A stretch of DNA of 64,000 nt from Pirellulales bacterium. Lineage in GTDB: Bacteria; Planctomycetota; Planctomycetia; Pirellulales; JAEUIK01. The translations under genes and the position numbers were made by a program. The notes beneath the pieces were generated by a model, which saw nothing but the letters and a program-made list of their open reading frames with translations, did no database searches and had not been told where the DNA came from. This document shows, piece after piece, positions 1 through 64,000 of this stretch (position 1 is its first letter; each line of letters opens with the position of its first letter). The stretch is taken from the NCBI GenBank assembly GCA_019694435.1, contig JAIBBZ010000003.1, forward strand, positions 248,001-312,000, given 5' to 3'.

Positions 1-46
1 AGCGCCGGTCCCAATCGAGAAGTTGTTCGCGGGTCGGTTCGGACAT
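1..46 (-). CDS. N-terminus of an aminotransferase-like protein, cut by the window edge
   Basis: Only the first 15 codons are present: an ATG at 46 on the minus strand opens a frame reading MSEPTREQLLDWDRR that runs off the left edge. A short acidic start followed by L-L-x-W-D-R-R resembles the beginning of adenosylmethionine-8-amino-7-oxononanoate aminotransferases (BioA), where it precedes the WHPFTQ-type motif. That motif lies outside the window, so the assignment is a guess. It lies 49 bases downstream of the SAM hydrolase gene on the same strand and could share its transcript. Confidence 0.35.
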   Translation of the reverse strand, partial: MSEPTREQLLDWDRR

Positions 47-95
47 GCCAGGCTCGAGAGGCGGAGACGGAAACGGCCCGCGAAGCGATCGACCT

Positions 96-884
96 TTACC
101 AGGTCAACAAGACGGGCGCACCCACGCCCAAAGAATAGCGCCGCGCCGCGTTGCCGTCGACGACCGCCATTTCGAGGCAGCCGCTCGAACCGATCAGCGC
201 GACGACGTGGCCCGCCGGACGCTCGCCGTAGGTGCGCTGCAGGCCCACGGCCGTCACGGGGCCACAGCGAATCCGCAGCTCGGGCTCGGCCGCGATCGCC
301 GCGAGGTGCTCGTGCTCGATATTGGTCACCAGGTTGCCGAACGAGTCGACCAACTGCACTTCGCCGCTCAGTGCTCGATCCCCCGGGATTGGCTCGGGCC
401 AGGACAATTCAACGAGGCGTTCGGCCTCGGGGCCCAGCGCGGCCGGATCGAGCCCCCGGCTCAGATGCGCGGCCGCCGGCGCCAGAATATCGCGTCCGTG
501 AAACGTGTGTGACTGTTCGGGCAGCCAGTGCTCGCGGTTGCGCAGATAGCGCAGCATGGTCGGCCGCGCGCGGCGCGTCAGCGCGCTGAGCAGCCCATTG
601 TCCGGCGCGAGGTAGGCACGGCCTTCGATTTCGGCATAGATCAGTTCGCGCGCGGTGCCCACGCCCGGGTCGACCACGGCCACGTGCAGCGACCCGGCCG
701 GGAACCAGGGACAAGCCATGGCCAGGACCAGCGCGCCTTGCCGCACGTCTTGCGGCCCAATGGCATGCGTCAGGTCGATCAACCGGGCATCGTTGTGAAT
801 CGACAAGATCACGCCCTTCAGCGCCGCGACGTAGGCGCTCTGCGGCCCGAAATCGGTGGTCAGCGTGATGATATGGCGAGACAT
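96..884 (-). CDS. S-adenosylmethionine hydrolase / SAM hydroxide adenosyltransferase (DUF62)
   Basis: The 262-residue product belongs to the DUF62 family, related to fluorinase and chlorinase, whose common bacterial members hydrolyse SAM to adenosine and methionine. Visible signatures are LTTDFG close to the N-terminus, VVDPGVGT, APDNGLL in the middle and the D-S-F-G-N-L-V-T-N motif of the C-terminal barrel. I chose the ATG at 884 (MSRHIITLTTDFG) because the family begins a few residues before the TTDFG strand. An in-frame ATG at 1019 would add 45 low-complexity residues and run into the end of the upstream gene. There is no signal peptide, so the enzyme is cytoplasmic. Its physiological role in bacteria is not settled. 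Confidence 0.9.
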   Translation of the reverse strand: MSRHIITLTTDFGPQSAYVAALKGVILSIHNDARLIDLTHAIGPQDVRQGALVLAMACPWFPAGSLHVAVVDPGVGTARELIYAEIEGRAYLAPDNGLLSALTRRARPTMLRYLRNREHWLPEQSHTFHGRDILAPAAAHLSRGLDPAALGPEAERLVELSWPEPIPGDRALSGEVQLVDSFGNLVTNIEHEHLAAIAAEPELRIRCGPVTAVGLQRTYGERPAGHVVALIGSSGCLEMAVVDGNAARRYSLGVGAPVLLTW

Positions 885-918
885 GCAGGCGCGACGCGCA
901 ACGAGTGCCGGACAACGA

Positions 919-2745
919 CTATTTGCGGCGGGTGTCGTCGGGAGCCGATGCGACGCGAATCCCGGCTGCGCCGAGATCGAGCGTGGCCCACGACGTGATC
1001 CGCCGACCGTCGTCATCATACCCGACCACGTTCACCGCGAGAGGCCCTCGCGGTGCTCGCGCCAAATCGCCGGGGACACCGGTCAGCACTTCGCCTGGCG
1101 CCAAGGTCGTCGTCCCGAAGCATTGCGCCAGGGCCGCACGATGCAGACAGGTCGTCTGCGGCCCGGGCTGAGCGTTGACCGTGCCGGACAAGGGCTCCCA
1201 GGCCACTCGATCGACGCGCAGCCGATGGCCGCCGTTTTCGCGCAGCTCGAGCTGGCACTCGCCGTCCGGCGTCATGCGCGCGGCCAGCGACAGCCGCGGC
1301 AAGGGGTCCCGCAAGCGGACCACGGAAACCTGCAGCGACGCCCCGCGCTCGGCGGTGATTCGCAGCCGGCGCACCCCTTTTTCCGGCGCCGTCACTACGA
1401 AGTATTTGCTGCCCGTTCCCGTCACCTGGGCGGCGCGGTGCAACGATTCCCCGGCCGCCAGATCCCAGAATTCGAACCGCGGGCCCGCCAGGCCGCGCGT
1501 GCCCAGTTCGCCACCCAAATCGACCCGCGGCAGCACGCCGGTGGCTTGCTTGCCGTCTGCAGTCAGCGCCTGCAGAAACAGGTCGGCCGCGTAACGACGG
1601 TACAGTTCGGAGAACGGTTCGCCGGTGGCCGCCTCGAGATTGGCGACGCCACTGCGGCCCGAGTAGATCAGCTTGGGTAACAGCCCCGGCCCATACTGTT
1701 CGACGCACCACCGCAGGAACAAATAGGTGCTGCCGCGCGGGGCCGCGGCCCGAAACAAGCCGGCCGCCTGATAGTCGGGCACGACCAGCGGCGTCGACTC
1801 GGGCTGGGCCAGGAATTGCGACACGCGGTGGTCGAGATTCGACCAGTTGTCACTGTGCAGATTCTCGACGACGTGGGCAATCGCCTCGTTCAGCCACGAC
1901 TCTTCGTGCCGGGACGAAAACAACAGCGACTGATGCTCGAGCCGCCCGCTGCCGCAGACGGCATGGGCGAATTCGTGCGCCAGCACCGTCTGCAGGTGCG
2001 GCCCCCGCGCCAACTCCGCGCTCAGATACAGCACATCGGCGCGGTTGGCATCGGTCTCCGTGGCGCTGGCATCGTAATCGTCGGATTGGACCATACCGCC
2101 CAGGGCAATCCGGCCACCTGCCAAGCGATGCAGCCAACTGGTGACGACGATACCGAAGCAGCCGTCGCCATCGACGTCGGCGGGCAGGCCGACATAGCGC
2201 GCCGCCGTGGGGCGGACCTGCGATTCAAACCCGTTGATCACCTCGCGGACCCAGGCGGAGTCAACCTGGTCGTTCACGTCGAGCCAGATCCGCACGTGGG
2301 CCCCTTCGCCGGCCAGCCGCGTGACGACTTGCTGGCGCCGCGCCGATGCGGCCTGCGGTTCACCGGCTACCTCGAGCCAGAAGACCCTCTGCTCGGGCGC
2401 GGGCGCAGGCTGTTTGACTTGTGGCATGGCAGGAATCGTCGCCACCAACTGTTGCCGCGCCAGGGGAGCAATCTTCCGCAGCGGAGCGATTTGTGCCGCT
2501 GCGACCGGCTCGGCCGCGAGCTCGAAGTGCCGGCCTGTACACTCGGCTGCCTGGTTCGTGGCAACCAGCAAATATTGCGTGTCGCCGTCGGCAAACGGGA
2601 GATCGAACTCGGCCGTGTTCGAAAGCGTGGCCACGGCGTAGACCTGGCCCGGCTCGAGCGGAAACTGCACATGGCTCCGCGTGGCCAGATGCACCAGGAC
2701 AGCCAGGAACAATCCCAGCGCAACCCGGCTCAGTGTGCGGTACAT
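919..2745 (-). CDS. Secreted M30-like zinc metallopeptidase
   Basis: A 608-residue protein with an N-terminal hydrophobic segment (residues 7-20) that looks like a signal peptide or anchor. Residues 257-261 are HEFAH, followed 26 residues later by E-S-W-L-N-E-A-I-A-H, with Glu287 as the likely third zinc ligand. This HExxH...WLNE arrangement is that of the M30 (hyicolysin) family of extracellular neutral peptidases. An Asp-rich stretch, D-V-D-G-D-G-C (191-196), is also typical of the family. The C-terminal 200 residues look beta-rich and may form a separate domain of unknown role. It lies 132 bases downstream of the TPR lipoprotein gene on the same strand. Substrate unknown. Confidence 0.75.
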   Translation of the reverse strand: MYRTLSRVALGLFLAVLVHLATRSHVQFPLEPGQVYAVATLSNTAEFDLPFADGDTQYLLVATNQAAECTGRHFELAAEPVAAAQIAPLRKIAPLARQQLVATIPAMPQVKQPAPAPEQRVFWLEVAGEPQAASARRQQVVTRLAGEGAHVRIWLDVNDQVDSAWVREVINGFESQVRPTAARYVGLPADVDGDGCFGIVVTSWLHRLAGGRIALGGMVQSDDYDASATETDANRADVLYLSAELARGPHLQTVLAHEFAHAVCGSGRLEHQSLLFSSRHEESWLNEAIAHVVENLHSDNWSNLDHRVSQFLAQPESTPLVVPDYQAAGLFRAAAPRGSTYLFLRWCVEQYGPGLLPKLIYSGRSGVANLEAATGEPFSELYRRYAADLFLQALTADGKQATGVLPRVDLGGELGTRGLAGPRFEFWDLAAGESLHRAAQVTGTGSKYFVVTAPEKGVRRLRITAERGASLQVSVVRLRDPLPRLSLAARMTPDGECQLELRENGGHRLRVDRVAWEPLSGTVNAQPGPQTTCLHRAALAQCFGTTTLAPGEVLTGVPGDLARAPRGPLAVNVVGYDDDGRRITSWATLDLGAAGIRVASAPDDTRRK

Positions 2746-2877
2746 GTGCGTCCCTCCCGGTGTCGCTCATCGACTTTGCCGAGAGGGGAACTTGTGGCGG
2801 TCGCAACGGCGCCGCTAAGACTTGCGCAGCTTCGCACAGCGCCGCTGGCGCGGCGGCGCCAGCACGCTGAAGCTGGC

Positions 2878-5763
2878 TCAGGATGGCGGAGGGTTCGCTG
2901 CCGGCGCGGGCTCGGAAGGAGGAGATTCTGTCGGCGGGGATTCACCGGGCGGCGATTCCGCAGGCGGCGCAGTGCCGCCTTCCGGCGCGGCAGGTGCCCC
3001 ACCATCCGGACCCGCGGGCGATTCGGGAGCCGAGGGCGCTGCAGCCGGATCTCCGGCCGGCGGCGCGGAGCCATCGGCCGGCGCTTCGGTTGGGCTGCCA
3101 GCCGCCGGAGTAGCGTCGGCGCTCGGTTCGCCGCCCTGGGCATCGCCGGCCAGCGCAGGGTCAAAGCCGATCGGGGTAACCTCTTCCAGCGTACGATCGT
3201 GCTGCTTGAGCCATCCGGCAAACTCCGGCGACCGGAAGAAGTCCGGGACTTGCGCGACCACTTCGCCGATCTCCGCGAAGTCGGTCTGGAATTTCGCCAC
3301 CAACGCGTCGAGCCACTCGAGGGCCACCGGCGCGTTCATCTCTTGCGCTGCCACGACCACCATGTTGATGTACGCATCACGCGTCGCCAGGCCGCCGTCG
3401 ATGGCCTTCTGAATCGCTGCCCGCGCCTGGGTAAAGTCTTTCATCAGCACATATTGCCGGGCCATCAGCAATTGCAGATACAAATCGCCGCCGATCAATT
3501 TGTCGAGCTTTCCCAGGGCATCGAGCGCCTCTTGTGGCCGCGTCTGCAGGTAATAGAGGTGCGCGGTCACGTAGATCGTCGCGGGATCATTGGGGTACGC
3601 GGCGCGCAGCCTGGCCAGCACCTGCTCGCACTCGTCCGGGCCAACCTGCATGGCCAGTTCCATTTCCTTGAGCAATAGCGTGCGATTCTTGCGCTGGCTC
3701 TCGGGCAGCGTACGGAGCGTGGCCAGGGCGTCCTTGGGCTGCTGGCTGCGGCTTTGCCGCAACATCCGGTCCAGGGTTCGCGCACGGTCGCGCATCTGCA
3801 TCTTGACCGTCTTGTTCTGGATCGTGGCGATCGCTTCTTGCGAATTGATCAATGACTCGCGCTGCGCCGATACGAAACTTTGCCCCGTGGCGAAGTCGTA
3901 GACGTTGGAGATCATCGGCCGACCGGCGTGAGTGCGGACCATCGTCAACAGGTGATAGTCAACCCACAGATCTCGGCGGATAAGGCGCATCAGCGCGTGC
4001 CACTTGCCTTGATGCTGGTAGCAGCGCACCGTCTCGTAGCGCCCGCCCTCGCGGGTTGCGGCCGTCACCATCGGGGCAAAACCGCCACGGCCGCCGCGCT
4101 GCGCAGCCTTCACGACGTCGCGCCGCAGGCCGTCGGGCAATTTCAACCCGCTGACGGCTTGCGCCGCGACCCGGGCCCAGTCGACCTGGCCGTTGAGCTT
4201 GGCCGAGTCGAGGACCACGGCGGCCTTCTCCAAGGCCGCGGTGACTCGCTGCACTTCGATCTCGGTGAGCGGCGTGGGTGACTCGATCAGGGATTTCGCG
4301 ATCACATCCGGCGGCGGGTGCTTGGCCCGCCACTGGACGAACTGGTTCGATTTGACGAGTGCCGTGTATTGCCGGTCGGTCTCGAGCCCGGCGGGTTCCT
4401 CCTGGAACTGCTTCTGCATCGCCTCGAGCCAGCGAATGGCCTCGGGGATTTGATTTTGCTCGACGGCAATCTGGAAGGCAGTGAGATAGAGCTCGAGCAT
4501 GTTCGGGTCGAGCTTCAACGCCGCCGCGATTACGGCCTTGGCTTCGGCCACCTTGTCGGCGCGAATCAGGAAGTTTGCCGCGAGCGATTTCAGGTACGCA
4601 TCACCGCCGATCGCCTGGTCCATGCGCAAGGCGCAATGCGAGGCCTCGACGTATTCCTTGCGGCTCACGTGAAAGTCGAGCCCATGAATGTCGCCGGCCA
4701 TGTCGCGCGGATACGCCTTGCGAAATTGTTCGAGCGCTAGGTTGAACTCCGCAGGTCGCGACGCGCGCAAGGACGCCAGTCGGAGCAGCATCAACGTCTT
4801 GTCGCTGCGCACGACCTCGGGCAACTGGTCATATTTGTCGAGGACCGCGGCATGATCCTGCGCGCCGAAATCGGCGATCAGCGCCATGATCGCATCGTCG
4901 GCCTTGGCCAGGGCCACCTCGCTGGCTTTGAGCGCGATCTCGAGATTGGGATTCGCTTCGATCACGCGCGGCATGAAGCGCCGTCGCCATTCGGTCGACA
5001 TCCAGTTGCCCGAGGCCGAGTCCCAGATATCGACCGCCTGCACGTGTCCGTCGGCCGCACGGCCCAATTCGTAGTTGTAGTAGTTCAACCGAACGTCGGA
5101 GAGCTTATGGCGAAAGATGGCATAGGTGCGAACCTTGCTCGGATCTGCGTTCGTCAACTGCTGCAGACGCAACAAGCCGTAGTCCGTGCCGGCACTCGCC
5201 TCGCTCACCAGGCCATGCCCCCAACTGGCCAGCGACTGTTGCTCTTCGAGCATCTCCTTGAGGAAGCGCTCCCGATAGCTATCGCCAATGCGAATGCCGC
5301 CCATCGCCTTGCGCGCCACGGCTTCGAAGTTGACCAGCGCGCCAACTTGCGCGGGATCGCCCGCTTCGATCGCGGCCTGCATCGCACCGACAAACTGCAG
5401 CGCCTCGGCCTTGCTCACCGGGTCCGCCGACGGGGCCTCGGGGGCGGCCGGCGTGGCGGCTTGCGGTGCCTGGTCAGCCGGCGCGGGGTCGGAAGCCTGG
5501 GAATCGTCTCCTGCTTGTGGCGACGCTTCCTGAGGCGGCCCTTCTTGGGTTGGCCCTGCCTGGGTTGGCCCTGCCTGGGTTGGCCCTGCCTGGGTTGGCG
5601 CAGAATCGGGCGGCGCTGATTCGGAGGGCGCAGAGACGGATGGCGCAGGTTCAACGCCGGCCGAGGGCTCTGCCGCCAGCAGGGGCTCGCAGCCCAGCAA
5701 CAACCCCGCCACGGCAACGACACCGGCCAAGGACCACATTCGACTGCCTGCGCCGAACCTCAT
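2878..5763 (-). CDS. Large TPR-repeat lipoprotein with low-complexity flanks
   Basis: A 961-residue protein starting at the ATG at 5763. An upstream ATG at 5829 would spoil the signal sequence. Residues 1-25 form a lipoprotein signal ending L-L-G-C, with Cys25 the predicted lipidated residue. Next comes a Pro/Ala/Glu/Gln-rich linker with four GPTQ repeats, then an alpha-helical body of about 750 residues with recurrent TPR-like pairs (for example around A-L-K-L-D-P-N-M-L-E-L-Y and A-Y-P-N-D-P-A-T-I-Y), and a Pro/Ala/Glu/Gly-rich tail of about 90 residues. Two helical blocks look similar in layout, suggesting an internal duplication. Probably an envelope-anchored scaffold. The binding partner is unknown. 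Confidence 0.7.
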   Translation of the reverse strand: MRFGAGSRMWSLAGVVAVAGLLLGCEPLLAAEPSAGVEPAPSVSAPSESAPPDSAPTQAGPTQAGPTQAGPTQEGPPQEASPQAGDDSQASDPAPADQAPQAATPAAPEAPSADPVSKAEALQFVGAMQAAIEAGDPAQVGALVNFEAVARKAMGGIRIGDSYRERFLKEMLEEQQSLASWGHGLVSEASAGTDYGLLRLQQLTNADPSKVRTYAIFRHKLSDVRLNYYNYELGRAADGHVQAVDIWDSASGNWMSTEWRRRFMPRVIEANPNLEIALKASEVALAKADDAIMALIADFGAQDHAAVLDKYDQLPEVVRSDKTLMLLRLASLRASRPAEFNLALEQFRKAYPRDMAGDIHGLDFHVSRKEYVEASHCALRMDQAIGGDAYLKSLAANFLIRADKVAEAKAVIAAALKLDPNMLELYLTAFQIAVEQNQIPEAIRWLEAMQKQFQEEPAGLETDRQYTALVKSNQFVQWRAKHPPPDVIAKSLIESPTPLTEIEVQRVTAALEKAAVVLDSAKLNGQVDWARVAAQAVSGLKLPDGLRRDVVKAAQRGGRGGFAPMVTAATREGGRYETVRCYQHQGKWHALMRLIRRDLWVDYHLLTMVRTHAGRPMISNVYDFATGQSFVSAQRESLINSQEAIATIQNKTVKMQMRDRARTLDRMLRQSRSQQPKDALATLRTLPESQRKNRTLLLKEMELAMQVGPDECEQVLARLRAAYPNDPATIYVTAHLYYLQTRPQEALDALGKLDKLIGGDLYLQLLMARQYVLMKDFTQARAAIQKAIDGGLATRDAYINMVVVAAQEMNAPVALEWLDALVAKFQTDFAEIGEVVAQVPDFFRSPEFAGWLKQHDRTLEEVTPIGFDPALAGDAQGGEPSADATPAAGSPTEAPADGSAPPAGDPAAAPSAPESPAGPDGGAPAAPEGGTAPPAESPPGESPPTESPPSEPAPAANPPPS
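5546..5599. repeat. Tandem 15-bp repeat inside the TPR lipoprotein gene
   Basis: The unit tgggttggccctgcc occurs three times in perfect succession (5546-5560, 5561-5575, 5576-5590), followed by 9 bases of a fourth. On the minus strand it encodes the pentapeptide G-P-T-Q-A in the linker after the lipobox. Because the unit is a multiple of three, gain or loss of copies would change linker length without shifting the frame. Confidence 0.95.
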
Positions 5764-5867
5764 GGCGGCAACCTCATTCGGCCGAAATCGCCGGGGCTCG
5801 ACACCACCGCGGCGGACACCCCCTGACAAGCGATCCTACCCTGCCGGGCGGCGCGATAGAAGCGCGC

Positions 5868-7336
<1,469 letters not shown>

Positions 7337-7340
<4 letters not shown>

Positions 7341-8824
7341 AGCGCAGGCCTCCGCCGATGCCAATCGGTGGCCTGCTGGAACATATGGGCGGCCCGCAAC
7401 AGCCGCTCTTCTTCGAACGGCGGCGCCTGCAATTGCAGGCCGATCGGCAGGCCCTGGGCGTTGTAGCCGCAGGGCAGCGCCAGCCCGCCGATGCCGGCCA
7501 GATTCGCACTGACCGTGTACAGGTCGACCAGGTACATGGCCAACGGGTCGTCGACCTTTTCTCCGATCTTGAATGCGCAGCTCGTCGTCACGGGACCGGC
7601 GATCAGATCGACCTGCTCGAAGGCTCGGTCGAAATCTTGGCGAATCAGCCGGCGGACCTTGAGGGCCTTGAGGTAATAAGCGTCGTAGTAACCGGCGCTC
7701 AAAGCGTAGGTGCCGAGCATGATCCGCCGCTTGACCTCGGGTCCCAGCGCCTCGGCCCGGCTACGCCGATACATGGCTACGAGCGCCCCTTCGTCGTCGG
7801 TCGCTTCGGCCGTGACGTCGGTCGCCGTGCGATAGCCGTAATGCACGCCGTCGTATCGCGCGAGGTTACTCGACGCCTCGCACGGGGCGATGATGTAGTA
7901 GGTGGCCACGCAGTACTTGCTATGCGGCAGAGACACCTCGTGGACCTTGGCGCCCAGCGATTCGTAGACCCGCACCGCGTCGCGCACGGCCCGTTCGACG
8001 TCGGCGTCGAGGCCTGCGGCAAAATGCTCGCGGACCAGACCCACGCGCAACCCGGCCAAGGGCTGGCGGACCGTCTGCGAATAGGCCGGAACGGGACGAT
8101 CGACGCTGGTCGAATCGAGCGGATCGTGCCCGGCGATCACCTCCAACAGCAACGCCGCGTCTTCGGCCGTGTGTGCCAGTGGACCAATCTGGTCGAGGCT
8201 GCTGGCAAACGCCACGAGCCCAAACCGGCTGACGCGGCCGTACGTCGGTTTCAGCCCGGTGACACCGCACAATCCGGCCGGCTGGCGGATCGAACCGCCC
8301 GTGTCGGTACCGATCGACAAGGGCGCCATCGATGCCGCCACACAAGCGGCCGCGCCGCCGCTGGAACCGCCGGGCGTGCGCTCGACGTCCCAAGGGTTGC
8401 GCGTCTTTTGAAACGCCGAATTCTCGGTCGATCCGCCCATGGCGAATTCGTCGAGATTCGTCTTGCCGACGATCACGGCATCGGCCGCGTGCAAACGGTC
8501 GATAACCGTGGCATTGTAAGGCGGGACAAAACCCTCGAGCATCCGCGAGGCGCACGTGGTCGTCACGCCGCGCGTGCAGAGCAAGTCCTTCACGGCGACT
8601 GGCACGCCCCCCAAGCGACCGACCGGGCCCCCGCGGCGGCGACGGGCGTCGATCTCGGCAGCGCGTTCGAGGGCCGCGTCGCCCAAGACCTTCAAGAATG
8701 CGCCGATGCGCCCGTCGTGCTGTTGAATCTGCGCCAGGCAGGCCTGGGTCAACTCGACCGAGGTGAACTGTCCCGCTTCGAGGCCGGCAAGCATCTCGGT
8801 GGCAGTCAGTTCGACAAGCGACAT
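7337..8824 (-). CDS. gatA: Aspartyl/glutamyl-tRNA amidotransferase subunit A
   Basis: A 495-residue amidase-signature protein that releases ammonia from glutamine for the GatB active site. The catalytic triad is intact: Lys79 in P-V-A-V-K-D, Ser154 in the GGSSGG motif and Ser178 in [10 protein letters not shown], at the numbering known for staphylococcal GatA. The gene starts 7 bases after the end of gatC and overlaps gatB by four bases, so all three subunits are probably translated from one mRNA. Presence of GatCAB suggests that glutaminyl- and/or asparaginyl-tRNA is made by the indirect route. Confidence 0.97.
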
Positions 8825-8830
8825 CGCAGC

Positions 8831-9118
8831 TCAGCCCAACACGGCCGGTACGAGATAGAACTCTCCGTCCTGCTGCGGGGCGTTGGCCAGCGCCGCTTCG
8901 CGCGGCAAACTCGGCCGCAGCTCGTCTGCGCGAAACACTCCCGACAGCTCGACGGCGTGCGCCATCGGTTCGACAGCGCTGGTGTCGACCTCGCCGAGTT
9001 GCTCGACATAGGTGACGATCGACGCCAGTTGGGCCGTCATTCGGTCGAGCTCGGCTGCGGTGAGGCTCAACCGGGCCAGCAGCGAAACCATTTCGACTTG
9101 CTCACGCGACAGCGACAT
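8831..9118 (-). CDS. gatC: Aspartyl/glutamyl-tRNA amidotransferase subunit C
   Basis: A 95-residue protein with the GatC pattern: an N-terminal helix containing V-x-x-L-A-R-L-S-L, then a helix ending in V-T-Y-V-E-Q-L-G-E-V-D-T, the sequence P-M-A-H-A-V near the middle and an R-x-D-E-L segment followed by a C-terminal F-Y-L-V-P. GatC wraps around the GatA-GatB interface and stabilises it. I took the ATG at 9118 (MSLSREQVEMV). A longer frame back to 9169 adds 17 residues not expected in the family. It is the first gene of the gatCAB operon. Confidence 0.93.
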   Translation of the reverse strand: MSLSREQVEMVSLLARLSLTAAELDRMTAQLASIVTYVEQLGEVDTSAVEPMAHAVELSGVFRADELRPSLPREAALANAPQQDGEFYLVPAVLG

Positions 9119-9216
9119 GCGAGTGGCCAGAGTGCCCAAGGCGACCGCCCGGCTCCGCGGGCGGCCCAATCTTCAACGGCAAACGCGAAGCTACCGAGCC
9201 CTCGGCAGCGGGGCGG

Positions 9217-9501
9217 TTACTTCTTGTCGGCGGCCTTTTCGGCGCCGGCCGGCAAGCGGAAAGGCTGATTGCGAACCGCCTTGACCACGGCGCCGCTGCG
9301 GAGACAGGTCACGCAGACGAGCTTGGTCTTGTTCGTCTTACCTTCGGTCACGTGAACCCGCTGCAGGTTGGGCTTGAATTGGCGGCGCGAAATGCCGGTC
9401 ACCTTGGTACCGACGCCACCCAAGTACTTGGCCTTACCGCGCGTGGTGACGCGGTTGCCCAAGATGGGGCGCTTGCCACAAACTTCACAAACCCTGGCCA
9501 T
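9217..9501 (-). CDS. rpmB: 50S ribosomal protein L28
   Basis: A 94-residue L28 protein beginning MARVCEVCGKRP. Two cysteine pairs (C-E-V-C near the start and C-V-T-C near residue 64) suggest a zinc-binding form of L28, in contrast to zinc-free paralogues found in some bacteria. The R-R-Q-F-K-P-N-L-Q motif is typical of the family. The Lys/Ala-rich tail after residue 82 is longer than in many homologues. It sits 98 bases upstream of gatC on the same strand. Confidence 0.95.
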   Translation of the reverse strand: MARVCEVCGKRPILGNRVTTRGKAKYLGGVGTKVTGISRRQFKPNLQRVHVTEGKTNKTKLVCVTCLRSGAVVKAVRNQPFRLPAGAEKAADKK

Positions 9502-9682
9502 GACACGACTCCGGCGATTGCACGTCCCTGGGACGCTCGAGCTGATTGGAAGGAAACCACCAGTATACCGGTACCGGACAATCGCTCAAGGCGAGCGCGC
9601 GGGCGAGCTTTTTCGCCCAGCCTCGGCCGCAGGCAGGCTACAATCTCGGTCGTAAACCGCCGCCGCCCAACGAGAAACTCAC

Positions 9683-11044
9683 ATGTCCCCGGCACTGCTC
9701 ACCTGCTTGCTTGCGGCCGCGTTCGGAGCCGATCCCGCGCTTGAGCCAGGTACCCTGCTCGTCTACCGCGGGTCGATCGCCGAAATGGGGCGCGACGGGG
9801 TGCCCGGCGAGGCTCAGAAAAACTTCGACCTGTCGGTCTTGGTTGCCGAGCACAACCAGGGCGGGACGCGACTCGATTGGTTGCTCGACGAGCAAGGACG
9901 CGGCCAGTGGCCCTGGATCGAACGCTTCGGCGTCTGGGAACTGAACGAGCGGGGCGAGCCGGCCGGCGCAGCGAGCGGACCCGCACTGCTCTACGACCGG
10001 GGAGACGGTACGAGCATCGTGCCGATCGCGCCGCTCATGGCTGACCTGCCCGATGGCATCGAGCCGGGCCACACCTGGGGACCGGCGACCGCACCTTCCA
10101 CCTACCGGGGCGAAGTCGAACTGCTGGGCGGCCGTGCGCGGGAAGTCGCGCTCGACAATCCTTATGGCCGACAGCGCACCACGTGGATCGAGACCTCCGG
10201 GCCGCTGGTTTTGGCCATCAAGGAACGCGTGTTCATGGGTATGGGGGTCGAATACGAGTTGGCCCTGCAACTGGCCGGCCGTGAGACTCTGAATTCTGCC
10301 ACGCGTGACACCACCCTGGCCACGTTCAAGTCACTGGCCGAACTGAAGCAGCAGCTCCAGCTCGAACCTCGCCAGGAATCCGTGCAATGGAACGCCGCTC
10401 AGGTGAGTTTGCTGGCCGACAATCTGCCCAAGCTGCGCGAGGCACATGGCGCCGGCCCATTGGCCAACTTGCTGCGCGCGGCGGAAAACGATCTGGCCAA
10501 CCAGACTGAGCGTGTTGACGACGTGGCCAAACTCGTCCGCGAATTCACCGGCACGGAGGTGGCGCCCTTCGACATCCCCGGCTTGGGCCACGGTGGGCTC
10601 ACGCAAGCCGACCTGCGCGGCAAAGTCACCGTGCTGCACTTCTGGGACTACCGCGATGAGCCGCTCAAGGAGCCGTACGGCCAGATCGGTTATCTCGATT
10701 TTCTTTACGGTCAGCGCCGCGCGCAGGGTGTGGCCGTGTATGGCGTGGCGGTCGACACTCGACTGGGCGATGAGCAACTGCGCGGCGCGGCGACCCGCAG
10801 CGTGCGAAAACTGCAGGAATTCATGAACCTGAGCTATCCGCTCCTGCTCGACGCCGGCGCGCTACTCAAGCAATTCGGCGATCCGCGCCGCGCGGGCGCA
10901 GGGTTACCGTTGTTCGTGGTCGTCGGGCGCGACGGTCGCGTGGCGCACTACCACGTCGGCCATTACGAAGTGAACCGCGATCAGGGCCTGACCGAACTCG
11001 ACACGGCCGTCGGTGCGGCGTTGGCGGCGGGCGCTGCGCCCTGA
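9683..11044 (+). CDS. Secreted protein with a C-terminal thioredoxin-like domain lacking CxxC
   Basis: A 453-residue protein with a short hydrophobic N-terminus (residues 2-15) that could be a signal peptide. Residues 16-280 form a domain I do not recognise. From about residue 290 the sequence follows the TlpA/AhpC pattern: a D-I-P-G-L opening, L-R-G-K-V-T-V-L-H-F-W, and near the end G-L-P-L-F-V-V-V-G-R-D-G-R-V, which fits the cis-Pro strand. Where active thioredoxins have W-C-x-x-C, this protein has W-D-Y-R-D-E-P, so it cannot do dithiol chemistry there. It stands alone, convergent with the phosphatase gene four bases downstream. Confidence 0.7.
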   Translation: MSPALLTCLLAAAFGADPALEPGTLLVYRGSIAEMGRDGVPGEAQKNFDLSVLVAEHNQGGTRLDWLLDEQGRGQWPWIERFGVWELNERGEPAGAASGPALLYDRGDGTSIVPIAPLMADLPDGIEPGHTWGPATAPSTYRGEVELLGGRAREVALDNPYGRQRTTWIETSGPLVLAIKERVFMGMGVEYELALQLAGRETLNSATRDTTLATFKSLAELKQQLQLEPRQESVQWNAAQVSLLADNLPKLREAHGAGPLANLLRAAENDLANQTERVDDVAKLVREFTGTEVAPFDIPGLGHGGLTQADLRGKVTVLHFWDYRDEPLKEPYGQIGYLDFLYGQRRAQGVAVYGVAVDTRLGDEQLRGAATRSVRKLQEFMNLSYPLLLDAGALLKQFGDPRRAGAGLPLFVVVGRDGRVAHYHVGHYEVNRDQGLTELDTAVGAALAAGAAP

Positions 11045-11048
11045 CCGA

Positions 11049-11879
11049 TCACCCGCTCGCGGTCGCGAACCGGCCCGCGTGAGGGCGCGTATGGGCGAGC
11101 ACCGCCTCGAGCAGCCTGCCGTTGGTGGCCAGGCCCTCGCGATGGTGAATCGTCGGCTCGCCGGCCCAATCGGTAAATGTGCCGCCGGCCTCTTCGAGAA
11201 TCGGCTGCACCGCCGCGGCGTCCCAGACGTTCATCACCGGGTCGACCATCACTTCCGCGCGTCCGGTGGCGACGAGCAAGTAGCCATAACAGTCGCCCCA
11301 GGTGCGCGTGACGCGGCATGCCGCTTCGAGCGCCGGGTAAGCAGGGCCTTTGCCAAAGCGGGCAAAATCCCCCACGCACGTGGTGACGAAGACGGCCTCG
11401 TTCAGGTTCGCAACTTGCGAGACCCGCGCAGGGCTTGGCGCTTGGCCGGAGCGCACGTGATGGGCCCCCTGCCCCGAGGCGGCATAGACCATCTCATCGA
11501 GGCCAGGGAAATAGAGCACCCCGACGTGGCAGCGCCCTTGCCATTCGACGCCTACCATGGTGCCGTAGAGCGGAACACCCTGGACGAACGATTTGGTCCC
11601 GTCGATCGGGTCGACAACCCAGCGATAGCCCGACGTTCCCGCGGCCTCGGAGAATTCCTCGCCAAGAAAACCGTCGTCCGGAAACAATTCGGCCACTCGG
11701 CGGCGGAGAAACTGTTCGGCCTCGCGATCGGCGACCGTCACCGGCGACGCATCGCTCTTGAACTCGACCGCGTAGTTGTCGCGGCAGAAGTACTGCAGCG
11801 TGATCTGCCCGGCTTCGCGCGCTGCCTTGGTGGCGACATCTAGCCGGGCAGACAACTCCTGTTCGTCGGGCGGCCGCAT
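11049..11879 (-). CDS. Inositol monophosphatase family enzyme (histidinol-phosphatase-like)
   Basis: A 276-residue Mg-dependent phosphatase of the inositol monophosphatase fold. The metal-binding motifs are intact: G-E-E at 73-75, D-P-I-D-G-T at 90-95 and W-D-A-A-A in the C-terminal half. The pattern G-x-Y-R-W-V-V-D-P-I-D-G-T-K-S-F and the short insertion pattern resemble the HisN type that hydrolyses histidinol phosphate, but family members act on several substrates and no his genes are nearby. The start at 11879 (MRPPDEQELS) was preferred because the 74 residues upstream are arginine-rich and overlap the 3' end of the Rrf2 gene. Confidence 0.85.
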   Translation of the reverse strand: MRPPDEQELSARLDVATKAAREAGQITLQYFCRDNYAVEFKSDASPVTVADREAEQFLRRRVAELFPDDGFLGEEFSEAAGTSGYRWVVDPIDGTKSFVQGVPLYGTMVGVEWQGRCHVGVLYFPGLDEMVYAASGQGAHHVRSGQAPSPARVSQVANLNEAVFVTTCVGDFARFGKGPAYPALEAACRVTRTWGDCYGYLLVATGRAEVMVDPVMNVWDAAAVQPILEEAGGTFTDWAGEPTIHHREGLATNGRLLEAVLAHTRPHAGRFATASG

Positions 11880-11997
11880 CACGAAACTCTCCGGTCCTCG
11901 CTGGCCGGAGCGGTCACGCGAACACTTGCCGGCGCGCCGCCAGACTACCCCTCCCCGTGGCGATTGCCAAGGAGGACGCGCGGGCAGCCGCCTGCGC

Positions 11998-12438
11998 TCA
12001 GCAAATTGCCGGCGCGGCACAACGCTGCTCGGAGGCAACCTTGCCGCCCGATACGCCTGGCCCGGCAAACAGACCGAAGTGCAGCTTGCGCAATTCCTCA
12101 CGCACTCGCTCCGTGGCGTCTTCCACGGCGCTGGTTAGCATGGGATTCACGGTTCCGCTACCCGCCAGTTCCAGCGTGACATCGCCGTCGATCGCCTCGA
12201 TGACGTCGAGCAGCGTGATCTGCGTGGCCGGGCGAGCCAGGGTGTAGCCACCCTCGACACCCCGGGTCGAAACCAGCAGCCCATGATTGACCAGGCTGCG
12301 TAGGATTTGCAGCAGAAAGCGCTCCGGCAGATCCGCCATCCGGGCCAACTCTCGGCATGGTACGGGATTCGAGTCCCCGGCAGCGGCCAGCGCCGTCAAC
12401 GCACGCACTCCGTAACTCACTGTGTGCGAAAGTCTCAT
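11998..12438 (-). CDS. Rrf2 family transcriptional regulator (copy 1)
   Basis: A 146-residue winged-helix protein. The Rrf2 signature is clear: M-R-L-S-H-T-V-S-Y-G-V-R-A-L at the start, the recognition helix region I-P/L-P-E-R-F-L-L-Q-I-L-R-S-L, the wing G-L-L-V-S-T-R-G-V-E-G-G-Y-T-L-A-R, and I-T-L-L-D-V-I-E-A-I-D-G. Unlike IscR and NsrR it has no three-cysteine cluster in the central region. Its only cysteines are one before the recognition helix and two in the tail. So an Fe-S cofactor of the IscR type is not supported. A second Rrf2 gene lies 369 bases upstream on the same strand. Confidence 0.9.
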   Translation of the reverse strand: MRLSHTVSYGVRALTALAAAGDSNPVPCRELARMADLPERFLLQILRSLVNHGLLVSTRGVEGGYTLARPATQITLLDVIEAIDGDVTLELAGSGTVNPMLTSAVEDATERVREELRKLHFGLFAGPGVSGGKVASEQRCAAPAIC

Positions 12439-12807
12439 GATGTCCCTCCCCCTGCCTCGACGATAGCCGGTTGCTCTTGCTAACCACCCATCAAATTGGC
12501 AAGTGGCATGCCATCACCGAGTTGGCCGCGTGGATTGCAACGAATTGCCAAGAAATGTCCGCAATGGCCGCCACACCCCCCCGATCGGCTGCAAGAAACG
12601 GCGTTCAGCCCCCGCATTGGTATACCCCGAAAGACTTAGTTGAATTGTGCCGTATTCGGGAAGCGGCCCGAATCGCACAGAGATCCAGTGCACAATCGCA
12701 CACTCGGTCAGCGCACGGCACAGCGCGTTCGCACGAAGCGGCGCGACCGCCAGAAGTCGAAAGAGGCGCCTCGGTGCGGGCGCTGCCAGACGCAAGCAGC
12801 CACCTCG
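12439..12807. other. Intergenic region between the two Rrf2 genes
   Basis: No convincing gene is seen in these 369 bases. The right end carries a perfect hairpin that includes the stop codon of Rrf2 copy 2. The middle (about 12480-12660) is less G+C-rich than its surroundings and is the expected place for the promoter and operator of Rrf2 copy 1, but no clear -35/-10 pair stands out. Confidence 0.5.
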
Positions 12808-12819
12808 TTACGAGGTGGC
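12799..12819 (-). terminator. Perfect hairpin with the Rrf2 copy 2 stop codon in its loop
   Basis: The sequence gccacctcg-tta-cgaggtggc forms a 9-bp perfect stem with a 3-base loop. The loop is exactly the TAA stop of the Rrf2 gene on the minus strand. No T-run follows on that strand, so this is a candidate for termination or mRNA 3'-end protection rather than a textbook terminator. Confidence 0.5.
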
Positions 12820-13269
12820 GTTCGTCTGCTGAGAGTTGATCGCCGAGGGCACGTCGACGACCGGCGAGTCGCCCTGGTCGGGAAGCAGGTCAGACAACTT
12901 GACGGCAGCCAATCCTGCACGCGCCTGGTCGGAAATTGCCCGGAGCGTGCTTTCGAGCAAATCGCGGCTTCCGGGTGGAAGTTGATCGCCCAGGGGCATC
13001 CCGCTGGCGATAGGTCCGTCAACCGCCTCGATCAAATCCAACAAAGAGATTTCCGTGGGCTTGCGCTCCAGCGTGTAGCCCCCTTCGACGCCGCGCGACG
13101 ACTGCAGGATGCCGTGCGTGACGAGATTGCGGAGAATTTGCAGCAGAAATCGCTCGGGCATCTGCCCCTGCGCTGCCATGCGGCTGCACGGGACCGGCGA
13201 ACCCGTCTTGTCCTGGGCTAGCTGCAGGGTCGCCTGGATTGCGTAGGCGACTGTGCGAGACAGTTTCAT
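12808..13269 (-). CDS. Rrf2 family transcriptional regulator (copy 2)
   Basis: A 153-residue paralogue of the neighbouring Rrf2 protein, sharing the core M-P-E-R-F-L-L-Q-I-L-R-N-L and the wing S-S-R-G-V-E-G-G-Y-T-L-E-R, then I-S-L-L-D-L-I-E-A-V-D-G-P. It also lacks the IscR/NsrR cysteine triad. Its single cysteine is in V-P-C-S-R, the same position as V-P-C-R-E in copy 1, which might be a redox or ligand-sensing residue. The C-terminal 60 residues differ between the copies. Tandem placement suggests duplication and divergence. Targets are unknown. Confidence 0.9.
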   Translation of the reverse strand: MKLSRTVAYAIQATLQLAQDKTGSPVPCSRMAAQGQMPERFLLQILRNLVTHGILQSSRGVEGGYTLERKPTEISLLDLIEAVDGPIASGMPLGDQLPPGSRDLLESTLRAISDQARAGLAAVKLSDLLPDQGDSPVVDVPSAINSQQTNATS

Positions 13270-13681
13270 CGATGCCCCCTCTGTTCACGTGCACTCGAGG
13301 ACCAGCCCGCGCATCGAGACTGGTCAGCGCCACCAGCTTTAAGTACGCCAGATCTGTCCCAAACATCTGTGAGCCGGCAAGTCAACATGGTTATCGGCAT
13401 GCACATCCAGGATCCTGCTACCAACTGCGAATAGACCAACACAACGTGACCAGTCGCGAACGAGCGAATGGTGTGTGAAGTGTGTGAGGTTTGCCAGCTC
13501 GCCCCGAATTGCTTCCCAGGCCTAGGTTATACACCGGCAAGCTGCCTTGGCCACTGCAGCATTTAAAGTTTTAAGCGTGGGCAAATTGCGCACGCTGGGA
13601 GTGCCTGACACGCAACATTGAAGAGCGCGCGAAGCACTCTGCGCGCGATTGCACACCCAAACGCCCCCTCTACGGCGGGCG
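13270..13681. other. Intergenic region between Rrf2 copy 2 and lspA
   Basis: These 412 bases hold no recognisable gene. The left part is the expected promoter region of Rrf2 copy 2. The right part contains the terminator-like hairpin downstream of lspA. Confidence 0.5.
13562..13596 (-). terminator. Probable Rho-independent terminator of lspA
   Basis: An inverted repeat agcgtg/cacgct (13574-13579 and 13591-13596) has an 11-base spacer. On the minus strand it is followed by TTAAAACTTTAAAT. It lies about 85 bases downstream of the lspA stop in the right orientation. The stem is short, so confidence is moderate. Confidence 0.4.
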
Positions 13682-14257
13682 TCAATGTGCCGCAGTTGCG
13701 GGGCCAATCGCCGACTGCGGCACGCGTTCGCTACGGAAAGCAAACAGCATCAACAGACACGCGCCACCTACCAATAGGCTGTCGGCAATATTGAACACTG
13801 GAAAATCGAACCACTGCGGCACTTCGAAGTGAATCCAATCGCGTACTGCATAAACGGGTTCGCCCACGCGCCGCGGGGGAAAATGCCACATCAGCCCTGG
13901 GAAACCGAGCCGGTCATAGAGGTTTCCTAGCACCCCGCCGCAAACTCCTCCCAAGGCGATCGTCGGCAGCCAATCGCGCGCGTTACCGGCCCAGAACAGC
14001 CAGCCAACAATGCCGGCGACGGCCACCATCGACAGACAACTGAACAACGCGGCGCGACCTTGGCCCATTCCCCATAGGGCGCCTTCGTTGAGGTTTGTTT
14101 CCAGCTTCAGAATGTCGCCCACAATGGGGATGGGGTGGTGTGTGCCGGGCATCCCCAACCGCTGAAAGATCCAGTGCTTCGTGGCCAAATCGAGCGTCAA
14201 GCCGCCGACGGCCAGGAACAGGAACACGAACCATCGATTTCGCGGCACCGCTGGCAT
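13682..14257 (-). CDS. lspA: Lipoprotein signal peptidase (signal peptidase II)
   Basis: A 191-residue integral membrane aspartyl protease with four predicted membrane segments. It removes the signal peptide from diacylated prolipoproteins. Both catalytic aspartates are in their usual contexts: N-L-Y-D-R-L-G and N-I-A-D-S-L. The G-G-V-x-G-N stretch before the first Asp and the W-F-D-F-P-V-F-N before the second are family hallmarks. There is a longer periplasmic segment (W-H-F-P-P-R-R-V-G-E-P) than in E. coli. The ATG at 14257 was chosen; the ATG at 14299 only adds a polar leader. It follows the DksA-like gene on the same strand. Confidence 0.95.
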   Translation of the reverse strand: MPAVPRNRWFVFLFLAVGGLTLDLATKHWIFQRLGMPGTHHPIPIVGDILKLETNLNEGALWGMGQGRAALFSCLSMVAVAGIVGWLFWAGNARDWLPTIALGGVCGGVLGNLYDRLGFPGLMWHFPPRRVGEPVYAVRDWIHFEVPQWFDFPVFNIADSLLVGGACLLMLFAFRSERVPQSAIGPATAAH

Positions 14258-14404
14258 GGCAGAAGACCCTCCCTGGGCACAGGCAGCTCGCGCGGCCACG
14301 GGTCATTAAACAGCGGCGCCACCCCTGGCTGCAACGGCGCTCGAACTGTGGCCGTTGAGCCGTGAGCTGCTCAAGCCCCCCCGCGAAAGCAACGGGCGGC
14401 TACG

Positions 14405-14776
14405 CTACTGCCGCTCGGCTTTCGACGCGCATTTCACGCACAGCGACGTGTACGGGATGGCCTCGAGCCGAGCCTTGGGGATCTTCACCCCGCACTCGTC
14501 GCACTCGCCGTAAACGCCGTCTTCGATCCGCTCGAGAGCCTGCTCGATCTGCTCGAGCGTGACCCCTTCGGATTCCATCAGGCTCAGCGTGAACTCCTGC
14601 TCGAAGTTGTCGCTCCCCAGATCGGCCATATGAATCGGCATGGTCGACAAGTCACCGCTGCCTTCGCCGCGATTCTTTTTCAGCGCTGCATCGGCCAACT
14701 GATTGACGTCGCCACGCAGCCGCGCCCGCAGCGCCAACAGTCGTTCCTTGTAAACCTTGCTCTCGGCCTTCTTCAT
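14405..14776 (-). CDS. DksA/TraR family zinc-finger protein
   Basis: A 123-residue protein beginning MKKAESKVYKERLLALRARL, with an N-terminal coiled-coil and a C-terminal zinc finger C-D-E-C-G....C-V-K-C. DksA-type proteins enter the RNA polymerase secondary channel. The coiled-coil here is shorter than in E. coli DksA, and the D-x-x-D-x-A tip motif of true DksA is not clearly present, so the general family name is safer. The upstream frame is open far beyond the start but has no conserved features. The gene precedes lspA, a common arrangement in related genomes. Confidence 0.88.
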   Translation of the reverse strand: MKKAESKVYKERLLALRARLRGDVNQLADAALKKNRGEGSGDLSTMPIHMADLGSDNFEQEFTLSLMESEGVTLEQIEQALERIEDGVYGECDECGVKIPKARLEAIPYTSLCVKCASKAERQ

Positions 14777-15015
14777 AAGTGCTTCTCCGGTAAGGCTCTT
14801 CGCTGCACGCTCCGTCCACGATGTGCAGAGACTTGTGATTTTAGGTGCCGCCGAAACGGGTGTCAATTTACTGCAAGCGCAGCTTCTCGATTTGTCGCGC
14901 AAGTTCCTGGCGAATTGTGCCGGTGCCGCCCTGCATGCTGCGCCGCCGGGCGGCGAATCGGGCTTTCCCTTGAAGCCTTCGCCGGGCGAAACGTAGACTG
15001 TTCCCAAGCGTCCAA

Positions 15016-16464
15016 ATGCAATCGGCAAGCCGCCTTGTGCGGGGAGCAAGCACCATTTCCGTCGCGACCAAGACCGACTACGCGTTTCAGCGGTGCATTG
15101 CCCCGGGCTGCGGTGCCACCTATGGCGTCGAGGAAGTCCGCACGGCCTGCGCGAGTTGCGGCAACCTGCTCGACGTGGCCTACGATTGGGACCGCGTCGG
15201 GCCGCCGCGCGCGCTGCGCCAATTCGAGGACAAGTGGTCGCACCGCCACGACCCATTGGCGTTCAGCGGCGTCTGGCGATTTCACGACCTGCTGCCGTTC
15301 GCGCCGCGCGATTGCGTCGTCACGATCGGCGAAGGGCAGACTTTGTTGCACGCGGCCGACCGCGTGGCCGAATATGTCGGCGTCTCCGCCGGCAACCTGT
15401 TCTTGCAGTACGAGGGCATGAACCCCTCGGGCAGCTTCAAAGACAACGGCATGTCCGCCGCGTTTACCCACGCGCGGTTAATCGGCGCAAATCGCGCTGC
15501 CTGTGCCTCGACCGGCAACACTAGCGCGTCGCTTGCCTTGTATTGCTCGGTGACCCGGCTGCTGCGGGCCTTGATCTTCGTGGGCACGGGCAAGATCGCT
15601 TACGGCAAGCTCTCGCAGGCGCTCGACTACGGCGCCCTGACCGTTCAGATCGCCGGCGATTTCGACGACGCCATGAACCGCGTGCAAGAAGTCTCGCGCG
15701 AGCTGGGCATCTACCTGGTCAACAGCGTCAACCCGTTCCGGCTCGAGGGACAGAAGACGATCATGTACCGGGTGCTCGAGGCGCTGCGCTGGGAAGTGCC
15801 CGATTGGATCGTCGTGCCCGGCGGAAATCTCGGCAACTCGAGCGCGTTCGGCAAAGCGTTCGCCGAGCTCAAAGAACTGGGACTCATCGATCGCATTCCG
15901 CGGCTGGCGATCATCAACGCGGCCGGGGCCAACACGCTCTACGAGCTGTACGAGGCGCGCAAGCTGCGCTGGAACGGCGGCGCGCCCGACATGTCGATCG
16001 CCTGCAACTACTACGACGAACTCGACCGGCAGAAGCGCCGCGCCGACACGATCGCCAGCGCCATCGAAATCAATCGGCCCGTCAACCTCAACAAGGCCCT
16101 GCGCGCGCTCGAAGTCTGCGACGGCGTGGTCCGGATGGCGACCGATCAAGAAATCATGGACGCCAAGGCCCAGGTCGGCGCCGGCGGGCTGGGCTGCGAG
16201 CCGGCCAGCGCGGCGAGCGTGGCGGGGGCCCGGGCGCTGCGCCAAGAGGGCGTGATCGGCGCGAACGAGCGCGTCGTTTGCATCCTGACCGGCCATCAGC
16301 TCAAGGACCCCACCGCGACCGTCGCCTACCATACGACCGACCAGGCCAAGTTCAACGAAGTGCTCGGCAGCCGAGGCGTCAAACGGGCAGCTTTCGCCAA
16401 TCGCGCCGTGGCCGTATCGAACGACCTCGACGAAATCATCAAGGCCATCAAGCTCTACAGCTGA
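15016..16464 (+). CDS. thrC: Threonine synthase
   Basis: A PLP enzyme converting O-phosphohomoserine to threonine. Visible features are an N-terminal zinc-ribbon-like set of cysteines (C-I-A-P-G-C and C-A-S-C-G), the PLP-lysine motif [21 protein letters not shown], and the glycine-rich phosphate loop [10 protein letters not shown]. The listed ATG gives 482 residues but has no ribosome-binding site. A GGGGAG sequence at about 15040-15045 lies 8 bases before an in-frame ATT, so the true start may be downstream and non-canonical. It is the first gene of a thrC-dapB-small-gene cluster. Confidence 0.93.
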
Positions 16465-16537
16465 CCGCGCATACGGATCGCGCGCGGGCAATTCGCTCGC
16501 GCTTTGCTCCCTCCGGTCGCTGCCATTGTTCGTTGTC

Positions 16538-16542
16538 AGGAG
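16538..16542 (+). promoter_or_regulatory. Ribosome-binding site fixing the TTG start of dapB
   Basis: AGGAG at 16538-16542 stands 8 bases before the TTG at 16551. There is no ATG in frame before the conserved nucleotide-binding motif, so the Shine-Dalgarno sequence decides the TTG start. Confidence 0.75.
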
Positions 16543-16550
16543 AGTTTGCT

Positions 16551-17366
16551 TTGAACGTTGCCAATCCTTCGCGCGTAGTCATTCATGGAGCCGGTGGACG
16601 GATGGGACTCCGGCTGGTGGCGCTGGGGGCCGCCGACCCCGGCCTGCGGATCGTCGCCGCCTTGGAACATGCGGCGCATCCGAAGCTCGGCACGGACGCC
16701 GGCACGTTGGCCGGCGCCGGCAACCTGCAGCTCCCGCTCAGCGCCGCAACCACGGCCGAGGCCGACGTGATGATCGACTTTTCCACGCCCGAGGGCGCCG
16801 AGCGCGCGCTCGAACTGGCCCGCCGGCATCGCTGGCCGTTGGTGCTGGCGACCACAGGGCTCGAGCCGGCAACGGTCGAGCAGCTCAAGCTGACGGCGCG
16901 CGAAATTCCGCTGCTCTGGTCGCCCAACACCAGCCTGGCGGTCAACGTCGCGATGCTGCTCACCTCGACCGCGGCGCGCGCGCTGCGCGGCAACCCCGCC
17001 GGCGTCGACGTCGAAATCATCGAAAGGCATCACCGCTTCAAGGAAGACTCACCCAGCGGCACTGCGCTGCGGTTCGGGCAGCTCGTGGCCGCCGAGATGG
17101 GACAATCGCACAGCCAGCACGGACGCGAAGGCCGCCCGGGAGCACGGCCCCGCAACGAGATCGGCTATCACGCCGTGCGAATCGGCGACAACCCCGGCGA
17201 ACACACGATCGTGTTTGGCCTGCTCGGCGAGACGCTGGAAGTGACCGTCAAGGCGACGAGCCGCGACTGCTATGCCCACGGCGCGCTGGCGGCCGCCAAA
17301 TGGCTGGTCGGTCGTCCACCCGGACAGTACACAATGAACGACGTCCTCGGCCTGACCGCCGGTTGA
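16551..17366 (+). CDS. dapB: 4-hydroxy-tetrahydrodipicolinate reductase
   Basis: A 271-residue NAD(P)H-dependent reductase of the diaminopimelate/lysine pathway. The dinucleotide fold opens with G-A-G-G-R-M-G. The substrate and catalytic region reads I-E-R-H-H-R-F-K-E-D-S-P-S-G-T-A, including the catalytic His pair, the Lys and the S-G-T substrate loop. S-P-N-T-S-L-A-V-N-V is also diagnostic. The gene uses a TTG start with a good Shine-Dalgarno sequence. It lies 86 bases after thrC, so threonine and lysine/peptidoglycan precursors are probably made from a shared transcript. Confidence 0.95.
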   Translation: MNVANPSRVVIHGAGGRMGLRLVALGAADPGLRIVAALEHAAHPKLGTDAGTLAGAGNLQLPLSAATTAEADVMIDFSTPEGAERALELARRHRWPLVLATTGLEPATVEQLKLTAREIPLLWSPNTSLAVNVAMLLTSTAARALRGNPAGVDVEIIERHHRFKEDSPSGTALRFGQLVAAEMGQSHSQHGREGRPGARPRNEIGYHAVRIGDNPGEHTIVFGLLGETLEVTVKATSRDCYAHGALAAAKWLVGRPPGQYTMNDVLGLTAG

Positions 17367-17382
17367 CTCGACGCGCGCAATC

Positions 17383-17751
17383 ATGGCCAAGTGCGAGACC
17401 GGCTATCTCTGTGATGTCTGCGGCGAAGACGTCGGTCGGATCACCGAGAGCGATTTGTATCTTCGCTACGTGATCGGCCTCGTCGATCCCGAGACCCTGC
17501 ACACGTCGGCCGAGCGACACATTCGCTGCAACCCGACGCTCGCGCAGTTTATCGTGCACGACAAGTTCGCGCCTGTCACGATCGACGGCCCGCTCGACAA
17601 GCGCACCCTCGATCCGGAGTTCGTGCGACAACGCGAGGAACTGGTCACCCGCGGCTGGGTGCGGTTGGCCGAGCTGGCCCGCCAGCGACCGCCGATCATC
17701 GAATACCCGCTGCCTGAAGTGCGCCAGCGCTGGAACCAGCGACTGGTCTGA
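17383..17751 (+). CDS. Conserved hypothetical protein with a CxxC motif
   Basis: A 122-residue soluble protein beginning M-A-K-C-E-T-G-Y-L-C-D-V-C-G-E-D-V. Three N-terminal cysteines (residues 4, 10, 13) and Cys49 could bind a metal. The rest is mixed charged sequence without membrane segments. It starts 17 bases after dapB on the same strand, so it is likely the last gene of that operon. It converges with the ROK gene, which ends 17 bases away. I do not recognise a characterised family. Confidence 0.75.
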   Translation: MAKCETGYLCDVCGEDVGRITESDLYLRYVIGLVDPETLHTSAERHIRCNPTLAQFIVHDKFAPVTIDGPLDKRTLDPEFVRQREELVTRGWVRLAELARQRPPIIEYPLPEVRQRWNQRLV

Positions 17752-17768
17752 CGCGCCGCCGTTGCGCG

Positions 17769-18818
17769 TCAGCCGGTAGAGTCGGGCTCGACGGCCGAGT
17801 GTGCCGCCAGCGCCAGCGCGCCGAAGACCACCATTTCCTCGCCCAGGGCGGCCGGGCAGATCTCGTAGCTGTCGGCCAACGGCGGAAAGACATACCGCGC
17901 CACCTGCGCGCGAAGCGGTTCGAACAACAGCGTTTCGCCGGCCAACGACACTCCTCCGCCGATCACGATCTTTTCGGGCGAAACAAGCGTGATGACCTGG
18001 GCAATCGCCCAGCCCAACGCCTGCCAGGCCCGCTGGAGAACCTCGAGGGCCAGTTCGTTGCCCTCGGCCGCCGCAGCCACCACGTGCCGCGCGGTGAGCT
18101 GTTCGAGCCGCCCGTCGCAGCGTTCCCACAAGTCGGCCGCGTGTTCCTCGGCCGCGGCCTCGGTTTCGATCAACCGCTGTCGCATGTGCTCCGGGCCTAA
18201 CCGGCCGCCGCCGAGATGCGGGCTGAGCAGCCGGGTGGCCTCGGGCACCATGCGCTCGCGCGCAGCGGCGGCAATTCCCAGCCCGCTGGCCATCGACTCG
18301 ACCGTTTCCTCGGGCCGATCCGCGAGCAATCCGGGACGCAGATGACCGATTTCGGCCGCCGCTCGGCCGTGTCCCTGGAACACGCGGCGGTCGACGATTA
18401 GCCCGCCGCCGATGCCGGTGCCGATCGTCACATAGAACACGGGATTCGCCCCCTGCCCCGCGCCGAGCGACGCTTCGGCCAGGCCCGCCAGGTCGGCATC
18501 ATTCCCGATCCATGCGGGCAACCCGAACGTCTTGCCGCACCACTCGACCAGCGGAAACTCGTCCCAGCCTTCGATGTGATGGCTCGTAATCACGCGCCCA
18601 GAGCGTGCGTCGACCGGTCCACCAAAGCCGATGCCAATCCCGCGAACCGGATACCGCGCCAGCAGCGGCTCTGCGGCGGCGGCGATTTCGCGCAAGATGC
18701 CTGTGGCACCGGCGGCGGGCGAGACGTCGCGGCGCTCAAGCGCGAGCAATTCTGCCGACCGGCCCGAGCCGATTCCGAGCTGCAGCTTCGTGCCGCCGAT
18801 CTCAATGCCCAGAAACAT
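17769..18818 (-). CDS. ROK family sugar kinase-like protein
   Basis: A 349-residue protein of the ROK fold. It starts M-F-L-G-I-E-I-G-G-T-K-L (phosphate-binding loop), has G-I-G-F-G-G-P-V-D, the catalytic region W-I-G-N-D-A-D-L-A-G-L-A-E, and the G-T-G-I-G-G-G-L loop. The usual ROK zinc motif C-x-C-G-x-x-G-C after E-I-G-H is absent: here E-I-G-H-L-R-P-G-L-L-A is followed by no cysteines. Substrate therefore cannot be read off, and glucokinase is only one option. No N-terminal DNA-binding domain is present, so it is an enzyme-type ROK protein. It follows the SIS isomerase gene by 30 bases. Confidence 0.82.
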   Translation of the reverse strand: MFLGIEIGGTKLQLGIGSGRSAELLALERRDVSPAAGATGILREIAAAAEPLLARYPVRGIGIGFGGPVDARSGRVITSHHIEGWDEFPLVEWCGKTFGLPAWIGNDADLAGLAEASLGAGQGANPVFYVTIGTGIGGGLIVDRRVFQGHGRAAAEIGHLRPGLLADRPEETVESMASGLGIAAAARERMVPEATRLLSPHLGGGRLGPEHMRQRLIETEAAAEEHAADLWERCDGRLEQLTARHVVAAAAEGNELALEVLQRAWQALGWAIAQVITLVSPEKIVIGGGVSLAGETLLFEPLRAQVARYVFPPLADSYEICPAALGEEMVVFGALALAAHSAVEPDSTG

Positions 18819-18848
18819 GCCCGGTTCCGCACTCGTGGCCGCAAAACG

Positions 18849-19481
18849 TCAGCGAGCGACGGCCGCGTGGCCGTTCTTGGCGTGCCGACCTTCGTGATTG
18901 ATGCGGGCAAAGACGTCGTTGAGCACCCAGTGGAAAATGCACAGGTGGATGCTCTCGACCATCCCCATGTCGTCCAACTCGACGTGGAGCCCGTCGTGCT
19001 GCATCTGCTTGAGCTTGCCGCCACCGAAGCCGGTCAACCCGAATGTCTTCAGCCCGTGGCGGTTGGCCCAATCGACCGCGGCCAGCACGTTGGGGCTATT
19101 GCCCGAACCGCTGATAGCGATGACCAGGTCGCCGGCGCGACCGTAGTTCATCAACTGCTGCACGAATATCTGGTCGTAACCGACGTCGTTGCCGACGGCC
19201 AGGATCCAGCCCAGGTTGTCGGTCAGGCTCATCACCTTGAGCCGCTTCTTCGATTCGTCTTTCAGATCGCATTCGCGCAGCGAGCTCTTGCCCAGGTCCT
19301 CGCTCATGTGCGTGGCCGTCGTGCCCGAGCCGCCGTTGCCGAAGATGTAGACGAAGCGGTCTTGTTCCCAGGCCTCGTACAGCCGGTCGGCCATGCGAGC
19401 GATGGCCCCCTGATCGACCCGGGCGATTTCCTGGTTCAGACGATCGAGATACGCGGGCAATTCGAGCTTTGCGCCAAGCAT
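18849..19481 (-). CDS. SIS-domain sugar-phosphate isomerase (GmhA-like)
   Basis: A 210-residue SIS-domain protein. The phosphosugar loop reads F-G-N-G-G-S-G-T-T-A-T-H, followed by A-I-S-G-S-G-N-S-P-N-V and, near the C-terminus, V-E-S-I-H-L-C-I-F-H, which matches the histidine segment of sedoheptulose-7-phosphate isomerase. GmhA makes the heptose precursor of lipopolysaccharide. DiaA-type proteins share the fold, so function is probable rather than certain. The start at 19481 (MLGAKLELPAY) is supported by the duplicated copy at 21230, which keeps the same start and upstream bases. It forms a likely two-gene unit with the ROK kinase. Confidence 0.82.
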   Translation of the reverse strand: MLGAKLELPAYLDRLNQEIARVDQGAIARMADRLYEAWEQDRFVYIFGNGGSGTTATHMSEDLGKSSLRECDLKDESKKRLKVMSLTDNLGWILAVGNDVGYDQIFVQQLMNYGRAGDLVIAISGSGNSPNVLAAVDWANRHGLKTFGLTGFGGGKLKQMQHDGLHVELDDMGMVESIHLCIFHWVLNDVFARINHEGRHAKNGHAAVAR

Positions 19482-19556
19482 GGACCGAGCGAAGCCTCCT
19501 CGTGCGGACGAGTCACCGGGCCCACGGCACATCGCGCGCGGGCCCCTTGCCGTCAG
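19302..19556. repeat. Direct duplication, copy A (SIS gene 5' end plus upstream region)
   Basis: About 255 bases covering the first 60 codons of the SIS gene and roughly 75 bases upstream are repeated in the same orientation at 21052-21307. Long identical runs include cgatttcctggtt, cgcgggcaattcgagc and gcgccaagcatggaccgag. Similarity fades beyond both ends. Confidence 0.85.
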
Positions 19557-19811
19557 TGTACAAGCCCGGCCGGATTCCGGCCATCGGCGTGCCACCCGGC
19601 GCGGAGTATGGCTTCGGCGCAGCCCAGGCGTGGCCGCGCGGAAGTCTGCAAAGCTGGGCCACGTGGCACCTGCATGGACTGGCAAGTTGCGACTTAATCA
19701 TCCGTCGCGCGCCACGGCATTGTCCGTAGCTGCCCGCTGGTTGAAACGAATCGGACCCTGCGGGCCGTGGAAACACGGAGCCTCGCATCACCCCCCGAGC
19801 ACCCTATCTTC

Positions 19812-20969
19812 CTAATCCTTGGAGGGGGCTTGAGCGTAGCGTTTCATCAATTCCTGGATTGCCTCGCCGCACGCCGAGAGGCCGGAACTCTCGCCGGTGT
19901 TGGTGCAGGCGACGGCCGCGAAATCCCTTTCCGGGAGCAGCCAGATCAAGGCCTGCGAATTCGTGTTACTGCCGCCATGAAACAGCGCGCGCCCCAGCGC
20001 ACTGTCGAGCACAATCCACCCGCAACCGTACTTTCCACGCTCCGCCGGAGCGTCGACTTTCCCGACGTGCAGGTGCTCAACGTTCTCTTGTTGGGACAAC
20101 AGCGGGGCAGGCTCGTGCTTCAAATGCCATTGGGCATAGCGCGCGTAATCGGCAATCGAAAGATGAACCGTTCCGCAGGCAGCGTATACCGATGGGTTCT
20201 CTGCGCCCGCGATCCGGGGATCGATCGGACTTCCATCAGCAACATGCCCCCACAGCAACGGTGGTTTCAATTCCTTCGCAAGAGCCAGCGTACGAAAATC
20301 GGCCGTGTCCATTGTAAGCGGCTGGAACACGTGTCGGCGCATCAGGTTCTCAAAGCTGTCGCCGCCTTTGGTTTCCAACATCGCAGCCGCGACAACGTAG
20401 CCGAGGTTGGAGTAGTGGTAACTGCCGCGAGGGTGTTGCGGCTTGATCGCGAGAATCAATCCCAGCATTCTGCGACGTTCAAGCTGTGGGCTGGCCTGCT
20501 CCTCAAAGAACGAAAGCCACTCGTCTGCCTTGATGGTCTGGAAGTCTTTCAGGTCGGAAGCCAGACCGCTTTGGTGCGACAGCAATTCATCGAGCGTTAC
20601 GTCGCGGAGAGCAGCATGAAGATGCTTCTCTCCGGCGCGCGACCACACCTGGCCGATCGTCGTGTCCCAGCCGATCTTGCCAGCCTCGACAAGCACTGCC
20701 GCCAGAGTGGCCGTCATGGACTTCGTGCACGAGCCGAGCGGGTGGCGATCCGACAGCTCGACGCTCTCGTCCGTCCTACGCTTGCGAACACCGCTGCATT
20801 GCATTGTGACCGTGCCTGCAGAGCGAACGACCGCGATGGTGAGCGAAGGAACCTTATGCTTGCGGCAGACGTCCGCCAGCATTTCCTGGAGCCCAGCATC
20901 CTGGGACGCCGGCTCCACGGCAAAGCCGCAGCTCGGCAATAAGAGGATCGCGAGGACAGCCAGGACCAT
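19812..20969 (-). CDS. Serine hydrolase of the beta-lactamase class C / penicillin-binding fold
   Basis: A 385-residue protein from the ATG at 20969. It begins with a hydrophobic stretch ending L-L-P-S-C, a possible lipoprotein signal. The catalytic motifs are S-C-T-K (SxxK) in L-G-S-C-T-K-S-M, Y-S-N in Y-H-Y-S-N-L-G-Y, and H-G-G-S-N in place of K-T-G. Such proteins are esterases, D-aminopeptidases or carboxypeptidases more often than true beta-lactamases. In-frame GTG codons lie upstream at 21005 and 21020. The frame stays open further back to 21230 and joins the truncated SIS-gene copy, so the real start is uncertain. Confidence 0.8.
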   Translation of the reverse strand: MVLAVLAILLLPSCGFAVEPASQDAGLQEMLADVCRKHKVPSLTIAVVRSAGTVTMQCSGVRKRRTDESVELSDRHPLGSCTKSMTATLAAVLVEAGKIGWDTTIGQVWSRAGEKHLHAALRDVTLDELLSHQSGLASDLKDFQTIKADEWLSFFEEQASPQLERRRMLGLILAIKPQHPRGSYHYSNLGYVVAAAMLETKGGDSFENLMRRHVFQPLTMDTADFRTLALAKELKPPLLWGHVADGSPIDPRIAGAENPSVYAACGTVHLSIADYARYAQWHLKHEPAPLLSQQENVEHLHVGKVDAPAERGKYGCGWIVLDSALGRALFHGGSNTNSQALIWLLPERDFAAVACTNTGESSGLSACGEAIQELMKRYAQAPSKD

Positions 20970-21051
20970 CGCGACCGTTCGTGCAACTACTGCGCATCGA
21001 TCCACAAGGACATTGCCCACGAAAGAAGGCAAACAGATGTTACAAACCAGG

Positions 21052-21230
21052 CTCATCTGCGCGGCCGTCGCAGCCGAGCCGCCGTTGCCGCAGATGCAAA
21101 CACAGCGGTCTTGTTCCCAGGCCCCGAACAGCCGCTCGGCCATGCGGGCAATGACCCCCAGATCGAGTCGGGCGATTTCCTGGTTCCGGCGATCGAGACC
21201 CGCGGGCAATTCGAGCGTTGCGCCAAGCAT
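21052..21230 (-). pseudogene. Truncated 5' copy of the SIS isomerase gene
   Basis: The minus-strand frame from the ATG at 21230 reads M-L-G-A-T-L-E-L-P-A-G-L-D-R-R-N-Q-E-I-A and continues to F/C-x-C-G-N-G-G-S-A-A-T-A, matching the first 60 residues of the intact SIS protein. It then breaks off at the phosphosugar loop. Several changes (F to C, Y to C, Y to G, L to R) suggest relaxed selection. No stop codon has arisen and the frame runs on in phase into the serine hydrolase gene. Confidence 0.75.
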
Positions 21231-21307
21231 GGACCGAGCGAAGCCTCTTCGTGCGGTTGAACCATCGGCCCACGGCACGTCGCGCGCGGCCCCGTTGCTT
21301 GCAGCGT
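21052..21307. repeat. Direct duplication, copy B
   Basis: Second copy of the segment at 19302-19556, in the same orientation. It includes the start codon and about 75 bases upstream of the truncated SIS gene. The two copies bracket the serine hydrolase gene. Confidence 0.85.
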
Positions 21308-21400
21308 ACCTGTTCCGCCGGACCGCAGCCATTCGCGGGCTGGTTTCACCTCGGCTACAATTGCTGGGCGAACGGACCGAGTAATGAGGGGAACAAGGGC

Positions 21401-21805
21401 ATGCCCTCCGGCTTGTCGGTCGAGATTCAGCTCTACCTCGCTGGACTGGCGATCGCGTTCGCGGCGCCGCTGTTCGTGTTCTGGCTGCTCGCCCCGTCGC
21501 TCGCGCATTTTCTCCGCGCGATATTTGCCCAGCCCGAGGTGGAACGGTTTTGGAAGCGGTTGACGATCATCGTCTTCGTCGCCGCGTCGGTGTCGTCGGG
21601 CATCGCCTACCATCCCGACGCTTCGGCGAATAGTGACCTGGCCGTGCTGACGTGGAGTTTTGCCGACCAGGTCAAGCAGACCCTCGACAACTTGCTCTGG
21701 GCCATGTTGGCCATTTTCTTGCCGCTCCTGCTCGCCTACATGGTCCTGTACGCGGGCCGCCGAGCGGTCGCGCCGACGCAGGGAACGCTCGAAGGCGAAC
21801 GCTAA
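21401..21805 (+). CDS. Small membrane protein, three predicted TM segments (first of a coupled pair)
   Basis: A 134-residue protein with hydrophobic segments near residues 10-30, 55-70 and 100-120. Between the second and third lies a polar loop containing G-I-A-Y-H-P-D-A-S-A-N-S-D. I do not recognise the family. The stop codon overlaps the start of the next gene in TAATG, implying translational coupling. Layout and several positions (F-x-R-x-I/L-F near the first loop, S-x-G-I/L after the second hydrophobic segment) resemble the downstream protein, so the two may be distant paralogues that assemble together. Confidence 0.6.
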   Translation: MPSGLSVEIQLYLAGLAIAFAAPLFVFWLLAPSLAHFLRAIFAQPEVERFWKRLTIIVFVAASVSSGIAYHPDASANSDLAVLTWSFADQVKQTLDNLLWAMLAIFLPLLLAYMVLYAGRRAVAPTQGTLEGER

Positions 21806-22260
21806 TGCCGACGTTTCTGGGATTCTATTTGTTCGCCTTGCTCGGCACGTGTGTCGTTGCCGCGGTCCTCTACTTCTCGATCGGCGAACAAGCGGGGCAG
21901 TTTGCTCGTTCTCTGTTCGGCACCGAACGCGGCACGGCCCTGGCGCGTTCGTTTCGCCTCATGCTCGTGATCAGTTGCCTGATCGGCGGCCTGTCGACCC
22001 AATGGTACGGATGCCGCGGCTACTCCGATTACGAAGCCGTGGCGCAAGACCGTCGCTTGATGCTACAAAAGACCACGGAGCAGATCGCCAGCGCCGTCAC
22101 CTATGGCGTCAAGTATCTGTTGGGTGCCGGGGCCGTGGGCACGCTGATGTTTGCCGTCTTACGACGTCGTCACGCAGCAGCATCCGCGGCAACGTCCAGT
22201 GACTGCTCCTCTCGCGCCCACACGACAGCCGCGCCTCGCCAGCCCGATCGAATCGAGTGA
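21805..22260 (+). CDS. Small membrane protein, three predicted TM segments (second of a coupled pair)
   Basis: A 151-residue protein with hydrophobic stretches near residues 5-25, 50-68 and 105-122, then a polar Ala/Ser/Arg-rich tail of about 30 residues. The loop after the second segment holds W-Y-G-C-R-G-Y-S-D-Y-E-A. Its ATG overlaps the stop of the preceding gene (TAATG at 21803-21807), so the two products are probably made in fixed ratio. No characterised family is recognised. Codon use and G+C look like the core genome, which suggests it is an established gene. Confidence 0.6.
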   Translation: MPTFLGFYLFALLGTCVVAAVLYFSIGEQAGQFARSLFGTERGTALARSFRLMLVISCLIGGLSTQWYGCRGYSDYEAVAQDRRLMLQKTTEQIASAVTYGVKYLLGAGAVGTLMFAVLRRRHAAASAATSSDCSSRAHTTAAPRQPDRIE

Positions 22261-23079
22261 GGCAACAAACGCCCAGGCGAGTTTGTGAGACTCGTCAAGG
22301 GCCCGCTTCCTAACGTCGCCGGCATTGCGTCGCAGCGTGGATCGCACGCGGGTGTGGAGAGCAGCGAACCCAACCTACCGCACCGCGGCGGCCGCCAGGC
22401 CCCGAATCAACCCTCCACCCCTACGTCCGATCGAAAAAGTCGCCATTTGGTTTCTGGCAACTTTTTCTCTGTGGCCCCCGTACGACGATCTGACCACCGG
22501 CACGCGGAACACATCGGGCAATTGCTGAACGCAGGCGGCGTGTGTCGGTTCTTCAATCGCCAGCAGCGAGGCTGCACGATCAGCCTAATGGCGAGGCAGC
22601 CGCTTGCTTGAACGTCCCCCGATTGCCTCGTCCCAAGTGTCCATTGACGGACACCTGCACTCTGGAGCGATTTGGACAGCGACTCCGCGCAACCCGGGTC
22701 CATTTCGTGGCCCAGTTTGTCCCGCTTAGTGCGCTGGGGCGCAACAACTATCGGTACCGTAGTTTCGGACACGTCTGTTGGCGTTATCGGGACAATTTGC
22801 GATGCCTGAAATTCTCTCGGCGACGCCGCAGGTATAATAAAGAAGATTCCCCTACCGCTTGTGATCCCCCTATAGCCCCATTCGGGGACGCCGATCCAAG
22901 GGTTGGGCCCGCCTGCCGGAAACCCGGAACGCCTGTCGCGGCAATTCGTTGCGCGATAGGTCCCTGTCCACAGGTCCGGCCGCTCATCAACTGAGTTAGA
23001 GCGCCCTGGAGCGCTGCGCAATGAGGAAATGGGGCCAGGCCGGAGTTGTCGCGAGGGATTCAGCTCAGGAGCTCCGCAC
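22261..23079. other. Gene-poor region, 0.8 kb
   Basis: I see no gene I can support here. Several open frames exist on both strands but none has a recognisable motif or convincing coding pattern. Short inverted repeats such as ccccattcgggg near 22883-22894 are present. The last bases supply the ribosome-binding site (caggagct) of the gene at 23080. It may be decayed DNA or an unrecognised non-coding element. Confidence 0.5.
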
Positions 23080-23853
23080 ATGTCATCCGTCAGTACCAGT
23101 GCCGGCTACAAATTCGCACTGTCGGCGCAAATGGTTCCGCTTCCGGCTGTCGAAACGGACAGCGAACGCAATGCGGCCCTCCAACGTGGCCGTCAATTGC
23201 GCGAGGCGATCTGGAAGGCCCTCTTGGCCGAGCGCGAGAGGAGCGAAGTTTCAGACGGTGACTCGTTCTGGAAAGAAAACGTCAAGGACGTCTGGAAGCC
23301 GTTGCTCCAGCCGGGGGCGTCGATCCGGTATGTCGGCGATAACGGCCCCGATCTGGTGTTGAAGAATACGGCTGGCTTGCTGAGTCTGACGGGTGCAGAT
23401 CTTGGCTACCGGTTTGCGGAAGTTCGCGGGCTGCTGTACGCCACCGTAACGACCGTGTTGCTCCACTGCGACCCGGGTCGGCCGGAGATTTCAGGCAGCA
23501 GCAACTCGCTGGGTTACCACAAGACAGAGGCTCTCCCGCGAACCATGTGGGCCCAGCGGGGGCCAAACCATGCCAAGGCGTTTGGGACACTCCTGTTGGC
23601 GTGGGCCAAACGAAACCAGGCCCTTCGGCAGGAGCTCGACCGAAACGTTTTGGATGGCACAGCATCATATGCGGATCATGCGGAAGCACTCGGCATGATC
23701 TTCGTTTGGGAGCTTGTGGAGCGCGACCCGGACGAAGTCGCCGGCAAGCTACAGACCCTGATGATTCGACAAGGCGAGTACATCGGGGTGCTGCGCGATT
23801 CGACTACCGCTGCGCGTTGGGTCTGGGAAGCGGCGCAGTACCTGGCAAGGTAA
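23080..23853 (+). CDS. Protein of unknown function, 257 residues
   Basis: The ATG at 23080 is preceded by CAGGAG about 8 bases upstream. The protein is soluble and mostly helical, with many charged residues in the first 60 (E-R-N-A-A-L-Q-R-G-R-Q-L-R-E-A-I-W) and Trp-rich segments (S-F-W-K-E-N-V-K-D-V-W-K-P-L). No signal peptide, membrane segment or known motif is visible. Its stop is 18 bases from the stop of the convergent gene on the other strand. The surroundings are gene-poor and repeat-bearing, so it may be an accessory gene acquired by transfer. Confidence 0.6.
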   Translation: MSSVSTSAGYKFALSAQMVPLPAVETDSERNAALQRGRQLREAIWKALLAERERSEVSDGDSFWKENVKDVWKPLLQPGASIRYVGDNGPDLVLKNTAGLLSLTGADLGYRFAEVRGLLYATVTTVLLHCDPGRPEISGSSNSLGYHKTEALPRTMWAQRGPNHAKAFGTLLLAWAKRNQALRQELDRNVLDGTASYADHAEALGMIFVWELVERDPDEVAGKLQTLMIRQGEYIGVLRDSTTAARWVWEAAQYLAR

Positions 23854-23871
23854 AAAGGCCACGGCCAGGGC

Positions 23872-24417
23872 CTATTTCGCCTTCCGCCGCGCTCGCGGGA
23901 CCACATACACCTGGGGTCCACCCGCAATTGCGATGTTCTTCAAGATGGCCGTGACGGCCTTCTCCGTGGCCTGCTGTGCCGTGGGGATGATCTCACCGGC
24001 CAGATTCCGGACCGGTTCGCCTTCCGCCAAGTCCTGTTTCAAGCAGGCAATAATTTCGGGGTCTTCCGAGGCGGCTTCCAAGTCGCGGATGCGGATCGGA
24101 CTGCCCTGGTGGACACTCGGGTCCAACACGAGTTGCCAACGGGGACTGTAGATGGTGGCCAGGATTTCCGTCATGGGTTGTGCTCCCACGCCGTCGGGGC
24201 GCTGCAGGGTGGAATGCGAATCCAACGACGTAAGCAGCGTGCGGCAGCGTTGTTGAAGGTCCACCAGCAGGCGGTCCATGTCGCTGGCCTGGAGGGACAG
24301 TATTGCTTCGGCGATTTCGCGTGCCTCGTTGAGCTGCGAATCGGTTTTGCCGGTTGTAGGGCAGGGGTAAAGCAAGGTCACCGCAGGCGAAAGTGAAACA
24401 GTCCCGAGTCTGGTCAT
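23872..24417 (-). CDS. Protein of unknown function, 181 residues
   Basis: A mostly hydrophilic protein with no membrane segment, ending in a basic tail (R-A-R-R-K-A-K). The central part is helical and acidic (Q-L-N-E-A-R-E-I-A-E-A-I-L...D-M-D-R-L-L-V-D-L). I chose the ATG at 24417 because CCGGAG lies about 11 bases upstream; an in-frame ATG at 24444 would add nine residues. The Q-Q-A-T-E-K-A-V-T-A-I-L-K-N segment near the end could be a helix for oligomerisation. Not recognised. Convergent with the gene ending at 23853. Confidence 0.5.
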   Translation of the reverse strand: MTRLGTVSLSPAVTLLYPCPTTGKTDSQLNEAREIAEAILSLQASDMDRLLVDLQQRCRTLLTSLDSHSTLQRPDGVGAQPMTEILATIYSPRWQLVLDPSVHQGSPIRIRDLEAASEDPEIIACLKQDLAEGEPVRNLAGEIIPTAQQATEKAVTAILKNIAIAGGPQVYVVPRARRKAK

Positions 24418-25306
24418 ATTGTACACAGCTCCGGTGAACGACATGTAAATCCCAGATGGGGATCGAAGACTGACGGTCAGTCTCGTCCTCGGATGCAAGA
24501 TCGTCAAGCTCGTTGCTGGTCGCTGCCCTGGCACAGCGACCGACCGACACTCGATGGGACCGGAAGAGAAGCGTTGATTAGCTGGCGAAGGAGTCGTAAC
24601 CCATCAGCAAATCGACATATTTTGGTGGGCGCAGTCGCAAAAAACGTCGGTGCTCCCAAGCACTACGCGAATGGCGTGCCGCAGGTTCAATCGGAGCCGC
24701 TACGCATCTGCAGCAGGCGCCGGCTACATCTCCTTGTCGCAGCGCATTAGCCACTCGGGTGTGCGCAAAGTATAGGAACTCACTTGCCACTTGGGACACA
24801 AGAACCGGCGAGGTCGTTCGCACGCTGCGCGGACTCGACGAAGCTCACGGTTTGGGCGGGGCCTGCTAGGACGTTGAGCCGCGCAAAGGCCAAAAAAATC
24901 TATGGCCGTGTTCTTCTTGACCCACGCCACGAACTACCCAGGGTGGACCCATCGTAAGGGTGCGTCAGGATTGCCGGCAGGTCCGACCAGCCCACAGCCA
25001 TGACACCGCCGGGCAGCGTGCGGACCTGCACCGGCGGGCCGTCGTCGTAGGACTCCGCGGCGACCTGGGCATAGAGGACAGAAAAGGTGTCAGGGCGCAG
25101 AAAGATCCAGAATCCACTCGCTGCCGCGCATAGCGCGGCTGGCTTCGCATCGACAGGCTGCACCTGGCACTTATTTGACCTGTCTGCCAGGGTTCGCTCA
25201 AGCGATTGCAATTGCCCGGGAAGGGAGCCGGTAAAGCCGGGGGCCCGCGGGTCGGTTTTCGATGCCGCGCGCGCTCGCCGACGGGAGGCTATGCCACTTG
25301 CGGCGC
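24418..25306. other. Gene-poor region, 0.9 kb
   Basis: No gene can be supported. The 24540-24900 part has lower G+C than the flanks, with many interrupted short frames on both strands. The 24960-25290 part holds a minus-strand stretch without stops that continues out of frame behind the MFS gene but has no recognisable motif. It may be a decayed gene. Confidence 0.5.
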
Positions 25307-27196
25307 CTATCCCGCTGCGGCCGCTTCGCGCTTGCCGCGCTCGACGTTGACGAACAGCGACAGGCTCAGGCCGATGAAGAAGAAGACCAGCAGGCTCAAA
25401 ATGGCCAGCCGCGCGCTGTGCGTCGCCAGCACGATGCCGCCGTAGACCAGGTTGCCCATCCAACTCGTGGCCTTGCCCGAGAGGTTGAAGAAACCGAAGA
25501 ACTCGGCCGTGTGCTGGGGCGGGGTCATCACGCCCATCATGGCCCGCGCCACGCTTTGTGTGCCGCCCATCACGGCCGAGAGCACGGCTGCCATGATCCA
25601 GAAGTGCAGCTTGGTCGTGACGAACCACGCCGCGACGAGCAGGCCGACCCAGATCAACAGCGTGCCGATCAGCGCGCGTTTTTGGCCGATCTTGTCGCTC
25701 AACCAGCCAACGACCAGCGCCCCCGGCAGCGCCAACACCTGCACCATCAGCACCAGCAGAATCAGGTCGAACAGGCCGAAGCCCAATTCGCTCGTGGCAA
25801 ATGCCGACGCCTGGTTGATGACGGTGACCATGCCGTCGTTGTAGAAGAGAAAGCCGATCAGGAAGATGGCCAGCGTGCGATAGACCATCACGCTGCGCAG
25901 GGTCTGGCCGACCTTGCTCACCGCGCCCCGCGCGGCCGAGAGAAACCCGACGCGCTGCCCGGGCACGCCCGCGTCGCGGAGAAACAGCAGCGTTGGAATG
26001 CTGAACAAGGCCCACCACGCACCGAGAATGAACAGTCCCACGCGCAGCCTCGGCGGCACCACGGCGTCGTCGCCGCTCACCTCGCCGGCGGTCCAACCGA
26101 AGCTGACCTGATTGGGATGCGAGGCCAGGCCTTCCTTGGAAGGCGTCATGCGTCCGTCGGCCTTCAAATCCCAGGCGCGAAACGCATCGACCCGGCTGGC
26201 CCAGATGTAGCCGCCCATGGCCGGCGAGCCGTAGGTGCCGAAATCGAACAGCAGCTCGACCGCACGGGCCCCTTCGCTGCCGCGCGTTTGCGAGCGAATC
26301 TCCAGCGCGTTGATGGTCGCCAGCGGATCGCTGCCGCCGAGATCTTTGAGCCCGACGTTCAAACGCCCGTCGCGCACGCCGATCGAATAGTCGACTTCGG
26401 CAAACTTGTCGGCCGTGCTGTCCAGCGGGCCAAAGGCCTGGTCTTCGAGCGTGATTTGCATCTGATCGCGGCTGCGGGCCGCATCACCCAGCACAACGTG
26501 GACGTCGTACGTATCGGGCGGCAAAGCGACCTCAAAGGTCGCGTCGGCCGAGGCGTTGTAGTCCTCGCGCAGCACGTCGGCCTTGGGCAGCGGCAGCACG
26601 CTGCGGTCGAGCATTACGCCCAGGGCCAGCACCAGCGCCAAGGCACCACCGATGTAGCCCAGCCCGAACCCCTGTGCCGACACGCGGTTGATCGTCTCGT
26701 CGGTCGTGATTTCGGGCAGGAAACCGTTGTAGGGTCCCAGCGACAGCTCGAACATCAAGCTGGAGAGGAAAAACAGGATCGTAAAGGTCCAGGCAAAACT
26801 GTGCGGCAGCAGGCCGGGCAGCGCGATGGCCGCGGCCCCCAACATGGCCGTCCAGATCAACCATCGCCGCTTGGCCGCTCGGGCATCGGCCACGGCCCCG
26901 ACCAAGGGGGACAAGAACGCCGCCAACAGCATCGAACCGCCGATCACCCAGGCATAGGCCGTCTCGCCCAGGTCGGTCGGCGAGATCTCGCCCCCCAGGC
27001 GCCCATTGAGCCAGGCGGCCGTATCGACCGCGGCGGGGCTATCGGCGCACCAGACGACGCGCGTCGTGTAGAGCATGACGATCGTGATGAGCAGCGTCGA
27101 AAACGCGCTGCTCGACCAGTCGTACATGCTCCATGCCCAGACCTCGCGGCGCGTCCCCTCGCGGCGGACGTTCGACGTCGTGTCAGCAGTGGCCAT
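25307..27196 (-). CDS. MFS transporter of the Atg22/UMF1 type with a large inserted domain
   Basis: A 629-residue membrane protein starting M-A-T-A-D-T-T at 27196. The opening W-A-W-S-M-Y-D-W-S-S-S-A-F-S-T is the hallmark of the UMF1/Atg22 branch of the major facilitator superfamily. About six membrane segments precede residue 200 and six follow residue 385. Between them, residues 201-381 form a soluble, beta-rich insert containing P-P-D-T-Y-D-V-H-V-V-L-G-D and V-R-D-G-R-L-N-V-G-L-K-D. That pattern resembles malectin-like carbohydrate-binding domains. The insert would sit at the centre of the fold, between the two halves. Substrate unknown. Confidence 0.8.
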   Translation of the reverse strand: MATADTTSNVRREGTRREVWAWSMYDWSSSAFSTLLITIVMLYTTRVVWCADSPAAVDTAAWLNGRLGGEISPTDLGETAYAWVIGGSMLLAAFLSPLVGAVADARAAKRRWLIWTAMLGAAAIALPGLLPHSFAWTFTILFFLSSLMFELSLGPYNGFLPEITTDETINRVSAQGFGLGYIGGALALVLALGVMLDRSVLPLPKADVLREDYNASADATFEVALPPDTYDVHVVLGDAARSRDQMQITLEDQAFGPLDSTADKFAEVDYSIGVRDGRLNVGLKDLGGSDPLATINALEIRSQTRGSEGARAVELLFDFGTYGSPAMGGYIWASRVDAFRAWDLKADGRMTPSKEGLASHPNQVSFGWTAGEVSGDDAVVPPRLRVGLFILGAWWALFSIPTLLFLRDAGVPGQRVGFLSAARGAVSKVGQTLRSVMVYRTLAIFLIGFLFYNDGMVTVINQASAFATSELGFGLFDLILLVLMVQVLALPGALVVGWLSDKIGQKRALIGTLLIWVGLLVAAWFVTTKLHFWIMAAVLSAVMGGTQSVARAMMGVMTPPQHTAEFFGFFNLSGKATSWMGNLVYGGIVLATHSARLAILSLLVFFFIGLSLSLFVNVERGKREAAAAG

Positions 27197-27348
27197 GCGA
27201 CGCTCGCGAGTTCGCAGAGGGTGGCTCGTGGGAGGGGGCGCCGACGGCGCGACCGCCATCCATCACGACGCTTTCCTGCGTCCGCGCGATTATTGCGCAA
27301 CGTGGCCGCGCAAACAAGCTCGATCGCCGAGCTGGTGGACCGGCCGTG

Positions 27349-28764
<1,416 letters not shown>

Positions 28765-28815
28765 TCAATCCTATCGGTGAGCCCGGGGCTGTCAAACCGC
28801 GGAAGTTGAGCGGCC

Positions 28816-28995
28816 GTGGCGATCGCACCTCAACTCTCGGCGATCGAAGTGCTCCTGTCGGCCGACCTCGTGGCCACGGGCCAGGTGCGCATCGTGCCCG
28901 AGCCGAGCAGCATGACGCTCGCCTTGTTGGGCTTCGGAGCGCTCGGCGGCTGGCTGCTGGCGCGTGCGCGCCGCACCGGCCGCGCCGAGCCGTAA
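28816..28995 (+). pseudogene. Orphan PEP-CTERM sorting signal (remnant of an exported protein gene)
   Basis: A 59-codon frame (first possible start GTG 28816; stop TGA at 28807-28809 just upstream) ends in V-P-E-P-S-S-M-T-L-A-L-L-G-F-G-A-L-G-G-W-L-L followed by A-R-A-R-R-T-G-R. This has all three parts of a PEP-CTERM signal: the PEP motif, a hydrophobic helix and an arginine cluster. Such signals end long secreted proteins cleaved by an exosortase. Here nothing of the mature protein or a signal peptide remains, so I read it as the tail of a deleted gene. It lies between thiC and a terminator. Confidence 0.7.
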
Positions 28996-29026
28996 AAAAA
29001 CCCACGGGCCTGGACGACCCGTGGGT
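28994..29026 (-). terminator. Rho-independent terminator of the diheme cytochrome gene
   Basis: On the minus strand aacccacggg / cccgtgggtt (28999-29008 and 29018-29027) form a 9-10-bp stem around a 9-base loop, followed by a run of seven T (aaaaaaa at 28994-29000 on the plus strand). It is 34 bases past the cytochrome stop. Confidence 0.88.
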
Positions 29027-29059
29027 TCGAAGGATCACGTTTTGGCGCTCGAAGGCCGC

Positions 29060-30430
29060 TTACAGCGTCTTCAAGTATTCCAGTACGGCGCGTTTTTCTT
29101 CCTCGTTGAGCTTATCGGGGAAGGTGTGGCCGCCGGCGCTCTTGGCGAACATACCGGTGTCGAAGTAGGTCCGCTTCTTGACCGGCGTGTTGGCCTCGGA
29201 CGGCATCTCGGTGAACTCGGTCACCTCGAGCCCGACGCGCTCACGGTCGTAGCCATCTTCGGTGCGCTGCCAGACCTTGGGCCGCTGGTCGGGGTGCATC
29301 AGGTGCCACAAGGTCGGCACCGAGCCGTTGTGGAAATACGGCGCCGAAGCCCAGATGCCGTCGAGCGGCTGAGCCACGTATCCACCCGGATCGTGGATCG
29401 ACTTCTTCTCGCCGTAGTTCGAGAACCAGCTCAGCTCGTACGAGGCCCGCATCTCGGGCGTGAGCGAATCGAGCCGCGCACGATCGGTCCCGACGACGTC
29501 AAGCGGCACGATTTCGCCGGGCCATTGGCCGTCCTTGCCGTAGGTGCCGTGGCAATCGGCGCACGTCTTGTTGAATAACATTTCGCCTTGCTTGGCCAGG
29601 GCCTCGTCGATCTCGAACGGATACTTGGGAGCCTCGATGTGCTGCACCCAATCGTAGATTTCCTTGAACGCGGCTTCCGACTTGTGGAACATCTCGGGCC
29701 CGTTCGAGGGCACCATCATGAACTGCATCAGGGCCCGGTGCCCCTTGCCGGCAAAGCCGTCGGCGTAGAGGAATTCCTTGCGCTTCACGTGCCACCACGG
29801 GGGCGCGTCGTGGTCGTTGTGCACCAGCTTGGGCATCGGATTCTCAGGATGGAAGTTCAAATCCGGGTCCCGAAACGCAGCCAGGGCCACGCCGAAGATA
29901 ATCGCATTGGTCGTGCCGTTCGACTTGCCGAGGGGCACCATGAGCCCCGTCACCTCGACCGGCGAAACCTCGCGGCCGAGCAGTTTCTTGGTCTTGTACG
30001 TTTCGTGCGAGAGCGTCTCGAGCGCGATGTGCGTGTTCGGAACGCCGGCGATCACCTTGCCGGCCACCTTGCCGCCGTGGCACAGCAAGCAATTGCTCGA
30101 CCAACCACCTTGGCCGTCGTCGGCATATTGCATCGGAATGCCACCTTCGCGACCCGGCGCGTCCATCAGGCCGTAGCGCGAGAGCGTCATGCGTCGACGC
30201 TCGGCAGCCGTGGCCTTTTCGGCCTCGGTACGCGCGGGCTCTTCCCACACCTTCCACATGTTGTCGAAGAGTTCTTGATCGAGGCTTGCCGGCACGAATG
30301 CCTGCTCGATCAAGATGCGGTAGCCGCGCTGTTGTTCGAGCGGCATCCCAGGATCGAGGTCTGCTGCGACCACCGTCGCGCCACAACCAAAAAGCACAAT
30401 GAAGAGCGCACACTTGCGGACGCTTACCAT
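29060..30430 (-). CDS. Secreted diheme c-type cytochrome
   Basis: A 456-residue protein with an N-terminal signal peptide (residues 5-22, ending V-V-A-A-D). Two heme c attachment sites are present: C-L-L-C-H (114-118) and C-A-D-C-H (290-294). The spacing of about 175 residues and the overall length resemble the diheme group that includes cytochrome c peroxidases and rubber oxygenase RoxA, but I cannot assign it to one of them. Likely periplasmic electron transfer or oxygenase. It has its own strong terminator and probably its own promoter in the 61-base gap to the FkbM gene. Confidence 0.8.
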   Translation of the reverse strand: MVSVRKCALFIVLFGCGATVVAADLDPGMPLEQQRGYRILIEQAFVPASLDQELFDNMWKVWEEPARTEAEKATAAERRRMTLSRYGLMDAPGREGGIPMQYADDGQGGWSSNCLLCHGGKVAGKVIAGVPNTHIALETLSHETYKTKKLLGREVSPVEVTGLMVPLGKSNGTTNAIIFGVALAAFRDPDLNFHPENPMPKLVHNDHDAPPWWHVKRKEFLYADGFAGKGHRALMQFMMVPSNGPEMFHKSEAAFKEIYDWVQHIEAPKYPFEIDEALAKQGEMLFNKTCADCHGTYGKDGQWPGEIVPLDVVGTDRARLDSLTPEMRASYELSWFSNYGEKKSIHDPGGYVAQPLDGIWASAPYFHNGSVPTLWHLMHPDQRPKVWQRTEDGYDRERVGLEVTEFTEMPSEANTPVKKRTYFDTGMFAKSAGGHTFPDKLNEEEKRAVLEYLKTL

Positions 30431-30482
30431 CGGTGAGGTCTCCGTTTAGGTGCGATTAACACAGCCTGGCGCTGCGCGATTT

Positions 30483-30496
30483 ATTAGCTGGCTAAT
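30483..30496. promoter_or_regulatory. Palindrome upstream of the cytochrome gene
   Basis: ATTAGC-TG-GCTAAT is a perfect 14-base palindrome about 55 bases before the cytochrome start. It overlaps the FkbM stop codon. It could be an operator for the cytochrome promoter or part of a weak terminator for the FkbM transcript. Confidence 0.3.
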
Positions 30497-31394
30497 CTTC
30501 GGTCAGTATACCCTGGTCAACCTCCCGCTCAACAGAGATATCTGTCTGCCCGGTTTGGGGTCCCAGCGCCGGCGCGACCCCGATCCGGGCGGAGAATAAC
30601 CGTCGCTGGCCGTCGAAATGCTCGGCAATTTCGAACCGCCGGGCGGCGAGCCATTGCCGGAGCCGGCGAGCACAATCGCCCCCCTGGGGCCCGCTGCCGT
30701 GCACCTCGATCAGCAACCGCGGCGGCGCGGGTCCGGTCAATAGGCGTTCGGCCCCGGTAAGCACCTCGAGTTCGGCCCCTTCCACATCGAGCTTGATCCA
30801 GTCGACGTGCGCGATGCCCAACTCCTCGAGCAGGGCATCGAGCGCGCGCACGCACACCGGCTCTCCCCGGCCGGAGGCGTCGTTCGCTGCGGCCAACTGC
30901 GCCGTCGAAGTCTCGCGCTCGGAGCGCAGCAGCCCGAGCCCATCGGCGGCCCCCAGGGCAACCGGCACGCAGGTAATCCCCGGAGCGCCGTTGAGACGCA
31001 CGTTGGTTTCCAGCAGCGCGAAGTTCTCGGGGTGCGGCTCGATCGCCACCACGCGCCCCCGAGGCCCCACGGCCCGCGCCAGCTCGAGCGTGTGCCGCCC
31101 GATGAATGCACCGGCGTCGATGGCCGTCGCGCCCCGCGGCGGCAATTGTGCGCGCACCACCGGTTCATAATCGGGCGAGGCCGTGAGCAGATCGTCGTAC
31201 GAGAACACGCGGACGCGCATGCGCAGGCCATCGACCGCCAGCGTCCAGCGCATGCGGTTCAGGCCCGGCACCAGGCGCGCCGCTTTCCAGGTCGACAACA
31301 GCACGCGCAGCGCGCCGCGCAACAGCCACCCGTTGCGGGCGCGCGATTTGACAGCCGCCAGGAGACTCGCCGCGCCGCGCGTCCGTGCGCCCAT
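30492..31394 (-). CDS. FkbM family methyltransferase
   Basis: A 300-residue class I SAM-dependent methyltransferase. The SAM site reads A-I-D-A-G-A-F-I-G-R-H-T, the acidic residue follows in V-V-A-I-E-P-H-P-E-N, and the FkbM hallmark D-W-I-K-L-D-V-E-G-A-E is present at about 215-225. Members usually O-methylate sugars or secondary metabolites. The arginine-rich 45-residue N-terminal part may help membrane association. The gene starts 32 bases after metH on the same strand and could be co-transcribed with it. Its natural acceptor is unknown. Confidence 0.85.
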   Translation of the reverse strand: MGARTRGAASLLAAVKSRARNGWLLRGALRVLLSTWKAARLVPGLNRMRWTLAVDGLRMRVRVFSYDDLLTASPDYEPVVRAQLPPRGATAIDAGAFIGRHTLELARAVGPRGRVVAIEPHPENFALLETNVRLNGAPGITCVPVALGAADGLGLLRSERETSTAQLAAANDASGRGEPVCVRALDALLEELGIAHVDWIKLDVEGAELEVLTGAERLLTGPAPPRLLIEVHGSGPQGGDCARRLRQWLAARRFEIAEHFDGQRRLFSARIGVAPALGPQTGQTDISVEREVDQGILTED

Positions 31395-31426
31395 CGGATG
31401 TTCCTTGAACTGGAGCGAGTGGCCGC

Positions 31427-35140
<3,714 letters not shown>

Positions 35141-35149
35141 CGCCAGGAA

Positions 35150-35156
35150 CTCCTCC
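35150..35156 (-). promoter_or_regulatory. Ribosome-binding site deciding the metH start
   Basis: GGAGGAG on the minus strand, 9 bases before the ATG at 35140. It lies inside the reading frame of the alternative ATG at 35158, which has no proper site of its own. Confidence 0.7.
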
Positions 35157-35422
35157 ATCTCCCTAAGGCTCGAGCGGGTACCACCCCCTCGACGCCCGAC
35201 GGCCGCCGGGCGTTCGCTAGTATCTCAAAACGGCTCCCCGGAGACAAGAACCGAAAGTCAAACACGACATTGAGTTACGGCGATTTGCATTCGCGCCGCC
35301 CGGTTCTAGAGCCGGCTGCCGCACAATCCGCACATCCGCCTCAGGGCTCAAGACCGTCAACTTCGGCAGCCGATAATCCCGAGTGAGGGACCGTCCTGAC
35401 TTGATGCGAGGTGCGATCGCGC

Positions 35423-36919
35423 ATGGCTGCCAATCAACGCACCGCTCGAAACAACGCCGTGGCGAGCGAGCCGATCGATCGTCTTCCGGCCACGGCACTC
35501 GAGCAGGTGAAAATCGTGCTGCGGCTGCCGGACCTGGCCCCAGCGCCGCTGGCTGCGGCCTTGGCGGCGGCAGACCACGTCGCGCCGGCCACGGTCCAAC
35601 CGCAATCGGCGCTTGCGGCCATGCCGCTCTCGGCAGACCCGTTCGCCAGCGCTGCGATCGACTCCTGGACGATCGATTTGCATGCCGTCGACCAGGCCCT
35701 GGCAACCACCTCCCTGCGCACGCTTGAACGTGCAGCGCACATCGAGCGGCCGCCCGCGGAAATCAGTTACCAGGCCCGGCCGGCGACAAGCGCGTCGCTG
35801 CCTCCTGCCCGTCGATCCCCGGTGCTTCCCGTCGATGCAGCCGCCACAGACGCCGTGTTCGAAGCCACGGCCGCGTCGGACCAGGCGTTGGCGATCGAAG
35901 TCGCCCAACAGGCGGCGCAAGTCGTTCGCCACTCGTTGCATCCCACGCGGGTCGCGCGGTTGCTGGCGTTGTTCGGCGGGTTTTCGTCGCTGCTGGTTCG
36001 TCCAGAGATCAAATTGGTCTTGGCCGTGGTCGGACTGGTGCGCGCGGCACGGCTGGCGCGCGCTAACGCCTCGGCCGGTTCCGCTACGATCGCTTCGACG
36101 TCTGCGCAGCCGGGGCTGCCGCGTATGATGCAGGCACTGGCGCAGCCCAACGCCCTGCTGGCCGCTGTCTTGGCGCTGGCGTGTGTCTTGCTCCTCGTCT
36201 TGCTCAACGGCGGCTCGGGCGAACCGGCTGCGGCGCCGGCAACGTCGCAGGTTGCAACCAAGCAGCCCGCGAAGGATGCGGCCGCTTGGAATTCACCGCT
36301 CACGGCGGCCGTGGTCGAACCGAACAAGCCAGACGCGCCGCCGTTTAAACCCGCCAATTCGGCGCTGTCTGCTCCGGCGCTGGCACAACCGTCTGCTGCC
36401 GGCAGCGACGTCGCTCCGCAAGCCACGCCGGACAGCCCGCCGCCACCGGCGCCCACGTCCACCGCGACAGCCGCATCCGCCCCGGCCCCCGTGAGCGCGT
36501 CGCCGATGCCGCCGCCGAACCAAGTGCGCCGATCGCCCACTGTGGGAACGAACCAGCCACTCAGCTTGGCCACCGTGGCCGACGCCCCACCGGCCGGGAC
36601 TCAAGCGGCCGGCAATGCGCCGGCCGTCACCAATCGCGTCAAGGTGCACCCGCCGCGGCGCGTCACCGACTCGTTCGGCATGCCTGTCGAGCATTTGCCT
36701 CCGACCGAACCGAACGGGAAGCCGGCGCCTCCGCACATCGAACCGCCGCCCGGCGGGTTCGACCACCTCGGACCACAGACCGTTTATCCGGCCACGCAAT
36801 CCCGGTCTCCCGAGTTGATGGCCCGCCGCTTGCCGCCGACGACAACGATCGTGCGCACGCCCCCGGTGGCGGCACCGGGTGCAAAACTTCAAGGCGTCAT
36901 CCAGGCGGTGAATCCATGA
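35423..36919 (+). CDS. Membrane protein with proline-rich tail, partner of the adjacent P-loop protein
   Basis: A 498-residue protein without a known domain. Residues 1-170 are Ala-rich and polar, residues about 175-212 are hydrophobic with basic residues, and a clear membrane helix follows at 245-263 (L-L-A-A-V-L-A-L-A-C-V-L-L-L-V-L-L). The C-terminal 230 residues are Pro/Ala/Thr-rich and probably unstructured. The ATG overlaps the next gene in ATGA, implying coupling. In polysaccharide loci a membrane chain-length protein often pairs with a CpsD-type kinase, so this could take that place, though it lacks a recognisable Wzz domain. Confidence 0.6.
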   Translation: MAANQRTARNNAVASEPIDRLPATALEQVKIVLRLPDLAPAPLAAALAAADHVAPATVQPQSALAAMPLSADPFASAAIDSWTIDLHAVDQALATTSLRTLERAAHIERPPAEISYQARPATSASLPPARRSPVLPVDAAATDAVFEATAASDQALAIEVAQQAAQVVRHSLHPTRVARLLALFGGFSSLLVRPEIKLVLAVVGLVRAARLARANASAGSATIASTSAQPGLPRMMQALAQPNALLAAVLALACVLLLVLLNGGSGEPAAAPATSQVATKQPAKDAAAWNSPLTAAVVEPNKPDAPPFKPANSALSAPALAQPSAAGSDVAPQATPDSPPPPAPTSTATAASAPAPVSASPMPPPNQVRRSPTVGTNQPLSLATVADAPPAGTQAAGNAPAVTNRVKVHPPRRVTDSFGMPVEHLPPTEPNGKPAPPHIEPPPGGFDHLGPQTVYPATQSRSPELMARRLPPTTTIVRTPPVAAPGAKLQGVIQAVNP

Positions 36920-37971
36920 GCACGGCCCGACGTTCGAGCCCGACCCCCGGCGCGACGCCTGGGGCAACTGCCGGCGAATCAACCGTGCCGCGTCGCGGGC
37001 CAGCACGGCCGCGAGCGACGCGCTATGCCCCGCCGCCCGATGCGGAATCGGCCCCGCCCAAAGCCCCCGAGAGCGGCCTAAGGCACGATACGGCCCACGC
37101 AAGCGTGCTCAAGCCCGCGGCGGCCTTCGTGGCCAGTTCCAGCCGGCCGACGCTGCCGAGCAACTTGTTCCAACAGTCCGGCTCGACCGTCGACACCTCG
37201 GACGCGTTGCCCGACGAACCCTGGACGACCACGGCGCTCGATACGGCCCGCGTCGAAGATCTCGGCTGGTTGCAAGACCTGAACCGCGCGGCGGCCGGCC
37301 TGGTGAAACAAACCGCTCTTTGGGAACCGGCGCTCGAAGTGCCTGCGTTCGCCTGGCCCAGCGCGGTCATCGAATTGCTCGCGATGGTCCAGCGGGACAT
37401 GTCCGACCAACTTGCGGCGAGCGACGCACTGGCGGACACGCGGCGGGCCATCTTCGTCGCCGGCGGCGGGCAGGGCGCCGGCGCGACGACCGTCGCCTTG
37501 TGTCTGGCACGCACGGCAATCGCTGCCGGCGAGCGGGTCGTGCTCGTCGATGCCGACCTTTCCGATCCGAGCCTGGCGATCCGGTTGGGCCTGCAAGCCT
37601 CGACCAGTTGGACGGCGACGCTGGTTGCGGAACTGCCGCCGGGCGAGGCGTTGGTCGAATCGCTCGGCGATCGCGCCGTGCTCGCACCGCTGGCTGGCGC
37701 CGTGGCCCGCACGGAACAAATCCTGGGGCACGCGGCGCTCCCCCGTTTCTGGCGCGAGCTGGTCGATCGATTCGACCGCGTGATTGTCGATGTCGGATCG
37801 CTGTCGCGTGGCGCGCAAGTGGCTGGTCTGATCGGTCTGCAACCCGCCGAACTGCTGTTCGTACAGGACACGCGCCGGCCGGCGGCCCCCGAGCTGAACC
37901 AGGCGTTGCGCTGCTTCCCGAATCTCCAGGCCTGTCGTTGCGGTGTCGTGCAGAACTTCGTGCGCGGCTGA
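36916..37971 (+). CDS. CpsD/MinD-like P-loop protein without the Walker A lysine
   Basis: A 351-residue protein. The first 120 residues are Pro/Ser/Arg-rich. From about 175 there is a BY-kinase/MinD-type fold: A-G-G-G-Q-G-A-G-A-T-T-V-A-L (183-192 region), then V-V-L-V-D-A-D-L-S-D-P-S-L-A (Walker A') and V-I-V-D-V-G-S-L (Walker B). In the P-loop the lysine that should precede T-T is alanine and no signature lysine precedes the glycines. A C-terminal tyrosine cluster is absent. It is therefore more likely a non-kinase regulator or scaffold. It is coupled to the upstream membrane protein and followed by a glycosyltransferase. Confidence 0.7.
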   Translation: MSTARRSSPTPGATPGATAGESTVPRRGPARPRATRYAPPPDAESAPPKAPESGLRHDTAHASVLKPAAAFVASSSRPTLPSNLFQQSGSTVDTSDALPDEPWTTTALDTARVEDLGWLQDLNRAAAGLVKQTALWEPALEVPAFAWPSAVIELLAMVQRDMSDQLAASDALADTRRAIFVAGGGQGAGATTVALCLARTAIAAGERVVLVDADLSDPSLAIRLGLQASTSWTATLVAELPPGEALVESLGDRAVLAPLAGAVARTEQILGHAALPRFWRELVDRFDRVIVDVGSLSRGAQVAGLIGLQPAELLFVQDTRRPAAPELNQALRCFPNLQACRCGVVQNFVRG

Positions 37972-37992
37972 CGCGACCTTAGAATCAGGGGC

Positions 37993-39543
37993 GTGAACTC
38001 CCCTGCCTCTCATCCCTGGCCGCCGCTGCGGCTCTGCGCCGCGCTCGGCCTGGCGATGGCCTGCGGCTGCGCCCTGCGCTGGCGCGACGTGACGCACAGC
38101 CTTTGGCTCGATGAGTTGCACACCAGTTGGACGGTCTGGGGAGACCTGGCTCAGGTCGCTTCGCGAGCCGAACAGGGCAATCAGCCGCCGCTTTACTCTT
38201 GGCTCGTGTGGCTCGTGATGCAGGCCGGCGGCCGCAGCGAGCTGGGCCTGCGCCTCGTTTCTTTGGTCGCCGGCTCGCTCCTCGTGCCGGCCACGGGCTG
38301 GGTCGCCTGGCGCTGGACCGGTTCGGCGAGCGCGGCCCTGGTGGCGGGTCTGTACGTCGCCGGCGACCGGTACTCGATCTTCTACGCGCAGGATGCACGT
38401 CCTTACGCCTGCGTGCAGTGCGTCGCGCTCGCGCAACTGGTCGTCTTCGATCGGGTCTTGGCCACCGGATCGCGCGCGGTACGGCTCGTGGCCGTGGCCT
38501 TGGCATCGGTGAACTATTGGCTGCACTACACGGCCGTGCTGCCGACGGTCGGCCTGTGGCTCTACGCCGCCTGGCTCGCGCGCGACCCGGCGGCGGCTCG
38601 ACGCTACGGCATCGTCAAACTGGCGCAAGACATCGCCGTCACGCTGATGCTCATGGCACCGTCGATCGGCGCCTTGCAGGCCATCGCCGGCCACCGGGAG
38701 CTCTGGCAGCAATTCGTGCCCGCGCTGACGCCGGCAAACTTTGCGTTCCAGCTGTTGACGCTGTTTCCCGTGCTGCCTGTCGTCGTGCTGCCGTGGGCCA
38801 GCATGTTGCCGGTCGTACGGCGTGCGCCGGCCGAAGATCCAACGCGGGTGCGGCTGCTCTGGTGCTGGTTGTTGGCCCCCCTGCTGCTGACCGCGATCGC
38901 GACGCTGGGCGACTTCGCGCGGCTGTTTCTGCCGCGGTATCTGGTGGGGGTCGCGGTCGTACCGGGCCTGTTGGCGGCGTGGGTCGCGGCGCGCGTCGGA
39001 CGCGGTGCGCAAACGCCCGCGCAGCGGACCTGGCTGCCAGTCGTCGTGACGGTGCTGACGCTTTGGTACCCTTGGCTGGGCACGCGCGGATCGTTGCGCG
39101 CGGCGCTCGCCGCACCGCAGGCTTCGCCGCACGCGCGCGAGGATTGGCGCGCGGCCGCGGCGTGGGCGCGCCGCTTCGCTGGGCCAGCGGCCGTGGTTGT
39201 GAATTCCGGCCTGATCGAGGCCGCGCTGCCGCCCTCGGCCGCGCAGGACGACTACCTGCTGCTGCCCGTCAACAACCTTTATGACCTGCGTTCGCCGCAA
39301 CGGCTGCTGCTTCCCGGTCGCGGCGACGATCTGCACGCCGTCGCGCGCGAACTGACCGGAAGGCATCCTTTCCCGGGCCCGATCTTGGTCCTGCAACGAG
39401 GGTCGCTCGCGCGTGCTCTGGCTGCGGCACACCGCTTGATCGAATCACTCGATCGTACAGGCATGAAGTACACAATCGCCGATTCGGCCGCTTGGCCCGG
39501 GGCTCCCGGCGTAGCGGCCGTGGCCCTTCAGCCCGCGCGCTGA
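37993..39543 (+). CDS. GT39-like polytopic glycosyltransferase
   Basis: A 516-residue membrane protein with about 10-12 hydrophobic segments. Early in the sequence, S-L-W-L-D-E-L-H-T-S-W carries the D-E pair in the first extracytoplasmic loop that is typical of the GT-C/GT39 (PMT, ArnT) family using polyprenyl-phosphate sugars. A-Q-D-A-R-P-Y is also common in this group. A soluble C-terminal part of about 120 residues faces outside. The start is GTG at 37993, 21 bases after the P-loop gene. It completes a three-gene unit likely devoted to surface glycan transfer. Confidence 0.75.
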   Translation: MNSPASHPWPPLRLCAALGLAMACGCALRWRDVTHSLWLDELHTSWTVWGDLAQVASRAEQGNQPPLYSWLVWLVMQAGGRSELGLRLVSLVAGSLLVPATGWVAWRWTGSASAALVAGLYVAGDRYSIFYAQDARPYACVQCVALAQLVVFDRVLATGSRAVRLVAVALASVNYWLHYTAVLPTVGLWLYAAWLARDPAAARRYGIVKLAQDIAVTLMLMAPSIGALQAIAGHRELWQQFVPALTPANFAFQLLTLFPVLPVVVLPWASMLPVVRRAPAEDPTRVRLLWCWLLAPLLLTAIATLGDFARLFLPRYLVGVAVVPGLLAAWVAARVGRGAQTPAQRTWLPVVVTVLTLWYPWLGTRGSLRAALAAPQASPHAREDWRAAAAWARRFAGPAAVVVNSGLIEAALPPSAAQDDYLLLPVNNLYDLRSPQRLLLPGRGDDLHAVARELTGRHPFPGPILVLQRGSLARALAAAHRLIESLDRTGMKYTIADSAAWPGAPGVAAVALQPAR

Positions 39544-39702
39544 ACAGGGCATCGATCGTGACGGTTGTGCGGCACCTGCCGGCGTATCGCGTCGTCGATT
39601 CGCTGCAAAGGGCGAACAATGAGCTAGCGTTTTCCGATGTAACTTTGCCTGACTGCGGCCCGTGTCGCAGTAACTTCGGTCCCTCCGACTGCGAGTGCTT
39701 CC

Positions 39703-40818
39703 ATGGCCTTGAAACCGATCCGCGTTTTGGTCGTCGATGATTCCGTGTTGATGCGGGAAATGATTGCCGAGAACCTTGAGGCCGCGGGACTCGAGATCGT
39801 CGGCAAGGCGCGCGACGGCAACCAAGCGCTCGAGATCGCCAAGGCTGAGCGGCCCGACGTGATCACGCTCGATATTCAAATGCCCGGCATGGATGGCTTG
39901 CAGACGCTCGATCAGTTGCTGCTGGTTCACCCGGTGCCGGTGATTATGGTCAGCTCGCTGACGCAGCGCGGCGCGCAGATCACGCTCGATGCTCTCGACC
40001 GGGGTGCGCTCGACTACGTGGCCAAGCCCGAGGGCACGGCCGCGGCGCGCCAAGTGCTGGGCGACGAGCTGGTCCGCAAGGTGCGTTCGATGGCCGGCAC
40101 CGACGTGGCCCGGATCATGCAAATCCGCCGCGACCGGGTCAACCGTCGCGCGGTGGCCCCCACCAAGCCGGCATTGCACGCCGGCGGCGCATCGAAACCG
40201 GGTGACACCCCCGTCGAATATGCGGACAGATGCATCGCCATCGGCATCTCGACCGGCGGCCCGCCGGCGTTGTCCTATCTGTTCGAAAATTTGCAGCCGC
40301 CGCTGCCGCCGATCGTGGTGGTGCAGCACATGCCGCCCCACTTCACCGGACCATTCGCCTGGCGGCTCAATTCGAATTCCAGACTGAACATCAAAGAGGC
40401 CGAAACGGGCGACGTGCTTGTGCCCAACCAGGTGCTGATTGCCCGCGGCGGCGTGCACCTGCAGTTGCGTCGCGATGGCAACGTGGTCAAGGCCCTGTTG
40501 CGCGACGGCGATCCGGTGAGCGGCCACAGGCCCAGCATCGACGTGATGATGAAGTGCGCGGCCGAGATTTACGGTAACCGCGTGCTCGGCGTGATCATGA
40601 CCGGCATGGGCCGTGACGGCGCAGACGGTTGCGGCCTGATCCGCGCCGCCGGTGGCTACGTGCTCGGCCAGGACGAAGCTACGAGCGACGTCTACGGCAT
40701 GAACAAGGCGGCCTTCAACGAAGGCCACGTCGACGCCCAATTCGCCCTGCGCGAGGGCCCCGCGGTCCTGGCGCGGCAGGTCAAGCGGCTCTGGCTCCGC
40801 GCGGCCGTCGGCGTCTGA
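39703..40818 (+). CDS. cheB: Chemotaxis response regulator protein-glutamate methylesterase
   Basis: A 371-residue CheB with an N-terminal receiver domain (acidic pocket D12 and D13, phospho-acceptor D57 in T-L-D-I-Q-M-P-G-M-D-G, K108 in V-A-K-P) and a C-terminal methylesterase with the catalytic triad S183 (G-I-S-T-G-G-P), H209 (V-V-Q-H-M-P) and D305 (T-G-M-G-R-D-G). It would remove methyl groups from chemoreceptor glutamates or deamidate glutamines. No other che genes are in the window, so it either serves a distant array or a chemosensory-like pathway. It converges with thiO. Confidence 0.93.
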   Translation: MALKPIRVLVVDDSVLMREMIAENLEAAGLEIVGKARDGNQALEIAKAERPDVITLDIQMPGMDGLQTLDQLLLVHPVPVIMVSSLTQRGAQITLDALDRGALDYVAKPEGTAAARQVLGDELVRKVRSMAGTDVARIMQIRRDRVNRRAVAPTKPALHAGGASKPGDTPVEYADRCIAIGISTGGPPALSYLFENLQPPLPPIVVVQHMPPHFTGPFAWRLNSNSRLNIKEAETGDVLVPNQVLIARGGVHLQLRRDGNVVKALLRDGDPVSGHRPSIDVMMKCAAEIYGNRVLGVIMTGMGRDGADGCGLIRAAGGYVLGQDEATSDVYGMNKAAFNEGHVDAQFALREGPAVLARQVKRLWLRAAVGV

Positions 40819-40854
40819 TTTCGGCCGACCGCCCCTGCGAGCGGCCCATCGGTC

Positions 40855-41961
40855 CTACAGCGGCCCGAACGGCTCCAAGTCGACCTCCGGTCGCTCGCCC
40901 AGCATCAACTGCGCCAGGACCACGGCCGTGGCCGGCGAAAGCTGCAACCCGCTACGGAAATGGCCCGCGGCTGCAAAGAAATTTTCGTAGCCGGGCAGCA
41001 GGCCCAGGTAGGGCGTGCCGTCAGGGCTCGATGGGCGCAAGCCCGACCAGCACTTCTCCAGCGTGGCGGCGGCCAAGGGGGGTACCAGTCCTGCGGCCAG
41101 TTCCAAGAGCCCGGCGATCCCTGCGGCCGTGTTGCGTTTTTCGAACCCGGCATCTTCCTCGGTCGAGCCGACGAGCACTCGGCCGTCCTCGCGCGGCACC
41201 AGATAGCGTGAACCTTCGTTGATCACGCGCGAGAATAGCCGTTCGCCAGTATTCAACAAGGCAATCTGTCCGCGAATCGGCTTCAACCGCAGCTCGACGT
41301 TCAATTGCGCCGCCAGCTCGCGGCTCCAAGCCCCGGTGGCCAGGCAGTACGTTGCCGCGACGCGAGGGCCATCGGGCGTGTTGACCGCCGTTACCCGGCG
41401 GCCTGCTCGCTCGAACCCCAAGACCGGCCGGTCGAGCTCGATCAGGACCCCGCGGCGGCGGCACGCCGTTTCCAACGCGCGCAGATGCCAGGGGTTGCGC
41501 ACCTGGCACTCGTCGGGCAGATGCAAGACCGCATCGGCGACGACGGACGATCCAGCGAACAGCGCCGGCTCGAGCCGCCGCGCCTCGGCGCACGCCAGGC
41601 GTTCGACGCGAATGGCCCGGCGGCCAAACTCATGCTCGGCCAGCTCCAATAGAGCGGCCGCTTGAGCGTCGCGAGCCACATACAACCCGCCGCAACGACG
41701 AAACCCCGTGTCGATGCCCGTCTCGGCGCGCAAGCGCTCGGCCCATTGGGGATGCAGCTCGGCGCTGAGTCCCTGGAGCATGGCGAACGGATCGGTGGCC
41801 GTGCTGCGGTTGCCCGGCGGCAGAATTCCCGCGCCCGCCCAGGAAGCCTCTTGTCCGACGGCTCCGCGTTCGAGCAATCGCACGCGCCTCCCGCGCGTCG
41901 CCAGTTCATAGGCCAGCGACAAGCCGATCACGCCGCCGCCGATGATCAACACGTCGTCCAA
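40855..41961 (-). CDS. thiO: Glycine oxidase ThiO (FAD-dependent)
   Basis: A 368-residue FAD enzyme of the D-amino-acid oxidase fold. The dinucleotide motif I-I-G-G-G-V-I-G-L-S and Glu31 (L-L-E-R-G) are followed by A-S-W-A-G-A-G-I-L-P-P, diagnostic for ThiO. The C-terminal S-P-D-G-T-P-Y-L-G and G-H-F-R-S-G-L-Q-L-S-P complete the FAD site. It oxidises glycine to iminoglycine for the thiazole ring of thiamine, complementing thiC 12 kb away. Other FAD amine oxidases of this fold cannot be fully excluded. It is the third gene after the glutaredoxin- and DUF2064-type genes on this strand. Confidence 0.88.
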   Translation of the reverse strand: MDDVLIIGGGVIGLSLAYELATRGRRVRLLERGAVGQEASWAGAGILPPGNRSTATDPFAMLQGLSAELHPQWAERLRAETGIDTGFRRCGGLYVARDAQAAALLELAEHEFGRRAIRVERLACAEARRLEPALFAGSSVVADAVLHLPDECQVRNPWHLRALETACRRRGVLIELDRPVLGFERAGRRVTAVNTPDGPRVAATYCLATGAWSRELAAQLNVELRLKPIRGQIALLNTGERLFSRVINEGSRYLVPREDGRVLVGSTEEDAGFEKRNTAAGIAGLLELAAGLVPPLAAATLEKCWSGLRPSSPDGTPYLGLLPGYENFFAAAGHFRSGLQLSPATAVVLAQLMLGERPEVDLEPFGPL

Positions 41962-42035
41962 AATGGCTCAACTCCGCAACCGCAACGCCAGGTGGGTTCA
42001 CTGCCTGCCAGTGTAGATCGACTAACCACGGTCGG

Positions 42036-42701
42036 TTAGCCGCGAGCGCCCAGGATTTCGTCCAGACGCTGGGCAAGTCGGACCAGGTGCGGGTCGCGCG
42101 ACTGCGACAGCTCGCCGCGCAGGCGAGCAAGGTCGTCCGCAACATCCACATCGAATTGCCGCGCCAGCAGCGCCGGCTCGATGCCCGCCGTCCGCAGCCG
42201 ATCGAGTGTCAAGGCCAGCACGTCGGTCGTACTCCAGGGCATGTCCAGGAACAAATCGGGCGTCTCGCCCGACAACCCTATCAGGTAGTAGCCGCCGTCT
42301 TCGGCAGGCCCTAGCACGACGCGCTTCGATCGGAGCAACTCGAACGCCTCTTCCACGGCCTGCGGTGAAAGCTGCGGACAATCGGAGCCGACCAGAACCC
42401 GGCGCTGCGAGGCGCCGTCGTCCTGGGCAAAGAAGCGTGCCATTCGCGCGCCCAGATCGCCGGCTCCCTGGGGAACGACCTGCCACGGCGATGCCGGAAT
42501 CTGTCGTGAGAAATGGGCAACCGCCTCGTCGGGGGAAACTGCCAACAGGCGTTGCTGGCCGGCCGACGCCAACCGGGCGAGCAGCGTCTCGACAAATGCT
42601 TCATAGACGCGCGCCGCAGCCACCGGACCGATGCTCGCCGCCAACCGGGTCTTCACCTGCCCCGGCGCTGCCCGTTTGACGAACATTCCCAACACGTTCA
42701 T
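42036..42701 (-). CDS. DUF2064 / TIGR04282-type glycosyltransferase-like protein
   Basis: A 221-residue protein of the nucleotide-sugar-transferase fold. Motifs are F-V-K-R-A-A-P-G-Q-V-K-T-R-L near the N-terminus, V-G-S-D-C-P-Q-L-S (the metal-binding Asp region), and G-P-A-E-D-G-G-Y-Y-L-I-G-L. These define the family named for arsenosugar biosynthesis glycosyltransferases, but most members are uncharacterised and no arsenic genes are nearby. The ATG overlaps the stop of the glutaredoxin-like gene by four bases. Cytoplasmic. Confidence 0.85.
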   Translation of the reverse strand: MNVLGMFVKRAAPGQVKTRLAASIGPVAAARVYEAFVETLLARLASAGQQRLLAVSPDEAVAHFSRQIPASPWQVVPQGAGDLGARMARFFAQDDGASQRRVLVGSDCPQLSPQAVEEAFELLRSKRVVLGPAEDGGYYLIGLSGETPDLFLDMPWSTTDVLALTLDRLRTAGIEPALLARQFDVDVADDLARLRGELSQSRDPHLVRLAQRLDEILGARG

Positions 42702-42955
42702 CGGGCCAGGCCTCGCAGCAGCCGGCTCAACAGCCGGGGATCGACCCGCCCGCGAAACCGCAGCCGGCCATCGACGAACACCACAGGCACGCAATCGGTG
42801 TAGCGTGCCCGCAACACCGGATCGGTATCGATATCGACGCGCCGCGGCTCGAGTCCCAGGCTCAAGAACAACTCGGCCGCCTCTTCGCACAGACCGCAGC
42901 TGGCGCGGGTCAAAATGAGGATCTCGGGCCGATCGGACGGGCTCGGTGGAATCAT
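42698..42955 (-). CDS. Glutaredoxin-like thiol protein
   Basis: An 85-residue single-domain protein from the ATG at 42955. It has a redox-like C-G-L-C motif after I-L-T-R-A-S, then a short thioredoxin fold with V-P-V-V-F-V-D-G-R (cis-Pro region). This matches the small glutaredoxin-like group (DUF836 and relatives) rather than classical glutaredoxin with C-P-Y-C. The frame could begin at 43015, but the leader is basic and non-conserved. It overlaps the DUF2064 gene in ATGA and is the head of a likely three-gene unit ending with thiO. Confidence 0.82.
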
Positions 42956-43268
42956 CTGCGTCTTCCCACCACTCGGAAGCAGGGTCCTGCGACCGGAACG
43001 AAAGAACCTGTCCAATGCGACCGTCCCCCGCGATCCGGCGGTAGGACAGCCATTTTATTGTGGTATCTTTTCGCAATCGTTGGTAGCCTCGATACTTAGG
43101 AGCAGGCAACAACGTAGTGCGAGCGTGGGTCGGACCGTCTCGTTCGAGGCTTGTGTTGGCCCTGCGCGCGCTAGAACCCCGCGCAACGATCTTGCGGTGC
43201 GGACTGCAAGAACGTTCGCCGTAATTCACCCGCGCACAACGTCGCAATCCAACGCAGGCGACGTGGGC
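42956..43268. other. Divergent promoter region between the glutaredoxin-like gene and the kinase gene
   Basis: These 313 bases hold no gene. The A+T-rich stretch around 43050-43100 is the likely place of promoters for both directions. No clear -35/-10 pair was identified. Confidence 0.5.
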
Positions 43269-44969
43269 ATGGCCAAACAAACCCTTGACAATTTCGCCGA
43301 CCTGGTGCGTCGCAGCGGCCTGCTCGACAGCGAGCAGTTGGACCGTGTCATCGACGAGGTCCAATCGTCGGGTGACGAAGGCGGCAGCCGCATCCTGAGC
43401 CGCAAGCTTGTCGAGGGTGGTCACCTCACCCAGTGGCAATGCGACAAGCTGCTCGAGGGCCGGCACAAGGGATTCTTTCTCGGCAAGTACAAGCTGCTGG
43501 GCCTGATCGGCCACGGCGGTATGAGCAGCGTGTACCTGGGCGAGCATACGCTGATGCACAGCCGGCGCGCCATCAAGGTGCTGCCGCAAAACCGGGTCAA
43601 CGACTCGTCGTACCTGGGCCGCTTCTATCGCGAGGCCCGAGCCGCGGGCCAGCTCGAACACGCGAACATCGTGCGGGCCTTCGACGTCGACAGCGACGGC
43701 AAGACGCACTTCCTGGTCATGGAATTCGTCGAAGGGCGAGACCTGCAACAGGTCGTCCGCGACGAGGGTCCGCTGAGCTATGCCGCGGCGGCCGACTACA
43801 TCGCCCAGGCGGCCGAGGGCCTGGCCTATGCACATGAGCGCGGCTTGGTGCATCGCGATATCAAACCGGCCAACTTGCTGCTCGCCAAAACGGGCGTCGT
43901 CAAAATCCTCGACATGGGACTGGCCCGGTTCTCGGACGACGAACATTGCTCGCTGACGATCACGCACGATGAGAACGTGCTGGGAACGGCCGATTACCTC
44001 GCTCCTGAGCAGGCCCTGAACAGCCACACGGTCGATCGTCGGGCCGACATCTACAGCCTGGGCGGTACGCTCTATTTTCTGCTCACCGGCCACCCACCTT
44101 TTCCCGAAGGGACGCTGGCCCAGCGGCTGATGATGCATCAGACGCAGGAACCGGCGCCCATCACGAAAGATCGCCCGGACGCTCCCGCAGAACTCGTCGC
44201 CATTTGCCAGCGGATGATGGCGAAAGCCCCGGAACGTCGCTACGAATCGGCCCACCAGGTGGTCGAGGCCCTGCGCGGCTGGCTCGAACGTTCGCTGCGG
44301 ACTCGTCCGGGATTCAACCCCCTTTCGTCGCGCGGCAGCGGTTCGAGCATCATCGGGCGGATGCCCAGCGAATCGCGGTTCCAGGCGCCGTTGCCATCGG
44401 ACACGGTCACCAACCGCTCGAGCGACACCGACAAGCGCCCGGTGACGACCAGTCCGCCGATCATGGCAAGCGACTCTTGCCTGAGCCTGGCCCCGGACGA
44501 GGACGAAAAGCCCAAGCAGGCGTCCCCGACCGCCAAGCAGCCCTCACCCTCGAGCGTTCAAAAGGGTGGCGCGCCACGTCAAGCACCACCCACAGGTTCG
44601 AGCCCACGCGCCGGCGGTTCGAACGTGCTCCGCCCGAAGCCGCCGGCCGGCGCCGCGCCAGGTGATTCGGCCAAGCGTGCTGCAGGCGGCTCCGCGGTTC
44701 GCAAGACAGCGTCTGCCGCGCCGCAGGCCCCTCCGGCAAAACTGCCGCCGTTGCCTCCGGTCAGTTCTCCGTTGGATGACTTGCTGGCCGATCTCCCCGT
44801 CGCCGCGGGACCGGCCGATGCTGGCCCAGCGCTGGGTCCGTCGAAGCTGCGGAAGCCCGAGAAGCCCGTGAGCGTAATTGTCTCGGTAGCAATCGGACTC
44901 GGCATCGGCACAGGTCTGATCATCGCCGCAGTCGCTGCCTGGCAAGTCTGGCAACACTTCCAAGGCTGA
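43269..44969 (+). CDS. Membrane-anchored serine/threonine protein kinase
   Basis: A 566-residue PknB-type kinase. A planctomycete-style N-terminal module (residues 5-70) contains the pattern L-V[14 protein letters not shown]. The kinase domain (74-330) has the P-loop G-H-G-G-M-S-S-V (81-88), Lys103, Glu122, H-R-D (195-197) and A-P-E. The magnesium motif is D-M-G (215-217) instead of D-F-G, a frequent variant in this phylum. A Pro/Ser-rich linker leads to a C-terminal membrane helix (about 540-562), so the kinase is cytoplasmic with almost nothing outside. An in-frame GTG at 43263 is a second possible start. Confidence 0.92.
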
Positions 44970-45388
44970 GCTGAGCAGTCGCTCGCGTGCCTCGCTGCGC
45001 AGCAGCGTGTCGCGCACTTCTATAGCGATGAGCATCGCGCTTCATCGCACGCCCCCATCTGCTATCGAGCGACTGGCTCGCGCGCCTCAACGGCGTTCGT
45101 TTTCCGCACTCGGAAACGGTCCTCGGAACCATGCCGAAACCGCCCCCCGGGGCCACCTGTCCGGCCTTGCAACATGCACACAAGTCATTAAATCCCAACA
45201 ACTTAATCCGTACACTTGTTCCACTGCCAAGGCCCGTCTTACCATGGATTTAGCTCATCGGCCCCGGCAAACGAGCATTTGGCAAGCCGGGGAATTTGGA
45301 GGGAACCGCTCGCGTGAGCAACGGGCGTCATCCGGCCGCAAGAGAGTGCCGGTTACGCGATCTCCCTTCAACCTCTTTGCCTACTTCC
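44970..45388. other. Intergenic region upstream of the zinc-peptidase-like gene
   Basis: No gene is supported in these 419 bases. A relatively A+T-rich stretch (45180-45230, with cattaaatcc and acttaatccg) could contain the promoter of the downstream gene. Confidence 0.45.
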
Positions 45389-46090
45389 ATGGCTCGGCGT
45401 TTCGCAGAAAACCGTGGCGGTCGTTCGCCCAAGCTCTACCACGCGCAGACACTCGGCCAGCGTGCCCGCTCGGCCCAGCGGCGCCTGGGACTGAGCCATC
45501 GGGCGCGCGCGCAACGCAACGAGCGCCTTCCATTTGCCCCGCCCGAGGATTGGCACGAGCCGGTCGAGGAAGCCGACGGCTATCGCATTGTCGTGCAGCC
45601 GCCGGGCAAGGGTTACCGGCACGTCGTCACTCCCGAGGACGTCCGAGCACGCCTGGCAGAGCTGCCCCCGCACTTTCTCAACGATTTGCAGGTCGTGCAG
45701 TTCAGCCGGATGACCCACAAGAAGGCGAGTTTCCCCTGTTACGGCATGCAATGGGGCCAGGCGCTGTACCTGTACCCGATTGAAGAGTCGTTGATCGAGT
45801 GCTACCCGGTCCCCCCGAAGCCGGCGCAATTGACGGAAGCCCGGATGTACGGCGGTCGGTGGCAGGTCGATCGGCGCGGCGGCTGGCGGCTGATCTGGAC
45901 CGCCGCTGCGATCCGCGACTTCTATCTGAACAACATCCTGATCCACGAGTTGGGCCACCTGCTGGACGATCGCAACACGACCTATACCGATCGCGAGCGG
46001 TATGCCGAGGCCTTTGCCATGGATTGGGGCTATCTCCGGACCCGGCACAACGAGCGGCGCAATGTCACGCGCAGGCATCACGCCGTTTAA
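45389..46090 (+). CDS. Putative zinc metallopeptidase-like protein with HELGH
   Basis: A 233-residue soluble protein starting M-A-R-R-F-A-E-N-R. The N-terminal 45 residues are very basic. Near the C-terminus I-L-I-H-E-L-G-H-L-L-D-D (His186, Glu187, His190) forms a zincin-type motif, and Y-A-E-A-F-A about 17 residues later could supply a third ligand. No signal peptide is visible. The motif suggests a peptidase, but the domain around it is not one I can name. Upstream in-frame codons to 45296 add only a low-complexity leader. Confidence 0.65.
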   Translation: MARRFAENRGGRSPKLYHAQTLGQRARSAQRRLGLSHRARAQRNERLPFAPPEDWHEPVEEADGYRIVVQPPGKGYRHVVTPEDVRARLAELPPHFLNDLQVVQFSRMTHKKASFPCYGMQWGQALYLYPIEESLIECYPVPPKPAQLTEARMYGGRWQVDRRGGWRLIWTAAAIRDFYLNNILIHELGHLLDDRNTTYTDRERYAEAFAMDWGYLRTRHNERRNVTRRHHAV

Positions 46091-46208
46091 ACGGCCCACG
46101 GACCGTTGCCCCTCTGGTCGCCCGACGATCCCCTGCCGCGAGTTTCTCGGGTAAACTGACGGCGCTTCGGCGTTCTCCATTTCTCAGGGCTGTTGCCAGG
46201 CGGATTGC

Positions 46209-47705
46209 ATGTTCGGATGTCCTTCCTGCAGGCAGGTGGCGGGGTTGGTGCTGATCGTGATCCTGGGATTCAGCCCCGTGCGGGCCGCCGATGCGCCGGC
46301 CCGGGAAGCGGTGTCCGAGGCACGCACGCTGGCCGCTTCGATCGGCAAGCTCCTGCGCCAGAAAGATTACGCGGGCGCTGCCAAGCAGCTGCCAGAGCTG
46401 CAGCGGCAACTGGCCGAGCTGGCCAGCGGCGCCGATGACGACGCTCCTTTGGCGCGGTCGCTCGAATCGTTGCAAGCCCAGGCCAGCCGCTACGCCGAGC
46501 AATTGCGAGCAGCGGGGATCGAGCTGCCGAAGCAGGACGCCCCTGCGGCCGGCGACGCGCCCCAGACCGCGGCGACGGCCAAGGGCCCCTCGTACGCCCG
46601 CGACGTGGCTCCCGTGTTTGTCGAATCGTGCTACGGTTGCCACGGCACCGGTGCAGCGGGCGGCTTGTCGTTTGCCAACTTCGATCGATTCAGCCAAGGC
46701 GGCAACTCCGGTGCCGCGATCGAGCCCGGCAAGGCGGAAGACAGCCTGTTGATCCAGAAGCTGCGCGGCACGGCCGGCGCGCGGATGCCCTTGCGGCGCG
46801 ATCCGCTCAGCGATGAGGTGATCGGCAAGATTGCCGCCTGGATCGACGCCGGGGCAAAATTCGACGGTGACAGCCCCGCGACCGCCACCGACGTGCTGGT
46901 GCGCACGACGACGGCAGCGCGGATGACCGACGACGAGCTATCGACCGCCCGCGCTGAGCGCGCGGCCGCCAACTGGAAGCTCGCCCTGCCCGGCCGCGAC
47001 GTCCACACCCAACAAGGCGAACGCAGTCTGGTCGTCGGCCTGGCGGACGAAGGTCAGTTGACCAAGATTGCTGCCGCGGCCGATCGCGCACAGCGCGACG
47101 TGGCCAAACTCTTGCGCCAGCCGCCGTCGTCCCCGCTGGTGAAAGGCCGGTTGACCGTGTTCGCGTTCACGCGCCGCTACGACTACGGCGAGTTTGGGCG
47201 GATGGTCGAGAAACGCGAGTTGCCCGACACCTGGAACGGGCACGCCCGCTTCAATTCCATCGACGCGTATGTCTGCGTGGTCGCGTCGGGCGACGACGAA
47301 GACTCGCTCCTGTTCGAGCTTTCGCGGCAGGTGATGACCGTTTATTTGCTCAGCCGGGCGACGCTGCCGGGCTGGTTCGTCCTGGGCTCGGGCGACGCGG
47401 TGGCGATGCGCGTGAGCCCGAAATCCCCGGCGGCCGTCGAGCTGCAGGCTCGCATCAAGCAGGGGGCCGCCGAGCTGACCGATCCGAAGCCCTTGTTGAC
47501 GGAAAAGCTGGCCGACGAACAGCTCGAGCCGCTGGCTGCCGGTCTGGCGGGTTTCCTGCTCAGCGACGTGGGCCGGTATCGCAAGCTGCTGGACGGAGTC
47601 GCGGCGGGTCAGCCGTTCGATGACGCGGTCAAGGCCGCCTATGGTTCGTCTCCCGCCGAACTGGTCCCGGCCTGGCAAGCGAAGGCAGCCAAGGGCCGCC
47701 GCTAG
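46209..47705 (+). CDS. Secreted planctomycete-type c-type cytochrome protein
   Basis: A 498-residue protein with a signal peptide (about residues 10-27, ending V-R-A-A-D-A). Residues 30-105 are a helical, charged region. A single heme c site C-Y-G-C-H lies at 141-145 inside a short PSCyt1-like domain that begins Y-A-R-D-V-A-P-V-F and ends with K-I-A-A-W-I-D-A-G-A. The remaining 280 residues are not recognised. Domains of this sort are abundant in planctomycetes, usually together with other modules. Confidence 0.78.
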   Translation: MFGCPSCRQVAGLVLIVILGFSPVRAADAPAREAVSEARTLAASIGKLLRQKDYAGAAKQLPELQRQLAELASGADDDAPLARSLESLQAQASRYAEQLRAAGIELPKQDAPAAGDAPQTAATAKGPSYARDVAPVFVESCYGCHGTGAAGGLSFANFDRFSQGGNSGAAIEPGKAEDSLLIQKLRGTAGARMPLRRDPLSDEVIGKIAAWIDAGAKFDGDSPATATDVLVRTTTAARMTDDELSTARAERAAANWKLALPGRDVHTQQGERSLVVGLADEGQLTKIAAAADRAQRDVAKLLRQPPSSPLVKGRLTVFAFTRRYDYGEFGRMVEKRELPDTWNGHARFNSIDAYVCVVASGDDEDSLLFELSRQVMTVYLLSRATLPGWFVLGSGDAVAMRVSPKSPAAVELQARIKQGAAELTDPKPLLTEKLADEQLEPLAAGLAGFLLSDVGRYRKLLDGVAAGQPFDDAVKAAYGSSPAELVPAWQAKAAKGRR

Positions 47706-47861
47706 AGGCACAAATCTCGTCTTGTCTGCCCGCGGCGATCTGCGTTACTCTTCGCGCGAGCGCCTGTTCCGGCCCGACGTTTTCCTCCCCTGTCACCACG
47801 CGGAGGCTTCACGGCCGGCAGTGCTTTTCCGCTCGTACTCTGGCTTGTCGAGGGCTCCGAC

Positions 47862-48584
47862 ATGCGCAAGTTCGAAGTCGTTCAGCAGTTGTCTGCACGG
47901 TTTGGGTATCGCCGCTATTTGGAGATCTGCACTCCTACGACCGGGGCGACGTTTGCCGAGATCAAGGCCGAGCAGTTTCCGACCCGTGTGCGCTGCATGT
48001 ATCGCTGCCCGGCCGATTACGACGACGGCCTGCAGCTCGACGTACGCACCGAGGCCGAATCGAGCGAACCGCTCTATGCCCGGCTGATGCAATCGGGCCG
48101 CCGCTTCGACGCCGTATTCGTCGATCCGTTCCACACGCACGCCTGTACGTTGCGCGACCTGGTCTACGGGCTGCAAGTGCTCAACCCGACGGGCGTCATG
48201 GTCGTCCACGATTGCAGCCCGCCGTGCGCGGAGTGGTCGACTCCGGAGTTCATCGCGGGCAATTGGTGCGGGATTACGTATGCCGCGTTTCTCGATGTCG
48301 TGCTCGGCGACCCTGCCCTGACGTACTTCACCGTCGACTGCGATTTCGGCTGCGGGGTGGTGCTGAAGTCGGACGGCCTGTTGCCGCTCGTCGGCACACG
48401 GCCCGATAGGGAGCTGGTGCGGGAATGGTTCGCGCTCGAGCTCGCGGACAAGTACCCGTTCTTCGATCGGCACCGTGCCGACTTGCTGCAATTGCGCTCG
48501 GTGGACGAGTTCCACCAGCTGGTCGATGGAACGGAGCTCACCGACTCGTGCCGTGAAGAACTTCGAGCGGCACCAGCGTGTTGA
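47862..48584 (+). CDS. Class I SAM-dependent methyltransferase-like protein
   Basis: A 240-residue protein with the Methyltransf_24 layout: R-Y-L-E-I-C-T-P-T-T-G replaces the usual glycine-rich SAM loop, then R-F-D-A-V-F-V-D-P-F-H-T-H and V-M-V-V-H-D-C-S-P-P, the typical D-G-x-H...H-D-C signature. The SAM loop is degenerate, so catalytic activity is uncertain. Its last 47 bases overlap the 3' end of larE on the opposite strand, giving an antisense 3' overlap of the two transcripts. Confidence 0.68.
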   Translation: MRKFEVVQQLSARFGYRRYLEICTPTTGATFAEIKAEQFPTRVRCMYRCPADYDDGLQLDVRTEAESSEPLYARLMQSGRRFDAVFVDPFHTHACTLRDLVYGLQVLNPTGVMVVHDCSPPCAEWSTPEFIAGNWCGITYAAFLDVVLGDPALTYFTVDCDFGCGVVLKSDGLLPLVGTRPDRELVREWFALELADKYPFFDRHRADLLQLRSVDEFHQLVDGTELTDSCREELRAAPAC

Positions 48585-49398
48585 GGCTGCCCGAACGAAA
48601 GCCTTCCAGGTCGAGCGTGACGAAGCGGAACCCGGCCGCGCGGAGCGCGGCGATCACCTGCTCGCGCGTCGTGGCCTCGGCCAATCGCGCGACGGCATCG
48701 ACCGGGACCTCGATGCGTGCCAGGTCGCCCTTGTGATAGCGCACGCGCAATTCGCGCAGGCCGAGCGACCGTAGCGCCTGCTCGGCCCGATCGATCATCG
48801 CCACACGTTCGGGCGTGACCTCTTCGCCATAGGCCACGCGGCTGCTCAGGCACGGCGAAGCGGGCTTGTCCCAGGTCGGCAGCTCCCAATACGCGGCTAG
48901 TTGCCGCAATTCGGCCTTGGAGATGTCGCATTCGACGAGCGGGCTGCGCACGGCATGTTCGCCGGCCGCTTGCATGCCGGGTCGATAGTCGCCTTTGTCG
49001 TCGGTGTTGGCCCCGTTGACGATCACGCCGCCGCCGAACCGCGGGGCGACCCCTTCGAGCTGCGTGTACAGCTCGGTCTTGCAGTGATAACAGCGGTCGG
49101 GGTTGTTGCGCCGGTAATCGGCGCTGGTGAACTCGTCGGTCGAGATGACTTCGTGACGGATACCGATCAGCCGGGCCAACGCGCGGGCCTCGTCCAATTC
49201 GCCGCTGGCCAGGCTGGCGCTGGCGCCGGTCACGGCGCAGGCATTGTCGCCCAGAGCCAACTGCGCCGCCTTGGCGACGACCGTACTGTCGATGCCGCCG
49301 GAAAACGCGACGATCACGCGGCCATAGCCGGCCAGCAGGTTATGCAACCGGGCACGCTTGGCGTCCAGATCCGGCGGCAGCTCGACCGTGGTGCTCAT
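48538..49398 (-). CDS. larE: ATP-dependent sacrificial sulfur transferase LarE
   Basis: A 286-residue PP-loop protein: A-F-S-G-G-I-D-S-T (32-39) binds ATP, as in NAD synthase and GMP synthase relatives. In LarE the enzyme adenylates a nicotinic-acid-derived mononucleotide carboxylate and donates sulfur while building the nickel-pincer cofactor of lactate racemase. Cys183 in S-P-C-L-S-S-R aligns with the sacrificial cysteine. A C-Y-H-C pair (103, 106) adds two further cysteines, as in LarE proteins reported to use an iron-sulfur cluster instead. larB, larC and larA are not in the window. Confidence 0.88.
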   Translation of the reverse strand: MSTTVELPPDLDAKRARLHNLLAGYGRVIVAFSGGIDSTVVAKAAQLALGDNACAVTGASASLASGELDEARALARLIGIRHEVISTDEFTSADYRRNNPDRCYHCKTELYTQLEGVAPRFGGGVIVNGANTDDKGDYRPGMQAAGEHAVRSPLVECDISKAELRQLAAYWELPTWDKPASPCLSSRVAYGEEVTPERVAMIDRAEQALRSLGLRELRVRYHKGDLARIEVPVDAVARLAEATTREQVIAALRAAGFRFVTLDLEGFRSGSLNTLVPLEVLHGTSR

Positions 49399-49406
49399 AA
49401 CCAGGC

Positions 49407-49412
49407 ATTATA
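49407..49412 (-). promoter_or_regulatory. Perfect -10 element immediately before larE
   Basis: TATAAT on the minus strand ends 8 bases before the larE ATG at 49398, so a transcript from it would be leaderless or nearly so. No good -35 sequence is found at the expected distance. Confidence 0.35.
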
Positions 49413-49420
49413 GCCAAGCC

Positions 49421-49467
49421 AAAAACAAAACGGGCGTCGCTGGTCGGTTTGCGACCGCAACGCCCGC
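49421..49467 (-). terminator. Strong Rho-independent terminator upstream of larE
   Basis: CGGGCGT/ACGCCCG (49431-49437 and 49460-49466) and the inner GGTCG/CGACC form a long hairpin, followed on the minus strand by TTTTGTTTTT (49421-49430). It ends a minus-strand transcript just before larE, or acts as an attenuator for larE. Confidence 0.8.
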
Positions 49468-49935
49468 ATGTCTCACCGGGTAGGTGAAAAAACCTCCACC
49501 GCAATGCCGTGGCGATGAGTTTTTGAGAGCCCGCAGTTAATAAGGGGGAGCTGGCGACCGGGGCACGTGATCCGACCGTTTGGCCCGCGGTGCACCGAGG
49601 TGCCGCGCGGACGGTGGCATGACGTGAATCCCGATCGATGTTTGGGCTCCCTGCGGACTGTCTATCGGCTCGCCAAAAAGTTGCATCGACAGCACGAACA
49701 TGGCAGAGGTCCATTGCCTGCAAGCGGCACTTCGCCTGGTCCCTCGCGGCGGCGTCTGGCAAATCCCGACCACCAGGGCGGCGTGATCCCTGTCGTTGGT
49801 CATCCTAGTCGCGACCAACGGGCCGGACAAGACGAAGCAAATGGCAAGCCGCGCGGAGAAACCGCTGAAAACACGCGTGTCGCGAATCGCGCTTGACGCG
49901 CACGGCACACGCCGTTCCGCCACGCGAGCAGCCGT
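49468..49935. other. Intergenic region between larE and the UVR-motif gene
   Basis: No gene is convincingly supported. A 128-codon minus-strand frame at 49537-49923 would fit the terminator at 49421-49467 and could be a small gene or a leader RNA, but its product shows no motif and mixed composition. Confidence 0.4.
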
Positions 49936-50745
49936 TTACATGCCGGTCTCATGGCGCGGATCGGCGCCGCCCGTCAGTCGCCGCAGCTCGTCGCGCAGCT
50001 TGGCCGCTTCCTCGAACCGCTCGTCGGCCACGGCTTCGTTCAGACGGCGCCGCAGGGCGGCCGCGTCGGCGCCCGGAGATTCGAGTTGCGGCGTGCGCTG
50101 GGCCCGCTGCGCGCTCAGCTCCTCGCGCCAACGCAGCAATTGCACCAGTTCGCCACATTGTTCCCAGCGCTCGCTCTGGCCGTAATCGTCCAGAAACCGT
50201 CGGATCGCGGCAATGCCCGCGTCGACGGCTTCGATCGCCCGGCCGACGTCCCCCGCCTCGAGCGCCGGTACGGCCAGGCTCCGGGCGTGCATCATGGTGA
50301 TGTACGGGCGCCATTGGTCGAACTGCAGCATGTCCCGCTCGTGCTTGGCACGCTCGCGGACGAACCGCAGCAGTCGCAGATTTCGCGCCGTATCCCTGGC
50401 ACACAGGTCATAGCGGTCGAGGTGCCAGAAGCTGAGGTAGCGGTGGTAGTACTGGATGCCCTCGCGCAACAGGTTGGCACAATCGTCCGACTCGAGCCGG
50501 AAAGGCGCCTCGTCGGGATGAGCCTCGTCGTGGGCCTGCTGCTGGGCTTCAAAGTAGTCGAGCCACGAGTCGTAACCGTGCGGGCGCAACCCGTCCGGAC
50601 GCCCATCCATCTCCATCTGCAGCACACCCAGATCGAGCCGGAGCTGGATCTTGTCGCGCCCGTCGTCACCGGCCACGATCCGCACCGAGACTTCGTCGGG
50701 TTCGTACTTCCAGCCGTCGAGTATTCGCGAAATGTCTTTGGACAC
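49936..50745 (-). CDS. UVR-motif protein, conserved in planctomycetes
   Basis: A 269-residue soluble protein. The start is GTG at 50745 (V-S-K-D-I-S-R-I-L-D-G-W), chosen because the following D-G-W-K-Y-E-P-D-E-V-S-V-R looks conserved and the frame upstream is arginine-rich. The C-terminal 30 residues (A-A-A-L-R-R-R-L-N-E-A-V-A-D-E-R-F-E-E-A-A-K-L-R-D) form a UvrB/UvrC interaction motif, a helical hairpin used by UvrB, UvrC and McsA. The rest is helical and not characterised. It may dock onto UvrB/UvrC-like partners. Confidence 0.78.
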   Translation of the reverse strand: MSKDISRILDGWKYEPDEVSVRIVAGDDGRDKIQLRLDLGVLQMEMDGRPDGLRPHGYDSWLDYFEAQQQAHDEAHPDEAPFRLESDDCANLLREGIQYYHRYLSFWHLDRYDLCARDTARNLRLLRFVRERAKHERDMLQFDQWRPYITMMHARSLAVPALEAGDVGRAIEAVDAGIAAIRRFLDDYGQSERWEQCGELVQLLRWREELSAQRAQRTPQLESPGADAAALRRRLNEAVADERFEEAAKLRDELRRLTGGADPRHETGM

Positions 50746-51050
50746 CGCTGGCCCATCGTCTAGGACGCAAAGGGTTCGCCTCGGCCACCGCACGGGGCGA
50801 CTTGCGCCTAGTCTAGCAGCCCGTCGCACTATGCAAGGGGCTGCTCGCTCGCAACGATGCGGTCACAAGATGACGACGTAAGTCGTTATGTGCGAGCCGT
50901 GCGGAGTTTTTGCTCGATGCCTGGCGCGGTGGAAACATACCAGGGTGGCACCTTTCAACGGGCGGCACGCACCTCGGCCAGGCAGGGGCGACTGGGTGCC
51001 GGTCGATTGCCGGGCGCTGTCGCGCGATTGCCCTGCGTCGTTTTGTCTTT
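50746..51050. other. Intergenic region, about 300 bases
   Basis: No gene is seen. A short inverted repeat ACGAC-gtaa-GTCGT lies at 50873-50886. It is between two minus-strand genes, so the region holds the promoter of the UVR-motif gene and possibly a terminator of the thioredoxin-like gene. Confidence 0.45.
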
Positions 51051-51734
51051 TCAGCGGCGAGCGTTTGCAGGGGTCGTCGATGGCGGCTGCCGCGCGACGC
51101 GGTCGCCCTCGACGGTTGGCCGCTCGCGGCGCAAGATCTCGATCGCACGAATCAGCTCGCCGTATTTTTCCGGCGAAAGTTCGCCCCAGGTGCGATAGCG
51201 CAGCTGCCCCTGCTTGTCGATCACCGCCACATTCGGCACGTCAGCCACAAGCTTGAATTGCCGGCGGATGTCGTCCCGCAGATCGAGCCAGATCACGCCC
51301 TCGGGCGCCACCTTGCGAAAGCGATAGCGCACCATCGCGTGAAGCGTCTTGGGCACGTCGCCGATCACGCCGATGGCGACGATCCTGGCGTCGGGCAACT
51401 TGCGATCGGCGGGCCAGCGCGGAATGGCCCGCGGCGGTGCTTGCGCGGCCACGTCCGGCGGCTGGCCTGCGGCAGCGGGATGAAACTCGACGTGGAGCTT
51501 GGCGCCCAACTCGCGGCTCGCTTCGGCGCCGCCGCGATCGGCAAACACCAGCACAACCACGTCGCCGCGCAGCTTCGACAGATCGTGTTCTGCGCCAAAC
51601 TGGTCCTGCATGACCAGTTGTGGATTGCGCTCTTCGTCAGCCACGAGGGGTACGGCGCTGGCCAACTCGGGGAAGGCCATGCTTCCCAGTCCCAGCAAGA
51701 AAGTCCGCACCCAGGCCGTGGCTCGACGCGACAT
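51051..51734 (-). CDS. Secreted thioredoxin-fold protein lacking CxxC
   Basis: A 227-residue protein with a signal peptide (M-S-R-R-A-T-A-W-V-R-T-F-L-L-G-L-G...A-S-A). The body follows the redoxin layout: L-S-K-L-R-G-D-V-V-V-L-V-F-A-D-R-G-G-A-E instead of the expected F-W-A-x-W-C-x-x-C, and V-P-N-V-A-V-I-D-K-Q-G-Q-L-R-Y for the cis-Pro strand. No cysteine occurs in the protein, so it cannot be a thiol oxidoreductase. It may be a periplasmic binding or folding factor. Confidence 0.7.
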   Translation of the reverse strand: MSRRATAWVRTFLLGLGSMAFPELASAVPLVADEERNPQLVMQDQFGAEHDLSKLRGDVVVLVFADRGGAEASRELGAKLHVEFHPAAAGQPPDVAAQAPPRAIPRWPADRKLPDARIVAIGVIGDVPKTLHAMVRYRFRKVAPEGVIWLDLRDDIRRQFKLVADVPNVAVIDKQGQLRYRTWGELSPEKYGELIRAIEILRRERPTVEGDRVARQPPSTTPANARR

Positions 51735-51943
51735 GACCTCACCTCATGTGGGGCTGCAGTACGCGTTATTTCCGAGCGCTACCCGGCGGGCATCCGAACA
51801 AGCCGCCTGAGCGCGCACCGAGCGCCACATTGCGCGTAAATACCCGGCGAACGCCCGATCGGGCAAGATCAACGTGCGCGGGACCTGCGGCCCCATGCTG
51901 GCACTCTGCGGGAAACGGCGGGCGAGGGGATGCCCGCCCCCCC

Positions 51944-53218
51944 TTACTCGTCGGCGTCGCGGACGAGGGGTTCCATCACCTTCGTGTTCCGTTCGACCGC
52001 CAGCACCACGGTCCGCTGTTCCGCACCGTCGATGCTACTGGCCACGGCCGGAATCACCTGTCGACAATTCGGCAGGCTGTAGCGCACCGTAAAGGTTCCG
52101 TCGGGACGCAGCTTCACGGGGTCGCCCTGCAAGGTGACGTGGGCCCCCGGCTCCGTTGCGCCGAACACGATCAGCTCGGCATCGAGCTCGAAATTGAATT
52201 TGCGCTCGCGGCCCAGGGCGCCGTCGGCGCCGGTGCCAAAGCGCGTCATCATCGGCGAGCCCATCGGGCGGCGGAGCCGCTCCTCGAACAACTCCTGCAG
52301 CTCGGTGCTGCAGCCACCCGCCGGGTTGGCGCTCATCGCGTAGATCTTCTCGGCGTTCTGCGCGACATCGGTCCAGTTCTCGTCAATCGCATCGCTGGCG
52401 CCGGCGCGCGGCGTGCTCACCATATTGCTCCGGGCCAGGCAGTAGAACCGCCCGCCCGCCGCGAGGTAGCCGATTTCCAGGCGGAAGTTTTTCGGCGGAT
52501 CGTGGACGTCGACATACCAGTTGTTCACGCCGCCGTGAATTTCGATGTTGCGTACGACCGTCTCGCTCGAACTGGTTGTGCTGGTCCCGTGCACCCGCAG
52601 CAGTCGCAAGACCGGGCGGCACGTGTGCCATTCGCCGGCCATCGCCGCCTGGGCCCGCTCGACCGATTGCCGAGTCAGTTCCCAGTAGGCGTGCAGCCAG
52701 TAGGGATCGCGCACCATGACCACCAGGCGATCGCGCGTATAACCGCCAGGACGATTAGGCGGCGTATTGTGAGCCAGGTTCTTGCCGCGCTCTTGCGCGT
52801 TCTTGAATCGATTGATGCGCTGCAGGACGCGCGGGTCGGGAGGCGGCGCCACTTTCACCGGTTTGACCGGCCTGGGCTTAGCCACCTCGGCCTTGGCCAC
52901 GACCGCCGGCTTCGCCACCTGCGACTTGCCCGCCGCGGAGCTCTTGGCCTGTTCCATCGCCTTGCCGTTCTTGGCCGCGATCACCGGCTTGCCAGACAGC
53001 TTCTTGGTCGTAACGACCTTTGCCCCGTGCGCTTTGGCGGGTGTCGATTTGGTTGCAGCGCGGCTCGTGGGTGCACGGCGTGCAGAGCTGCGTGCCATTT
53101 GCAGCAGCGCCTTGACAAGTTGGTCCTTGGTCATCCCGTGCCAGCCGCTGACGCCTTTGCGCTTGGCGAGCTGAGCGAGGTCCCGGGCGTTCTGGGCTTT
53201 GAGCTTCTCGGCGGTCAT
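51944..53218 (-). CDS. DUF4912 protein with an N-terminal Rho-N/SAP-like domain
   Basis: A 424-residue protein from the ATG at 53218 (M-T-A-E-K-L-K). Residues 1-40 (A-Q-N-A-R-D-L-A-Q-L-A-K-R-K-G-V-S-G-W-H-G-M-T-K-D-Q-L) match the Rho N-terminal helical fold that binds nucleic acid. A Lys/Ala/Pro-rich linker of about 90 residues follows. The second half is DUF4912: R-D-P-Y-W-L-H-A-Y-W-E-L, N-N-W-Y-V-D-V and a C-terminal E-L-I-V-F-G-A-T-E-P-G-A-H-V-T-L segment. The combination suggests a nucleic-acid-associated protein of unknown function. Confidence 0.82.
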   Translation of the reverse strand: MTAEKLKAQNARDLAQLAKRKGVSGWHGMTKDQLVKALLQMARSSARRAPTSRAATKSTPAKAHGAKVVTTKKLSGKPVIAAKNGKAMEQAKSSAAGKSQVAKPAVVAKAEVAKPRPVKPVKVAPPPDPRVLQRINRFKNAQERGKNLAHNTPPNRPGGYTRDRLVVMVRDPYWLHAYWELTRQSVERAQAAMAGEWHTCRPVLRLLRVHGTSTTSSSETVVRNIEIHGGVNNWYVDVHDPPKNFRLEIGYLAAGGRFYCLARSNMVSTPRAGASDAIDENWTDVAQNAEKIYAMSANPAGGCSTELQELFEERLRRPMGSPMMTRFGTGADGALGRERKFNFELDAELIVFGATEPGAHVTLQGDPVKLRPDGTFTVRYSLPNCRQVIPAVASSIDGAEQRTVVLAVERNTKVMEPLVRDADE

Positions 53219-53614
53219 CAAGGGACTAGCTCTCCCGGTGCTGCAGACGGCATGGCCAGGCATTTACTTACCGGCCACCCGACGAAATCCAGAGTGCCGT
53301 CCCTGACGACAAAAATCCCTCCGCCCCTGGCCAGTCCAGGCCGAGCCCGTCAGCGATTGATGCGGAAGAGCCGGTTCCAAGTCGCCGGGAAACCGCGTCG
53401 CCGGGAAACCGACACTAAACCAAGGCAGGCAATTCGCTTAACGCAGGCGGAAGCAGCCGCGCTCCGGCCTCCCAGCCGGGGCCATCGACTTACCGGACCC
53501 CCAATCAGAAACTCGCTTTTCTGCTCGTCAGCATGCCCCCGCTCGTGCGGCGTCTTGCGACCGCAAAAATGAAGGGCCATGCTGAGCAACCCGGCCTCTT
53601 GAGTCTAACCATAA

Positions 53615-53632
53615 CGTTGCATTTACGCAACG
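53615..53632. promoter_or_regulatory. Palindrome, candidate operator
   Basis: CGTTGC-atttac-GCAACG is a perfect 6+6 inverted repeat with a 6-base spacer, in a low-G+C stretch of a long non-coding region. It has the size of a dimeric repressor site. Confidence 0.4.
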
Positions 53633-53952
53633 ACCCCACCGGTTGCAAACAGGCTCTAGCGGTTCTAGCGAACTTGCCGCATCTCTATATTTAGTAAAGG
53701 TTAACAGAACAATTGCTACAATCGACAAGGTCCGACTTGTGTTGATCTTGGCCGTGGGAGAGCGCGCCGAATTGGCCCGATCCGAACACCCATTTCGGCT
53801 GGCCACCTAAGCGGCACCCGTCACCTGCGCCTGCCACCTTCTACGACACGCGTGGGGGCTGACCTAAGGGGTTCCGCGGATCGTGTTTGCACCTCGTCAA
53901 GGGCCGGTTGCAGACATTGTGAAAAAAAACACGAATTCTTTGTCGCAGTTCA

Positions 53953-53982
53953 TTGACACTTCCTGGCGGCCTCCATTACAGT
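53953..53982 (+). promoter_or_regulatory. Candidate sigma-70 promoter of the ATP synthase operon
   Basis: TTGACA at 53953-53958 is followed after 18 bases by TACAGT at 53977-53982. It is about 210 bases before the first gene of the operon, in the right orientation. Confidence 0.4.
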
Positions 53983-54189
53983 TTTGGCTTCCTGCTTGCA
54001 GTCGCAGTGTCGTACGTCGTAACCTGCTTGCTCTGCTGCGTTTGCAGCGGTCGCTCCGCGGGGGGATAGCGCCCGCTCGACGCCCGGCCATCTGGCCCTG
54101 CTTCGCTGGCTGGGAGACTCGTCAGGGAAAACCCTTTCCCGTGGGCGCCGGTTTCCCGAGAGCGGCAGTGCCATGGATCAGGCAGCACC

Positions 54190-54495
54190 ATGGATCAGAC
54201 TCCTGACGACGAGTCGGCTGTAGCCAGGGGAATTGCTTGGTATTCCGTCGCCCTGACCATTTCCTCAGAAATGGTCGTGCCCGGGGTGATTGGGATTGGG
54301 CTCGATCGCTATTTCGGCACCCAAAACTGGTGTGCCTTAGTCGGGTTTCTATTGGGGATCGTGGTGTCGATGTGGCATCTGCTTCGGCTCTCAATCGAGG
54401 GCACGAAAGGCATGCCGGGACGGCACGACGACGACCTGCCAACCAAGAGACCGACGAAACCGCCGCCTCAGGGCGGAGAAACTTTCGACCGCTGA
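54190..54495 (+). CDS. AtpZ-like small membrane protein of the ATP synthase operon
   Basis: A 101-residue protein with two membrane segments (about 28-45 and 52-68), matching the AtpZ/ATPase_gene1 family. V-V-P-G-V-I-G-I-G-L-D-R-Y-F-G-T and F-L-L-G-I-V-V-S-M-W-H-L-L are family hallmarks. Members help Fo assembly or magnesium/calcium handling. The C-terminal 30 residues are polar. An out-of-frame ATG 17 bases upstream within a short repeat could initiate a 16-codon reading frame overlapping this start. First gene of the operon. Confidence 0.82.
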   Translation: MDQTPDDESAVARGIAWYSVALTISSEMVVPGVIGIGLDRYFGTQNWCALVGFLLGIVVSMWHLLRLSIEGTKGMPGRHDDDLPTKRPTKPPPQGGETFDR

Positions 54496-54531
54496 AGCTG
54501 CTGCCCGACCGCCAAGGGCGCCAACGAAGAA

Positions 54532-55002
54532 TTGACCGCGTCCGTGGAATTCTCCTCAACAGCCCGCCGCCCACTTTCGACCCTCGGGTCGCACGGCCGG
54601 CACGCGCTGACGTCGCTGTTGAGGCTCGTCGCGGTACTCAGTCTGGTCAGCCTGTTGCTCGTGGCCTTGGCCGCCGCGCTGGGTTATCGCTTGCCGCTGG
54701 TCGAAATCACCATCGCCAATGCCCTGTGCCTGGTGGGTGGCGTGAGCGCGGCCGTGCTCGCCTACCCTCGACCCGGCCAGGTCGATGTGGGCAAGGTGCA
54801 TCTGGCCATCGCGCTGCGGACGGGTGTGCCGCTGTTCGGCCTGCTGGCCGTGCAATTCATCCACCCGGCGCTGATCGATGCGGGCCTCCCCATCTATCTG
54901 CTGCCGCTGTACGGTGCCACGCTCGTGGTCGAGACCATGGCCATGCTCGGCGTGCTGAAGCGGCAACAAGCGGAGTTTAGCGCCGGGTCCACGCGAGCCT
55001 AA
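54532..55002 (+). CDS. AtpI-like membrane protein of the ATP synthase operon
   Basis: A protein of up to 156 residues with four hydrophobic segments, the layout of the AtpI (ATP synthase I) family, between the AtpZ-like gene and atpB. The start is uncertain: the TTG at 54532 or the in-frame GTG at 54544; neither has a strong ribosome-binding site. Sequence similarity to known AtpI is weak by eye, so the call rests on position, size and topology. Probably assists c-ring assembly. Confidence 0.6.
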   Translation: MTASVEFSSTARRPLSTLGSHGRHALTSLLRLVAVLSLVSLLLVALAAALGYRLPLVEITIANALCLVGGVSAAVLAYPRPGQVDVGKVHLAIALRTGVPLFGLLAVQFIHPALIDAGLPIYLLPLYGATLVVETMAMLGVLKRQQAEFSAGSTRA

Positions 55003-55036
55003 TGGGAGCGTCCGTCCGCACGGAGTTCGATCGTCG

Positions 55037-55846
55037 ATGAGCGATACTGATCATCTGCTGGATCACGTCCAGGACTCGACCCACTTCGAGTTCCCGGGGT
55101 GGACCTGCCAAATTCCGCAACCCTTCGAGGCGCAGGGATTCACGATCACCAAGTTCATGGTGCTCGAGGTCGTAGCGGCGGTGTTCGTGGCCGTGGCCTT
55201 TATCTGGCTGGGCCAACGCATCGGCAAGGGCGATCAGCCGCGCGGGCGACTGGTCAACCTGCTCGAGGCGATCCTGCTGTTCGTGCGCGACGAGGTGATC
55301 CGACCGTCGATGGGCAAGCACGACGCCGACAAGTTCACGCCACTGCTGTGGACCGTGTTCTTTTTCATCCTGTTCTGCAATTTGCTCGGCATGTTGCCGT
55401 GGATGGGAACGCCGACTAGCGACATCAACGTGACCGGCGTCATGGCGCTGATCACGTTTGCCACGGTGCTGCTGACGGGCGTGATCAAGATGGGCCCGGT
55501 CGGCTTCGTCAAGGCGCAGGTGCCCCACATGGATCTGCCCGGGGGCCTGGGGCTCGTGCTGAAGCCGATGCTCCTGGTGATCGAGCTGTTCGGCTTGCTG
55601 GTCAAGCACTGCGTGTTGGCGATTCGGTTGTTTGCCAACATGTTTGCCGGCCACCTGATGCTGGCCGTAATCCTGGGCTTCATCGTGCAAACCGCCGGCA
55701 CCTGGTCGGCGTTGCCCGTTTGGCCGGCGAGCCTGCTGGGGGCGACGGCCATGAGCCTGTTGGAATTGTTCGTGGCCTTTTTGCAGGCCTATATCTTCAC
55801 GTTTTTGTCCGCAATGTTTATCGGCATGGCTTCGCACGCCCACTGA
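55037..55846 (+). CDS. atpB: ATP synthase Fo subunit a
   Basis: A 269-residue polytopic membrane protein forming the two half-channels for protons. The essential arginine is in the segment C-V-L-A-I-R-L-F-A-N-M-F-A-G-H. Other family features include F-F-I-L-F-C-N-L-L-G-M-L-P. The N-terminus (S-D-T-D-H-L-L-D-H-V-Q-D-S-T-H-F-E) is acidic and outward facing. It is followed by atpE after 70 bases, in the classical order. Confidence 0.96.
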   Translation: MSDTDHLLDHVQDSTHFEFPGWTCQIPQPFEAQGFTITKFMVLEVVAAVFVAVAFIWLGQRIGKGDQPRGRLVNLLEAILLFVRDEVIRPSMGKHDADKFTPLLWTVFFFILFCNLLGMLPWMGTPTSDINVTGVMALITFATVLLTGVIKMGPVGFVKAQVPHMDLPGGLGLVLKPMLLVIELFGLLVKHCVLAIRLFANMFAGHLMLAVILGFIVQTAGTWSALPVWPASLLGATAMSLLELFVAFLQAYIFTFLSAMFIGMASHAH

Positions 55847-55900
55847 GGCGGCCGCGCCGAGTCCGTTGTTTTCGCACAGGACCGCTCAACTCGCTCTAGT

Positions 55901-55907
55901 GAAGGAG
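55901..55907 (+). promoter_or_regulatory. Ribosome-binding site deciding the atpE start
   Basis: GAAGGAG ends directly against an ATG at 55908, which is too close for initiation, but lies 9 bases before an in-frame GTG at 55917. The GTG is therefore the better start. Confidence 0.65.
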
Positions 55908-55916
55908 ATGCAACCC

Positions 55917-56258
55917 GTGTTTCGAGTTCTGAAGACGCTTGCGATCGTATTGGCCGTGTTGTTCACCGTGGCGCCGGCGCTGGCTCAGGAAACCCCCGCG
56001 CCTGCTCCGGCCGAGGCGGCTGCCTCTTCGGCGCCGAATGCCGTGTTGCCCGTCAAGGCCGCGGCCGGCTTGAGCATCGGCCTGGTGATGATTGGCCTGG
56101 GCCTGGGGATCGGTCGCATCGGCGGTTCGGCCGTCGAGGCCGCCGCCCGCCAGCCGGAAGCCTGGGGCAACATCCAGACGGGCATGATCATCGCGGCCGC
56201 GCTGATCGAAGGGGCCGGCTTGTTCGGCCTGATCATCTGCGGCTTCTTGCTCAACTAG
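55917..56258 (+). CDS. atpE: ATP synthase Fo subunit c with an N-terminal leader
   Basis: A 113-residue c subunit (116 if started at the ATG at 55908). The first 24 residues (V-L-K-T-L-A-I-V-L-A-V-L-F-T-V-A-P-A-L-A-Q) form a cleavable-looking signal. An Ala/Pro/Glu linker precedes the two-helix hairpin. The ion-binding residue is Glu in A-L-I-E-G-A-G-L-F. The loop is R-Q-P-E-A. The sodium-binding Gln on helix 1 and the Ser/Thr after the Glu are missing, which points to proton coupling. Subunits with such leaders are known from several phyla. Confidence 0.93.
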   Translation: MFRVLKTLAIVLAVLFTVAPALAQETPAPAPAEAAASSAPNAVLPVKAAAGLSIGLVMIGLGLGIGRIGGSAVEAAARQPEAWGNIQTGMIIAAALIEGAGLFGLIICGFLLN

Positions 56259-56343
56259 TTCGTTGGTCCCGGTTCGACTCTGCCGGAGGCGCGGCCTGCC
56301 GCCGCGCTAACGCCGAGTCCTCCCACTGCAAAGCGATTTGGAC

Positions 56344-57009
56344 ATGCTGAACAAACTGCTGCTCGGGCCGGCGCTGATCTTTGCGCTGGCACTGGCGAAT
56401 GTTCCGGCAACTGCGGCCGATGCGGCGCACGACACGGCTGGGCATCCTGCTACGGACGCTGGGCATGCCGCAGAAGCCGGCCACGGCGCAGACGCGCATG
56501 GCGACGATGGGGGCGTGCTGTCGCCCAACACGCAGCTCGCCATTTGGACGGCGGTCGTCTTCGCCATGCTGCTGGCTACGCTGAAGAAATTCGCCTGGGG
56601 ACCGATCTCCGCCGGACTCGACCGCCGCGAGGAACGGATCACCTCGGCGATCGCCACCGCGGAGCAGGCCAACCAGGATGCCCAGAAGCTGCTGGGCCAG
56701 TACGAGGCCAAGCTGGCCACGGCCGCCGACGAGGTCCGCAAGATGATCGAAGAAGCCCGCCGCGACGCGGAGCACACGCAGAAGGACATCCTGGCCAAGG
56801 CCAACGTCGAGGCGCAGCACCTGCGCGACCGCGCTGTGCGGGATATCGAGACCGCGACGGCACAGGCGCTCAAGGAGCTGGCCGAGCGGAGTGCCAATGT
56901 GGCCGTCGAGCTGGCCGGCAAGATCGTCCGCAGCCAACTCGGGCCGGCCGACCATGCCCGACTGATCGACGAGGCGGTTGCCAAGTTCGGCAGCCCCTCG
57001 AAAAACTGA
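56344..57009 (+). CDS. atpF: ATP synthase Fo subunit b
   Basis: A 221-residue peripheral stalk subunit. An N-terminal signal-like sequence (L-L-L-G-P-A-L-I-F-A-L-A-L-A) and a His/Ala/Asp-rich stretch precede the membrane helix (T-Q-L-A-I-W-T-A-V-V-F-A-M-L-L), followed by a long helix with the typical pattern A-E-Q-A-N-Q-D-A-Q-K-L-L-G-Q-Y-E-A-K-L. The extra leader makes it about 60 residues longer than E. coli AtpF. I set the start at the ATG at 56344; a TTG two codons upstream is also in frame. No b' gene is present. Confidence 0.93.
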   Translation: MLNKLLLGPALIFALALANVPATAADAAHDTAGHPATDAGHAAEAGHGADAHGDDGGVLSPNTQLAIWTAVVFAMLLATLKKFAWGPISAGLDRREERITSAIATAEQANQDAQKLLGQYEAKLATAADEVRKMIEEARRDAEHTQKDILAKANVEAQHLRDRAVRDIETATAQALKELAERSANVAVELAGKIVRSQLGPADHARLIDEAVAKFGSPSKN

Positions 57010-57073
57010 CCGCCGGTTACCGGATCGTATAAGCCCTGTCCGAACGTCATCCAGCCACGGCGACGACCGTCCC

Positions 57074-57709
57074 ATGAGCAACGCCGCAAACCACGCCGCC
57101 AACGAGATCGACCCGCGCAGCAAGCAGGTAGGGTTGGTCTACGCGCGCGGCCTGCTGAACGCGGCCCAAGCCGCCGGGCAGCTCGACGCGATCGTCGTGG
57201 AGTTTGCATCGTTCGTGCAGGAAGTGCTCGACCGGCAACCGCGCTTCGAGCATTTGCTGGGCTCGGCGCTGGTCAGCCCCGAAAACAAGGTGGCCGTGCT
57301 CGATCGGGTATTGACCGGTCGTGCTTCGGACATCTTCGGCAAATTCTTGAAGGTCGTGGCCCGTCACGGCCGGCTGAGCGAGTTGCGGGCCATGCTCGTG
57401 GCCGCCCGCGAAGTCCGCAACGAAATGCGCGGCGTGGTTCCCGTCGAGGTGCGGACCGCGGCACCGCTGGCCGATGGGTTGTTGGCCCGTGCGGCCGCCG
57501 CGATGTCGAACCTTGTCAAAGGCCAGGCAGAAATTCACCACCAGGTTGACCCTGAGCTGATCGGCGGGCTCGTGGTGCGGGTCGGCGACACCGTCTACGA
57601 CGGTTCGCTGGCCGCGCAGCTCGAACGTGTTCGCCGACAGATGATCAACAGGAGCGTCCATGAGATTCAGAGCCGACGAGATCGCTTCCGTCATCCAGAA
57701 GGAAATTGA
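57074..57709 (+). CDS. atpH: ATP synthase F1 subunit delta
   Basis: A 211-residue delta subunit connecting F1 to the b dimer. It has the helical N-terminal domain ([10 protein letters not shown]) and the C-terminal [16 protein letters not shown] motif that closes the family. The gene overlaps the next one by 50 bases in another frame, so the C-terminus [10 protein letters not shown] is encoded over the atpA start. Confidence 0.94.
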
Positions 57710-59195
57710 GCAGTTCGACGCGCAGATCGACGTCCGCGACGTCGGCCGTGTGCTCGAAGCTGGCGACGGCATTGCCCGCGTGTACGGCCTGTCCGGCGTG
57801 ATGTCGGGCGAAATGGTCGACTTCACTGAAAGCGGCGTGCAGGGCCTGGCCTTCAACCTCGAAGAGAACTCGGTGGGGATCATCATCCTCGGCGACTTCC
57901 TCAAGGTGCGCGAGGGCGAAGAAGTCCGCAGCACCGGCCGACTGCTGAGCGTGCCGGTGGGCGAGGCCATGATCGGCCGCGTGGTCGACGGGCTGGGGAA
58001 CCCGCTCGACGGCCGTGGCCCGATCGTCACCAGCGAACGCCGTCCGGTCGAATCGATGGCGCCGGGCGTGGCCGGCCGTCAGCCGGTGCGTGAACCGCTG
58101 CAAACCGGCATCAAGGCCATCGACGCCATGACGCCGATCGGCCGCGGGCAGCGCGAATTGATCATCGGCGACCGCAAGACCGGCAAGACCGCGATCGGCA
58201 TCGACGCGATCATCAACCAGAAGCACTCCGGCGTGAAGTGCTTCTACGTGGCCGTCGGCCAGAAGGAAAGCACCGTCGCCGGCATCATCGAGGCCCTCCG
58301 CCAGCACGGCGCGATGGACTACACCACCGTGATCGTCGCCGGCGCCAGCGACCCGGCCCCGATGCAGTACATCGCCCCCTACTCGGGCACGGCGATGGCC
58401 GAGTTCTTCACCTACCGCGGCGAGCATGCCCTGATCGTCTATGACGACTTGTCGAAGCAGGCCGCGGCCTATCGCGAATTGTCGCTGCTGATGCGGCGGC
58501 CCCCGGGTCGCGAAGCCTTCCCGGGCGACGTGTTCTACTGCCACAGCCGGCTGCTCGAGCGTTCGGCCAAATTGAGCCAAGAGCTGGGCGGTGGCTCGCT
58601 GACCTCGCTGCCGATCGTGGAAACGCTCGAAGGCGAAGTGTCGGCCTACATTCCCACGAACGTGATCTCGATCACCGACGGCCAAATCTACCTGCAGCCC
58701 GACTTGTTCTTCCGCGGCCAGCGGCCGGCGATGAACGTCGGGATCTCGGTGTCGCGCGTCGGTGGTGCGGCTCAGATTCCGGCGATGAAAAAGGTGGCTG
58801 GCGGTTTGCGGCTCGACCTGGCCGCGTTCCGCGAACTTGAAGCGTTCGCCCAGCTCGGTACCGAGCTCGACGCCGCCACGCAGTCGCGGCTCGATCGCGG
58901 TTACCGCATGGTCGAACTGCTCAAGCAGGGCCAGTACCAGCCGATGGACGTGATCGACGAGGTGATGAGCATCTACGCCGGCACCCGCGGTTACCTCGAC
59001 AAGGTGCCGATCAAACAGGTCCGCAACTGGGAGACCGAGTTCCTGGCGTTCATGCGGGAGCAGAAGCCCGAGGTGCGGCAGGTCATCGCCGACTCCCAGC
59101 AATTGTCCGACGATTCGGCGGCCAAGCTGGAGCAGGCGATCGCCGAGTTCAAGAAACAGTACGAAGCCCGCCAGGGCGCAGCGAAAAAGGCATAG
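57660..59195 (+). CDS. atpA: ATP synthase F1 subunit alpha
   Basis: A 511-residue non-catalytic nucleotide-binding subunit. The P-loop G-D-R-K-T-G-K-T, the D-D-L-S-K-Q segment and [17 protein letters not shown] identify it. A Shine-Dalgarno AGGAG lies 7 bases before the ATG, inside the overlapping end of atpH. It is followed by atpG after 4 bases, so translation is likely coupled throughout. Confidence 0.98.
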
Positions 59196-59199
59196 CCCG

Positions 59200-60084
59200 A
59201 TGGCCAAGGCCCGCGCGCTCGACAAACGCCGCAAGAGCATCAAGAACATCCGCAAGATCACGCGGACGATGGAATTGATCGCGACTGCGCGCTTCAAGAA
59301 GGCGATGGACCGCGCCCACGCGGCCACCGCCTACACGCGGCGGATGACGGCGCTCGTGGCCGACCTGGCGCGCAGCGGCCTGGACATCACCCACCCGCTG
59401 CTCGTGGCCCGCGCCGAAACGCGCCGCGCCGCGTTGCTGGTCATTACCAGCAACCGCGGCTTGTGCGCCGGCTACAACTCGAACGTCTTGCGGCTGGCCA
59501 ACGAGCGCTACGCGAGGCTCCGCGAACAAGGCATCGACACGGCCCTCGAGGTGTCGGGCAAGCGCGGGATCTCGGCCTTTAAGTTCCGCGGCATTCCGAC
59601 CGCGGTCAGCTACACGCAGTTCGAAGACAAGCCGACCTACGACGAAATCGAGGTGCTGGCCAAGCGCTACCTCGAGCAATACGTCACGGGCCAGCTCGAT
59701 CGGCTGGACGTGGTGTACACGCGATTTGAAAACGTGGCGAAGCAGGCGGCCGTGGTCGAGACACTGCTGCCCTTGGCCGCGCTCGACACCGGCGCGGCCG
59801 CCAAGGCCAGTTCCGGCACCGCGCGGCAGTACGAATTCCTGCCCTCGGCCGCGAGCATCCTCGAAGAGGTCGTGCCGACCAGCTTCAAGGTCAAGCTGTT
59901 CAAGTGCTTCCTCGACGCGGCCGTGAGCGAACAGATTGCCCGGATGGTGGCGATGAAATCGGCCACCGAGAACGCCGACAAGATGATCAAGTCGTTGTCG
60001 ATGACCTACAACCGTGCCCGGCAGTCGCAGATCACCAGCGATCTGCTCGACGTGCTCGGCGGCGTCGAGGCCCTCAAAGGATAA
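59200..60084 (+). CDS. atpG: ATP synthase F1 subunit gamma
   Basis: A 294-residue central-stalk subunit. N-terminal A-K-A-R-A-L-D-K-R-R-K-S-I-K-N-I-R-K-I-T-R-T-M and the C-terminal S-L-S-M-T-Y-N-R-A-R-Q-S-Q-I-T mark the coiled-coil that rotates in the F1 hexamer. N-R-G-L-C-A-G-Y-N in the middle is conserved. Confidence 0.97.
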   Translation: MAKARALDKRRKSIKNIRKITRTMELIATARFKKAMDRAHAATAYTRRMTALVADLARSGLDITHPLLVARAETRRAALLVITSNRGLCAGYNSNVLRLANERYARLREQGIDTALEVSGKRGISAFKFRGIPTAVSYTQFEDKPTYDEIEVLAKRYLEQYVTGQLDRLDVVYTRFENVAKQAAVVETLLPLAALDTGAAAKASSGTARQYEFLPSAASILEEVVPTSFKVKLFKCFLDAAVSEQIARMVAMKSATENADKMIKSLSMTYNRARQSQITSDLLDVLGGVEALKG

Positions 60085-60140
60085 CCCCCTCCACGAGCCA
60101 CGCTGCCGCGGCAGTCGAGCACGCCCTGCCCTTGCCGTAA

Positions 60141-61637
<1,497 letters not shown>

Positions 61638-61715
61638 CGCCCAGCACCCGATCGCCTCGCCCCCAACCGCTGCCCCGGAGTAGCCTGGCTGCGCCCCGCC
61701 AGCCGCGAACAGACC

Positions 61716-62132
61716 ATGGCCGAACTCAAATGCATCGTCGTCACGCCTGAAACGACCGTCGTCGAAACGACGGTCGCCAGCGTCGTCTTGCCGCTTTACG
61801 ACGGCGAAATCGGCATCCTGGCCGGGCACGCTCCACTGATCGGCCGGCTCGGTTACGGCGAGCTGCGGCTCTCCGCACCCGGCGCCGCGACGACGCGGCT
61901 GTTCATCGACGGCGGATTCGTCCAGGTGGCAGACAACACGGTCTCGGTCCTCACCAACCGGGCCATCCCCGTGCAGCAGCTCGACTTGAAGGAAGCCTCG
62001 GACAAGTTTGCCGAGATCGTCGCGACAAAGGCCGGCAGCCCGGAATTGCAGGCCATTCGCGATGAGCAGTTGCTGCGTGCCCGCACCCAACTGCGGTTGG
62101 CACGCTCGCGTCAAGGCAGCAGCGGGCACTAG
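61716..62132 (+). CDS. atpC: ATP synthase F1 subunit epsilon
   Basis: A 138-residue epsilon subunit. The N-terminal beta-sandwich is clear (V-T-P-E-T-T-V, L-P-L-Y-D-G-E-I-G-I-L-A-G-H-A-P-L-I-G-R-L-G-Y-G-E-L). The C-terminal helix pair is A-I-R-D-E-Q-L-L-R-A-R-T-Q-L-R-L-A. It is the last gene of the operon. Confidence 0.95.
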   Translation: MAELKCIVVTPETTVVETTVASVVLPLYDGEIGILAGHAPLIGRLGYGELRLSAPGAATTRLFIDGGFVQVADNTVSVLTNRAIPVQQLDLKEASDKFAEIVATKAGSPELQAIRDEQLLRARTQLRLARSRQGSSGH

Positions 62133-62150
62133 AAGGGCTCCGCCGGTCGC

Positions 62151-62176
62151 GCGCGGTTCGCTACGAAGCGAGCGCG
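62151..62176 (+). terminator. Hairpin after the ATP synthase operon
   Basis: gcgcg-gt-tcgct-acga-agcga-gcgcg forms two stacked stems with a bulge, 20 bases after the atpC stop. No T-run follows, so it would be a Rho-assisted or weak terminator. Confidence 0.35.
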
Positions 62177-62381
62177 GTTCGGCCGTTTCGCCGTCGGCGC
62201 TACGGATCAGCTTCTCTAGCTGTGCCCTTCGCACCGCAAGGCTGCGCGAAATCGCCACCGCGCGCTTAGTCCCGCTCACTTTCGAGCGTCGCCTGCGCCG
62301 AATCAGATAGCAAGGGGGGCGTACGTTGCCCCGGCAATCATCGCCGCACAGCGAAGGACCGCTCGCCGGCCGAGGTCGCGG

Positions 62382-63011
62382 ATGACCCGCAGTACGAAAT
62401 CCCAAAACCTGCAAGGTCTGCCCGACCGGCAAAACCCGACCGGCACCGCGCGCGTCGAGTTAATCATCATTCGCGGCCGCACCCGGCAGCGAATTCGCCC
62501 GGTCGAAGGCCCCGTGTTCTTGATCGGCACAGCACCGGACTGCGACCTGGTGCTGGTCGATGACCGCTTTGCTCCCGTGCAGGGCTACTTGTTTCGCCAC
62601 GGCGAGACGGTGCAAATCCGCTGGCTGTCGAGCGATCCCGAATTGACGCTCAACGGCCAGCCGCGCGAAAACGCCACGCTCGCCGATCAGGACCGAATCC
62701 GCACCGGGACCTACGAGTTCTTGATTCGCATCCTGCCGAGAGCGGCAGGCGACGAGCAGCCCGAGCCACGCATCCCGGCCCCGCACTGCCTCAAACCGCG
62801 CGCCGCGGCGAGTTCTTCGGTGGCCGCAGTGAGCAACGAACTGCCGCCAACGGCACTCAACGTGCCGCCCGATCCTTCGCCCGGTCTGAACCGGGCGACG
62901 TGGGTCGCCGAGGGACGCTTGCGTCTGTTCGACGGTGCGGGGCGAGCGGGCGAAGCCGTACATATCGACCACCCGCGCCTGCACTCTGAAGATCGTCACC
63001 ACGGAAGGTAA
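62382..63011 (+). CDS. Degenerate FHA-domain protein
   Basis: A 209-residue protein. Residues 25-115 fit the forkhead-associated fold (V-F-L-I-G-T-A-P-D-C-D-L-V-L-V-D-D-R-F-A and L-T-L-N-G-Q-P-x-x-x-x-x-L-x-D-Q-D-R-I-R). The arginine after I-G and the S-x-x-H that contact phosphothreonine are replaced (I-G-T; A-P-V-Q-G). Binding of phosphopeptides is therefore doubtful. The remaining 95 residues are Pro/Ala-rich with no fold seen. Confidence 0.65.
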   Translation: MTRSTKSQNLQGLPDRQNPTGTARVELIIIRGRTRQRIRPVEGPVFLIGTAPDCDLVLVDDRFAPVQGYLFRHGETVQIRWLSSDPELTLNGQPRENATLADQDRIRTGTYEFLIRILPRAAGDEQPEPRIPAPHCLKPRAAASSSVAAVSNELPPTALNVPPDPSPGLNRATWVAEGRLRLFDGAGRAGEAVHIDHPRLHSEDRHHGR

Positions 63012-63098
63012 CCCACGCCCCCCCACGAGTTGCACCCCACGCCTGGGCATTGAATTTCCGCACGGGCCGCACGGAAGGCCCAGAAGGCAACTGCCGTC

Positions 63099-63470
63099 AT
63101 GTCGCACTCGAGTCCCACGGATACCGCCTTGGTCGACCTCGACGCCCTGTGGTCCGAGCGTGGTCTGGTGCAGCCCCGCTCGCTGGATGACGCCGCTTGC
63201 GACGTCATCGCCCTCGCCCTGGCCGGGTACGAATCGGTCTGGACGGTGGAGACCGTCGCGGCCGTCTCGGACCATTCGCCGGTGCATTGCCTGGCAGGCC
63301 GCTGGCGGCCGCGGCGAGCCTTGGCTCAATGGTTCGCCGCCATGGTGTGCCCGGGAGACTTCCCGGCTGAGCAACACCAGGCCGACCTCGTCCGGCTGCT
63401 GGCCCACCTCGATGCGCAGTTTCAGCTTCTGAACGGACAAGGCAACGCCTTGGACGAGAGGCTAGCATAG
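63099..63470 (+). CDS. Hypothetical protein, 123 residues
   Basis: A small soluble protein beginning M-S-H-S-S-P-T-D-T-A-L-V-D-L-D. It has two cysteines and no membrane segment. A-L-A-G-Y-E-S-V-W-T-V-E-T-V-A-A-V and W-F-A-A-M-V-C-P-G-D are the most distinctive stretches. It lies between the degenerate FHA gene and the YfhO-like gene on the same strand. I do not recognise a family. Confidence 0.55.
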   Translation: MSHSSPTDTALVDLDALWSERGLVQPRSLDDAACDVIALALAGYESVWTVETVAAVSDHSPVHCLAGRWRPRRALAQWFAAMVCPGDFPAEQHQADLVRLLAHLDAQFQLLNGQGNALDERLA

Positions 63471-63542
63471 GCCTCGCGATCTACCCGGCTCACCACGTCG
63501 CGCGAGCGATGCCCGCGGGACGAACGTGCGAGTCTTGCGCCT

Positions 63543-64000
63543 ATGCCGCCCTCTCGATTGCGCCCCAGCGGCGAACTGCTGTGCGCCCTGACCCTGGTTG
63601 GGCTGTCCGTGCTCTGGCTGTTGGGCCAGCAGCTCTGCGGCGCTCAAGTGCCCACGTTTCGCGACGTGGCCCATTTCTACACACCGGTGTTCGCGCTGTG
63701 CCGCGATGAATGGGCAGCCGGGCGCGTGCCGCTGTGGAACCCGTACGAGAATCTGGGCCAGCCCCTGGCCGCCGACGGCACCTCGAGCGTGTTCTATCCG
63801 CTCAAGCTGCTGTGGGTCCTGCCGATCAATAACGACGTCGCACTGGCCTGGTACTTGGCCGCTCATTTGTTGCTCGCCTGCGCGACCATGTTCGCGGCGG
63901 CTCGGGCCTGGGGGGCTCGGCGCACCGGCGCGGCGCTGGCCGGGGTGGCCTATGCACTCTGCGGACAGGTCTTGTTCCAGGTCACGAACGTCGTCTTCCT
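63543..64000 (+). CDS. YfhO-like polytopic membrane protein, 5' part only
   Basis: The ATG at 63543 opens a frame of at least 152 codons running off the right edge. Residues 15-35 form a membrane segment. The following loop reads F-R-D-V-A-H-F-Y-T-P-V-F and P-L-W-N-P-Y-E-N-L-G-Q-P-L-A-A, with S-S-V-F-Y-P-L-K-L-L-W, the pattern of the YfhO family of GT-C-like membrane proteins that glycosylate wall or lipid components. Several more hydrophobic segments follow. The product and length are incomplete. Confidence 0.75.
   Translation, partial: MPPSRLRPSGELLCALTLVGLSVLWLLGQQLCGAQVPTFRDVAHFYTPVFALCRDEWAAGRVPLWNPYENLGQPLAADGTSSVFYPLKLLWVLPINNDVALAWYLAAHLLLACATMFAAARAWGARRTGAALAGVAYALCGQVLFQVTNVVF

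Follow-up and report, generated by a model that had tools for sequence, protein, structure and literature searches.

A 64-kb stretch of planctomycete DNA (here, the window) carries the head of a SIS isomerase gene twice, once on each side of a serine hydrolase gene. The repeat is very probably the product of a local partial duplication of approximately 290 bp, comprising SIS codons 1 to 60 and the DNA upstream of them, and the new copy is now decaying 5' of the hydrolase gene. Copy 1 (positions 19302 to 19592, minus strand) consists of SIS codons 1 to 60 and approximately 110 nt of upstream DNA. Copy 2 (21051 to 21340, minus strand), a pseudogene fragment of the SIS head with its upstream DNA, is 86% identical to copy 1, and its divergence is that of neutral decay.

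The repeat and its gene context

The intact source gene (18849 to 19481, minus strand; start ATG at 19481) encodes a SIS_2 or GmhA-like isomerase of 210 amino acids (PF13580, E = 2.5e-17). The protein matches the gmhA model TIGR00441 at 5e-27, which is below the equivalog cutoff, and is related to phosphoheptose isomerase; its orthologs within the family are 76 to 81% identical. Downstream of it lies its conserved partner, a gene for a ROK-family sugar kinase (17769 to 18818, minus strand; PF00480, 1.8e-48). An S12-type serine hydrolase of the Beta-lactamase family PF00144 (5e-45) is encoded at 19812 to 21005, also on the minus strand, with its start at GTG 21005 or ATG 20969. Because the SIS and hydrolase genes are both on the minus strand, copy 2 lies upstream (5') of the hydrolase gene, and on the coding strand upstream DNA with the SIS head is followed by the hydrolase and then by upstream DNA with the complete SIS gene.

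When the SIS head region was compared with the window by blastn, one other match was found, pairing 19302 to 19549 with 21051 to 21298 (86.3% identity over 249 nt, one 1-nt gap, E = 9.8e-75). A preliminary description of this DNA had placed a same-orientation repeat of approximately 255 bases, containing 60 SIS codons and approximately 75 bases upstream of them, at 19302 to 19556 and 21052 to 21307; these coordinates proved right (86%, E = 1e-74). It had also read the copies as a duplication with the hydrolase in between, and with 86% identity over 249 nt their similarity is indeed far above chance. Weaker ungapped similarity of approximately 74% extends the repeat to 19592 and 21340. From 19557 to 19595, 13 of 39 positions differ between the copies, and beyond this point the similarity is random. 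At SIS codon 60, the repeat ends abruptly, in agreement with the earlier placement of the truncation of copy 2 in the phosphosugar-loop region.

The 60 codons (19302 to 19481) differ from copy 2 at 24 positions with no indels, and the 75 nt upstream of them differ at 12 positions and by one 1-nt gap; the longest run of identity between the copies is 30 nt (19469 to 19498). An alignment with a count of substitutions by codon position, which the preliminary description had proposed as a check, gave 4 substitutions at first, 11 at second, and 9 at third positions over 59 codons. Together, the 24 nucleotide differences in these first 59 codons change 16 codons, and none creates a stop in copy 2. 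An open reading frame from 19812 to 21332 continues in frame through both the SIS head of copy 2 and the hydrolase.

Local repeats of this kind occur elsewhere in the genome. Within the 64 kb, a repeat-finding tool detected no other direct repeats of at least 60 nt, and comparison of the window with itself by blast detected a weaker 145-nt pair at 12185 and 13016. This pair (72%) falls within neighboring regulator genes on the minus strand (11998 to 12438 and 12808 to 13269), which look Rrf2-like by eye and are apparent tandem paralogs. In 400 kb of other DNA from the same genome, there are several local direct repeats of 100 to 960 nt, mostly diverged gene-family members or low-complexity DNA. 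One pair of 277 nt is 95% identical (L154, 10621 to 10897 and 19404 to 19680, corresponding to approximately 90.6 and 99.4 kb of G000:C3), and both of its copies code for a fragment of a membrane protein. Since 464 kb of this genome contain these further local repeats, a small local duplication is nothing exceptional in it.

Origin and decay of the second copy

Across the SIS heads of 68 relatives, identity reaches no more than 66% with copy 2 and 73% with copy 1, compared with 86% between the two copies. A maximum-likelihood tree built from 177 nt groups the copies as sisters (UFBoot 100, SH-aLRT 65), with a branch length of 0.005 for copy 1 and 0.15 for copy 2. When the 24 differences in codons 1 to 59 were polarized, 15 were derived in copy 2, 1 was derived in copy 1, and 8 were unclear. 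The changes in copy 2 include Y11G and H58Q, which remove a Tyr and a His kept in all 68 relatives. Judged by these comparisons of sequence, copy 2 is a local, decaying gene fragment that derives from the SIS gene of its own genome and not from that of another species.

The number of nonsynonymous codons in copy 2 (16) is close to the 16.7 expected under neutrality; because the share of amino acid changes equals the neutral expectation, copy 2 is taken to be decaying. In neutral simulations, the probability that copy 2 would have acquired at least one stop was only 0.36, so that the frame stays open by chance in 64% of cases and does not argue for a function. As the neutral expectation fits, we rejected the idea that selection keeps the frame of copy 2 open. 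By contrast, the hydrolase has a dN/dS of approximately 0.16 relative to its nearest homolog, indicating that this gene is maintained. The substitution patterns thus place the SIS gene and the hydrolase under purifying selection, and copy 2 is not maintained as SIS coding sequence.

The locus in related genomes

We compared the locus with 69 SIS loci from a scan of species-representative genomes, three of which encode distant SIS proteins from other phyla, and with six SIS loci from a scan of the family, the window's own included. The common gene order in relatives is SIS, ROK, a small gene, DapB, and a threonine synthase-like gene. The genes upstream of SIS frequently include an Atg22-like transporter or ThiC and otherwise vary. 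In the window, an Atg22-like MFS transporter is encoded at 25307 to 27259 on the minus strand; its halves are split by a long stretch, and residues 235 to 322 weakly match a galactose-binding-like domain (PF21254).

A second SIS head was absent from the 69 loci and the family loci, and a hydrolase of the same kind did not adjoin SIS in any of them; several of these contigs end near SIS, so that the upstream side was covered in only a portion of the loci. The single weak hydrolase match among the relatives' loci (21%, in L090) is more than 4 kb from SIS. The preliminary description held that relatives with the same layout and two full SIS genes would speak against it, and none of the loci examined contains two full copies. 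Approximately 5.7 kb of the window between copy 1 and the transporter, containing the hydrolase and the genes at 21401 to 24534, has no counterpart in the relatives' loci.

The genes that fill the remainder of this space, at 21401 to 22260 (plus strand) and 23080 to 24534, have no Pfam, NCBIfam, or PHROG match. In a search of 57 genomes, the stretch from 21401 to 21805 was found in two others and that from 23080 to 23853 in none. Among the SIS loci compared, a SIS-ROK pair typical of Planctomycetes was also present, at approximately 65% identity, in two MAGs labeled Rhodothermia/Rhodothermales (L085 and L090), which reflects either transfer or a binning error.

The hydrolase

The hydrolase scores 154 bits against PF00144, for which the gathering cutoff is 27. 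Its translation contains the motifs SCTK, YSN, and HGG (SxxK, YxN, and HxG), and its N-terminus contains a hydrophobic stretch, MVLAVLAILLLPSC, that resembles a signal peptide or lipobox. These motifs and the signal peptide are shared with S12 or AmpC-like serine hydrolases, the PF00144 family of DD-peptidases, class C beta-lactamases, and esterases. The best match among solved structures is 2qmi, a PBP-related beta-lactamase (1.4e-15), and no NCBIfam equivalog cutoff was reached. Classification as a class C beta-lactamase was rejected (NCBIfam bla_class_C, 45.5 bits versus a cutoff of 415); the protein is not one of the recognized resistance beta-lactamases.

The nearest homolog, 73% identical, is found in genome G057, which belongs to another family in the same order. 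Because this homolog begins at the signal peptide, without a SIS-like extension, the hydrolase in the window is likely to have its own start near 21005 (GTG) or 20969 (ATG). This would leave 45 to 80 bp between the hydrolase start and the SIS-derived stretch.

Mechanism and alternative explanations

Whereas the outcome of the duplication can be read from the two copies, the route to it has to be reconstructed. Approximately 290 bp were duplicated in the window's lineage after its split from all sampled relatives, and the sequence shows the new copy immediately 5' of the serine hydrolase gene and the original SIS gene intact 3' of the hydrolase. Illegitimate recombination is the likely cause. 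The event may have been a tandem duplication that spanned the hydrolase, the upstream DNA, and the SIS head, with later loss of the extra outer hydrolase; or the hydrolase may have been inserted with duplication of the target stretch, a route that is inseparable here from the first. No second hydrolase copy, remnant, or 3'-flank repeat was found upstream of copy 2, in the rest of the window, or in other parts of the genome, and the tandem-duplication route must therefore assume a lost copy. Partial duplications with novel junctions, as seen here, are also known from merodiploid formation and homology-facilitated illegitimate recombination in transformation (PMC3784515); those duplications are 100 to 900 kb long and arise during DNA uptake, whereas the one in the window is approximately 0.3 kb.

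Compatible with this partial duplication is a reading that takes the same event and adds a selective reason and a claim about expression. The duplication would have been fixed by selection because it brought the SIS promoter and leader upstream of a hydrolase gene that was silent or weakly expressed and that would now be expressed from them, perhaps as a fusion or by reinitiation. Tandem duplication through illegitimate recombination is documented as a way for a gene to capture a neighbor's promoter (PMC11111574, citing Anderson and Roth 1978, Blount 2012, and Li and Bock 2019, with older Salmonella and E. coli cases). The geometry of those captures, in which an upstream region and a gene head are joined in front of another gene while the donor stays intact, is the geometry seen here, and by this analogy capture by SIS-derived DNA is possible. 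The window differs in having no second copy of the captured gene and only a putative promoter, and its event is of some age, the head copy having decayed to 86%. Since only approximately 45 to 80 bp separate the SIS-derived stretch from the start codon, transcription of the hydrolase probably starts in SIS-derived DNA or further upstream, and the frame between the two is open. However, no conserved promoter was found, and a consensus scan of the region detected no sigma-70-like promoter on either strand. The 75 nt upstream have diverged by 16%, which is not distinctly less than neutral, it would be unusual for a fusion to carry a Sec signal 60 to 80 residues inside, and the open frame has the chance probability given above. 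Overall, we regard promoter capture under selection as a tentative proposal. That the SIS-head copy and the hydrolase form one chimeric gene, with the SIS promoter and 60 codons serving as leader of a secreted hydrolase, seems to us very improbable.

The preliminary description had suggested that a whole SIS gene was duplicated and that the 3' part of the second copy was then replaced by the hydrolase. Consistent with such a history, copy 2 begins within the DNA upstream of SIS and keeps the frame as far as codon 60, as a truncated gene copy would, and 9 nt at its junction, ATGAGCCTG, are also present at SIS codons 84 to 86. A hand-picked global alignment of SIS homology past codon 60 beat all 1,000 shuffles. 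Control pieces from the same window set this result in context, as a fraction of 0.06 to 0.57 of them equaled the real score when the longer ranges of the junction were used (20942 to 21050 and 20891 to 21050), and up to 0.99 did so with the shortest. For the same reason, we rejected the idea that SIS homology continues past an internal deletion running from one ATGAGC word (codon 59) to another (codon 84). Replacement of a full copy predicts remnants of the tail unless it was complete. In the junction DNA that separates the hydrolase from codon 60 of copy 2 (20970 to 21050, minus strand), and over the ranges 20942 to 21050 and 20891 to 21050, codons 61 to 210 left no significant trace. On the other side, the intergenic DNA from the hydrolase stop to copy 1 (19593 to 19811, minus strand) shows no SIS-tail or ROK homology, with 211 of 300 shuffles scoring as well against codons 61 to 210. 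Because the SIS tail is untraceable on both sides of the hydrolase, and with two full copies in no relative examined, duplication of the whole gene is unsupported and, in our assessment, unlikely.

Integration by a single crossover of foreign DNA carrying the hydrolase and another species' SIS head is scarcely credible: such a crossover would leave direct repeats around its insert, and the hydrolase is patchy (best own-family match 39%, against 73% in a different family; 1 other of 396 genomes of the order above 60%) with a GC3 of 0.70 both here and in G057 versus 0.85 in SIS, but copy 2 is no closer to other species' SIS genes and is sister to copy 1, and in G057 the hydrolase homolog and the SIS gene are on different contigs. 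The dS to G057 is higher for the hydrolase (1.15) than for SIS (0.78), so that a recent origin of the hydrolase by transfer from the lineage of G057 is unsupported. As for a mobile element, the window has no tRNA and the neighboring proteins have no PHROG match, and this candidate was rejected.

Under the partial duplication that we favor, the copies still form direct repeats around the hydrolase, and it had been proposed that homologous recombination between them could delete the gene cleanly. This is doubtful with copies that are 86% identical and share at most 30 nt of uninterrupted identity, and a crossover in the coding part would leave the remaining SIS gene with Y11G, L15R, and other changes. 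The hydrolase is unlikely to be lost often by this path.

Significance

The repeat in the window is a real, ordinary scar of local DNA duplication and by itself alters nothing known. At this one locus, a small illegitimate duplication is cleanly recorded, with a frozen source, a neutrally drifting copy, and a conserved neighboring gene. If the SIS head and the hydrolase did form a chimeric gene, a planctomycete would offer a natural and traceable example of the capture of a gene head through duplication. If the hydrolase is expressed by way of the SIS-derived upstream DNA, the locus would show promoter capture, a process known mainly from laboratory selections, occurring in nature.
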